Below are positions 1 to 64,000 of a stretch of 64,000 nt of DNA, piece after piece. Where the stretch lies: positions 1,736,001 to 1,800,000 of the forward strand of contig OY754475.1 of assembly GCA_963575645.1 (NCBI GenBank). Reading direction: 5' to 3'. Both the position numbers and the translations under genes were made by a program. This DNA is from Xanthostigma xanthostigma. Its lineage: Eukaryota > Arthropoda > Insecta > Raphidioptera > Raphidiidae. The notes beneath the pieces were generated by a model. That model was not told the origin of the DNA. It saw nothing but the letters and a program-made list of their open reading frames with translations, and did not search any database. Each line of letters opens with the position of its first letter. Position 1 is the stretch's first letter.

Positions 1-516
1 TCTTCAATTAGGAATTCAGACATTTGACGTGCAAAATATTGACAACTCGAAGACAGATTGTAAAAAGTCACCTCATGTTATTTCACAATAGATTTTATAA
101 CACTGTGTGATGAAATAATAGCCAATGACCATGGATGGGGGCATGGCATGCCGGTAAGTGATAGTCAGGGCTATTCGCGTATAAAAACAATAATAAAACA
201 CGAATTGAGGATCACTGGATCATTTGATCGCTAAGCCTTCTCACGCATCAATCATTTTAGCTCATCCACTTTTCCCAATCTCCCTTATTAATTTGTTTTG
301 ACCGTGTTCTCAGACCAATTATTATATTATTACATCACACAATTATATACTTTTATGATGTTTGCGATATAAGAACTCTCTGAAAACTCAATGTTCTGTA
401 GAAGAGAATATCAATCAATTAAATATCTATAGTTCAATTTATAATTTTCGAAATTTTTTTTTTTTTTGATAAAGGCTTTGAAAAGTGTATATTTTGGAAG
501 TTTTACTTCAAAGAGC
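1..516. other. No gene seen
   Basis: AT-rich sequence with a T-run near 455-467. Nothing recognisable before the SINE. Confidence 0.6.
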
Positions 517-930
517 TAATAATAATGCGTTAAACGTCCGTTTCTCGACTTTATGTCATAACAGACGCCATTCGCACCATTACTATTTTTTTCCCCGTTA
601 TTTTCTATAATTTTAATCTTCAACTTAATTAATAGCAATGGGAATGAAGGAATTTTTATGAAATAAGGATAAAGTAGGCAAATTTTGAGCATGTAGGAGT
701 TTGACAGGTAATCGACCATGGCCATGAATAAGGAACCATCTCGATATTTATCTGGAATTATAGAGGGAAATCATGGAAAACCTCAACAAGATGGCCGGTA
801 CAGGAATTACCGTTTCTCAGCGAGAGGCAGTAGGAAAACGTCCTAGTCACATCTGCCCCTGCCGGAATTCGAACTCGGTACCTCCCGAGTGCAAGTCTAG
901 TGCTCTCACCGCTACGCCACCCCGCTCGGT
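517..930 (-). repeat. tRNA-derived SINE, head at 840-929
   Basis: The minus strand from 929 reads GGCGTAGCGGTGAGAGCAC (A-box-like) then GGTACCGAGTTCGAATTCCG (B-box-like), around an anticodon-like loop CTTGCAC. It resembles tRNA-Ala but with a mismatched anticodon stem, so it is a SINE head and not a tRNA gene. The whole segment is flanked by imperfect direct repeats TTCAAAGAG(C/T)TAAT (508 and 931), consistent with retroposition. Confidence 0.65.
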
Positions 931-1756
931 TTCAAAGAGTTAATTAACTTAAAAGCAGCGCTATTTTTCTTTAGAGATACAAAATATGCACGATCTCTAA
1001 AACCATTTATCGGACTGGCATCAAAATCAATATAATTTTGGAAATTTCTAATCAAAAAGAGGTCAGCGTCCAGAGAAAATACAACGGGTATCTTAGTACG
1101 TCAGCATCCTGTCTAGAAATCAGTCCCGGATAAGGGGGGGGGAGGCAAACCGGGGCACATAATATAGTCCCACACCTAATCTGTTCTTTTTCAATCTGCT
1201 TGTTTTCTGTACACAAAAAATGCCAACCATTATACATTTGTGAGTTTTTTCAAGTAATTTATCTCAAACGCTGAAGAGAGGGGGCGCATTACCAAGTTTC
1301 TGCCCCGGTTCGAAATAATCGTAGATCCGGGGCTGATAGAAATAGGTTCTTTTACTTTTCGACGAACAATCCTCCTGCGAAGATTGGCTTCTATCACACG
1401 CCACGTCACTTCCTCGTCAATTTTGTTTTCCACATTTACGTCATGTATCGTCACGTCAAATGCAAATCAGTTTTATATTTTTAATATTCTGTCAGTCAAA
1501 ACCATGTCAAGCACGCTGAAGTCTAAATGCCGGGTTGCATAACGAACAGTCAGAAAATCTGGATAATAACCGGGACTTCCGATTGTTGTCGACTTTTTTT
1601 ATAAAAACGTAGAAACGCCAATCTTTCTACAACGTAAAACATTAGATGATTAGCTTGTATAATTGATAGATCTATGATACACTGTCAAGCCAAAATTTTA
1701 ACCTCCCCGTCCAAAAAAGAAGCTTGTAGTGTAACTTTAGCAATATTTTTTTCTAA
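931..1756. other. No gene seen
   Basis: Contains a 74-codon minus-strand frame (1230-1454) of basic composition without relatives I recognise, and a G-tract at 1133-1141. Judged noncoding. Confidence 0.5.
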
Positions 1757-2222
1757 CTAGTGTGACCTGTGCGAATTATTCGCACTAAATAAGTAAGTAT
1801 AATAATTATCACTTTACAAAATTATTTTTTAAATATGATTGCAGGTATTCAATTCGTTTCTAATTTTGCACACTGCTTATAACGTTCTTCTTTTTGTTGT
1901 ATTACAATATGAAGCTCAGATGACAGATCGAAGAAATATTTTACTAAAATTGTCATATAGAAGCGCAAGTAGCAAAAGCGTTGAGCTAAGCCGTCAGATG
2001 GCATCATGCAGCATTGCTGTGACGTTGTTCAGCGTTGCTCGCTGTTTCAAAATTAAAGCCGTCAGATGGCGGTATTCAGTATTGTGTTTGTTGTATTACA
2101 ATATGAAGGTCAGATGACAGATCGAAGTGTTGACGTTGTTTCAAAATTAAAGCCGTCAGATGGCAGACGTTGTTCAGCGTTGCTGTATTTTAATTAATTT
2201 ACAAAAACAAAAGCAATAATAT
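1757..2222 (+). repeat. Dispersed repeat, copy A, with internal duplications
   Basis: Begins with the perfect palindrome GTGCGAATTATTCGCAC and carries repeated GCCGTCAGATGGC blocks. The segments TTACAATATGAAG and TTCAAAATTAAAGCCGTCAG each occur twice. It includes a 92-codon frame (1839-2117) that is simply part of the repeat. Same family as 27083-27450. Confidence 0.85.
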
Positions 2223-2682
2223 TTTTTTTTTAAATAAATTGTTGTTCTATTATCACGACATCTTCGTCTAACTTTAAAAGGAACGTAACGCGTCTATAAA
2301 ACCCCGAATATTATGTAAATATATGGCAGAATCTACATGCATGTCATAAACGTGATGATATTACGATGATGTGCGAAGGTCGCAATGACAGCAAGAAGTG
2401 CCATTGTACGGACTTATGTCTGTATGTAACCATAGATACATTTAATACAGACTGTTCTAGACACTGTCGTCGCCGCCTTCAAGTTGAGCTGGCTACGGAG
2501 AAAATGGGTGACTCGGTGCAGAGCTGAAAATTTGCAGAATAATAGGAGATAGTATAAGTAAGTAGGGAAAAATTTGCCAGAAGGCTAGGCGGAAGATAAA
2601 GAGACGCCAGAAGGCGCTAATGTTGCGAAAAATCAGTGCACTTCTGGCAAATAGTAATGGCGCGAATGGTGTCTGTTATAAG

Positions 2683-3215
2683 TAGTGATGTGCCAGATCG
2701 TTAAAAATTTATATCCGCGGATACGGATCTGAATACCGATTTTTGGTTTCAAGATCCGCGGATACGGATACGGATCTTAACTTTATTAGAGTACGCGGCG
2801 GTAAATATTGCACATCGACCTTTGGAAAGAGACTATCTGTTATGGGAAAAAGTTATTGACCTCTTTAAGAGTTAACTCTCATAACAGATTGTCTCTTTCC
2901 AAAGATCGGTGTGCAATATCTCATTATAAAGATAGTTGAATTAGTACCTTTGAGTTATGTAGGTACTATTAGTATGGTACTCACTACGATAAATGTTTGC
3001 AATATAAAGATGCCAAATACGATTTAAAAAAATAAAAAATAATCTGAATGAAATTTGACAGGTTTTCATTATTACCTAATCACCTATATATATAAAATTT
3101 CATCTATGAATTGAAAATTATTAAGGTAAAAGATCCGCCAAAAACTAACGGATACGGAGACGGATCTTTCTTCTCCCTCGGATATCCGCGGATACGGATA
3201 TTCGGCACATCACTA
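2683..3215. mobile_element. Non-autonomous hAT transposon, 533 bp, with 8-bp target duplication
   Basis: Terminal inverted repeats TAGTGATGTGCC / GGCACATCACTA are flanked by a perfect 8-bp duplication GTTATAAG (2675-2682 and 3216-3223), the hAT hallmark. Subterminal regions repeat TATCCGCGGATACGGAT on both sides. There is no transposase. A nested palindrome occupies 2805-2919. Confidence 0.93.
2805..2919. repeat. Palindrome nested inside the hAT element
   Basis: Inverted arms of about 45 bp (starting ATATTGCACATCGACCTTTG) face each other across a loop of about 30 bp. The arms match with a few mismatches, enough to fold into a long hairpin. Confidence 0.8.
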
Positions 3216-3706
3216 GTTATAAGTCGAAAAACGGGCGTTAAACGCATTATCATCGAGCCAAACAAGTCGGCTTTCTGTCGTCAAATGATAATATTATTTT
3301 GGTGTAAGAAGTTCGCAATTTTCAAGCACGCTGTACAATAACACACACACACACAATCACACGCGCATCAAATATAATACAGTGGCACGATCAGTGATTG
3401 TGTTATCAGCTGACATGACTAACAGGCCGGTTTGAGTTTTCCGCTCTTGAAAGGAAGTCACTATTGACATTGCACTTGGCGTGAGCACCGCATACCTAAT
3501 ATACATAAATAATGTATCTAAAGCTGTAGGTACTACTAATAATATTATACAAACATTTCCTACAGTTTCGTTTAAACGCGACGTCTCGCAGTCTGTCTGT
3601 CTGTTCAGTACGCTTGGAACTCGAAAACTACTGACCCGAACTACTACAAGACCGCGACTAGACAGGGACACCAGAAAGGCCCCAGAGAAATCGAGAAAAT
3701 TCGCAT

Positions 3707-4083
3707 TATATTTTTGAAGTAAAAACTTCTTTAGCGGCGTTGTACACTTTTTTTGTAATGGGTAAAAAAAGTTAAACTCGCGTCAGGTAAAGTAAGAACT
3801 GGGTGAGACTCTCTAAGTGATAGTAATTGCCAGATACTTTTTATACAACGTTAGACATCTAGCGTTGAAATATCGTACATAAAAATGCAATCTATGATAC
3901 AAACCATTTTATTTTTTATACAACGTTAGACATCTAGCGTTGAAATATCGTACATAAAAATGCAATCTATGATACAAACCATTTTATTTACAAGTGTTGC
4001 CAATAAATAAACAATGCTTCTAAATGCAAAAAATTAAGACGTTAATATTCAAGTTTTCACTTCTGCCGGCACTCCCGGAGTGC
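3707..4083. mobile_element. MITE with internal 75-bp tandem duplication
   Basis: GAAGT(G)AAAACTT-type inverted ends, with an outer palindrome CACTCCCGGAGTG at the right. A 75-bp block (3841-3915) is repeated immediately after itself. A second copy without the duplication is at 32297-32597. Confidence 0.8.
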
Positions 4084-4205
4084 AACCCGTCTTTTTTTTT
4101 TTTAATTGTACGTCTTTCAACAACTTTTCTGGAACCTGCTATTTGCGGAACTCAAGAAATGAATCACTTGACCCGGGGATTAAAGGTTGGTCACGTCTTT
4201 GTGAT

Positions 4206-4229
4206 GATCTATCTATCTATCTATCTATC
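4206..4229. repeat. Microsatellite (ATCT)n
   Basis: Five to six uninterrupted tetranucleotide copies. A complementary (ATAG)n tract occurs near 23090-23107, (AC)n near 3340-3355 and (GACA)n near 11395-11410. Confidence 0.9.
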
Positions 4230-6607
4230 AGTGAGTGAATGCCCAAAACCCTATACAGCTTCTTTATGGTAACCGCAGCCCCCTCCCCCTATAAAAACAG
4301 TTCTGAAACGTAACTAGTCTCGGAAATAAAGGGGGGTCGAAAAGAGCTCGAAACAGTGTGCTTTGCGAGATTTTGATCGGATTGAACGATAAATAACCTC
4401 ACAAAATATATTACTTTTACGAAAAATTTTGAAACGAGCAGCACAAAAATTATATATTGGGGGTGCAAAATAAATGGCGTTGCAATTTTACGAAACACCC
4501 TATAGGTTTAGGTACGTACATTTCTGTAACTGGATTAATGTCTGCGTGTAGAAAATCGCAATTGATATTGATAACCGACATCGTAAATCATCATCCATCG
4601 ACGTTATTAGACGGTCAGTGTCCATCAATTTTGATTTGATAGTTCGACGCATTAGTTTTCAATAAAGCTGATATAAATCCGTTCTAATCACAGCCTAGCT
4701 TAGTTCCGATTATTGGACAAAGAGAAGAAAAAACACACTATTATTAGACCATTGTCGATGGTACCGCAAAAATGTTATACGCTATTGTTAGACGAAAGAA
4801 TTTATCAAAAAGATATTCCGTATCTTTTTGGTTTCCGGGTTTGTATAGAACGTAGTCCATTAGTATTTTAACCTGACGTTTCGTCCACAATTGCGGTAGA
4901 CATTATCAAAGGCGAAGTGTCTTTCTAGGCGTCGTCTAGGACCGCGAAAAAGGATGGTTTTCAACGCAAATAAAAATGGAAGAAAACATAATTCCAATGT
5001 TTTAAAAATGTCAATTTCAAAATTAATTTTATACAACAGATTTAAATTCATGAAATAGTTATTGGCGTAACTAGTAGTCTAAGTCATTCATGGCGCTGAC
5101 AGGTCATGACTTAGCCTACAAGTTGCGCCCATAATTTTATTCAACAATTGCGCGTTATTCATGTTTTAATTATAATGAGATGTTGTAAATATCTATTTAT
5201 TTCTTTATAAAAAAAACTGTCAATACTAACAGCACCAAACAGCACGATTCAATGTTTTAGTTTGAGGTTAGCCGGTTATGAATAAACTCCATGTCGAAAA
5301 CATTCGGCCTCTCAATTTTAGCCTCAATGGGTAACAACGGAGTTGTTGTTACCTACTATTTCGTTACGACTCAGAAAATAGTTACGTTTATTTTCATTAC
5401 TCCACAATGGCCGAGCTAGTAGGAATCTTCATTGAGTTATGACAAGTAATTGTCACCAGTCGGTAAATGGTTATTTAGGGTTCGGTTTTTAGGCATGATA
5501 AAACATGAATAACGCGCATGAGTTGAATAATAAATTTTTTAATCTGATTCTACCGACAAACATGAATTTCACAGATAAAAAAACCTAAATAAATGAGCAG
5601 AGATTTTGGGCGTTTTAATTTGATTGAAAGTCAACGTTTATCAAGACAATCAGTGTTTATATTGCGGCCGAAATACAAGGCATAAATCTACGCACATACC
5701 TCGCCGTGGTTAGTTTTTGTATTCTACGACTGACTAGGGATGGGTCAATATTGAAAAAAAAAATTTCAACGGATCGTCTGTCTGCAAGAACGTTTTCTTG
5801 CGAGTTTTTTTCCGGGTGCGCTTAGAAAATGCATTTAGTCTGTCTATTTACTCCGGTTTTATTCTAAACCGACTGGACTAACATAATTTATTGTCTACTG
5901 ATGGAGCTCGATACGCCGTTAGCTGTAGTGCGACTTCTAAAATTAGAATGTTTCGCACATTTATTGTCAATTTTTTCCTAGTAAATCAGTACATTTTTGT
6001 ATGATGACAGCCGGTCGCGACTATTAGCTAAATTGTAATAGGGTTGCTATGGAAACGACATCAAAACAACATAATATGATAGCTGATTTTTTCGTTACTG
6101 CCGCCCGAACGTACGTACTTCCCGCATCAGTGCGTGTAATCCCACCAAAGCGCAAATGTTAGACTTTCTGCCTTGCCTTACAATTAATGCCGAAAGTATG
6201 CATAAATGTTATCTGCCTCACAAATTGATGCCGAAAGTGTATGTACTTTCGATCGAGGTATGAAGAAAAAGACTTTTTTTACACTAAAGTACGAAAGCAA
6301 GCGCGCCCGGTGTACTAAACATATAATTTTCTCCGGCCCTAGAAACACGTACGCTAATGGTTCATTTTGTCACGCAATTCTTATCATTTAGTTCTAAAAT
6401 TAAACACAAGCATTGCTCTGACTGCCAATACTCTACCGGCCCCCAAACACGCGGTCTATACAGTCTGCCTTCGCGCTGACTGATACCGTCTCAACACGGC
6501 CCCATGCGCTCCAAACAATTATGCGCGTCAGTTGACGCTGTATACATATTTCGTGCCCGGTTTTCTTAAACAAGTCCTATTTCATTAAAATCAAGCGAAT
6601 TTTATAC
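4230..6607. other. Gene-free interspersed sequence
   Basis: Mixed AT-rich DNA. It includes an ACCTGACGTTTCGTCCAC phrase (4868-) typical of insect foldback elements. A short local duplication of AATTGATGCCGAAAGTGTATG-like sequence lies at 6180-6245. No supported exons. Confidence 0.5.
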
Positions 6608-6615
6608 GTGCCGAC

Positions 6616-7176
6616 CAGCGTTGCCAGTTTTTTTTTTTTTGCCAAGTCGGGATTTTGGAACTCTTTGAGTGAAAACAGCGGGATTCTTTCGTCGAAAGCG
6701 GGACATAGTAAAAAAACGTATATAATCAGAAGTTTTCAAAAACCTATTTATCTTTTTATTTGAATTAAAATTATACGTTTACGTGACAATAGATAGCAAA
6801 AATAGCCATAGAAAATGTATTTTAATAAAAATATAATATTTTAAATCAGATTTAGCCTATCGTTAAATAGTTGAGTCATATTCGTCTTCAGAATAAAAAA
6901 ACAGAAATCAAAATCAAAAAAGTTGTATTCATTAGAAAAATATGGCGTTTCAAACAATAGTCTGTGGAGTGAGTGTTACAAATTGCAACTTACAATAAGA
7001 GTATAATTATTTATAAGAATTACTTATTCATAATATTTCTGTGAAGATTTAACTTCTTTTAAAGTTATCCCCGAGTTATCCCCGAAAAGCGGGATTGAGC
7101 CTGTCCCGCGCGGGACATTTAATTTTGATTTAAAAATCGGGACGTCCCGCCAAAATCGGGACGTCTGGCAACGCTG
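6616..7176. mobile_element. Non-autonomous hAT transposon, 561 bp, with 8-bp target duplication
   Basis: Ends CAGCGTTGCCAG / CTGGCAACGCTG are perfect 12-bp inverted repeats flanked by GTGCCGAC at 6608-6615 and 7177-7184. Subterminal GCGGGA/GTCCCGC repeats occur near both ends. There is no coding capacity. Confidence 0.93.
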
Positions 7177-7184
7177 GTGCCGAC

Positions 7185-8241
7185 TTACGTGATTCGAACT
7201 ACATATTAATGTGCAGAATCTGTGGCGAAGAAATTGAACCTTTATTTTGCATGACTACGTTTTTTTTTTTTAGCCTTACAAAATTTCACGTCAAAGTTAC
7301 TTGAATCGATGAATCGTTTTTAAATTCAAATGCGATTATCTAAATATATAAAAGGAAACGGTGACTGACTGATCTATCAACGCACAGCTCAAACCACTGA
7401 ACGGATTGGGCTGAAATTTGGCACACAGATAGTTATTATCTGCTAAGAACAGATTTTTGGAAATTCAACCTCTAGAAGGGTGTAACGGGGGTTCAAAATT
7501 TGCATGTATCAATTCGAAAATGCGCAGGATTACTCCTAAATAGACACGTGTTTCGTGCTTTTTTCAAAAACAACCCCTTCAGAGGGTGAAAAGAGACAAA
7601 TAGTCTAAAAATCAACATGGGTGTCATTTTCAAGGTTTTTCAAGACGTCGATCACGTGAATGTCATCAATTTTGAAATTTATTAGGGGGGTCTACGTCAA
7701 GAAATGCCAAATAATGGGAACGCTTTCGTGTTTCGTCGCAAGTAACGGCTAGTAAGAATACAAATTAAATCTGAAATGTCTTGGAGTAGCCTTTTCGACG
7801 GTTTGTTCATTTCAGCTCTACACGAATAATTTATAATCGTGAGCTACAATAATTTCTACATTATTATGCGCGATAGAATCATCTACATGGATACCTTCTT
7901 TCTATTTATTTCAAAGCGACTGTTTTATAAATAATATAAAACTAAATGTAATTACAAAACATTTTGAATTAAATCCAATCAAATTAAAAAGTAATTATTC
8001 CATTGTAATGAGTCGATGCACTTGTATAGAACTGAAAGCGGTACACTAGAAAAATACTGAATTGAATGTTAGGAATATCAGAAGTCTGTATCTTTTCCCT
8101 TTCTTTCCCTGTTCCCATATAGTTCGAAACGAAAACTTCAACGTCTCAAATCACCCAAATAAAGTTGGCCAAAATCTGCGACTACGAGTCAAAAAAATTA
8201 TAAGAAACTAAAAAGGACTGTTATAATATATACCCAGCATC
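7185..8241. other. Gene-free; old interspersed repeat
   Basis: 7350-7700 has the conserved-looking phrases CTCAAACCACTGAACGGATT and GGGCTGAAATTTGGCACACA, a pattern widespread in insect non-autonomous elements. The rest is AT-rich and featureless. Confidence 0.5.
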
Positions 8242-8243
8242 TA

Positions 8244-8818
8244 CAGTATGTAAACGCGTAAGGTGCACATAGGGAAATTAGCATTGGGAAAAAATACTTA
8301 GATCAGAGTTAGCCATGACTGCATTAATTGTTATTTCTATAGAATTATCGTAGTAATCTTGAGGATTTCTATTTTATTTTGATTTATTTTTATTTTACTT
8401 GGCTTTTTTAATAATAAAAAGCTCTTATAAATCATTATTTTAATTTTTTTGTACAAAAATAAAACAAAAAAAAACAACTCCATCTGTTTGGAAACATTTC
8501 ATTCTAAAATTGTCTCACTGGTATGACGTATGCGCGTTGGTAAATCAGTGTCCCAATGCCTATAGGTTCAACACGAATAGGCGGAGATATTTGATCTCGC
8601 ACCATATTTAAGTATTTTTGGGAATTTAATGCCCCATTAATAAAAAAAGTCCGATTATGTTGTAACATTTGAATATTTTCTTCAATAGTATACACATTCA
8701 TTTTGCAAAAGAATATTATCTGTCAAATTGAAAAATAAGATTTCAAGGCTCACTCTGATCCAGTCATTTTTTCCCAATGTTAATTTCCCCTATGTGCACC
8801 TTACGTGTTTACATACTG
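8244..8818 (-). mobile_element. Tc1/mariner-superfamily element with internally deleted transposase
   Basis: Inverted ends CAGTATGTAAACGCGTAAGG of about 55 bp are flanked by TA on both sides. The minus strand (8504-8701) encodes 65 residues. They start MNVYTIEENIQML, like the DNA-binding start of DUF4817/DDE_3 insect transposases, and run into FFINGALNSQKYLNMVRDQI, which resembles a segment from the catalytic domain. An internal deletion probably joined the two. Same family as 57647-58201. Confidence 0.8.
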
Positions 8819-8825
8819 TACCTAT

Positions 8826-9285
8826 ATACAAATATTTTAAAGAGATAAGGTTGGTAAGTTTGGATGTAGGAGGTAATCTCCGAAACTACTCATTTGATTT
8901 CAAAATTTTTTTCACCAATATTTAAAATGGATCTTCAGGATGGACATAGATTTATATCTTCAGCATAAAGTAATGTTGATCCAATAGAATGTTACGATGA
9001 AGGAAGGTTTTCGTTGAGGATCATAAATAAGCTTTGCCAATGTTACGCTAGTGGCTAACGTTTCGAAAAAGGCTTGAGGCCCTGAAGATGAAAATAAATT
9101 TTTCGAAATGTTGGACACAAGCGTAACATTAGTAAACTTATTTATGATCCTCAACCAAAACCTTTTTCATCGTAATAGACTTATATGGTATCGCGTTAAA
9201 ATAAAAGCGCTTTTCATGGAGACTAATTTTGCAACGTAAGTCGACGAAAAAACAGTCTACAAATTCGGGCGAAGCCGGACCAGAC
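8826..9285. repeat. Interspersed repeat ending AAATTCGGGCGAAGCC, split by a foldback insertion
   Basis: 8826-8945 and 9177-9280 together match 11555-11735 (shared words AATCTCCGAAACTA, ATGGATCTTCAGG, ATCGCGTTAAAATAAAAGCGC, and the terminal AAATTCGGGCGAAGCC). The shared 3' end suggests a LINE or Helitron-type family; the class is not certain. Confidence 0.65.
8990..9176. repeat. Foldback element inserted in another repeat
   Basis: Arms of about 58 bp (ACGATGAAGGAAGGTTTTCG on the left, its complement on the right) surround an interior that is itself inverted (TTTCGAAAAA...TTTTTCGAAA). It interrupts the repeat family whose uninterrupted copy is at about 11550-11735. Confidence 0.8.
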
Positions 9286-9995
9286 CGCTGGTACTTAATA
9301 AAGTAATCATTAAAAATATAGATACACAAAGAAATTATTTTTATCAGCATGACTATTTGAATGGATGGTAATTATTATTGTTGTAACACATATATATATC
9401 AAAAATGTCTACAATTATATAGACATTAAGCTCCTCCATTTTTGTAATATAAACTTTCATTTTTAACAGAACTAATTTCCGTATAAATGAAAAAAACTTT
9501 TTATATATACGGATAACAAAAACAAAATTAAAACTTTACAGCTCAGTATATTTATATTTAAATAAAAACAAAAAAAGCTGTAAGTATAATTGAAATAGAG
9601 TTTTTTAATTCGGCATATACATTTTTGATGTTTTTGTTATCATTTTTTTATCTTTAATGGACGGTGGTTATAAAATCGAATTTTCAGATTTTTAAATTAT
9701 TTGTTGTGTTATTTATTGATATAAGAAAGGATAGATGTTTGTTCTTTCTCTTTCTAGGAAGAGTGTCAAGTGTCTTTCCTTTAAAGTTGCTTAGAAAATA
9801 AAAATATTACCCGCGCATAAAACGCCGTAAAATATCACAGCATAAATGAGTTTTAAAGCACATTCTTTGTTATAAACGCTTCTAAAAATAATAACGAACA
9901 AAATAATATTGTATTTATTTATTATATTACAGTTGTTACCCGATAAATTAAAACTAAATTAACAAAATTTAATTTAAAAAAGAAGGCGAACTCAC

Positions 9996-10091
9996 CAATC
10001 ATATTTTAAGTGCCAAATTAAAACCATCTGAGCTGATGTCACCATAGTTGAAATCAACAGCGCACAATTCAAACTCGAAAACTTCAGAATA
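9996..10091 (-). CDS. Candidate orphan exon, unidentified
   Basis: On the minus strand a strong acceptor (AAATTTGTTTCAG) and a GTGAGTTCG donor bracket 96 nt. One frame is open through the donor and contains MVTSAQMVLIWHLKYDW after a hydrophobic stretch. Another frame reads YSEVFEFELCAVDFN and stops just before the donor. The signals are good, but neither frame matches a family I know, so this could be a chance splice pair or part of an unrecovered gene. Confidence 0.25.
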
Positions 10092-10242
10092 CTGAAACAA
10101 ATTTTTTTTATATTAACTAGCTGTTACCATACACCTTGTATAAATTCATTTATTTCTTACACCTTTCAAACCATAGTTTCACGACTTAATCATTTATATT
10201 GTTTTCATAGTGTTTTGGTTTGGTTTTTAAGCTACGCTTTCG

Positions 10243-10722
10243 TTAAATTATTTTTAATAACTTTTCAATTAAGAGTATTCGTCCCTGCAAATACCCCCTG
10301 CACCCTTCATCTCAATTCTTTTCCCCTCGCCTAAAAACGGTTCGCGCTCTCCTGACGCTATTTTTAAAGCTAGATGGTTCTGGTAAACGCCAAATGAAAG
10401 ACAAAGAATCAGACTACAGATCCTTCAGGCGAATTTTTTGAAAAAAAATTCCTGAAAAAACTTACAACCTTTTGAAAAAAATAATAAGTTACGTAATATT
10501 TCACACGTAGGCGAAACTGTTTTTCAAAAAATTCGCCTGAAGGATCTGTAGTCTGATTCTTCGTCTTTCATTTGGCGTTTACCAGAACCCTCTAGCTTTA
10601 AAAATAGCGTCGGGAGAGCGCGAACCGTTTTTAGGCGAGGAGAAAAGATTTGAGATGAAGGGTGCAGGGGGTATTTGCAGGGAGGAATACTCTTAAATTA
10701 TTATTAATAACTTTTCAATTAA
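10243..10722. repeat. Foldback element with about 175-bp arms and 30-bp flanking direct repeats
   Basis: Left arm about 10271-10446 and right arm about 10519-10694 are inverted copies (ends AAGAGTATTC / GAATACTCTT, inner ends TTCGCCTGAAGGATCTGTAG). Immediately outside, TTAAATTATTTTTAATAACT and its continuation (10243-10272) recurs at 10693-10722 with one mismatch. Confidence 0.9.
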
Positions 10723-11524
10723 TGTCGTAGAAGACTTAATAATAAAATTCTTCTCAACGAAAAAATCTCATATAATTTTCAAGAATCTAACGGTTGAAGG
10801 TTGTTTTTTGCGAAAAAGAAAAATTTCCTGCCATATTTTAGTCGCTTCTGTATTTTTTTTGGTTGTACTACAATTAATTAAAACAGTTCAAGTTCTCTCA
10901 GAATAACTGGCGTGCAGAAAATATTGGTTTTACTTAAAAAAATAACATTTTTGAGCTATCATCACGCAGAGTCACGTGCTGTGTGTCAAAAGATGCTAGA
11001 ATCTCGCATTTTTAGAATAAGTATTTGTTTACTTTTAACTAATTATATAAACAAGAATTTATAGTACGCAATCAAGTGAATTTTTATAAACAAATAATGC
11101 AAAATTTTATTGAGCAAGTTTATTAATAGTATAATTGTTCTAATTTTAGCCACGTATTACGTAAGTACAAGCTAACGCAATAAGTAAATATAGAAGTTCA
11201 ACAAAGTCAAGTAAATTGCATTCAACAGTAAAACAACCACATAAATAATAATAATAATAATTAGCATTTATCCCCTGGCTTCAGTCGTTTTAAAGTCGGC
11301 AGCCCTGTCTTTATCCAAACGCAGACAGGTAAAAAAAATCCTTAGGTCTGGGTACCAAATGATAGTCTATCAAGTTTCCTCAGTCGATTTAAAAGACAGA
11401 CAGACAGACATTCTGAAAACACGTTCTCCTGTAAGTATATACTATAGCCAGTGTTGAATTAATACACAGATGCAATCGCCCAGGCAAAAAAGTCAAAAAG
11501 AATTTATAATATTTTTATTATCTA

Positions 11525-11735
11525 TACTAATATAAAAAAGAGAGTGCGAATTTTGTAAGATTGTTTATATGCGAAGGGTAATCCCCGAAACTATTCCTCT
11601 GATTTCAAAATGTTTTTCATCAATATTTAGAATGGATCTTTAGGTTGGACATCGCGTCAAAATAAAAACGCTATTCGTGGAGACCAATTTTGAAAAAACG
11701 GTGGCAATCTACAAATTCGGGCGAAGCCACTAATA
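11525..11735. repeat. Uninterrupted copy of the CGGGCGAAGCC-ended repeat
   Basis: Shares order and wording with the split copy at 8826-9285 but lacks the palindromic insertion. It serves as the reference for the empty site. Confidence 0.65.
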
Positions 11736-13976
11736 TTTCGTAAAATTTAAATAATGTGTTCAAAACATGTTTTGACATTTAAATAGTTAATTTTTACTTA
11801 AAACACGGGAAATTTTTTCTTCGACAGTTTCGTGGCACGAAATGTTCTTATGTCTCGTTTTTTTTTGTTTTTTGTAAATAATTTTTATTTTAACTATATT
11901 CAAGGTTTCAATGCAAATTGTCAAGGTCGAAATTTAAAATTTTCGCACGGCAATTATTTACTGCTAATCTACTATTTATAATTTTTGTTTATAATTTGGT
12001 CATGCACTTCAAAAAATTTCAGTTCTAATAGAAAAAAAAAACAATTGCATTTTATTTTTAAGATTCGACATGTTTAAAATGAAATTATCTTATAAAACAC
12101 TGCTTATTAAAAATGGTAGAAGTATCGAATCAATAATATTAAAAAAAAACCTTTGTCTGTAATTTCGTAATCGTGTAGCAGATATTTTGTTATAACTAGA
12201 CAGGAAATAGTAGCAGTAAATAGTGCGTGAATGTAACGAATGTGACATGTCGTTAAGAACGAGCGACAGCCAGTTTTAACAGTCACAAGAGCCATAAAAG
12301 CATCACGCACGAGATACATTCAAAGTTTCCTTCGCGTAAAATAGCTGATTTTCACAACATTTTTGACAGTTCAATTTTGAGTACGTTCACTGCACTGGAT
12401 TTCCATACATTTACTATCGAAGCATTTCTTTTGTTTTACTTTACGTACTAGTGCGAAATAGATCATTTTACTACCGCTATACTGCAGGCATGAAAAGCAG
12501 CTATTTTACAGGGCGTCGTTCAAAAAAGTATTTTTGTAATAACGTGCATTGAAAATGCAACATTAAATCTCATGAACTGATATTCTTGAAATATGGTATA
12601 TAAAATAAAGAACCGCTTATAGCGACGGCCAAGATCAATAATTTCCTGTCGTTATAGCCAAACATCGCTGTAGACAGCCGTTGTCGCATATTATATAGAA
12701 AGCCAATCGATTCTCTAGGATTTAATCGTGTCGTTATAAGCGTTATAAGCGCTATTAACAACTTCCAGTACAGAACACTATGAAAAACAAGTCTTCGCTG
12801 ATATATAATTTTATTAGTTATTTAAAAGTAGTCATTTTTGTGTGCACATACGTTAACCGCAGTGACGTCACTATGGTAAGAAAATAAATATAAGTATACC
12901 CAACACTTTTTTTCCAATTCGACGATAATTAACTTCTAACAACGTAAGTTCTTCAATTAAAAAAAAATCCCATGTAAGCAATTTGCATTTAAATAAGCTA
13001 TCATGGATCAAACTGCTTTACTGTGAATAATCCTACCAATATGACCTTTCGACCTACCACAAAATACAGAATAAGAAATATTGATTGCTTTTCCAACGTC
13101 CCAGTCAACATAACATTTTATGGTTAAATTTTGAAGACAGTCAAAATAGTTACAATCTCGTTTTTTTATATTAAATCGTAGTTCAATGATTACACACCCT
13201 CAGTTTCCAGGTTTGTGATCAGACGATGACTAGTTTATCTTTGCAAACAGAAGTCAATTAAGAACATGTAAATAGTTCTAATATCAGATCATCTGCTTCA
13301 AATAACATTAACTTAAAAACTTGCATGAACGTCACCAACCGCCAGGGTTATCTGGACCTGGTACCAATATTCTCATTTATCAGGCGTTTGGACTAATGAA
13401 AATATCAGCCAAAAATTTTTTTTTTTGCATACTGCCTTTAAAATATATAATCAAAGCTATGTTTTTATATAAAAAATAAGTAATAACTATCAATTTTGAA
13501 GCAATTTTTTGCTTAAGTTGTAAATCGAATAATTTCTAGTAAACTGTTTTAGGCGAATGAGATAATTGTCGGGCGTCTAAAATCTACGTAACTAATGTAA
13601 AGAGCTGACAAAAAATTAAGGAGATCAAATAAATAGTGACGAAAAAAATCGTATCAATGAAAAGATACAGCGTTGCATTTAGGCCTATCCTAAGGACGAT
13701 TTATGTGAGTCAACAGCAATTATTAAAAGCACAGGACGAACGAAACGGCTTATTCGCTTACCAAAATTCTTCAAGTCCAGTAAAATATCGTCCGAATATT
13801 AACCATAAACACAATTGTTTAAAAAAAAAAACACAACAATGCAATGACCGTTGGCTGAAGATATCGTAACACCAACAACAATTATTATTCAAAAAATCGG
13901 GGGGAAAAGAAGATCTCACCAACGCACACACTCAATAATCGCACAGATAGAGACACACACAACATACCGTATGTGA
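11736..13976. other. Gene-free AT-rich sequence
   Basis: 12590-12760 has CGTTATA-type words facing each other (ACCGCTTATAGCGACGG, GTCGTTATAAGCG), suggesting a decayed pogo/Tigger element. Nothing else is supported. Confidence 0.45.
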
Positions 13977-14336
13977 TATATAGCGCGAGAAAGGAGATAT
14001 AGCTCTTCACTCAGTCACAGCGAGAAAGCCGAACCGAGCCGAGCCAAGCCGAGAGCGACTTCAAAATACACAGACACCGGAGCACTACTACAGACTGACT
14101 GTGGGCTACGGCCGGTCTCCGAGAACAGCGAACCACATGCAGGGTAGAGCCCGGCCTGTCCCGTATACCCACCGAATAGCGACGAACGATGCCGCCCGCC
14201 GCGATCTGCTGGCTGCTTTACAGTTTACCGGCCGGACCCGCCAGCCAGCAGCACACGACCTGCGTTATGTGTGTCTCATCTGCCGTTCCTGCTGCGTCCT
14301 GCGGTACAACGCGAATCAAGGATTTTAAAAGACATC
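13977..14336 (+). promoter_or_regulatory. GC-rich island with TATA and initiator: candidate promoter and first exon
   Basis: In sequence that is otherwise about two-thirds A+T, roughly 14020-14320 is GC-rich. It is preceded by TATATA (13977-13982) and an arthropod-type initiator TCAGTC (14011-14016), 30-odd bp apart. Purine-rich GAGCCGAGCC repeats follow (about 14033-14056). A 60-codon frame starting MPPAAICWLL (14189-14371) looks like a signal peptide at first but has no further support. I read the block as a possible transcription start with 5'UTR exon on the plus strand. The gene it would serve is not visible. Confidence 0.35.
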
Positions 14337-14586
14337 GAGGAAGGAACTTTCTACGAATCGTTTATGATTAATTTCTGAACTTAAGCTCCTAATTACACAC
14401 AGGAAATTCTAAAACTTTTTTTTCCTGCAGTTTACACTACTCGACTCTCGACAGATTGTAGATTATAGACGCTCGACAACGGAGCTCATTAGCGTCTGTT
14501 GAAAAAAGAAATGATTCGTCGAATAATGGATTCGGCTTGAAAAAGAAAAGACATTACTTATAAAAAAGCGAATATGCAGCTTAAAC

Positions 14587-14763
14587 ATAAATAAGGATTT
14601 CGCAGGATTGTGGACAAAAATATTAGCTTTATTCAGTGTACGACGTTTCGTCTATATATTTAGACTTTTTCAAGTACAGAAAAAGTCTAAATATATAGAC
14701 GAAACGTCGTGCATTTAATAAGGCTGATATTTTTGTCCACAGTCCTGCGAATTTCTTATTTAT
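14587..14763. repeat. Near-perfect 177-bp palindrome
   Basis: The inner 33-bp arms, ending GTCTATATATTTAGACTTTTTC on the left, are perfect around the 7-nt loop AAGTACA (14672-14678). The outer arms, through GTGGACAAAAATAT, match with a few changes out to 14587 and 14763. Transcribed, it would fold into a single long hairpin. Confidence 0.92.
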
Positions 14764-16289
14764 TATTAACACGATGGACACGATATCTAATATAAATCCT
14801 GCCTGAACCTTTTTCGGACTGTTTTCTTGTCTTCTAAAATATATATTTATGCATGACAAAAGACGGTAAGAAGTTTGGTAACAGTGGAGCGCTCTCTTTA
14901 CTGATTATATTGATTCGATTGGTATACCGAACCATACTCCGTTTGTTGCATTCAACTTTACCATTTTAACAACGACTCGTCATTCTGTTAAGGTCAAGGG
15001 GTCGAGTGTCCGAACAAAACTGATATTGAAATAAAGCGATTTAGAATATCTACACGTCGTCGAAGGAAAAAAATTAGGGTATACTTGTGAGCTCATTTTT
15101 TCGTGAAATTTTACAATAATTATTAATTACCTGTAAACACGATAAATCATTTACAGCAAACTTTTGAAGAAGATTTTCTTTTTTTAGCATCAAAAAAGAA
15201 ATCGGCAATTCCCAAAACTTGGGCCAGGTTTTCTTAGATTTTGAACGTCGTCGTCTGAAATACGTTTATATCAGTCATCTCATATTAAAGATACGACAAA
15301 AGATAAGAAAAATACTTACTTTGTGAAAAAACTTTGAAAATGAAAATTCAAAAATTTCAGTAGAGCAGAAAACACTGAAAGAAAAAACATTTCGAAGAAA
15401 ATACATCTTAAAAGTTGACCTGAAAATATAATAACGTAAAAAGAGAAATATTCTTACGTAAAAAATGTGTTGGTTTATCAATCGAAAAACCAATTTTAGC
15501 TCAATAATAACGACATATAACATTACGATAAAATGTTTAATCATAATTAGTAAACATTATAATCAATTTATGCCCTGCGCCCCCGGGAGACAGTCTCACA
15601 GTGTTTTAAACTACAACTGCGAGTTGTACCCGGGGGAGATTTTACAAATTTATATAATACCCAAAATCATGCACAGTGTGGGATCGGGATTTTTTTCGGG
15701 CCCATAGCAGGGCCCGCAGGGAACTGACGCGCGCGATTCATGTGCGGAAAATTGCGACTACCGCTTTGATTATAATAAACGACGTATCCTAAAACGAGTC
15801 TACGAATTTAAAAACTGACTTGACTTACAACATTAAACTATATACATCAGAATTCAAAAAATATATACAAGAACATGTAGCTACATTTAAAATAAACAAA
15901 AATTAACAAAGCAGAAGTTAAAAAAAGTAAGAAACTAACTTTAAAAAATGTATTCAAAAAATATTAATGAAATTCATTCAAAAGTAAAAAAATCGCGATA
16001 TAAAAAATCAAAATCTTTAAAAAGGTCGTTGGAACAGAGGATTATAGCTTGTCCCTCCGTTCTGCTGAAAAAAAGGCTGAAGGAGAAATTGAGATATCGC
16101 AATCGATCATAAATAATTTGGAAACTAGTTTTTACCTACTATTTACTGATGACTTAGTAGCATATTTATAGGCCCATAAAATAGCTACCACATCGTATTA
16201 TCAATTAGTAAAAAAAATGGTTCTCATTGAAATATTACAACAAAGCCGAAATATTATTTGAAAGTTTTCTTAATTAGAGAACCACTGAT

Positions 16290-16860
16290 AAAAATGGTAT
16301 TTCTCCTTCAGTTGGGTCAGGCAACAATTTGTCCACCTGCCACCGTTGGAACTCCCGTAGCGAGAGAGTTCTTTAGGAATGTTTTTTCACTGCTTCGGTT
16401 GGATAGATCACAATTTGTTCTCTATCACCGCTGGTAGTTGGGCAGAGGGCTCGAACTGTCCCTCCGCCTTTGTTGGAACCCCCCGCACTCGAGGGGTCCT
16501 TTTCACGGTCTCACGGAGGAATCGGTTTGCTGTAGTGTGTGTATAGTGTTCACTTTAATGATCGAGCCCTACTCGGACCACCTCCGCCCCTGGATCAACT
16601 ATGGCTGTTGCTTACATGACCCAAGGCCTCCTACTTACGCGAGCCAGTGGTCCAGCCCTAGGTCCTGTCCTAGAGATACCTATACAAACCGCGCAAGGAC
16701 CTTGTGCGTTCAAAAAACCAGCTAAGCTAACGCGAAAGCTGCGAAGGTCTCACAAGGATGGGGAGCTATGCTAACGAGACCGGATACCGAACCCTATACC
16801 AGAGCAGTCCGCAACGCATGCTGACTGCTTTCCAAAACCCCTAGACGCGCCCCAGTGTAT
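16290..16860 (+). other. GC-rich anomalous block, unclassified
   Basis: Markedly richer in G+C than its surroundings. It has two related phrases, CACAATTTGT...CACCG(T/C)TGG and GTCCCTCCGCC...GTTGGAACCCCC, suggesting an ancient internal repeat. A 95-codon frame (16438-16725) reads through part of it but starts with a non-ATG codon and resembles nothing I know. It could be the untranslated end of a retroelement or an exapted noncoding exon. Confidence 0.4.
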
Positions 16861-18033
16861 TTTTTGGTGATGCTATTTCTAAGGGAACGTATTTTCAATA
16901 TCTCAAAAACAGAAATATTGAAAATATGTTCGGACGCAAAAAGGTCTATATACTAAAACAATGCAAATTTCAACATTGAAAAACAATACTGATGGTATCT
17001 GTGAATGTGTCACGTGATTAAGAAATGTCGAAGTTTGCATTGCAAAAAAATTAAACAAACAAATACCTGAAAAAAAAATATATGTCACGGAGACCCTAAC
17101 TGAAATTTAACACGTCGCGAAAGATAGAAGAGGAACGATGGATCCCAATATAGTTACCATAACCAAAAAATCTGCAGTCTGAGTTGTTCCAGTCAATAGA
17201 AAACATCCTTTCAAGTTAATCGAGAAAGTTTTTTTATCAAAAAATTTCTATTGGCTAGAAGCTCAAGATTACAGAAAAATTTTTAAAAAAACTCACCAAA
17301 GCAGATTCATTACAAGTCGATATCTGAAACAAAAGACACATTTTCTGTTAATTTGTATTCCATTATTTACATAAAAATAGTAAAGGCGTTTTACACCACG
17401 CGCAGTCGTTTCTAATTTCGAATTCAATTTCTTTTTCGGGAATCAGTTCAGGGGAGCGTATTGATTAAACATATATTATCAGGCGGAAATCTGATCTGTT
17501 ATTGTTTAAAACTATTTTTTTAACAATAAGAAGAAGAAATATTTCAATCAAACAACTTTTTTCTAATTTTTTGGCGTTAGTACTTTTAAAATGTGCAATT
17601 TTGAAATTATTTGTTAAAAAAAAATTAAAATGCATTTCTTATCAATCAATAATGATAACGCCTCAATTGTATACATAATTTAATATTCAAATCTTTGATT
17701 AACGTCTGATTAGAACTCTTCAATAAATAATTGGTCGATAATTTTATTTATTGAATAATTGAATCTTCTCAAAAAATATGTGGATCAAAAACAATTAATT
17801 ATCGCTACAATATTTGCAGGGTTATCAAACGCCTTGTTAAAGGAAAGCAATACAAATCAAGAAAAAAATACATACCAACTTGTGAAGAATGACGAATCTC
17901 TGTAGGGCCCTGGATCCAGTTTTGCACACGAGTTGAAAGTCGCGCACTGACTATACTGTTAGTTTATTGATTATTTAGACACTGCACTGGAGTCTTTGTT
18001 TTATTATATCAATTTATTTAAATACATAACGAG

Positions 18034-18129
18034 TTAAAAGTCGCGAATTATTATTAAAGTTTTATTTTTAACACTGTCCCTCGCCTGGTCGATGGTGATC
18101 CCTTCAATCTGGTTGGCCGTGTCGTTGTC
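18034..18129 (-). CDS. Candidate terminal coding exon, unidentified protein
   Basis: On the minus strand a polypyrimidine-poor but valid acceptor (AATTTACAG) is followed by an open frame of 32 codons (DNDTANQIEGITIDQA..., ending IIIRDF stop). The stretch is clearly more GC-rich and codon-like than its flanks. A reverse-strand AATAAA lies 16 bp below the stop (18013-18018). It pairs with the 45-nt exon at 18194-18238 across a 64-bp intron with GTAAGTG donor. The joined peptide has a faint look of the end of a PDZ domain (IxG...DQA), but that is too weak to name it. Confidence 0.4.
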   Translation of the reverse strand, partial: DNDTANQIEGITIDQARDSVKNKTLIIIRDF

Positions 18130-18193
18130 CTGTAAATTCTAGTAGCAGCAGAAAGAGCGATTTAATTATTTGAATTTTTATTTAAACACTTAC

Positions 18194-18238
18194 TCGCGCG
18201 AACGCGGAGCCGGGGGACGAATCAACCCGCAGCGTCGT
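18194..18238 (-). CDS. Candidate 45-nt internal exon, unidentified protein
   Basis: Flanked on the minus strand by a good acceptor (TTTTTCTTCCAAG) and a consensus donor (GTAAGTG). It encodes 15 codons, TTLRVDSSPGSAFAR, in the frame that continues into the next exon at 18034-18129. GC content is near 65% inside an AT-rich setting. No upstream partner exon with compatible phase was found nearby, so the gene is incomplete as read. Confidence 0.4.
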
Positions 18239-18786
18239 CTTGGAAGAAAAATGTTAGTGCTACAGGTCAATACCAAAATTATTCGTGTTTACACGATGTA
18301 AAATGTTCTGCACTGTTAAAATTTAATATAAGCATTCTACCTTAAGACAACACTGTCTCGACTCAACCGAAAACGTAGGCACTCCCGCACATTCTGAAAC
18401 ACGAGAGCCAGTAACCGACGCCACGCACTACCGACTCAAAAAGCGAAAAACGGAAATATTTTATTAGTACAAAAAAAAAAGGTTTTCGACAGATTTTACT
18501 TTACGACTTTCGAGACACTTTCATTTTTACTGAATTTAATGTGGATTCCCTTCAGAGGAAAGGGAACGTCTGATACCAACCTCCGTTCTGGTTGACCCCC
18601 ATTCTGATAATGTCGCAAGGAGGATTAACCCCATTGTGACTCTATCGATTGGAGGGACCACCCCTCTGTATCAGCCTGACCTCACCAAAAGTGTAAAACT
18701 AACAAACATTGAAAGAATACCCTCAAACGAGTGTCTATACAAAAACAAATTAATTTAGTCAAAATACTGAACATTTGAGGGTTACA

Positions 18787-21085
18787 TTCGACAAAGAACT
18801 GCCAGGGCGGCATTTTTGTTTTAAATAGTGTCAAGCAGCAATTTTAATTTTCAATTTTGACTTTCATCAGAAAATTATCAAAACAGTGAAAAGGAAAGAA
18901 CACTTTAAAGCGACATTCTAACGACCATCATCTCCATATTATTACGCCTACCATCACAGCCAGTCTCGCCCGAACAGGATACAGGGGAGCTTTAGCAATA
19001 TATGGGTGTCGCCGGAGGTTAAAGGGTAGAATGATCCAGCGATCTAGTGTCTCCCTAAACCGTTTGCACCATAAATAGTCAATGAAAAACGAATTATTTG
19101 GAGTTGGATCACACTTCGTTTTAATTTCATTTTGAATTGCATGTCGACACATTTTTATTTTACCAGCTCGGCTATTCATGTGTAAAATGTACCTATAGTG
19201 TAGTTTTACATTACTTTTTTACTCAAATTTTTATACAAACCAATTTAAAAAAAATTGCAGATCACTTCATTGTTACCATTTACTTAACCTAGTATCCGAT
19301 GATCGTAGTTCCAATCGTAGTTTTAATACTGCCTGTCATCCTCATTTTTCATGTCATTATAATTTTACTGCAAGGATGTTCGACAAAGAACTGCCGGCGG
19401 CATTTTTGTTTTAAATAGTGTCAAACAGCAATTTTAATTTTCAATTTTGACTTTCATCAGAAAATTATCAAAACAGTGAAAAGGGAAGAACACTTTAAAG
19501 CGACATTCTAACGACCATCATCTCCATATTATTACGCCTACCATCACAGCCAGTCTCGCCCGAACAGGATACAGGGGAGCTTTAGCAATATATGGGTGTC
19601 GCCGGAGGTTAAAGGGTAGAATGATCCAGCGATCTAGTGTCTCCCTAAACCGTTTGCACCATAAATAGTCAATGAAAAACGAATTATTTGGAGTTGGATC
19701 ACACTTCGTTTTAATTTCATTTTGAATTGCATGTCGACACATTTTTATTTTACCAGCTCGGCTATTCATGTGTAAAATGTACCTATAGTGTAGTTTTACA
19801 TTACTTTTTTACTCAAATTTTTATACAAACCAATTTAAAAAAAATTGCAGATCACTTCATTGTTACCATTTACTTAACCTAGTATCCGATGATCGTAGTT
19901 CCAATCGTAGTTTTAATACTGCCTGTCATCCTCATTTTTCATGTCATTATAATTTTACTGCAAGGATGTTCGACAAAGAACTGCCGGCGGCATTTTTGTT
20001 TTAAATAGTGTCAAACAGCAATTTTAATTTTCAATTTTGACTTTCATCAGAAAATTATCAAAACAGTGAAAAGGAAAGAACACTTTAAAGCGACATTCTA
20101 ACGACCATCATCTCCATATTATTACGCCTACCATCACAGCCAGTCTCGCCCGAACAGGATACAGGGGAGCTTTAGCAATATATGGGTGTCGCCGGAGGTT
20201 AAAGGGTAGAATGATCCAGCGATCTAGTGTCTCCCTAAACCGTTTGCACCATAAATAGTCAATGAAAAACGAATTATTTGGAGTTGGATCACACTTCGTT
20301 TTAATTTCATTTTGAATTGCATGTCGACACATTTTTATTTTACCAGCTCGGCTATTCATGTGTAAAATGTACCTATAGTGTAGTTTTACATTACTTTTTT
20401 ACTCAAATTTTTATACAAACCAATTTAAAAAAAATTGCAGATCACTTCATTGTTACCATTTACTTAACCTAGTATCCGATGATCGTAGTTCCAATCGTAG
20501 TTTTAATACTGCCTGTCATCCTCATTTTTCATGTCATTATAATTTTACTGCAAGGATGTTCGACAAAGAACTGCCGGCGGCATTTTTGTTTTAAATAGTG
20601 TCAAACAGCAATTTTAATTTTCAATTTTGACTTTCATCAGAAAATTATCAAAACAGTGAAAAGGAAAGAACACTTTAAAGCGACATTCTAACGACCATCA
20701 TCTCCATATTATTACGCCTACCATCACAGCCAGTCTCGCCCGAACAGGATACAGGGGAGCTTTAGCAATATATGGGTGTCGCCGGAGGTTAAAGGGTAGA
20801 ATGATCCAGCGATCTAGTGTCTCCCTAAACCGTTTGCACCATAAATAGTCAATGAAAAACGAATTATTTGGAGTTGGATCACACTTCGTTTTAATTTTAT
20901 TTTGTATTGCATGTTGACACTTTTTTTATCTTACCAGCTCGGCTATTCATGTGTAAAATGTACCTATAGTGTAGTTTTACATTACTTTTTTACTCTAATT
21001 TCTATACAAACCAATTTTAGAAAAATTGCAGATCATTCCTTGTTACCATTAACTTAACCTAACAACCGATGATCGTAGTTCCAAT
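18787..21085. repeat. Head-to-tail tandem array, four units of 590 bp
   Basis: Units start at 18787, 19379, 19969 and 20559 with TTCGACAAAGAACTGCC. Copies 1-3 are nearly identical; copy 1 has a 2-bp insertion at its start, and copies 2 and 3 differ at about one base. Copy 4 is identical for its first 330 bp, then diverges (about 10%) until it fades at 21085. Each of copies 1-3 contains the same 83-codon minus-strand frame (e.g. 18928-19179); copy 4 has it broken by an indel. The frame has no known relatives that I recognise and is probably incidental. Confidence 0.95.
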
Positions 21086-21159
21086 TGCAGTTACAATACA
21101 TTACCCCTAAAAAAAAAATTTCGCCCGTCCCGGTTATAGATAAACTTGACCTGCTTTTA

Positions 21160-21319
21160 ATGCCAAAAAATAAAAATATTTGCAGGCCATTTCTCACGGA
21201 TGCCATAGGTTCTAATAATTTCAGCTGTCAAGTGTCTATAATCTCTCTCTCCTCTCATTTCGGTCCATTGTGCGTACTTGAGGTCGAAGTATCTAGCGTC
21301 GTCCAGTCCCACGACGCCT
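21160..21319 (-). CDS. Candidate coding exon, unidentified protein
   Basis: On the minus strand an acceptor (TTTGTTTCAG, AG at 21320-21321) opens a frame reading VVGLDDARYFDLKYAQWTEM, continuing about 30 more residues to a stop near 21160. A GTGAGA donor lies inside the frame after ...RTYGI, so the exon may end near 21204 instead. Composition is protein-like (aromatic and charged residues, no low complexity). I do not recognise the family; a FERM-like look of GLDDARYFDLKY is only suggestive. The exon lies directly upstream (in gene direction) of the 590-bp tandem array, but its phase does not join the exon at 18194-18238. Confidence 0.4.
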
Positions 21320-24300
21320 GAAACAAAAAGCAAAAGACATTAAAATACCAATCACAACGATGCTAAAGCGGCACCGCTAGAAAAGAAGTGTAACTTGGGC
21401 CAAAATCACACTTCCCCCCTCACAATGCCGCGTTTTCAGTTTTAAGGCGCTGAAAATTCGCCCTCACCCTTTTTTACTTTAAAAGGATTTGCTGGCAGAG
21501 CTGACTAATTTTCAGTAGACATTACCTAGGATTTGTAGGGCATGTCTATAATAGACAACAATAAATTCCCTCTAGGGTCCGTACCAGCCTTCCCCCTCCT
21601 CCTTTTGTGAAAACCTGGGCTTGGGACCGGCTTAGGCGGAGTTAGGTACATTGAAATTATAACAAGTGTATTTCAGATTCATTTTTTTGATATCGGAATA
21701 TCAATAATGTTATAATTTAAGAACTATTAGCACTGTAAAAGATTAAATCCCGTTAACGAAGACTTAAAATTGGGTTGGATTCGAAGTTAAAAAGTACGGT
21801 ATTTTCAAATGGTTGCAATAATATGTTTATTAATAAATAATAGTAAATATAGGACAGGCGTGTAAATAATATTAAGTTTTCACGATGCTTTAGTAGTACT
21901 TCATATCGTTACACAAAACACGAAAAGTGTATATTTTAAATTAACAAAGTAACCAAATATATTTAAATTGTTGCATTTTGTTTGAAAATTGAACAAGCAT
22001 TATCATAGCGGTCCGTTGCTAATCATAAGAAAGCACAATTTTTAAATAACGTTCCAAAATTATTGAAATCCGATGTCAAAGTAACTTTATTTTATTTAAT
22101 AATAATATTTTGTGTAATAATTAATTGTCTACTTACCTTTTATTCGATAAACGCATCACAATGACTTATTTTTGGTTTTCCTCATTACAAATGAAATGAA
22201 AAAAGTCAAATTAGTCAAAAGTTGTTATAAGAAATGTGAAATATATCGATCCGCGTATATAATATACAGAATTTAAAAATGTCGTCAAATGTGTTTATAT
22301 TTTGGTATATTTAAAGCTCCATATTTCCGTACCCCAAAAAAATGTAAAGTGATCAGTTGTTTAGTATAATATGAATATTTTATTAAAATAATATAAAATA
22401 CTCAAAAGTAATGTATATATACCTTCAATCAGCTATTCGGCCCGGCTTCATCCGGTTTTGCCTAGTTGGAATAAACTGTGAAAATATAGAGCGTTGGAAT
22501 TTTTGTGTGTATTTTCTATTTTATACTTAAGATTGCAGAAAATGAGGATTACTATATTCAAATGTAAATTTTTTTCCCCCTTGACAATGTTTTACAATGG
22601 TACTCTGAAATAATTTTTGTTTGCATTATCTGTTTACTTATGACAAAAAATATGTGGTAAATAAATTAAATTTATTTGGTAGAAATTCAAAACGAACATA
22701 TTTCTGTTACTAATATTTTTCTACTACCTACACTGATTTGTTTCACAATTTATAATTATCAAAATTATTACACTTCATAGAATAGAATAAATTTATTATC
22801 CGAAACAACTATATCTACGCAGGGTTCGTCATTTAATTTACAATTAAAAAATACATAAAAAAAATTCATTAACAGAATATTACAACCAAGCAATAAGCTT
22901 TCTAATAAATTTGGAAAATGGTAATGTCTTCATGTAAGTAGGAAGACAGTTAAGTATAGTATTTTGTAGCAGCTAGTATTCAGGGCTATTTAAAAAAAAA
23001 ATACTTAAGTTAGGTTTCGGAAGCAAAATTGAGTTATTTAATACGCGTTTGGTAACTATGCAATGTATTGTGTATTGGGTACCAATCAATATAGATAGAT
23101 AGATAGTTAATTCATCATAGCGTCAAAACATAGTTTGAATACTTCTGTATACTTCTGCAAATGCAATAGTTATAGGAAATGTTTATTATTGCAGGTAACT
23201 TTAAAACACAAAACGCTTCTCAAAACTTATCCAGGACACCCTAAAAACCAGGACGTGTCCTGAAAAATCAGTAACGTATATACTGAAAAACAACATATAA
23301 AACTCTTATGTGCAAATGTAGCTATACGTATTACTAAACAAAAATAAAACAGTTACAAAAATTAAAAAAAAATAATAATTTGTAGTACACCTCTTCAAGT
23401 TAATATGAACGAAAAATAACGGCTGACTGTTGACCTAACCGTCGAGATATTTCGATAGGTCAGCACCCCTTCTCCTAGCTCCTTCTCGGATCAGAGGCAT
23501 GAAAATATTGTACAATGTAATCATTGGAACTACACAAGTCCCATGTCGAACGGACAATATACGGAAGTATAGACGCTGACCAGTTAAATAAAAGCTTTTA
23601 AAATTGTTCATTTTTATAAAAAAATGCTAAAACAACCTGTGTGTATTGTTGCAAACACAGTAAAATACGATTTGAATGGTAAGAAACGATAATCAATTAT
23701 GTTCATTAGATTGTTGATATCTAGTAACAATGTAGGCTGTATGACACGTTCTTATGGGTTAATATAATACTAATATTATATTAAAAAAATTATCAATATT
23801 TATAAAAAAATGCTTAAAAAACCATTTAGCATAGTTATAGACACCGTAAAATACGATTTGAACGCTAAAAATCGATAATCAATAATGTTTACAAAATGGC
23901 GCCTAATGTCAAAAACCCGGCAACAAAACGTAGGAAATCGTTCACTTTGAAAATGAAATTAAAAGAAAAATAAAACAGATCAAAATGCATAAATACCTTA
24001 AATATGTTCCACGAAGTGTCGAAAACTTTGTTCGAAATATCACTCACTTTACTTTTAGAATTTTCACAGGATTTTCACAATTTTCATTTTCAATAAATCA
24101 CCAATGATCCCTTCACCTGGATAAGTAAACACTGACGCCGATAATGCGGTCTCCGCGCAGGATCATGTGGTTAATTATCAGTGGCACTCAAAAGTTAAAT
24201 TTCACGATACTAATATATTATTTTGACACTTATATTATCATTTCGATTTATTTTACTTTTTTATCAATATATATTGATTAATAATCACGAATTATACACA

Positions 24301-27082
24301 ATATTGTAATTCCACTAATTGTGTAATGACGAACTAACATAATTGCATACATATAAAATGTTTTTGACATATCAGATATTTAATGTAAATATTTTATCAA
24401 AATAATATCCCACGACCATTAAACTTTAATTTAATTAAAACCAACTGTAAAATCACTATTATAAGGGAGATCTCAAACCCAACACGGTTTTGACACCTAC
24501 CTCTAAATATTTTGGAGAATTTTCTTTACTGAGACCCCCAGCTCGTGTAATAAAAGTATTTATTCAAAATTCTACAAAAGCCGACACATAAGTTAAACAC
24601 AATAACAAAACACACACTGTATCCTGTAGATTATAGACGCTCGCCAACTAAAGTAATTAGTGTGGCGCTTTGTGGTTCTTGATCAATTGAATAATATGCT
24701 ATTGACAACTTCATTACATATAGAAAAGTGCCCTGCTGTCTATCGATCTCTGATATTTAAAATACTAATTATGTAATGCGATAGTAACCTAATAATGATA
24801 ATTAGTATCTATTTTATCAATTATAACCGTAATGGTCATATAATTTTAACAGAAAGCAATCAATAATCGCACTAAATTACATGACAACGTCTGACTTCAG
24901 ACTTGCTCTATGCGATGCATACCTAGATATAATAAAAACAAGTACGTGGGAAAAAATATAGAGAGAGTCACGCAAGTTTAAAAGATTTTTAACAGTAGTG
25001 TCAGCTGTTTCGTCACTGTTTTAGGCGATCGGTTTGAAATTATTCGATGCAAACTCAAATAAAAACCAACAAATATTAAGGTTTAGTGAATTACAGTAGC
25101 GGCGGGAATGTATTTTTTTGCCATACACAAATTGGTATATAGACCCGTTCAGAAACAGCCCATGAAAGGACGTTTTTTTTTTTGTGAATGGGTTACAATT
25201 GGCTCCTTGCCAAATATTATTAAATAGAAATACAGAATAATTTATAAACTTCATTGAATTCTTAGATATGTCGCATGATTCATGAACTTAGGTCTTAGTG
25301 TTCGTTTTAACTTTGAAAAATTGAACAAAATTGCCGATTAACGGAGCTGCTGAACCGCTACTTTTCGTGGCAGCGTTTAAATCCCCCAAAAATTGATTTG
25401 AATTATATGTTATTACCTATTATAGATTATTTCCTAAAGCCATCGCGCTACGTGCAAAAAATATACAAACTATGCAAATACCGATATCAAACAGAAAAAA
25501 ACCTATGTGAACCAGGGGGAGTCAGTTGCTCCCCTGGGATCAGGAAAAAAGTGTGAAAATTCATAATTGAACGTTGGTGCCTAAAAATTCCCCAAATTAA
25601 ACTATTTATGACCTAGTTGCAAAATGATAACCCGATAATAAAAATGCATTTTTTTATATTTGATTTTTTGTATACAATGTTTATATTGTCTCTGGAGAAT
25701 TAATAACCTAAACTAGACTAAGATGCCTATGCTTACTCTTCCCCCCTGAACAAAATTGTGCGTACGCCCTTGGTGGTATTTCACTATACAAGGCAGAGCT
25801 ACAGGATTTAGTACGCTGTACAAAATAACTATAATAATATTATGCTAACTGCTAACCGAACATTTTTACGAAAAAAATAACCGAAGTGATTTCGTTTCCC
25901 GATGTTTACCGAACACATGACTAAGTCTACTCTCGCATACCTAAAGGTGCGTCGTTTGCTACTATTAAACTCACTATCAAATGAAGTTTTTTCAATCCTT
26001 TATATTAAAATGAATTTATAAAAGTATCATAATCCCACTTTTCAAAATTCCGACTTTATTTATAATACCTATGTGCGTTTTAACTATTATATTAGAACAT
26101 ACATTTGTTCTGTGGATTATTTCTTATTGATCAAAACAGTAAATATCGTTTTTTTTTTAGTGTATTAATATTAAAAAAACAGAAGGTTAAAGCCAAACAT
26201 ATTTTTAGCCGACATTTCGTGATCACAGGATTTTTCCGTATAGCTTCCAGCACACCTTTAAAGAAAAATAATTGATTCCGCTCAAAAAATTCGGCGTTTA
26301 TGACATCTGCTATCTTTATAATTTAATTCATTCAAACGACATTTTAACATTACAATTATTTAGAATTTTATTATTTTTTTAATTAGAAGGAGACTATGAA
26401 ACACCCAGGGACGGGTGGGTCCACTGGGATTTATATTAACATCTTTTTTGTTAGAATGATTCGGTTTTTATTTTGTGAGATATAAGATATTGGGTAACAG
26501 ATATAATTCTAAGGTAATAGTTCTCACAGCCGTAAACTATATTTTTTTCTGGCGGAGAATAGGGGATGGTCCAAAACTCACTTTACACAAGGGGCGGCAA
26601 AAACGAACGTAAAAAATAGTATTCTTGACGGGGCCGGAATAGTTGAACACATCCGTCCCTGAAATTATCACAAATCCGACATAAACGGTTTTGTCTTGAA
26701 GCCTCCGACTATTGAGCTGCTCAAATTAGAATCTCGGATTAAGCGTTTGCGGTTGCGTCATAGCATCTTAGAATACCGTTTTGTCGACTTCTATAGAACG
26801 ATGTAATCGCAATTAGTATAAGTGTATAATTACAGCTTCCGGAGAACAATTTCAGAGGCACGTTTCTCTTCCCAAATAATCTAAATGTTCCACGCTGAAA
26901 ATACCGGTTTCGTTAAAACTGATAATTTATATGAATTTCTCCTTTGCAAAAATCATACATATTAATACGCTAAGGTTAAAGAAGTTTGCCTCCATTTTTA
27001 GAAAAAACCTCACAATTTCTCCACATAAATTATATATCATTTTACAGATAATTGCTTGCTCTACTGACATCGACAACTAAAA
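21320..27082. other. 5.8-kb gene-free AT-rich stretch
   Basis: Contains scattered repeat debris (21380-21650, 22780-22930, 26390-26660) and one copy of the ATTATAGACGCTCG motif at 24627, with a weaker one at 23566. No frame with both protein-like composition and splice signals was found. Confidence 0.5.
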
Positions 27083-27450
27083 AATGTATTATTGCTGTTG
27101 TTTTTGTAAATTAATTAAAATACAGCAACGCTGAACAACGTCTGCCATCTGACGGTTTTAATTTTGAAACAGCGAGCAACGCTGAACAACGTCACAGCAA
27201 TGCTGCATGATGCATGACGGCTTAGCTCAACGCTTCTGCTACTTGCGCCTCTATATGACAATTTTAGTAAAATATTTCTTCGATCTGTCATCTGAGCTTC
27301 ATATTGCAATACAACAAAAAGAAAAACGTTATAAGCAGTGTGCAAAATTAGAAACGAATTGAATACCTGCAATCATTTTAAAAAAATAATTTTGTAAAGT
27401 GATAATTATTATACTTATTTAGTGCGAATAATTCGCACAGGTCACACTAG
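27083..27450 (-). repeat. Dispersed repeat, copy B (shorter form)
   Basis: Inverted copy of 1757-2222 lacking the internal duplications. It ends with the same palindrome and CACAGGTCACACTAG. It contains the matching 85-codon minus-strand frame, so the shared reading frame reflects common descent of the repeat and not a gene. Confidence 0.85.
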
Positions 27451-29361
27451 TTATTATAAACCTAGCTGTCAATATCAGGTTTAACCAGAACCGTAAGAGT
27501 CTAGGCAAAGCCCCATCACTGGCCTGGGGAGCATAAGATTTAGTGTAGGGACAAACCGACTCTGTAATACGTTATTGACTCGATTTTTCCCTGCAGTTTT
27601 TCAGATGAATAAACTAGATTCGCCGCGTGAGCCAGCTAATCGGAACACTACTGTATAAATGTAGGTATTCTTAGCTTTATTCATCACAAATCTAAGAAGA
27701 AGAATAGTGATAAAATCGCAGCATTCTTCGTTTTATAGATGCTCCTACATTTTATAATAAAATAAAATCAAGTCTTCCCGTATGGAAATTTTAAAATATA
27801 TGCATGGAAACGCTATTTGTGTATAACCGCGGCTTTATTATATAATTTGAATAGGAATGCATTTTGTACATGACTGACTTCTTTCTACAAAAAGTAAACT
27901 TGAAAATACTGTCTTCAACTTATTCGTTCGCTAAACATTGATTCTACGACAACAGCACATTTATTACTAGCCTTTACCCGTTGCTTGACTCGAACTAATG
28001 CCGCCTTTGATAGAAATGTTGTTATATTAATTCTTACATTAAATCAAAATGATTTTATCTTGTTCAGATTCGCACAAAAATGTAATGAGAACATATTCAC
28101 AGTCTATACTACGGTTACCTTATATTAAAGTCACTTTCAATCATACATTTTATATTTCTGGACGATACTGTATCTTGTCTCATTTCGGAGATAATCGCGT
28201 TTATAATCTTCTCTCGCGATTGAGATGAAACACGACAGTGACAACAGTCTTCGGCTCCTCCGCATTGCAGTACCACTTTAAAACGCAGTGTTTAAAGGCA
28301 ACTTATAAAAAATATGATGAACAGATAAATAAAGAAGTGCTTTTTAAAACACCTTATCCAATTTAAAATGTCTCATCTATCATCTTATATTATGGAAAAA
28401 TTTCGTATATATTACATATTTGATTACAAAAATATAAATAAAATATAAATTTATATTTACGTTCGTGTTTTGTGAATATTTTATGTTCGAAAGAATAGCT
28501 CTGTAAATTGGAAATTCATTTTAGTAATATATGGTGGAGGTGCGGGTATATTATGACGTAAGCTGGGTCTCGCTTGAACTAAATTATTGTTCAGATTGCT
28601 GCTTTCGTTGTTTTGTGAAAACAATTGAACTTTCTTATTTTGAAATCCAGCTTGTAACCACGCAGTGACGTCATTTCCAGCACGCCGCATAGAACAAGTC
28701 CTATCAGTGATTCCAGCAGCAAGACCAGTCTCGCATATATGCCCTACTAGCTGTACCTGGCTCAGTCTGGTGTGTTGCTGTTACGTTCAACATATGGCGC
28801 TTCAATTGCAGTAAAATATTTAGTTTAGCGTATATTGATTTAACGTTCAACACACAGATAACGCCGCTCTGATATTTTTTCATTTCCCTCTCTCCCGAAT
28901 GTTCTATCGCTCTCTGTTCTCCACATCTAAGCGAAGGAGGTGCAATCTTCTTGCATATCGCTTGCGGCGACGCACTCCATGAAATTATTAACATTCTGTT
29001 GTAGATTATAGATGCTCGATAAGTGAGGACATTAGCAAACATTTAGCTATATGATTAGTTGAAGTAGGTACATAGTTAAGTAACCAAATATGGCAAATCT
29101 GATCGAAGCGAAACTTATTGATTTGTGGTTTTCATTAGACTTACTTCACAGCAGAGCTTGCGAATTGTGGTTTGTGTTGAACTAATGAACGCATTCAGAT
29201 AAGCCCTGCGGTGGGCTTTAGATGTGAAATAAAATTGGCACTAGCTTCTCAACTGAAAACGCCGGATACAGTATAACAAAATTTAAAAGTTAAAAAATAC
29301 AAACAGTTTCACAGTTTGGCAGGTCTAATTTACAATCGAAAATATTTCAGTAGGACTATAC
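27451..29361. other. Gene-free; motif copy at about 29003
   Basis: 28481-29042 holds two minus-strand frames of 69 and 112 codons without recognisable domains, in locally higher GC. It includes GATTATAGATGCTCGAT. Noncoding by present evidence. Confidence 0.4.
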
Positions 29362-29590
29362 CATAGAGATATAAGATACTAGAGTGCGCTAGTTCGTATG
29401 CTTGCCATAAGTGAACGTGTCCTCGGTTGAGAGAGAGAACGCTGCAGAAAGACCAGAAAACCAGATATTTGTTTACTCAAATCAGCATTATTTTGTATCA
29501 TTAGTTACCATAGAGATAAGGAACTGTTCTCTGTCTGAATTGCAGACACTTTCACGGCTCACTCGCGTACTCTAGTCTAATATCTCTATG
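29362..29590. mobile_element. MITE, 229 bp, copy 1
   Basis: Ends CATAGAGATATAAGATACTA / TCTAATATCTCTATG are inverted repeats that continue imperfectly about 45 bp inwards (GTGAACGTGTCC opposite GACACTTTCACGG). Class not assigned. Confidence 0.85.
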
Positions 29591-29682
29591 AGGGCTGCTC
29601 GAAAATGTAAAATATATGTACATCATGACGTATTAATACGGGAAGGAAACAAGTTGTGATACCAATTCGAGTGTATTAAATC

Positions 29683-29903
29683 CATAGAGATATAAGTAAC
29701 TAGAGTACGCTAGTTCGTATGCTAGCCATAAGTGAAAGTGTCCTCGGTTGAGAGAGAGAACGCTGCAGAAAGTCCAGAAAACCAGATATTTGTTTACTCA
29801 AGTCAGCATTGTTTTGTATCATTAGTTACCATAGAGATAAGGAACTGTTCTCTGTCTGAATTGCAGACACTTTCATGGCTCACTCGCGTACTCTAGTCTA
29901 ATG
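29683..29903. mobile_element. MITE, about 221 bp, copy 2 in direct orientation
   Basis: About 95% identical to 29362-29590 and 321 bp downstream. The last 10 or so bases of the right terminal repeat are lost (it ends ACTCTAGTCTAATG). Confidence 0.85.
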
Positions 29904-30802
29904 ATTAAATCGCACACATTGTGATGAAATGTAGCTTAGTTCTCTACGTTTCAATGCGGGGAAGTGCACAATATATGTTTTATCACGATGTGTACGAATC
30001 TATTCAGAAGCGTCCAAACTAAATTTAATGAATTACGATCGAATTTCGACCACTTGTCGGTGACCTTAAAAAACTAACAAAATAGGACGAGACTGTAGAA
30101 GTAAAAAAAAACAAAACAATATTATAAATTAAAATATTTCTTGTATTTCAGTCAAAAACAAGTGTACAAATTAATAGCTAAAATATAATTAATACAAAGA
30201 GTAATTAAAATTAAAAAAGAAGAATCGGCACCAATTCTGACAAATCCACAAATTATTTGAACCGTAAAATTTCCAACAGTACCTACTGTAAGTCACCAAC
30301 AACTACAAACAAATAAGTTCAAATTATGCGTAGGTTTTATTCCTATAAGTAAAAGCCAAACTATATGACAACGATTTACAAAAATGTTTCTTTTCCCCTT
30401 TCAATACTTATACGCTTGTAATGTTGATTGACTTACAATATTAAGACTACTAAAGCAGGCCGCACAACAAAAACACAGTCATCAGAAAACTTTCTTCTTT
30501 TTGTTAAATCTACAAAACAATAACAGATCGTCCATAAATTTTCAACACACTTAGAGTATAAAAATGCACAAAATACTTAAATACAGTCGAATATCTCTAA
30601 AAGCGTTGATATCAAGAAGTTTGTTTCTCCATCAGAACAACCTAAACTATTATTTAACAGAAATATGTGTGCAGGAAAGGAATTGAGGGAAGAACGCGTT
30701 CTTAGAGAGAGTCGACTGTTTTTTACACAGTGTCCACACATGTAACAATCAATCGCTCCAGCACAGGCGTCGTCGTCGATGGCCGTCATTTACGGCGTCG
30801 CG

Positions 30803-32884
30803 TTATATCTTCGATTCGTCTGGACGCAACTTAACTACTTGTTCGGTCAGTTCCCAGTATTTGGTGGCACGAGCCGGATCACTGGCCGATGTACTCAGCC
30901 CGCGCTCCTTGCAGTCCATAAAATATTTGCCGCTGACGTCGGCGACGTCCTCGGACACGGCCAAATACAGACTGGTCTGCGCGCCTTGAACCGGCGATTT
31001 GAAGAACAACTTCACGATCAAATTCATTCCCCACGATAACGGTACGGGTACGTTGCGCCAGATGCCGCTGTTTATCATTCCGGGATGTAAACAGTTCGCC
31101 GTCACTCCTGTACCTGCAAAATGAATCATTCGTAAGTCCTTATAGATAGTCGTCGCAAACGTGAAACTTTAAGCGAAAACTATTAACACGATTGCAAGGT
31201 CTATGTATGCGCCACGGATCTAAAAGGTTCGGAAGTTAGTTACACACAGCGTCGCAAAATCACATTTTAGAGCCGTTGATACTCCCACCACCTCCCAGCT
31301 ACCTGCATGGAACGTGCGCTCGTCGGTGATTGGCCGTGATCGCTCGTTGCCTTTGTCACTTGTCGCTTTCCTGCTTTAAAGTGCAGTCGAGTACGCTATT
31401 GTCAAGTTGTTATTGCTATGTTAGTTTTGTTGAGTTGCGAGTTTGTAGTTTTTCAACAGACTGTACAAGCGCAAGCCTGCATTCGCATCTAACTTCCGAG
31501 TCTTTTAGATTCGTGGCGGTGTACTATAACAGATCATGGATTCATCGAATAGTGATACTTGCCTTCAAGTCTTCTGGCCAATTCTTTCGTGAAGTATATA
31601 TTGGCGTATTTCGATACGTAGTACAGATAAATCGGGAACGTATTAATTGGATTTACGTTATTGAAGTTCACTGAAGCTAATCGATAAAGCTCTGAAGCTA
31701 CGATGACAACACGACTTGGCGCTGAACGCTTCAATATATCTGTAAATAAAACAAGAATTTAGAAATATTGAAAATTTGATCAGGGCTTTTTTAATTCCAG
31801 CTTTTAGAACGAACTTTTCCGACAAAAATTCAAGACAAACGGGGTCCAATCGTTTATCGTTTATGATCTAAAGTGAAACAGATTATATCGCCTTTGGTTT
31901 AGCCGCAGGGACTGAGATTTTAATCTTAAATTTCGTTTCAAAAGATGTTTAGTTTTGAATGAATAACACAAGAAAACAAACCAATTAGGAGATGAGTCAG
32001 CAGGAATGGTCCAAAATGATTCGTAGCCATTGTCATTTCGAGTCCGTCTTCGGTCACTTGCTTCTTGGACTCCGCTGTACCAGCGTTATGTATCAATACG
32101 TCCAATCTATGTTCGTTCTTCAAGAATTCAGCCGCAAATTCGCGGATCGACTTCTGCGAACTGAGATCTAACTTCATTACGATTACTTCGTTATTCTTTG
32201 ACGTTGAAACTATGTCATCTGAAAAAATACAAAACCTTAATATTTTTGCGAAGTTCACGTTCACGGTTCACGTTATCGAAGTTAACGATATAGGCGTTCA
32301 CTCCGGGAGTGCCGGCAGAAGTGAAAACTTGAATATTAACGTCTTAATTTTTTGCATTTAGAAGCATTATTTATTGGCAACACTTGTAAATAAAATGGTT
32401 TGTATCATAGATTATATTTTTATGTACAATTATTTCAACGCTAGATGTCTAACATTGTATAAAAAGTATGTGGCAATTACTATCACTTAGAGAGTCTCAC
32501 CCAGTTCTTACTTTTCCTGACGCGAGTTTAACATTTTTTACCCATTACAAAAAAAGTGTAGAACGCCGCTAAAGAAGTTTTCACTTCAAAAATATTTCAC
32601 GTGTCTTTACCTCTGGCCACGTTGGCAGTGTTCACGTTCCTGCAGGCCATGATAACCCTCGCTCCTCTTGCGGCCAAGTCTCTGGCAGTTTCTTTGCCGA
32701 TGCCGCTATTGGAGCCCGTCACGATAACCGTTTTGCCGCGCATGTTTGCCCGACTGCTACACTTGCCGCACGTAAGAAAAGCGTATAACCGCAACACGGA
32801 CAGTGCAGTCAGTACGCCGACAGCACCAAACAGTAACAGCCACTGGAGTAATGGACAAGACAAATCCACGCCCAATATTATCAT
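30803..32884 (-). CDS. Retinol-dehydrogenase-like short-chain dehydrogenase (RDH11-14 type), 4 exons
   Basis: NAD(P)-dependent oxidoreductase of the SDR superfamily, closest in layout to vertebrate RDH11-14; substrate not determinable. Coding exons on the minus strand: 32611-32884, 31982-32218, 31563-31739, 30803-31113. They sum to 999 nt (332 aa plus stop), and all three junctions are phase 1. Residues about 11-38 form an N-terminal membrane anchor. The cofactor motif TGSNSGIG is at 56-63, HNAG (usually NNAG) at 135-138, catalytic-type N158, S186 and the YYVSK (YxxxK) motif at 210-214. LHPG and a C-terminal substrate region follow in exon 4. Length fits the family (about 310-340 aa). The intron 3 donor is GC rather than GT. 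Intron 1 is mostly filled by a MITE. A strong acceptor-like tract ends just before the ATG (32886), so a noncoding upstream exon is likely. A polyadenylation signal candidate lies at 30336-30341. The family assignment is firm; the physiological substrate (retinoid or other lipid alcohol) is inference. Confidence 0.93.
32297..32597. mobile_element. MITE occupying most of SDR intron 1
   Basis: Reverse-orientation copy of the element at 3707-4083. It starts CACTCCGGGAGTGCCGGCAG and ends with GTTTTCACTTCAAAAATAT. It fills about 300 of the 392 bp between SDR exons 1 and 2 and stops about 8 bp from the exon 1 donor hexamer. Confidence 0.85.
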
Positions 32885-32949
32885 CCTGGAAAAAAATAAA
32901 TCAATTAATTAAAATCGCCCAGTATAGTGACGTAGCCGGTGCTAGGTCA

Positions 32950-33432
32950 TAATAACTCGGACGAAACAACTTTGCTTTTTACAACTCTGAACAAAACTCT
33001 GGACGAAACGACTCAGGACCAAAACAACTCCGGGCAAAACATCTCCAGATGAAACAACTCAGAGCACAAACACCTCAATAATAATTTCAACTCATTATAC
33101 ACATTATTACACAATATTACATTCAATCGAATTTCAAATTATTTTCATTTAAATTACAATTCGCATACCCGTTTATCGTTCACCCCGGAATTGTTTTTTT
33201 AAAAACTCCACATTTGCCCCTTCCCGTTTCACTGCGAGACAATTCGCATACCCCTTTATCAAAAAAAGCGATGGTTTTCACTCATAAACAAGTCATTGTA
33301 ACCGGAGTTGTTTTTGCCTGGAGTTGTTTTGAGCCGAGTTCTTTTTCCGCCGAGTCGATTTGGACAAAAGTTATTTTAACCTAAGTTATTTTGAGCGAGT
33401 TGTTTTGATCGGAGTTATTCTGGACTGAGTTG
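32950..33432. repeat. Degenerate ACAACTC-type minisatellite in inverted halves
   Basis: 32950-33090 repeats a unit of about 18-20 bp like CGGACGAAACAACTC. 33298-33432 repeats its complement (GAGTTGTTTTGNNCNG). About 200 bp of unrelated AT-rich sequence lies between, so the block is an inverted pair. Confidence 0.75.
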
Positions 33433-33516
33433 TCCATATGTCGGGCACCACGTAGCCATCAATTACAATGTGGCATTTTTTTGTGTAACCAATCAAACGC
33501 AAATAGCCCAAACAAA

Positions 33517-33735
33517 ATGCTTGTTTTGAGCAAGAACCAATAAAAAGACAGTATGTTGTCACGTGGCGGCATAGTGTGTGTATTCTGTTTACTTTTGCTA
33601 ACATTCACAGCGCGCGTACCAAACCTATTTACAAAGCCATCGTGTGAAGCGAACACATAAAAGTCATTGCGAAATCCATGCGACACAAACCTAGCAAGTA
33701 ATCTAGCCTCGTGTGCAGCGGCCTTAAGAATGACT
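33517..33735 (+). repeat. Interspersed repeat, copy 1
   Basis: Shares with 35387-35650 the words TGCTTGTTTTGAGCAAG, ACCAAT, ATAGTGTGTGT, TTCTGTT and the ending TGTGCAGCG(G/A)CCTTAAGA. The class is unknown. Confidence 0.6.
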
Positions 33736-35386
33736 GGGTGGTTATTATAGAAACGGGGAATTTAATTTGATGGGGCCAGTTAAAAACACTTCATTAAAAA
33801 TAAAAAAAATACTTGTATACAATATTTTGTTGTCGATCAACTACCTAATTGAGTATTTCATGGGAAAACCTAATACGAAATAATATAAACAACGAAAATA
33901 TTTCTTTTTTTTTTAGCTCGAATGTATATTTAGCATAAAATTCCACAGACGTGGACTAAAAACTACGCTATTAATATTTTGTTAAATTCCATTAGATTTT
34001 GAATGAATGAATGTGTTCTTACGTAATTGCAGACGTTGTCACGTGTAAAAAGCGAACAAGGACGGACAATTAAGTGTAGATGGAAATGAATGAATTCGTT
34101 TGAATCAAACAAATCTATTCAAAAATATTTTACAACATTCTAAAGATAGCCACACACAACATTGCTAATGGCTTTATTTTTCGAGGTATTAATTTTAACA
34201 TGTTAATTTCACCGAAAAAATAGTTTTTGGGATATCATCAACCTCGCAGTTTAGACTTGAGATAAGTCGACTTATTAATTGTGGGCGTTACCAGGAAGCG
34301 GGATGCGTCCAGATAATTTGAAAATCGAATTTTCCGTTTAAACGTTTCCATAGTTTCTCTATTACAAGCCCCCAGTTTCCAGGTGCTAATCCGAGAACTG
34401 GTAAAAATGTCACCGTGATTTTCATTTAATAACAAAATTGAAAATATGATAAGATAACCCTTGAAGTCTAGTGTCTATATTATTTTTTAAATACACAAAA
34501 ATGGAAAAATGTGTTTTGAACATAACTTGATAACTAAAGTAGCTCAACTAACGCCCGCAGTAATAAACGCCATTTAAGGTATCACTGACAAAATACGGCA
34601 GCAAAACTTTAAAGTAGAAAGAATAAATCGAATTAGGGATGTCCAATCAAACGTATATTGTGAACAGATTTGGGGAGGCTACGCGTGCATAATTTAGACA
34701 GGGTTGGACAGTGTGTAAAAATTATACATCAAACGACAAAGCAACGAATTTCTGCAGCCGTATGGAGCAGAACGTCAGACAGCGAAATATTTGGGTTTCG
34801 AATGTCGACCGAGCTACAAATAGGAGAAACTGCGTAAACACGTTATTTCCGTCCGAACAAAAAATATCTGAGTTACTCTCAAGTCGCGCCTAAAAAAGTT
34901 TCAAAAAATACCTGACGTTTTCAAAATGAAAAAATTGATTGAATTTATTTTATGACCAAATAAAAAAAATAGGTAATTGACCAACCCTAAACAGCTGTAC
35001 AAACGAAATGGATATCACTATTCCTTTTATATATTGAAAAAGGAAAACCAATGGATTCAAAAGGAAATGAGAAAATAGCGCAGATATAAATATGCTGGAA
35101 ATACCTTTTAAAATAATACAATTCCATGATTTCGTATATACCTAAACCCATACCATTTTATTACCGGGCTCGTATAGTACCTTCCCGTTTCACAATATCT
35201 ATATACAGACATGTCAAATACAAAATGCTGACTGTAAAGGTCACTACACATGAGGCTGGTTTTGCCGCTGGAATCACTGCTAGGACTTATGCTGGCTGCC
35301 TTGCTGGTTGAGAGGATGCGAATGACATCTCTGCGGGTATCCGTGCGCGATTACAAGCTGGATTTCAACATTTGAACGGACTACTC
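33736..35386. other. No gene seen
   Basis: AT-rich. Short frames (34238-34435, 34711-34893, 35126-35311) lack conserved motifs or splice context. Confidence 0.5.
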
Positions 35387-35650
35387 GTGCTTGTTTTGAG
35401 CAAGTACCAATCAAAAAACAGTACTTATCTATCTGTCACACTCACAAACAAACATGGAGTAATAGTGTGTGTTCTGTTCAGAGACAATAAACGTTCACTT
35501 CACATCTACGAAACTAGCTTCAAAACAAGCATCGTGTTAAGCGCTAAGACATGAAAGCCATCACGAAATCTAGCTTGAAACCTAGCAGCCAAATCTAGCA
35601 AGGAATCTCACAACAAAACCAACCTCTTGTGCAGCGACCTTAAGAGAATC
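35387..35650 (+). repeat. Interspersed repeat, copy 2
   Basis: Direct-orientation relative of 33517-33735, about 1.9 kb downstream, with more internal A/C-rich sequence. Confidence 0.6.
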
Positions 35651-37142
35651 AAGAATGTAAGAAAATCTCTTTTCTTCTCGTATTTATTTTTTGGATTACA
35701 ATTCACACGAATAAATCACAAGATGTCAATTTTCCAAACCCATTTTATAAATATATAATATATATCCTCTGAATTATACGTTTCAAATATATTTCCCTCG
35801 CCATTAATATATTTTGTCGTCTAGACGTTACTCTAACAATAAAGTTGAAAAGAATTACAATGTCTCTTGAAAAAAAAAATGAACAGTTTGGCAATCTATT
35901 GTTAATTTATCTTTGCCTGAAGATCTCATTTTTGAAAATATTATACGTGTTCTTAATTAGGTACTTACAATAATTTGCTTTTGTATTTAATGCACCAATC
36001 ACATTAACGCTTACCACAAACTGTGAAATAAAAAACCACGATTTTAATTTAATATTTTTTAAGCGATTATCCAAAATTGTAACTTAAAACAATTTAAATT
36101 GATTTTAACAAAAGAGTTTAAACGTGAAGCGACGTTCACGGTCAAATGTTTGTTCTTCAACTGAAAACCGGATTTTCTAGACTCCTCGCGAACGAATAAT
36201 TTTGTTTAAAAAAGTTGAAATACGCAGCATATATACAATATAATAAAAACGCATTATAATCCAAGGTCTAAATCCTCTCTTATAGTCTGGAGTTCTGATT
36301 TCACGCAGAGCCAGTGGTCAGGACAAACAATTTTTTATAGACCACTCTGAAAAAAATATCAGATAATTTAACCTTCATTGAAACTTCTGTGCGCTTATGG
36401 ATTTACTAGCGGCCCGGTCCGGCTTCGCCCGAGTGTGTAAATCGCCGGCGTACCTACTAATCTTAAAAGCACTCGAGCTTACAAAAATAATTGTTCATAA
36501 AATTAATTTAACCTTCGAGTAAACAGAAATTGTAATATTAACCAACGTATATTTTACAATTAACAACAAAAATGTCCGAAACTTTAACGTTTTAGCCGAA
36601 AGCGTCGCGAAGCAAATAGGCCCCTAGCAGGCTTGAACGAAACTTTAAGTAGGTAGACAAAATATTAAAATTGTATTTTTAATTCCCCTTGAACGAATTG
36701 TCTTGATCCGGACATAGCAAAAACACAAATTTTATAACAATTTTACAAAACGCATTTTTACGATATAAACAATCAGAATATTCCCACCATGTTTAATTAA
36801 TTATTTTCGTGAGAACATCAAAAGTAACTAGAGCTGGATTGAGTTAATTTTATTTTTAACAAACTAATAACAGAATAGAAAAGTGCCCGAAACATTTGAA
36901 TACCGTGATACCGCATGGCGACGACGATTGCGCGTGAAATTTGAGATTGAGATTTGACATGAAACGATCCGACATCTGGTGACAGATAATTAAACCATTT
37001 GAAAGCAAATGCTACAGTCTATTAAATCATTAAATTATAATTAATATCTAACTGCATGCAAATTACTATGAATATGCGACTAACTCATATTTTGTCCTGT
37101 CTCGTTGTTTTTCTTTTGATTTCATTATTTTTATATTGTTTA
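35651..37142. other. No gene seen; repeat tail
   Basis: 36410-36450 reads GGTCCGGCTTCGCCCG, the reverse complement of the CGGGCGAAGCC repeat terminus found near 9260 and 11715, so part of this block is a degraded inverted copy. Confidence 0.5.
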
Positions 37143-37882
37143 TATACAGCGTGTCCCATTTTAATGTCCCACCCCGGATAACTTTTGTCAGTGACCTTGA
37201 ATGAAAAATTGTTTGGTACAAAAGTTGTACAACTTGGAGGGGGACATTCGATGGCACTAATACTTTTGACCTTGGGTATAAGGTTCAAGGACATTCAAGG
37301 TCAACTTTGTTTTTTTTAATGGAACGTCCTATTTTTGACATCGGCAATCGATTGTGCGTGAAAAAATATGAGACTTTTGTCTGAAACTTTTTCCGAGAAC
37401 GGGCAAATTTTCTCAATTAATTTAGCCTTCAAAATTGAAAATTTTTGAATTTTCAACTCGAAAATGGTGAGATTTTCTTCAAAAACAATAGGGCTTTTCA
37501 TATTTGCATACCAAACATCCTTCCAAAATTTTGTTTCAATCCGTTCATCCGTTTGACCTGTATAGTGTTCACAGACTAACCGAATAACCGACTAACAGAC
37601 TAACAGACGTACAGAGTTTTGCCCGTTCTCGAAAAAAGTTTCAGACAAAAGTTTTATATTTTTTCACGCGCAATCGATTGCCGATGTCAAAAATAGGACG
37701 TTCCATTAAAAAAAACAAAGTTGACCTTGAATGACCTTGAACCTTATACCCAAGGTCAAAAGTATTAGTGCCATCGAATGTCCCCCTCCAAGTTGTACAA
37801 CTTTTGTACCAAACAATTTTTCATTCAAGGTCACTGACAAAAGTTATCCGGGGTGGGACATTAAAATGGGACACGCTGTATA
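37143..37882. mobile_element. Long-terminal-inverted-repeat element, 740 bp
   Basis: Arms 37143-37405 and 37618-37882 are almost identical in inverse orientation. The outer ends are TATACAGCGTGTCCCATTTT, a TACAG(G/C)GTGTCCC terminus common in insect MITEs. The 210-bp interior (CAATCCGTTCATCCGTTTGA, then GACTAAC repeats) has no coding potential. Confidence 0.9.
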
Positions 37883-39519
37883 ACCATCTGTAATTGGAGC
37901 ACAGCTCTGTTGATTGGTAAAATAAAAAAATAAATAAATAAATAAGCACAATCCATGCTGCGAAATTTAAAATGTCGGATTCGACATTACATTTGGCCTG
38001 AATTCCGCCCATATCTCAAATCTCAATTGTGAACTGACCATTGTTTGCCGTCAAGGTCATCAATCAACAATAAGCCCGGCCCTGGCACTGAACATATACT
38101 AGTTAACAAGAGCAGATCGCCACCGGATCAGTGGCTTACACGGATTATTCCAATATAAATAAATGGTACTCTTTCGTATTGTATTTTATCCTCCAAAAAA
38201 CAGAAGTAAAACTGATATAATTATAAAAAACGAGAAAAGGAATTTTTAATAAAGTATATGGGGCTCACTTACATAAGCTCACGCGGAAAATGAGCCTTAT
38301 TTAAAGTTATAAACTCATTTCATATCCATTCTGCGCTTACGTTACAGAAAATTTTAAACAGACTGATAGAGAAGTTCCACTTCAATAATGGCACCGGGAT
38401 AGAACTCCTTTAGGTTGCGAGGCAATCGTTATACCTCGCCGTCACCTTAGCTCAATATTCTCTGTTACTTAGTCTTTTATTTTATTATTTAGAACTGTCG
38501 TTATTTTGTTTCTGTTAACGCTATTATTACTGTTACGTTTAAAGAAGTACGCTTTCGTTGTTGTTTTGTTAAACATTTATTATTGTAAATAAATAATTTC
38601 CACCATACGGACTAGAACAGTTTTGTTACAATATACTACATTACGTTTTCAATCTCATGAATCAATTTTACTTCGTCGTACCAAAAGAAATTCCACTTCA
38701 AAAATAAAATAGGTATATAAATAGACATGTTTTTTAAACTGGGCCAGTTTTGTTATTATTGCGATGAAGCACTGCCGCACCGAATCGTACAACAATGAAA
38801 TTTCGAGACTGTAACGCAAGGTGTACAAGATAAATTTCCGCGATCTGAAGTCGGCGACCTTTTAACCATGGTGTGTCAACTGGACAGGTATGTTAAAGGC
38901 CAAGTCCATAATATATTTACAATTATTGCTTAACATACCTAACGCACATCGTGTACCTACATGACGGGGACAAATTATACACGCGAGTGGAACAAACGAG
39001 AACTTAACCGTGACTTTGCCGGCGTTAAAATCGATCTTAGGGGGCCCCATTCATAAATGATGACACACTTTGAAGATAGGGTTCACAAGCGCGACAGTGT
39101 AACAGGAGGAAAGGGGTCAGACTTTAGCTATTTAAAAAATCAAAAGAATTATGTTTGCAGTATTCCTGGAAAATTTACTTATACATTTTTTGTAACGTCA
39201 CAACGGTTAAGGGGGGATCACTGGAATATAATCGTAATGTTTTGTATTTAAAAAAAAATTGACCATGTAGGAGCCGCTTTACTCACGCGGGAAAATCCAA
39301 TTAAAAAAATATTTTTATAACTAACATAATTATTCACGTCATCGCAAATATTTCCATCACAGCGACAAAATATTCTCCGTAAGAAAAATAGTAAAATTAC
39401 AAATAAATCCTGCCCAAAAATGATGACTATACAGCTCAAATACATAAATTAAATGCCAGAGAACAGGAAATATTAAATTGTTATATTTTTTAACAATTAC
39501 TTTGAAGCATTTTTAAACA
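37883..39519. other. No gene seen
   Basis: Contains an AAATA-rich tract at about 37920-37945 and short unsupported frames. Nothing diagnostic. Confidence 0.5.
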
Positions 39520-41165
39520 CTTGTGACTACTTGCCAAACTGTAAAAATAAAAAAGTCAACAGTGTAATCTAGTAGCGATTTTCTAAGCTCTTGTTTTGAT
39601 ATAAAATCAAACCTCCATGAATTTTGATAATTTTGTGTTGATAATCCCTAATTTATCAGTTGTAGACTTTGCAAATACAGAATTCTTAATGAAAATAACT
39701 TTTTAAAATCAAAAAGGTACCTTATTATGTTAATTTATACTTTGAAAGGGTTAAGTTCACAAAAATATTAATGTTTTAAGTGTTCTTTTTTGTCAAACGT
39801 CCTCCTAAGTAGCTTAGGAGGATGTTTGACAAAAAAGAGCACTTAAAACATTAAAATATTTATGAACATAGCCCTTTGAAAGTTTTAAATAACATAATAA
39901 GGTACCTTTTTGATTTTAAAAAGATTTTTTCACTTAGGTTTCTTTATCTGCAAAGTCTACAACTAGTAAATTAAGATAATCAAAACAAAATTATCAAAAT
40001 TCATGGATGTTTGATCTGTTCTCAAAATATGAGCTTAGAAAAACGCTACTAGATTTCACTGTTGACTCTTTTATTTTTATGATTTAGCAAATGGTCACTA
40101 GATGTCCATAATTGCACTTCCAAGTTTTTCTTTTTATAACAGATCAAACCTCCAATATTTTGATAATTTTGTGTTGATTATCCTTAATTTATAAGCTGTA
40201 GACTTTGCAAATACAGAATTCTTAGTAAAAATATTTTTTTTAAATCAAAAAGGTACCTTATTATGTTAATTTATACTTTAAAATGGTTAAGTTCACAAAA
40301 ATATTAATGTTTTAAGTGTCCTTTTTTGTCAAACGTCCTCCTAAGTAGCTTAGGAGGATGTTTGACAAAAAAGAGCACTTAAAACATTAAAATATTTATG
40401 AACATAGCCCTTTGAAAGTTTTAAATAACATAATAAGGTACCTTTTTGATTTTAAAAAGATTTTTTCACTTAGGTTTCCTTATCTGCAAAGTCTACAACT
40501 AGTAAATTAAGATAATCAAAACAAAATTATCAAAATTCATGGATGTTTGATCTGTTCTCAAAATATGAGCTTAGAAAAACGCTACTAGATTTCACTGTTG
40601 ACTCTTTTATTTTTATGATTTAGCAAGTGGTCACTAGATGTCCATAATTGCACTTCCAAGTTTTTCTTTTTATAACAGATCAAACCTCCAATATTTTGAT
40701 AATTTTGTGTTGATTATCCTTAATTTATAAGCTGTAGACTTTGCAAATACAGAATTCTTAGTAAAAATATTTTTTTTAAATCAAAAAGGTACCTTATTAT
40801 GTTAATTTATACTTTAAAATGGTTAAGTTCACAAAAATATTAATGTTTTAAGTGTTTTTTTTATATGTCATTTTGGACATCTAGTGACCACTTTCTAAAA
40901 TGTAAAAATAAACAGTCAATAGTGTAATCTAGTAGCGTTTTCTTAAGCTCTAATCTTGAGAACATATCAGACCCTCCTGAATTTTGATAATTTTGTGATT
41001 AAAATCAATCATTTAACAGTTCTAGAGTTTCCAAACACAGAATTCTTAGTGAATATATCATTTTAAACTTAAAAAGGTACCTTATTATGTTATTTAAAAC
41101 TTTCAAAGGGCTAAGTTCACAAAAATATTAATGTTTTAAGTGATTTTTTTATGATAAGTCCTCCT
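39520..41165. repeat. Array of alternating inverted arms (foldback family), copy 1
   Basis: Palindromes centred on CCTCCTAAGTAGCTTAGGAGG near 39810 and 40346 have arms of about 290 and 230 bp (shared words GGTACCTTATTATGTTA, TTAATGTTTTAAGTG, ACATCTAGTGACCA). The right-arm plus left-arm block repeats with a 536-bp period. The end holds two further left arms without partners. There is no coding capacity. Confidence 0.9.
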
Positions 41166-41187
41166 AAGTCAGCACATATGTTACATC

Positions 41188-41370
41188 ACTCTAAAGCAGT
41201 CGAAGTAGAACGCACAACGGGTATTTCATGATCTCCTAATACTTCTAAAGCAGAACGCACAACGGGTATTTCATGATCTCCTAATACTTTTCTAAAGCAG
41301 ACCGCACAACGGGTATTTCATGATCTCCTAATACTTCTAAAGCAGAACGCACAACGAATATTCTCATGGT
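41188..41370 (+). repeat. Minisatellite, about 46-bp unit, four copies
   Basis: Units begin at 41190, 41244, 41291 and 41336 with CTAAAGCAGAACGCACAACG, followed by GGTATTTCATGATCTCCTAAT. Unit 1 carries an extra TCGAAGT. It abuts the foldback array. Confidence 0.92.
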
Positions 41371-44289
41371 TTCCTGGTACTTACTGAGAGGGAAGGGGAA
41401 TGGATATTATATTTGTGCTTTTAAAACTAAAACGCTAACAGTATAGGATACTGATTTTGCCCTTTATAACTAAATAATTTCTTTCGAATACTTAATATTT
41501 ACTATTATTTATTTACTAATCAACAAACAGATGGTTATAAATACGATACACTATCACGGCATATTAAATTGGCAAACAATTTTCAAATGAATAATTATTG
41601 TCAGATTTGTGACTGTTTAAATTTAATTAATAATTCAAAGTTTATTTTTAAACATGCTATAATCGAGTCATATTAGTTTTTAGCATACTGTGCTAATAAT
41701 TACCATTAATTACAAAACAAATTTACTGATGTTAGTTAGCATTAAGATTTTTTATTGTCAATAATTTTAAATTTAAATTACTCTGGCACAATACAGTACA
41801 AAGATCACTTAAGAAAAAATATTTAAAAGCACCATTTATCAAAGTAGTATATTAAAGTAGGTACGCATAGAAAACCAACTCCGTATTCAAAGTTATTTAA
41901 TACTTCAGAATTTTTTCAGACATTCAAAAGCCGCTGATATTTATATACAGATATAGACTTTAATCAATAATCAATCAATGTAATATGTACACGAATATAA
42001 ATTATTCAATTGTCCTTCAATATACTTATTATTTACATGCAATTGTTCTAATAAACTCAATTTTATTTATATATATGTAACCCAAATCCATAATATTTAC
42101 ATACATGCCTGTAAAAACATGGGAATTAAATTTAGTAAATGTTAACTTTTTTAGATAAAACAGTAATCTGTACTTTCGTACTCGTCAGAGTCTCGTATAT
42201 TTTGTGTGGGACATAGACAAAGCGTCTCCCGAAATATTGTATGTCTGTCTGTACCAGCTGGACCGATTTTAATGAAACTTTGCACACTATCAAACAATTA
42301 ACAAACCAGCTTTTATCTGGTGCAAATACACGGATAACAATTTGTAGATCGAACTACTTACATATATATGGAACTGTAGGTCAAAAATTTCATGACAAAT
42401 TGTTAGATCCTAGATATATCGACAATTAATTCAATGAATCATTAAATCACAACAAATTAATTAGATGTAAGTTCGACCCTGTCCAAAATAAAAATAGTAC
42501 TACAAAAAATCCAATTTTAAAAACACATTTGTATTTATAATGCAATAATAGAAGAGATAAACATTAAAAAATAATTTAAAAAAGAAAACTAATAGCCATA
42601 AAGCTTTAAGTCGAATTCACGAGACATCCAAAAAAGTTCGAGTTATGGAGTAAAAAATAAATATGTAAACTAATCCAAGCATAAAGATTAATGGTAAAAA
42701 TTTGATTTAAAGGATAATTCGAGCTATGCAAGTTCAACGGTTATTTTAAACACCAAAATTAGTTAATCTATTTCAAAGCTTTAAACCAGATGTAAATTAT
42801 AGATGCTCGACAACATAATCAGTGTGTTGAAGTAGAAACTAATAAGGAATGTGTGTTAAATGTTATAAAAATCATAGTTTGGGGTGATTTCACTTTTTTT
42901 AATTACTGCAGTCGCCCAGAACAGAATGTGTTTAATAATTCACAACAATTCAATACCAAGTCTTGTAAAGTTCAATGTCCTAACACCGCCTTAAATAAAA
43001 CACAATCTACGAAAACAAAACAAGATTATCAAATTAATTCGTTATGCAAATGAAAAACAAACGAGTGCTAATAGTATAAATAAACAAAATCAAAGCAGTC
43101 ACTTACTTACTATATTGGTATCCGTCGTTGATATATTATTGTTTTATAAATGACACGTCTTCGAGGGCACAACATTCAACACAATGCTCAAGAAGACAAC
43201 ACCGGCAACTATATTAACGCGGTACTGCTCACCTGGTCTGATGCCTGGTTTACCTGTCCACCTGAGTTACTTGGCCTACGCACGCATTGATGATCATACT
43301 TATCGTCAGGGATGCGCGGAAAAAAATCTTTATAATACACCAATACTAAGTTGCAATTGCCAGAAAATCTAGTCTTACAACGACCCCTAAAAAGACAGCA
43401 CACCTTATACCAGCACGGACCAGAAAAGCTTGTTCGCGAAAGTACCCATGTAGACCAGCACCTGCAAACATGCAACCGTTTGAGCGAATCGTGTCGGTTA
43501 AAATTATCTGACCAGCAATTTCTATACATGACCGACGCGTATGTACTGATGCTAAATATAAATAAAAACAACGATCGAAAGAAACTAAAGTCTGTACATC
43601 CTTGGTATTCATCAAATCCATGTTCACTGATTTCTATCCAAAGTTGCGCTGACCACAGTATGTTAATTAGTTGGTTCTATACTCAATAAAGATCGCTACT
43701 CCATATTTTGGACAATAGTTAAATAATCCTGGGTAATATTTATAAATATTGAGCAACAACAATGACTTGACGGGCTATAAAGGGAGGGAGAATAAACTTT
43801 AAATAAAAAATGTATTTCGATCGCCGACCGGTGTGTTTGCTAGTAAATCCAAAATGCTTGATCGATATGTATAGCGACCATAAAACTTCCAAGTCCGCTG
43901 AAATCCCGAATTATTTTTTTGGCGATATTACAAGACTTTCTTTAATATTTCTAAGGACCGTGGAACTCGATCCGACATGGCATAAGGCGATAAATAACAT
44001 TTTAAAGTAATAAAATTATAATAATCAATAATCAATAAGTATTTATTTGCAAATATGTATCCAAGTATGTCAATTAGTATTATAAAGGAAAAAAGAAGAC
44101 AGCTTTCTCCTTAATACAATAATGACTTTATTTAATTAAGAAGATAACCAACTTTCTCTCTAATGAATTTTAATTTTTGACTAGACCACTAGACACTATG
44201 GGTACTTACAAAATTAATATAAATAAGCCTTACTTTACATTCTTTACTTTAATGACGCTCGGTTAATTATTAAAGTAAGTTTTGATTGA
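41371..44289. other. No supported gene; ORF-dense patch at 43.2-44.0 kb
   Basis: 43184-43689 is open on both strands in several frames because of a locally balanced composition. None of the frames shows a domain or intron signals. A hairpin-motif copy lies at 42794. 42230-42330 has the transposon-like phrase CCGATTTTAATGAAACTTTG. Confidence 0.4.
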
Positions 44290-45200
44290 TGAGAAAATTC
44301 CAGAGAACAATAAATATTAAATTGTAATATTTTTGAACATTTTCTTTGAAGCATTTTTAATGTGCCATTTTGGACATCTAGTGGACACTTTCTAAATTGT
44401 AAAAAATAAAAAGTCAACAGTGAGATCTACTAGCGATTTTCTAAGCTCTTATTTTGAGAACAGATTAAACCTCCATGAATTTTGATAAATTTGTGTTGAT
44501 TATCCTTAATTTATCAGTTGTAGACTTTGCAGATACAGAAATCTTGGTGAAAATAAGTTTTTAAAATCAAAAAGCTACCTTATTATGTTAATTTATACTT
44601 TCAAAGGGTTAAGTTCACAAAAATATTACTGTTTTAAGTGTTCTTTTTTATCAAACATCCTCCTAAGGAACTTAGGAGGACGTTTGACAAAAAAGAACAC
44701 TTAAAACATTAATATTTTTATGAACTTATCCATTTGAACGTTTTAAATAACATAATAAGGTACCTTTTTGATTTTAAAAAGATATTTTCTCAAAGGTTTC
44801 TCTATCTGCAAAGTCTGCAACGTATAAATTAAGATAATCAACACAAAATTATCAAAATTCATGGAGGTTTGATCTGTTCTCAAAATATGAGCTTAGAAAA
44901 ACGCTACTAGATTTCACTGTTGACTTTTTTATTTTTACAATTTAGCAAGGGGTCACTAGATGTCCAAAATTGCACTTCTAAGCTTTTCTTTTAATAACAG
45001 ATCAAACCTCCATGAGTTTTGTTAAATTTGTGTTTAAAATCCTTCATTTATCAGTTGTAGAGTTTCCAAACACAGAATTCTTATTGAATATATAATTTTA
45101 AACTTAAAAAGGTACCTTATTATGTTAATTTATACTTTCAAAGGGCTAAGTTCATAAAAATATTAATGTTTTAAGTGCTTTTTTTAACGAAAAGTCCTCC
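44290..45200. repeat. Foldback family, copy 2 (left-right-left arms)
   Basis: Paralogous to 39520-41165 in the same orientation. It has the palindrome CCTCCTAAGGAACTTAGGAGG near 44670 with arms of about 300 bp, then a lone left arm. Confidence 0.9.
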
Positions 45201-45221
45201 TAAGTCAGTTTAGGTATTACA

Positions 45222-45325
45222 TCACTCTAAAGCAGCCAAAGTAGAACGCACAACGGGTATTTCATGATCTCCTGATAACTCTAAAGTCGAACGCACAATG
45301 AATATTGTTATGGTTTCCTGATGCC
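45222..45325 (+). repeat. Minisatellite, two units, matching 41188-41370
   Basis: Two copies of the CTAAAGCAG/TCGAACGCACAA unit, ending with the same exit sequence (GAATATT...ATGGTTTCCTG) as the four-unit array. It sits at the same place relative to the foldback arms. Confidence 0.88.
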
Positions 45326-45896
45326 CCTCGCGAAATGTCAAACGATATAACATGCAATTGCGACCGTAGCGCTACTAGCGCTGAAACAGCTTAACTACTG
45401 TATTGGAAACCAGTTACCCTCAAACAGTGGAACTATTTCATTTACAAAATTTATGAAAAGATTAACATTAACCGAATTGTCGTTAATATGGTTATTTAAA
45501 AAAAGCTATGTAAATTCGTATCTAAAATACTGCTTTTATAATTCTGTATATATAAATTGAAATAAAGAATAAAGGTTAAGAAGTATGAAGTATATTATTC
45601 ATGTGTTGATTTAAAAAAATTGACAGCTGTCATTTTAATTAATTTTGGCGCAAAATGTTTTTCACAGAATTTGTTATTAACAAAATTATTCTTTAAAATA
45701 TATTCATTATTCTCTTTTTACATTTAGTTTTTCAAATATTTTGCTGGCTTATTTGTTAAAAAAACTGTCAGATTTTTAAAGGTGCATAAATAACAAATCT
45801 TAATTAACATATTTTATTAATTAAATACAAAAGTGTTCGAAATCGAATTAATACAATTAGTAAGATACCTTCTTTGTGTGGTTACTGCTCGTTTTT

Positions 45897-45943
45897 ATTA
45901 CGTCACAAATCACTAATTACGTCACAGTGGCAACGCATATAAG
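45897..45943 (+). promoter_or_regulatory. Candidate promoter of the INPP5A gene: two CRE-like sites and a TATA-like box
   Basis: The 11-mer ATTACGTCACA occurs twice, at 45897-45907 and 45916-45926 (19 bp start to start). It contains TACGTCA, a CREB/ATF half-consensus. ATATAAG follows at 45937-45943, about 340 bp before the INPP5A ATG. Placement and spacing suggest a core promoter with a start near 45970. This is inference from motifs only; no transcript evidence is available. Confidence 0.45.
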
Positions 45944-46280
45944 GATAGAAAATATGTACTTGAAGTTTATTATCACAGCGGTGGAAACAGGCAAATTAAA
46001 GTATTTAACCGACTGATAAAAGTATTAAAAAAGGATTTAATAAGTAAACACATCTAACGGTGCAATGTGTACAGCTACTGATACATTAATTAATTATAAT
46101 TAAAATAGTTCCCCCCGACGACATGAGTGTGGTTAAAATCAGTTGTGGTTTTTATTTGATACTGCTATCAGAAATTAAAATGTAATGTAATCTACGCTAA
46201 ATAAAGAAAACAAGTTTATATTTTATTGTGAATTCACATCAGTCAGTTGGTTTTTACGTTATAAAATTCATTGAATCACA

Positions 46281-49200
46281 ATGGGATCTGTTACAATACC
46301 TACTTTACTCGTTACTGCAAATGTAGGCTCGATTTTTGAAGAGGTAATGTCAATTTTGTATTGTATCTATTATTATTATTACTTTAATTGTTTTCCACCT
46401 GTCCAAGAACGTTTGTTCAGCACGGAATGTTGATATGTACAAGTCCTACTAAAATTTCTCCCTTAATCGAAACGGCTAAGAATATTATCAACATATTTTG
46501 CCAATGCTTTGTGGAAGTCAGCTTGAGAATTCGTCAGTTTGTTACTACGATAGTGTTCATTTTGTGTTTTTGTAGCCATCGGTAATGCTGAAAACATGGA
46601 CAGAAGAATTCCTCTCGACGGTGATACGACTTAACCCAAAATTCATAGCCTTGCATTGTCAAGAAGTCGGAGGCAAAAACTATGAAAAAAGCATGCAGCA
46701 TGTCGAGGAGTTCGTTCGACATCTGATGGCCAGCGATGTTCTACAAGATTTCGACAAGGCTAAAGTGTTTTTAGATGAAGACTTTCGCACGCCAGAAAAT
46801 TTTACGGTGAATATACGTTTAACAACATAAAATAATATGAAAATTGTTAATGTTTATTTTTTAAAACGGTTTCCAGGCACTTGGAAATTTTTATTTTATC
46901 CACGAATCGATAAAAGATGCACTGATTTGGGATTTCAAGAGTTCTAAATTTATGCCGGCTGAAGGAAAAGAAGTCTTTTCTGGGAACATTGAAGATGTAC
47001 CGATAAAGGAAAAAGCTAAATTTCCCAAACATTTTTTTCCAGAGGTAACTTTTGTTTTATAACTACGTAATATCAGGTATTTTAATTACAAAAAATAAAC
47101 AAAACATTTGGAATAGTTCAGCTTTTAATAATGCTCATTTGTTTCTTTACAGTGCAAATGGTCGCGCAAGGGCTTCATGCGAACGCGCTGGTCTCTGAAC
47201 GGCAGCGTGTTCGACCTCATCAACATTCATTTGTTCCACGATGCTTCCAATTTCGTCGCCATGGAACAGTTTCCATCGATCTACTGCCGAAACAGGCGTC
47301 GCGCTTTAGAACATACACTCCACCGATTCCATAGCGATACTTATGGCGCGGCTCCGTTCTTCCTTTTCGGAGATTTTAATTTCCGCACGGATACAGACGG
47401 CGTCGTTAAGGTACGTAAGTAAGTACGTTTTATTTTTGTGTTTAAATTAGTACAGCGAATCGAGCGTCTTCGTTTTCCAACGTTATTTTAACCTCACTTT
47501 GTATGAATTGTTTTTCGTTACCATGGAGATACTGTTTGCGGTTAATATTTAACGACCCGAACACTTCACAATGATAAATTGAAGAAATCTCCGGCCTTGC
47601 GTGTGGTTTATTTATTGTCGCTAATTGAGTTTTAAAATAATGGTTTTGGTTTTATTCAAATTTGTAAACAGAAACTGACAGAGGGTCTCACGACTACCAG
47701 AATACAAAATAACAAAAATAACGACCACACGAAGCTGCAGTATCACGATGACAGCAGCCAACTCGTTCTGACTGTCGGGAAGAAAGAATTCACACATTCA
47801 GATCACCAGGATGTCTTCCTGAAAACTGACCATAATGCATGGGTAAGCTACTTGAACAATAAAATTTGTTATACGATAGAAGATTCCCACAAAATGAATT
47901 TATAGTTTTTAAACAAACCGACAATAACCTGTTTTCACAAGAAAAATGCCTTGGCCAGAATTCCCGACGCTATATTGAATATTTTTTAATTTGCAGCTGC
48001 GGGAATTCGATCGTGAGCTGGAAGCATTCGATAAACAGCTCCACGAGTATCCTATAACGTTCCCGCCGAGCTATCCGTTCGAGGAGAGCGTCAAAGCGGC
48101 CACGAGTTACATGCATACCAGGTGCCCCGCGTGGTGCGATCGTGTTTTGTTGAGTACTACGGCCAAGCAACTCATTAGTGATGAGTTTCCTGTGGAATAC
48201 GATTTGTTGGGCTCGAATTCCTGCATGGGTGATCATAAGGTAATTTATTATTGCTTGTTGCGTTCTTTAAAAAGTATTTTAACACTGTGCTAAAGAAAAC
48301 ATTTTTTAAAATCGTATAAATAAATTGTCGCCACAATATTTCTTTTCGTGAAAGACAACTAACTAAACTAGTTACAATAACCATCGATTAAAATATACTT
48401 TAATTGATGATATAACTCATCTTTGGTTTACGAAACATACGTAACGAACAATGAGAAATTTATTTTGAAAATGTTGCGTATCTGTAATGATCATGATTAC
48501 TATTATTGCTGGTCTATCTATCTCTCTCTTTGCCCTGTCAAACAAACGCAGCCAGTCTATCTGGATTTTCACCTTCTTCTGTAAATCTAAAGGTACAAAA
48601 TATTACCACTTTCGTGTTTTGTTTTTATATTAGTTGTTCACATGACACTCAGTTGTTTTTATTTTGTTATGTTTCCTTTTGAAGTAAAGAAGTGAACCGT
48701 TTAATCCAGAACGATATAATTTTTGTTTTTATTGTAATTCGACAACTGTATCTAATCTAAAACTTCGATATAAAACTAAGTTCGTTAAAATCGAAAACAG
48801 ATAATTGTCAGCATCGATTTCTCCAAATGTAATTTTTAACAGAAATTATGTCATTCTATAAAGATTTAAAAGACACTTCTATTTCACACGTCTGAAAACC
48901 CATTGTTTTAATTTACAACCAAATATCATGTTTATAATTTCTATTTTACATTAGCATGCTTTAATCTAGTCACAAATCATCAAAAAATAGAACTAAATGC
49001 ATGGTGACCCATTTGTACATTTTTCCAAAAGTGTGGCAAAAATCAAATGAAAAATTAAAAGAAAACGGCATCTAAGCACTTCATTTATTTACTTCCATTG
49101 TGTAAGAAAACATTGTTCATTTGGGTTTCATTATTTAGATGCTAAAATAGATGATCACAATTTTATTACCCGATTTATAACCTAAGAGGTTATTTTTGTG

Positions 49201-51045
49201 TATTCACATAGACGCTTTGACTACACCATATTTACATCGACGATATGTTCTCAGCGTCCGGAAGTATATAACGGACGGATATTTTAGGTTATGTCACAGA
49301 CATGCGCAATCCGCAATCTCAACAAGAGTCGTTGTCTTACACGATAACAGTTTTCAGACTCGTTGCTATTTGACAATCTTTCACGACTTCCAGATTGCGT
49401 AATGCGCATGTCTGAAAGTATAGAACTGTTCGTACATCGTCATAAATAACGATATAATTCTTACACGCCGTCTGAATGTTCACAGCCAGTTTTCTTGCGT
49501 CTGGATTTGATCGGCAACTCAGGTAGATTACAATGTTGTACGCATCCGTCTGACTGTAGCTTGTACCCCGTAGTCACCCCGCTGCCGCACTCTCCTTCGT
49601 GTGTTTGCTGTAATAATTACGCTGCTTCAGTAACTATTAACGTAGTAGATTTGTCTGACGATAACGATATGTACATTAACGATTGCCGACCGACCGTCGA
49701 TGCGCATTTGCTTCACGAGCCTTACGATGCGCATCGAGACGAACCTTACACGCCCGAGAGCAGTGACTCTCGTTCGCCGAGAGACGATACCGATGACGTC
49801 TACGTATTTCCAGATCGGATCGATTACGATAAACGTAGATTCATCAATCTCGATATATTATCTAGTCAGAGGGATTGCGGAAGAAGTATCGGTAGAAATA
49901 TAACGGACAGTCGAGACGTCGAAGGTTTCTCGAAATATATGGACAAAAATCTGTTGCACGAACCGATCGGAGTCACGAGAGACGATCCTTACACTCCGGA
50001 AAGCATTGAATCGCATTCTCCGTTTCCGGTCACGGAAAACGACGATAATGTACCGTCCAGCGATTCGGATTACAACAGTTTGACGCAGCAAAACACTTCT
50101 GTTTCGCCTGAAATGTTGAAATCCCGTCTAGAAATTATTTTGAGCTCTCCGAAAAACGAATGCGCTATCATCGACGATGAGTCGGCGTCATCGAAACAAT
50201 TGAATGACGATTCAATGTTTTCTGACAACCTGAATACAAGTTCGGGTATGGTCTTGCCAAATCTCAGTTTTGATAAATCGGACTCGACAAAAACGCATTT
50301 AGACACCGGTACGAACAAATTAGAACCGATTTTAAGAAAATGTCATATAATGAAACGTAGTGATTCGTTCAGTACTATTTTGAATAGTATAAAGTCAAAA
50401 ATATCTCATCGTAGGAGCAAGTCTTTAAATAAAAACAAAGTGGAAGACAATGGGAAAGGATCAAAACTACGAAATTCGTATCCTGATATAAGTACAATGC
50501 ATTCAATGTCAATTAACGATAGAACTTTAAAAATTTCTACAAAAACGGACCTTTTCAATGCTTGGTTTCATTCAAATATTAACGATATTAAGAATTTTTT
50601 GACAAGTGAAAACGAAAATAGTGAAAATTTTATTGAAAGTAATTGTTTTGAAGACAGATCTGTAAAACAAGATGTTTACAGTGCAGTAAGTAGTGACCAA
50701 AACAGTGATTCAAAAAAAGAAATTAGTTGTAGTAAAATGACGATTCCTTGTAGTAAAAAAAAACATTTGGGAAATAGTGAAAAAGTGACGTCTGAAACAC
50801 TCGAATGTGTCGAAAATAAAATTTTGGATTTTGAAATGAACATTTCAATAAAAGATAATACTAATAGACCTAACGAAGAATCGCTAAGCTTTGAAAATAA
50901 ACAGTCTTTAATGTCTCTAGTACCGGTTCAAAATTCCAACGACAAAAATAATATACAGTTAGAGAAAAGAAGTAGAAAAAAAAGAAATAGTAGTGTTAAT
51001 AATTTTAAAAGAAAACGGAAACTTTGCTTTTGCTGTCTATTATGA
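46281..51045 (+). CDS. INPP5A: Type I inositol polyphosphate 5-phosphatase (INPP5A) with long C-terminal extension
   Basis: Hydrolyses the 5-phosphate of Ins(1,4,5)P3 and Ins(1,3,4,5)P4, ending calcium signalling at membranes. Exons: 46281-46343, 46576-46806, 46877-47044, 47153-47410, 47672-47842, 47997-48239, 49486-51045. All junctions are phase 0 with GT/AG sites, giving about 897 aa. Recognisable family segments are LLVTANVGS (N-terminus), ALHCQEVGGKNYE, FPECKWSRKGF, NIHLFHDASN, catalytic FGDFNFR (226-232), CPAWCDR (340-346) and GDHKPVF (375-381). The usual protein is about 410 aa. Here exon 7 runs on for about 505 further residues: Cys-rich, then acidic/Ser-rich with a duplicated LLHEP...PYTPES motif, then Asn/Lys/Ser-rich with a basic tail. 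It still finishes in CCLL, a CaaX box (the mammalian enzyme also ends in a CaaX box). ATG context AATCACAATGG. AATAAA at 51475-51480 suggests a 3'UTR of about 430 nt. Enzyme identity is certain; the extension's role is unknown. Confidence 0.95.
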
Positions 51046-54000
51046 TTTTCAAATAATTTTGGTTTTTTTGTTGTTATATTTTTGTTAACTCGCTATTCCC
51101 GTTAGTGTTTATTAAATTAGTTGACCGTAATTTGTTGTATTTATTTTGTTTTAAGCATGATTATTGTTTTTTTTTTTATTATTATTATTGTCGACTTTCT
51201 AGCTGTGATTATCTATTTGAGAGATGCATTTGTTTTAAATTAAATTGTTTCCACCGAAACGTTGTTTCAGTTGTTTTATAAACAAAGATACCATTAAAAC
51301 AAATGAATCTCTTACAACACTGAACCTTATTATAGTATAGTTTGACTGTGATCGCTTGAAATTAGGCTCACCGATTAAACCCAACGGCTACCAACAACTT
51401 CGAACGACTGACTTGAAAACAAATGAAGGCGGAAATAGTGCTACATCCGGTGTCGCCATCACAAGGTACATACAAATAAAAAATGTTACCGAAACACCAT
51501 TTAAGATATTTAAGGAAACAACTGTTTAATTCGATGTTGTTATATTATTTATTATATATTTATTGAGTGTTTATAATATTGTAATGTACAGGGGCCACTT
51601 TGATTTTTATATCGATGTACGCTATTTAAAACTAGGTTTTTGTATTAAGATTTATAAAAAGAACCAATAATATCACAGTTTCCTGCTTGAAGAATTGTGT
51701 GAACAATCAATAGGGAACTTTTATGCTTTAATCGATTGCTCCCCGAGAAATGGAAAAATTATGAATTGTTTTTTTCAACTTAGTGAATACCTGGCAGTAA
51801 GATGGCCTTTTTTTTAAAAAAAGCATGCAAGTTGTCTATTATATTTTTAATATGTCGTGTTCGATTAAAAATAAGATTTTTGTAGTTCTAGACATACTTA
51901 AGAACAATCCAGAAATATCCGACAACTAGAGATTAAGATAGGTATGATAAAGACCAATTTTTTTAATTTAGATATTTTTAAATTGAAGGATTGAAGGACT
52001 TACTGTTTTATGGATCTTTATTTACAGTATTAAATTGATATTAAATACAATAAAATTAGTAGCTCAGATTTGTTGGCGCTAAATGTCATATATGGCTAAG
52101 GTATACAGTTTATCTATTATTATTATAATATAATAATGATGGTAGGATGTAGGCTTGCCTGTAGAAATTCAAGTGTTTATTGACAATAATTTTTTCTTAA
52201 AATGGTTCCCCTGTACATCTGTAGTGCATATCATATTCCATGTAAACAAAAAAGAAAAATTACGAGGTTCAGACTAATTTTGTGTGCCTACTGCCATTCA
52301 GGATCGTGAATATATTTTTTATTGGGAAACACAATTTTTTTTGCATTCTCCCATTCCCCAATTTAGAGACATAATTCCAAATTCGTCTTTGAGACCTCTT
52401 GTAATGAAGAAATAAAAAAATTGAACTATTTTCATAAACATGTGAGTCCGTTTTTTATAAAATTTACGATTAACAAATCAAGCCGAGGGAAACAAACTAA
52501 AAATATTATCTTTCGTCACAACTTAGTCTGAATGTAACTTTATTCTTAAATAAAAAGGCATAGGTACGCGGTTTTTATCGGTCAAGTACAAATGATCAGG
52601 GCTGTCCTTTAAAGGCCCCGAGAACTTTAAAAATCGCTCCATTCGTAACACCACATTAATCGTGTGCTGCTAAACAATTGTGAATCGCTACAAGAAAAAT
52701 TGTTGCTTTATGAAATGCGACAGTCGTTTGCTCACAAAGATACAAAATCCATAGCTGTTAAATGTTTATTCTACAAATAACTGTCTTAATTGTTAATCTA
52801 TAAATGTACTCCGCTACCAATTCCCAATTCTGCTCACAAATCAATTTTTGACTTGCCGTTAGTTCCGCGGGGAAATTGGAAATACGGCAAAAAAATTATT
52901 TGTGAACATCGCTTCCGTCCATTTTCATTACAAATTAAAATTTGAAATTTCGAGCCTGCATTCGGAATTGATTTTTGGGGAAAATAAACACATTTTTTAA
53001 TGGATCGGTTAGAACAGGGTATTTTTATAAAAAGTTTTCATTTTTATAATCGGTTCTGAGGCTGGAATGGAATTAAATTTTTAGATAAAAATCAGCGCTA
53101 CACAGATCAGTGTATATAAATATTATAGACGCTGGATAACAAAAGTCAGAACAGTACATAACGTGGTCATCCCGCACAACGTGATTTTGTTCTGACGTAA
53201 AATAAATAAAATATGTATTCGTTATAAGTTGAGAGTATCGAAACAAAATCGAAGTCAGATTTTCAAAAGAGTAGCTGGTGATCGTTTTTTACATTCCCGT
53301 TTACCTGAAGTCAGTTCCGGGTGCATACTTGATTTTCATTGCAGGGTACAAAAAAACAAATGCATTAAATTAGTAAGCTATTCTTGCCGTATCGTTAAAG
53401 GCAATTTAATTACTGCTTTCTCATTGGCTTGTATTGAAAATGGTCTATCAAGTATACAGACTTGAATTTATGCAAAAATACTTTACTCGAATTATTTAGT
53501 AGTCGTCGATGTTTAATTGATATTTTGTAAATGTAATAAGAATTAATATGTGGAAATTGAATGTTCCATTGTTCGTAATAATTATCCAAATATTTATGTG
53601 TCATTTATTGCTATCGGAACCTTTGTTAATCATCTAAAATTATCTTGTTATAATTTTTGTAATGAAAAAAGTCGTTTACTGTAAATTTCAATCTAGTTTT
53701 TTATATTTTAGAATTTTATATATTGTAATATTTTTTTATCGGAGTTAATTATTTATATTAGCTATAATTGTACGTATTTTTACTTAAAAAAAAATTATAT
53801 ATCTATTTCTCAGTTCCGTTCATACGTTCTATATTTTTTTATCAGTTCGAGGTTAGAACTTAGAACTCAGAAGTTGCTATGGTAACAATGTAAGCAGCAA
53901 CGTTGCTATGAACTCTTTCTTTATTTAGAGTGTTTCAATAATTGAAAACTATACTATTTGAACTATACAGGGTGTTTTTTCAAACGTGGGTTGTCGCGTA

Positions 54001-56789
54001 AATGTGGAAAAGATGAAAAACGAAAAGAATTATATTAATTTACTTGCCAGTTCTAATTCTGTAAAATTAATAATCGACAGAATCGGATATTCAAATACCA
54101 AAGTACCCATTACTAATAGTAATCTATTTAAATTATTAAATAGACATTTTTTGAATTGTTTCGTGTGGTAATTTATCATTTCAAAATATGAAATTCAAAT
54201 ATTATAAATGTTAGATATAGAATGTTATATATTATTGACTAATTAGAATATTTTGTGTAATAATAGCATAATATTTAATCATTACATTCAATGAACCAAC
54301 TGATTTTCATAGCGATTGTCATAAAAATAAAATGGGAAAAGTACAGTGTTGGAAAGTTGTCACTGTTTCTTCGCTTCGTAATTTATTTAACAAACGAAGC
54401 GAGCCAATCAGTCGGTTGTCTTTTTGGAAACGTTAGTAAAATAAGAAAATCAGATGGTCAGTTCAGATGTTTTTTTATATGATACTCATTTCAATTCAGG
54501 GCTGATTCTGTGCAAACCCTTTTTTGTTTGTTAACCTAAAATTATCTGGTGCCGGAATTGAAAACCAGATAGCGTTTCAGTTTTTGTCAATTGCAAAAAC
54601 TAATTACTGTTAAGTATGATGGTAATTAATGATATTTATTGAATATTAACAATCAAAACGCTTATTATGAAACACAGGTCCCTTTAATACACCAAAAGAA
54701 ATATACATTCATCATATCAATATTGTTGTTATTTATTTATATGTAATATACATAATTATACTAGTAAGATTATGGAATCATTCGTGTGATTTCGTGCGTT
54801 CTTCTTAAAGAAAATATATTTAGAAAAGTGTACACATTTTTCTTAGAATTTGTCTGATTTTCTATTTGTTTTTTATACCCCTTACTCCCACTTTAAGCAC
54901 TTCACCCACATCTCAAACAATACCTCCGAGTTGCGTGAGTTCGATTTGTGCTATCCCCTTCGATTTCCACTCGTAATCCTGTCATAGCTTCTTAACGAAG
55001 TTGTCCTCATCCTTCAAACCATTTCAAACGCCGTGTAACTCATTAATTATTATTTGAACGCTGGAAAGATTATAAATATGCTCGATAGTTAATGTTGTTA
55101 GCGTTCATTATTTATGCAACCGTTTAAAAAAAATGTATATTGTATAATATAATCTTTATTAATTATTTTTACATCTTGACAATCGCTCACACATAACCTA
55201 GTTATTAAAAAAATACGTAACTACTTATATCTATTAAAAAAAAAAACATTATTGAAATAATCAGTCAAAATATAGTAATATTTACCTGAATAGCTTCTTT
55301 GATTTTAACATTAATTAATAACAATAGTCGTATCTTTGCATTAGTTGATATTTTCGCCGCCAGAGGCATGTTGGATATTCAAGAGCTATGGTATTACGCC
55401 TCAATTCAACAGTTTTGTACAAATAAAATACCATAATAAGAGTGTTTTAATTAATCATTTGATTCAACTGACCCCTCGATTGGTGTTCTTTCGAAAAGGC
55501 TTTCATTACGTTTGTGAAATATGAATGATTATTTCAACTATACAAATCATAATTTACATATTTTTATAAATATATACAGTCGAAAAAATGTACTTTATTC
55601 GGTCATATTAGGTTTAAAAAATGGCGTCTTAAATAATTTGATAATAAAGAAAACAACAAAAACACTATAAGACAGTCTCATATACCTAACTTTTTCTTGC
55701 GTTGAAAACTGATTTAAATGTAATTTATACATAAAATATTTAAAACTATTTGATATAAGAAAACAATCTTTGCGCACAGGTTAATTAAACAGAGCTTAGA
55801 CGTCTTTTGTTTCTAACGATAATCTTTTGTTTACATTCACTGAATATACTATTGGTCCTCGAATCAATGCTCGCGTTTCATTGCCCGTCTCCAATGACAA
55901 TCGATGAACGCAAGTGTTGAGAAACAAGTGAGTCACAGGAAAATTTCAATAAAAAAGTATTTTTATTTATAATGGACCAAGTCTTTTAGCTAATTTTTAT
56001 TTTTAAATATAATTTACTATCTGATTAAACTATCGTTATAAAAAGTTGTTAATCAATATCAATTCTACATTAATTTTTTAATGAATAGATCTACGCAAAT
56101 AACAAAAGACTATACAAATATAGCAGCATACCGAAATAACGATTTACTAAATTTGATATCCTAAAAACGCTTTGCTAAATCTCGATATTTTAATAAAGAT
56201 AAATTTTGTTTGGACTCTTGAAGCGCTTAAAATTAGAAAAATAGATAATTGTCAAGATACTTGCATCTTTACGCATACTAAAACACAGACATGGGCCTGG
56301 TCAAAATAGACACTGCATCGGATGATATTTCGAACTGAACCATGACTGGCAACACGACAAATTATATTTAACAAACTCATATATTACACACTAAATCGAG
56401 AATTTGGCATAAAATTTATATAAATAGAAGACAGACCAGCCTGGAATAATCACTTTTTGTTTAAACAAGTGAAAGTTGCAATTTTTGAACAAAACACGGC
56501 GTGTTTATTCAATTGTTTTTTAGCATGTAGTTCGTGGCCGAAAAATATCACAAGTATTAATGAAAAACATACGGAAAAAGATTTTTGCAATTCACTAGAG
56601 AAAGTCAAATCACTTCTGCGATTATGTTCGTATCACGATGGTATTTTTAAGTGTCTGTACGCAAAATAATCTGTCAAAATCATTTATACTTAGTAAATTT
56701 ACAGTAATATACAATATTTTATAAATCGCGTGTATAAAGATTCCGGTTATCGTGTACAACCCGGAACTCGGAATCCCGATTCAAACAAA
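51046..56789. other. 3' flank between the convergent INPP5A and VIP36 genes
   Basis: Holds the INPP5A 3'UTR (AATAAA at 51475) and, at the far end, the VIP36 3'UTR. The remainder is AT-rich. Frames at 53229-53465, 53986-54171, 54291-54482 and 56457-56669 have no conserved motifs. Hairpin-motif variants occur at 53120 and 55066. Confidence 0.5.
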
Positions 56790-59700
56790 CTAATAGAATC
56801 TTTTCCTGCTCTGTTCCTGATGTTTCTGATAAAATGCAATTCCCATCACAACGCAAGCGATGACTGCTAGCGTGCCTAACAACAATAATAAAAATATTTT
56901 TATTCCCGATAAAGACGAAGGTTTAGGATCTTCGACATGATCTCTTGGCGGATCAAAGAAACTAGCCGACGGTGAAATGTTTGATCTGTCCTCATCCAAA
57001 GTCGGCTGCAATATGAAAGAAATTACTGTAACTACATTTTAACAGAAAATTGCGTTTTTTTCACAAATAAATCTTAAGCTTAACGATGGGTTACGTAACC
57101 ATTACTTACATCGTCTGGTAGATCGAGTTCGTACAGTTTTATCGACATGATGTCATGGTTATCGGACAAATCCCCCGTTGTTGCAGACGCGCCAAAATGA
57201 TATCCGGTCGGTAATTTGACGCCTCGAACTGAGAAACATTCCTTCCAGGCAGCCTTATTCTCTATATCGGTCGATACTGTTGCAAATAAAAGATTATTAT
57301 CGATGTTATTCGTCTCGTTTTACGAAATTTAAATAACAAACAAATCTATATTATTAAACAGACATCCAAATTTTACAATGTGTAAAAAATGCGCATTACC
57401 CGTTAATACATCTTTTTCGTATCGGATAGCAAGATGTGAATCGTGCTCCAAGTTTCTAAATTTTGCTTCGCATCCGGCCAACTGCGTGTGAGTGCCATCG
57501 CGATCGTGATCATAACTCAACGATCCGTTGTTCACCATCGCTGATATGTAGGGATGTTGGTGCTAACACAAAATAGAAACGCAAATTATGCTATCTAGCG
57601 ACTCAAAACTGAATTAGTCGACTTAATGCCATTAAATAAATACATACAGTATGTAAACACGTAAGGTGCACATAGGGAAATTAACATTGGGAAAAATGAC
57701 TGGATCAGAGAGCCTTGAAATCTTGTTTTTCAATTTGACAGATAATATTCTTTTGCAAAATGAATGTGTATACTACCGAAGAAAATATTCAAATGATTAC
57801 AACATAGTCGGACTTTTTTTATTAATGGGACATTAAATTCTCAAAAATACTTAAATATGGTGCGAGATCAAATATCTTCGCCTATTCGTGTTGAAGCTAA
57901 AGACATTGGGTCACTAATTTACCAACGCGCATACGTCATACAGTCAGACAATTTTTGAATGAAATGTTTCCAAACAGATGGAGTTGTTGTGTACAAAAAA
58001 AATAAAATAATGATTTATAAGAGCTTTTTATTATTAAAAAAGCCAAGTAAAATAAAAATAAATCAAAATAAAATATAAATCCTCAAGATTACTACGATAA
58101 TTCAATAGAAATAACAATTAATGCAGTCATGGCTAACTCTGATACAAGTATTTTTTCCCAATGCTAATTTCCCTATGTGCATCTTACGCATTTACATACT
58201 GATATGACCTAACAGACAATTTTTTCAAAAAATGTGCTACCAGCAATCACTCAGTGATAAGCGAAATCGGAAATTATAACGTCCTTCGTTATAACGAAAA
58301 ACTCCCTATAACGTAGAAAATTTTACAGTTTGGTTGGTTTACCTTAAAACCCATACATTAATACCCTCTTTATAGCGTAACAACCATTCTCTATAACGAT
58401 GAAATATGTTCATATTTAGGCGTATTTAACAGTGTAATTGTTTTTATACAACAAAATGAAGATGAAGACGATGATAAAGAGGATGATTTTTAACCATCAT
58501 CAACTATTCAACAAGCACTTGATGCCGCTAAACTTATCGAAACATTCCTATTGTTTAATGAAGGTGATTCCACCACATCCCAAGAGTCAAGACATGCATA
58601 ATACTTAATAAAATACAAAACAAATATTGGCATAGCAAAAACGCCAAGCAAAGTTAACAGACTACATGCAATAAATTAATTAGGTGAAATTTGGTTATTT
58701 TTCTTTCTTCCCTCCATATAACGAAAACTCTTTATAACGAATAAAAATGCTCGGTCCCTTGAGATTCGTTATAAAGAGGTTACACTGTAATTGTATTTTT
58801 AGTAAAAAATATATCTCATCTTATCAAAACTAAATTAATCACAGATCAACTGTCAGAAGATATCCATTTGTATTTTCATTAACGAGTTTTAATGACCCCA
58901 GTTAGTTTAATGACTGATTAAATAACGCATTTTCATTGATGATTTTTAACGACCAATACGGTAAATTATCTCAAGTTAAAAGCATTTCGTATGCATTCTA
59001 ACTACAGTGACACACTCGATTCGTTAATATACTCACATTATGTGGTCCGTTGTGATTACTGTAAGTGTCAAGTATAATAGCGAGGCCATGAAAGTAATCG
59101 TTGTTACCGAACACAGCTCCGGACACCATTCTGTCCTTGGCATACCAAATCGCAAACCCGTCTCCGTACAGGTCGCGTCCTTTGCCATGCACTTTGAAAT
59201 GAACTTGCATTTCCCAGTTGCGAATGTTACAAGGCTACACAAATAATACGCAAATTAGAGCCGTTTCTGTATTCATACGCTGCCGGTAGTGGTTTTTTTT
59301 AACTTACAATCGTGTTCCATAAAGCTCCGCTCTTCGACTGTTGGTCAGGTGTCAGTCTTACGTAGTTATTCGTTACTATCGTACTTCCTAAGAAGTCCCA
59401 AAACGGTATTGACATACCAGATCCTACAACACAGATCGAATAATGAAAACGAAATAATACTTCGATGTACAGACGAGTCATAAACACGCTATATTGATAG
59501 TTATATTTATTTTTGAACCAAAGTCGTTATTATAGTTTATTTACTACAATAAATTCGAGAATAAAATCTGACCGTTGTTATTTCTCAGACAGAATTTGTA
59601 CAGTACTTTTGAAAAACAAAGCGCTCCTCTTCCAAAACTTCGAGCAGGTTACTGAAAGTGTTTTAATTAAATATTGAGGTGCAGAGTATATTAATTAAAG

Positions 59701-60272
59701 TTAATTTGTAACCAATCGTTATGCGATCTCGTGTTGGAAGCTACAAATGTTTGTATCGGTTAAAAAAATATAACTTTCGTGTACCTATAAATATGATATT
59801 GATAATGTAGTGCTAAATGTAATAGGTACTTATTTACTTTTTATAAAAACAAGTCCAATCTATTGACTCTACCTATGTATATACCGGTTTAAAGGTCAAA
59901 ATAAAGGATAATGCATATTAATGCTGAATCTATTAATGGCAGTTATGCAAACATATGAAACGTATAACTGGACATTGTTTTTAAAGCATCGAGGAGTTAA
60001 AAAATAATAAAGAATAATATTAAAAATAAAGAAGAGAACGAAGTTTAAGGAAACATAACCTTACCTTGATAAGGTTTTATTAAGGAGTGCTCCCTTTTCA
60101 TGTAATCTTTTGTGTTCCATTCACAGTTACACTTTGAAAATAAACATAAAAATAAAATAATCAAATACATGTTGACAGAAATATATAAATGGCTACAGAA
60201 TGCCGGCAAATGCAATTTGAACTTCATAATTTCATAACCAACTTTCTTGCTACTTGACGTACTTGACAGCAT
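56790..60272 (-). CDS. LMAN2: VIP36/LMAN2 L-type cargo lectin of the secretory pathway, 6 exons
   Basis: Type I membrane lectin that binds high-mannose glycoproteins and cycles between ER, cis-Golgi and post-Golgi carriers. Minus-strand exons: 60065-60272, 59308-59423, 59037-59234, 57400-57562, 57110-57276, 56790-57005. They total 1068 nt (355 aa from the first ATG). Order: signal peptide, HSLIKPYQG start of the lectin fold, RLTPDQQSKSGALWN, DGFAIWYAKDRM, the calcium/mannose site DTYSN (D164, N168), VNNGSLSYDHDRDG (H193), GDLSDNHDI, one transmembrane helix and the cytoplasmic tail ending KRFY, the family's exact trafficking tail. The conserved ligand-site spacing suggests a functional lectin. 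The first ATG gives a long N-terminus; a Met at codon 35 (60170) sits directly before the hydrophobic core and is an alternative start. The 1.5-kb intron between exons 3 and 4 holds two degraded DNA transposons. A candidate polyadenylation signal is at 56504-56509. Confidence 0.95.
57647..58201 (+). mobile_element. Second copy of the Tc1/mariner-like deletion derivative, inside a VIP36 intron
   Basis: Same terminal repeats and interior as 8244-8818 but in opposite orientation. The residual transposase frame is interrupted by indels and substitutions. The right-hand TA has mutated. It lies between VIP36 exons 3 and 4. Confidence 0.85.
58240..58787 (+). mobile_element. Pogo/Tigger transposon remnant with transposase C-terminus
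   Basis: Repeated TATAACGAA motifs flank the segment, and the right end reads CGTTATAAAGAGGTTACACTG, a typical Tigger terminus. Between them the plus strand reads an acidic stretch (NEDEDDDKEDDF), a stop, then IQQALDAAKLIETFLLFNEG. This resembles the C-terminal part of jerky/CENP-B-like pogo transposases. It is 5'-truncated and inactive. Confidence 0.65.
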
Positions 60273-60786
60273 TTATTTGCGACGTCTCTGCCAACAAACT
60301 GCATCAACTAGTCCAAGGTAGCCAACTTGTTTTTATTTTTTATGTTATAAAGCCAAGATAAGAAAAATTCGTTTTTTACTGCTCCATAGCAATGTGCAAT
60401 CGATTTGTCCAAAATTTTAGCAAAAAAATGCAGATCAAAGCTTCACCCGTTGCTTTTTTAGAAACGTTACGTCATTTTTATCCATGATAATTTTTTGAGA
60501 AATCATTTTTTTTAATTTTAATGTTGGTGTAAAGTAGGCTTTCTAATCTTTGTTTTGTTTTTCATGTTCATTGGTTGCAATCTTGTGAACTGTAGTTGAC
60601 GTTAGATTTCATGTGAATTGCTGAATTAGAGTATGTATACTGATTATTTTTAAATGTATTTTTAATATTTGCACACATTTCGAAGATTTGCGCTCATAGT
60701 TTATCGAAAAAACTCAGTAGTTTTTCAAGCATTCCACTATATACAATATTTTGAAACGATTTTTGGTTTATTTTCAGAGTGAAAAA
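60273..60786. promoter_or_regulatory. Divergent intergenic region between VIP36-like and MTHFSD-like genes
   Basis: About 514 bp separate the first ATG codons of two head-to-head genes, so both promoters and 5'UTRs must lie here or in unseen upstream exons. The sequence is AT-rich. I see no clear TATA box or repeated factor site, which fits a housekeeping-type bidirectional promoter. Confidence 0.5.
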
Positions 60787-63700
60787 ATGAGTGAAGGTGA
60801 CGGACCAAAAAATACCGAAACCGGAGTTTCGCGTAAGTTTCGATATTTTTATTTTACAATTCTGAAAACATCAATCTGTTATCAGTGTGAGGAAGTAAAT
60901 AAAATACACTTTTGAAAAAAAAGACCTGAATATTTTGATGTTTAATATATTTTACTCTCATTTGTTTTTGTTTATCAAGGTGCACACAATAATGCTGTGG
61001 TAATGACACAAATACATATTTAGTACCGCCTAAAGTCTAAAAAGCTGTTTTCAGGAAAATGCATTAAACTAACTTAAATTTGATTTTACGAAATTCACCT
61101 TGAGATATAACAAGAAAAATTATGTAATTAAAGATCTTAAATAATTAGTAACCATAATTATTTCTCTGAATTTTGATTTCTCTTAAAAACTAATCTTGTC
61201 CAATCCGAAAAATTATAAGCTCTTAAAAGTATTAAATTCTTTGCTCTCGACCAGTTAGCTTTCGGCTATAGAATAGAATAATTATTAACCTTGATAAAAA
61301 TTATTCATGTCGCATGAAGATTCGTCATAATTACATCATTCATAAATGCATAAATATAAAGAAAGAACGCATACATAGCTAATTAAAAATGCACATAAAA
61401 GGTAATAAAAATTGCGTTAAAAAAATTAACATTCTAAGTTTTAGTTAGTGCTACAAAAACACGTGCAGTCATAAACATTATTTAACTGCCTTTTTGAAAC
61501 TTAACTTTTTTGTATTCATTCATATAATTTGTTGCACGAGAGTTATGCTTCTGGTTATTTATTTATTCTTGTGGTGTTTCCATCAAATCGATTGTTTTAA
61601 ATTCATTATCGATAACAATATGTTTCATTGCAGCGGAAAAAATTACTAAACATTCAATGCGAAAGAATGTCTGGGATAAATTGCAAGACGAGAATCTTGT
61701 GAATTTCCCATGGCGCTGTTGGGGCAGAATCCCCAATATCAAAGGTGCCGAAGACGCGTGCGCCCGATTGGTTGAACTGGACGTCTACAAGAATGCCCGG
61801 GTGGTTAAAGTTAATCCGGACAAGCCGCAAGAACCGGTCCGGGTAGCTGTTTTAAAGGTTCGTGAAAAAAACTATTTTAAATAACAATCGAACGTAAAGA
61901 CTCGATTCCTTTTTTCCGTGAATGCCGGCTAACTTTTTTGAAGACCAAAATGACGATGAATAAGTTGTTCTTGTGTAAAAATTGCTTCTTAAACTAAATC
62001 TTTATTTGAATTTTGGAAGCGATTATCTGGACTTGATATCAATTCATATTTACAATAATATAATCGAAGATGTTTCAATATTATAATGAAAACCCAGCCC
62101 TATTTATTTATTCCCAGAAATGTATGAAACATTCCATATAAAAAAGGTAGTAAATGATAAGGTGAATAAAATGATAGGCGTTACTCATTTGTTACGTCAG
62201 CGTTATTCAATGCGGGGGGGTTCATGATATTTTATTACAAATATTCTAATCATCTAATGCAGGGGCGGGCAAATCTTTTGATCGGCGGGCCACATAGCTG
62301 ATGAAAATTTGGCCGCGGGCCAGATGGCTGACGAAAATTTCACCGCGGGCCAAAAATTTGCAGAAAAAAAGATCCTCACAGTCTATTTCCGCTACTATTT
62401 TTCTAAAATTTTATAAAATGCTTCGCGGGCCGGATAAAATTGCGCTGCGGGCCGCCATTTGCCCAGGCCTGATCTAATGTCTTTTATAAAATGTATTCTG
62501 AATTTTTTGTAAACATTATCCCGTTCTTACAAAATGTTTGTAGCCACTGTATTAAGCATGTATTAAGCATATATGCATTGCATATGCCGACAAAGATTAG
62601 TACAGTAGAGCGCCGATTATCCGAATTAATTGGGACCGGGGTCGATTCGGATAATCGGACGCAAAACATGTAGCGTCTTGCCTCTAGCTTTCAACCATAA
62701 CAGTTGAAATATATCTGGACTCCAGCGAGTTCCAATTTCGACGTGTGCTGATACCATTGTAGCGTCTACACGGCAATTGTCACTCGCATTTTTGTATTCT
62801 TACGTCCCCACAAAACTTGTTTTTATTGAAAAATTACTTGGTTTTAATTTTTTATATTACGCTTAGGACCGATTCTGATAATTTGCGATTCAGTTAAGCG
62901 GCGTTCGGATAATCGGCGTTCTACTGTAAATTTAATCCTGATAGGTATTTTGTTATCGTTTTTTTGCAGATAAATATTTATTGAAACGTTGTGTATATTT
63001 TTTGCAGCCCTCCCTCCCTGATTCCATGTTGTAATCTGAAGCTAAGTAAAAGTATTAAGTTACTTTTATGACATATTTATAAAGTTCTATGACTCGGTTT
63101 CAATTGATATAGGCGATTGCTTTTGTTTTGATCACCGATGTTCAATTTTAAAATACACAGTTTTATGCATTGTTGCCAATATGACTTAATTAATTTCCCT
63201 AATCCATTTATAAGTGATAATCAACTTTTGGCTACAACATGTTCAGTCCAAAATTATAAAAAGCTTTAGAATGATACCAACAACATTATTTTATATAGGT
63301 TTTGGTTAGTTAAAGAGATTCCTTTATAACGTCTGTAAATTCCAAACTTTGTTCTCTAGAAAATTCACAGAACCGACCTGACAAAATACGCGAGTTTCGT
63401 GTATTTTCAACCCCTTGTAGGTGAAATGTAAGGTTGTACGATTTTTACGTGTCTCCAAATCAACAATTCCCTGGGAATTAACTGGACAGACGTGCAATAG
63501 CTATATATATGGATGTAAAATTGAAAATGCGAACTGATACTGGGTCCAAACTCCAAACAATCCTATCTATTGGTCGAAAAGTGCACTTTTTAAAAAATTG
63601 TATCAAACATTTACTGTCCGTTCAAACTTCATAACTTTTATTTAAAATACAGGATGACAAAACATTGGTGGTGCCGATACCGCGTTTGCGCAAAGGGCTT

Positions 63701-63994
63701 TTGACTCTCGTCACGCTCGAAAACGATCCCGAGAACAAAAATGACGGTTCGGATAAGGGAATGACCCTTCGAGAGATGGTAGGGCGCAAGGGTATCGAGG
63801 AGCGAGGCAAGCCGGTGCCCCTCGACTCCGAAATCAAAATAGACTTGGTGGTGGTGGGCAGCGTTGCAGTGTCGATAGACGGCCACCGCATCGGCAAGGG
63901 CGAGGGATTCGCCGATCTCGAATATGCTATGATGATGCGCATGAAAGCCGTCAACCAGGATACGGTCATTGCGACAACGGTACATGACGTTCAG
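60787..63994 (+). CDS. MTHFSD: MTHFSD-like protein (5-formyl-THF cyclo-ligase fold), 5' part; gene runs off the window
   Basis: Methenyltetrahydrofolate synthetase domain-containing protein. The family has a cyclo-ligase-like fold and, in its longer members, an RNA-recognition motif; its catalytic status is uncertain in all species. Exons visible: 60787-60832 (46 nt), 61634-61857 (224 nt), 63653-63994 (342 nt, followed by a GTAGGA donor). Together they give 204 aa in one frame. Recognisable stretches are WDKLQDENLVNFPWRCWGRI, PNIKGAEDACARL, VPIPRLRKGLL, then DLVVVGSVAVS, RIGKGEGFADLEYAMM and TVHDVQ at the visible end. The glycine-rich GKGEGFADLE loop is the family hallmark. No RRM can be seen because the gene continues past 64000. 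Intron 2 carries a fresh hAT MITE (62260-62471) and a pogo/Tigger MITE (62601-62928). The gene starts 514 bp from the divergent VIP36 ATG, so the two may share a promoter region. Confidence 0.92.
62260..62471. mobile_element. Short hAT MITE, 212 bp, in MTHFSD intron 2
   Basis: Ends CAGGGGCGGGCAAAT / ATTTGCCCAGGCCTG are near-perfect inverted repeats. The target duplication ATCTAATG is intact at 62252-62259 and 62472-62479. The interior has repeated GCGGGCC blocks. The clean duplication points to a fairly recent insertion. Confidence 0.93.
62601..62928. mobile_element. Pogo/Tigger-type MITE in MTHFSD intron 2
   Basis: Inverted ends CAGTAGAGCGCCGATTATCC and its counterpart match at 21 of 22 positions and are flanked by TA. 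The GATTATCCGA terminal motif is typical of Tigger-like elements. No transposase remains. Confidence 0.88.
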
Positions 63995-64000
63995 GTAGGA

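Follow-up and report, generated by a model that had tools for sequence, protein, structure and literature searches.

The 64,000-nucleotide stretch of Xanthostigma xanthostigma DNA analysed here (the window) contains a gene that we read as encoding a type I IP3 5-phosphatase (INPP5A-like) with a real tail of about 509 residues, for the most part disordered, which lies entirely in the last exon and ends in a Ral-type CaaX anchor. We give this reading a probability of roughly 0.72. It is built on the structure of the gene, on an open coding frame that runs to the end of the last exon, on a duplicated and constrained motif within that frame and on the CaaX box that closes it. Presence of the whole tail in the mature mRNA, its disorder, its lipidation, its tethering role and its phosphorylation are predictions.

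Gene Structure and Family Assignment

The gene has seven exons, all in phase 0 and with GT/AG borders, and encodes a protein of 897 amino acids. Exon 1 (46281..46343; this and all other features of the gene are on the + strand) begins at a start codon inferred from the sequence, carries MGSVTIPTLLVTANVGSIFEE and is translated in frame up to a GT donor. The 5-phosphatase domain is distributed over exons 2 (46576..46806), 3 (46877..47044), 4 (47153..47410), 5 (47672..47842) and 6 (47997..48239), each assigned by in-frame translation. Exon 4 contains FGDFNFR, and two PDB relatives could be weakly aligned with it; exon 6 contains TRCPAWCDRVLL and GDHK and falls in the best stretch of the Pfam match to PF22669 (residues 298-382). 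Exon 7 (49486..51045) starts after the acceptor ...gttcacag|CCAGTTTTC, is in frame with exons 1-6 and ends with the stop codon TGA at 51043-51045. Acceptor, stop and frame thus agree exactly with the limits that the earlier note had assigned to the last exon. The first ten codons of exon 7 (49486..49515) encode the last conserved block, PVFLRLDLIG, and the PF22669 match continues past the GDHK|PVF junction as far as residue 382.

Residues 1-388 make up the catalytic part with the 5-phosphatase domain, for which PF22669 scores 57 bits against a gathering cut-off of 27. This part carries the 5-phosphatase motifs FGDFNFR and CPAWCDRVLL. Judged by its sequence, the 897-residue protein is an inositol polyphosphate 5-phosphatase. 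Among PDB sequences the catalytic core gave weak matches to INPP5K (E 0.0012), SHIP2 (E 0.0056) and the phosphatidylinositol phosphate phosphatase 1i9y (E 0.0072); none of the three is named INPP5A, and all three belong to other subfamilies. Our assignment of the protein to type I (INPP5A) is an assumption based on the human sequence, and it coincides with the view taken in the earlier note.

The surroundings of the gene contain several further features. Related fold-back repeats, together with copies of a 45-base unit, occupy 40000-41400 and 44362-45320 (the search began at 40000); their arms of 163 bases are 84 and 88% complementary and lie 3 bases apart (40183-40511 and 44505-44833), and the repeats stop about 1 kb upstream of the start codon of the INPP5A-like gene. 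A short-chain dehydrogenase gene lies on the - strand at 30803-32908, with the frame 32600-32908 matching adh_short at 32.2 bits (cut-off 26.6) and the frames 31938-32267 and 30803-31168, the latter without a Pfam match, appearing by eye to be further dehydrogenase exons. At 18806-20875 there is a tandem array with a 590-base period and copies starting at 18806, 19396, 19986 and 20576. A 300-base reference from the array occurs in four copies that are 99-100% identical, and an identical 96-codon frame is found three times on the - strand (18928, 19518, 20108); the array looks like a satellite or a recent tandem duplication. At 3838-3989 a 75-base unit is duplicated perfectly in tandem (2.0 copies, 100% matches). 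Downstream of the INPP5A-like gene, the first AATAAA after the stop is at 51475..51480 (+ strand), a possible poly(A) signal that as a motif is not evidence of use, and four ATTAAA motifs lie between the stop and this position (51111, 51239, 51293 and 51374).

The Last-Exon Extension Is Coding

All of the extension is encoded by the last exon, downstream of PVFLRLDLIG (49516..51042). The earlier note had described a frame that stays open for about 505 more codons; the frame is indeed open, and the count is 509. The enzyme grows from 388 to 897 residues, which bears out the statement that the extension more than doubles it. Using a dinucleotide model with the extension's own composition, 33.5 stop codons would be expected and the probability of an open frame, P(open), comes to about 9e-16. 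Taken separately, the first 228 codons (GC 0.46) give a P(open) of about 9e-06, and the last 281 codons, an AT-rich second part with a GC of 0.30 (50200..51042), give 1.2e-10 at their own composition. The other frames of the extension are full of stops (32 and 65 in the forward, 26, 14 and 26 in the reverse frames), and the next longest stop-free run within the 64-kb window is 155 codons; that the frame is open beyond chance expectation is therefore well founded with P(open) about 1e-15.

The extension also has the three-base periodicity of coding DNA. The period-3 chi2 of the whole extension is 50.4, compared with 15.0 +/- 6.0 (maximum 34.2) in stop-free simulations, none of which was as high (0 of 500). 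Divided into thirds, the extension gives a modest signal, reached by 6, 13 and 5 of 500 stop-free simulations, and in this it resembles the conserved exons 4 and 6, whose values were reached by 5 and 16 of 500 simulations. Since the open frame is improbable and the periodicity exceeds that of stop-free simulations, the extension is coding.

When compared with its own assembly (623,323,696 bases in 28 contigs), exon 7 gave a single match at E <= 0.001, which is itself, all seven of seven candidates having been scored. The exon 7 protein matched no Pfam family at E <= 1 and had no pattern match in a viral contig collection, and the best match of the extension among PDB sequences (E 0.064) is without meaning. 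The exon 4 protein gave 19 pattern matches in viral and 116 in prokaryotic contigs, none of them confirmed by tblastn, as expected there.

The gene might nevertheless produce two forms, with exon 7 mostly removed in some transcripts, either as an exonic intron or by use of an early donor and a hypothetical downstream exon, such that the long tail would belong to one isoform. This would be compatible with our preferred reading, and we consider it unlikely. In its favour, the scores of GT dinucleotides at 49523, 50246 and 50309 equal or exceed that of the gene's weakest real donor under a generic, hand-built donor matrix, and many AG dinucleotides in exon 7 score like the gene's weakest acceptors. 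However, all three GT sites are in phase 1 whereas the six introns of the gene are all in phase 0, GTs of this kind occur three times in a downstream stretch of equal length and once in intron 6, and the coding signal spans the whole of exon 7. We favour retention of the complete tail in the mature mRNA, which would place all 509 residues in the protein.

A Duplicated Motif under Constraint

The first half of the extension contains a motif of 24 residues, LLHEPxxxxRD(E/D)PYTPESx(D/E)SxSP, that is present twice, 81 residues apart. Copy 1, LLHEPYDAHRDEPYTPESSDSRSP, is at 49708..49779 (+ strand) and copy 2, LLHEPIGVTRDDPYTPESIESHSP, is at 49951..50022 (+ strand), 81 codons downstream; the pair was assessed by repeat score in a self-alignment, by pS/pN and by neutral simulations. 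The ungapped self-score of the repeat is 95 over 34 aligned residues, whereas the highest score among 200 shuffles was 63. Eighteen of the 34 aligned residues are identical, and 12 of these 18 are encoded by different codons.

Over the 24-codon core of the motif, pS is 0.73 and pN is 0.22, with a bootstrap interval of 0.22 to 0.78 for the difference; in the two wrong frames the order of pS and pN is reversed. A shorter core of 16 codons gives a pS of 0.60 and a pN of 0.17, with 0.65% of the bootstraps at or below zero. Synonymous sites between the two copies are therefore near saturation while the protein has been kept. Because the core had been picked by protein similarity, we included the same choice of window in neutral simulations, in which an 81-codon unit was diverged to 60 and 66.7% nucleotide identity (levels of our own choosing) and the best 24-codon window was taken by protein similarity (n=2000). 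The observed pS-pN difference was reached in 8 of the 2000 simulations and the observed similarity score in 14 of 2000.

Compared over all 81 codons of the register, the two units show little resemblance (39.9% nucleotide identity, pS 0.78, pN 0.55), and constraint as a repeat is thus confined to about 24 residues. These results support constraint at the protein level on the duplicated motif, which lies in the first half of the extension, and outside the motif the evidence supports coding status. The earlier note had proposed selection on the whole extension; for the duplicated motif this agrees with pS/pN and with the simulations, but the wider claim goes beyond the evidence, which for the rest of the extension consists of the coding signal.

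The C Terminus and Its Predicted Lipid Anchor

The protein closes with a basic run, KRKRK, and the terminal residues LCFCCLL (51007..51042, + strand), as established by translation. Its last eight residues are K-L-C-F-C-C-L-L, of which the K ends the basic run, and the last four, CCLL, are a CaaX box with a final Leu, an ending of the GGTase-I type. The terminal CaaX box has thus been kept, as the earlier note maintained. Counting the first box Cys as position -4, further cysteines are located at -6 and -3, and the residue directly before the box is Phe. The terminus is not of the human type, in which X is Gln and a palmitoylated Cys stands directly before the box, as X is Leu and Phe precedes it here. 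There are five K/R among the 12 residues before the box, which is below the preset threshold of six or more. Residue shuffles give a CaaX-like ending at a frequency of 0.0060 and a GGTase-I-like ending at 0.0012. Among the stop-terminated frames of at least 20 codons in the window (n=2122), 24 have CaaX-like and 4 have GGTase-I-like endings, the INPP5A-like frame included.

One study tabulates the box CCLL of RalB as 20C prenylated (PMC7674641). Human INPP5A ends in CVVQ and, as described in PMC12450637, is farnesylated on C409 and reversibly palmitoylated on C408, with both modifications needed for proper targeting; the tumour variant Q412L is argued there to swap farnesyl for geranylgeranyl (PMC12450637). 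For the Cdc42-palm box CCIF, the first box Cys is reported to be prenylated and the second palmitoylated, and the same source reports that this box is usable by both prenyltransferases and that laboratories disagree on the interplay of prenylation and palmitoylation (PMC9868626). The type of box alone consequently does not fix the lipid. Since CCLL is the 20C box of RalB and the human CVVQ is farnesylated, geranylgeranylation of CCLL here, i.e., a 20-carbon anchor, is a sound prediction, and the preference of CCLL for geranylgeranyl put forward in the earlier note is supported by the RalB listing and by the Q412L precedent. The switch from farnesyl that the note also proposed would presuppose a farnesyl-type ancestor among insects and is a hypothesis. 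By analogy, Cys(-3) or Cys(-6) are possible candidates for palmitate acceptors.

Composition and Predicted Disorder of the Tail

The extension is rich in Ser (14.9%) and contains 9.6% Asp, 9.4% Asn and 7.7% Lys. In successive blocks of 50 residues its net charge is -3, -10, +1, -9, -4, +6, +4, -6, 0 and +7, with +2 for the last nine residues; four of the first five blocks are negative, and from there on the charge is mixed to positive. The description of the linker as acidic and Ser-rich therefore applies fully to Ser and only in part to the acidic character. FoldIndex falls below 0 for 83% of the residues in the extension compared with 32% of those in the catalytic part, suggesting that the extension is probably an unstructured, flexible linker, as had been supposed. 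A single-sequence AlphaFold2 model of the exon 7 protein has a mean pLDDT of 33.5, with a few short helices and two strands; without an alignment such a value is weak evidence, being low for many folded proteins too, and is compatible with disorder.

Potential phosphorylation sites were counted against shuffled sequences. SP/TP sites number 8 compared with 4.9 +/- 2.0 (91 of 1000 shuffles as high), which is no clear enrichment. Basophilic sites (11 against 13.2; 813 of 1000 as high) and CK2-type sites (13 against 15.6; 815 of 1000) are not enriched in the extension. The human enzyme presumably has a 14-3-3-type site, for which we considered RSxS-like sites in the extension as a stand-in; these are not enriched either (2 against 1.1 +/- 1.0 in shuffles; 314 of 1000 as high) and this candidate was dropped.

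Base composition changes sharply within exon 7. Around 50200-50400 the GC content, 0.46 at first, drops to about 0.28, and GC3, initially 0.48, to about 0.21; downstream of the stop the value is similar, at 0.29. The tail may therefore consist of two parts that differ in age or constraint. One form of this idea is that the first part is old and constrained and that the AT-rich final 230-280 codons were gained recently and almost neutrally from what used to be 3' UTR, the CaaX box having arisen by chance, which would be compatible with a two-isoform gene. The fall in GC and GC3, to near the value after the stop, is in line with it, as is the fact that the selection test covers the first part of the tail only. 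We nevertheless regard it as improbable, since the AT-rich part has a P(open) of 1.2e-10 even at its own composition, the last third of the tail shows periodicity (its value is reached by 5 of 500 simulations) and a GGTase-I-like ending, here preceded by KRKRK, has the low frequencies in shuffles (0.0012) and window frames (4 of 2122, this one included) given above. That the extension is an artefact, produced by a frame left open by chance, by misassembly or by fusion with unrelated or mobile sequence, would fit its lack of a known domain but is very improbable given a P(open) of about 1e-15, the constrained repeat, the continuous frame with the PVFL block and the fact that exon 7 matches only itself in the genome. 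Chance origin of the frame and derivation from a repeat were each rejected, by P(open) and by the single genome match. The alternatives overlap with one another and with the reading that we prefer, and our confidences in them do not sum to one.

Proposed Mechanism and Implications

INPP5A terminates IP3-driven calcium signals, and its location in the cell depends on the lipidated C terminus. In the preferred reading, a genuine long tail with a Ral-type anchor, CCLL would be geranylgeranylated on its first Cys (-4), and the KRKRK run would add electrostatic affinity to acidic lipids of the inner leaflet. Palmitoylation of Cys -6 or -3 could replace that of Cys408 in human INPP5A. The tail itself would act as a long tether, allowing the catalytic domain to reach IP3 far from the anchor, e.g., across a plasma membrane-ER junction, and the two PYTPES motifs and Ser-rich stretches may be sites of docking or of phosphorylation through which the position or the activity of the enzyme is adjusted.

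It is tempting to speculate, although we hold this to be doubtful, that an insect lineage rebuilt the enzyme, exchanging the short farnesyl/palmitoyl tail for a disordered arm of some 500 residues under constraint and a Ral-type geranylgeranyl/polybasic anchor. IP3 would then be destroyed at a defined distance from the membrane, with phosphorylation control exerted via the duplicated PYTPES. If true, the change of anchor would parallel, as a natural case, the one argued for the human tumour variant Q412L. An arm of about 500 residues combined with a different predicted lipid would make the effects of distance and anchor on calcium signals directly testable, and would show that a terminal lipid anchor can persist while the length of a protein more than doubles.

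We found no account of a long INPP5A tail in the partial texts available from the literature on INPP5A. INPP5A of Bombyx appears as one table row, without mention of a tail in the accessible text (PMC7013401), and tail length is likewise without mention in the excerpts of PMC4924639, PMC8301844, PMC9960318, PMC6399161 and PMC4967334, of which PMC9960318 and PMC6399161 treat the type II enzyme. Gene predictions in sequence databases may well already contain the long tail.

Comparison with Known Systems

Human INPP5A, to which we relate the protein on the presumed type I assignment, shares with it a 5-phosphatase core, a C-terminal CaaX box and an extra Cys nearby. In contrast, the human enzyme, as described in PMC12450637, ends at Gln 412 without a long tail, whereas the protein described here has 897 residues with a 509-residue tail; the human box closes with Gln (farnesyl) where the present one has Leu, and the human palmitoylated Cys adjoins the prenylated Cys, a position taken here by Phe with cysteines at -6 and -3 instead. 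The catalytic core, through its weak matches, resembles INPP5K, SHIP2 and the 1i9y phosphatase, and this likeness is confined to the core, the tail being without a match. Cdc42-palm, with CCIF, has two adjacent box cysteines as well, according to PMC9868626, but is an unrelated protein in which X is Phe, and dual lipidation of CCLL would by this analogy be conceivable here. RalB ends in the same four residues, CCLL, tabulated as 20-carbon prenylated (PMC7674641); it is a small GTPase, and the resemblance is thus one of the anchor only.
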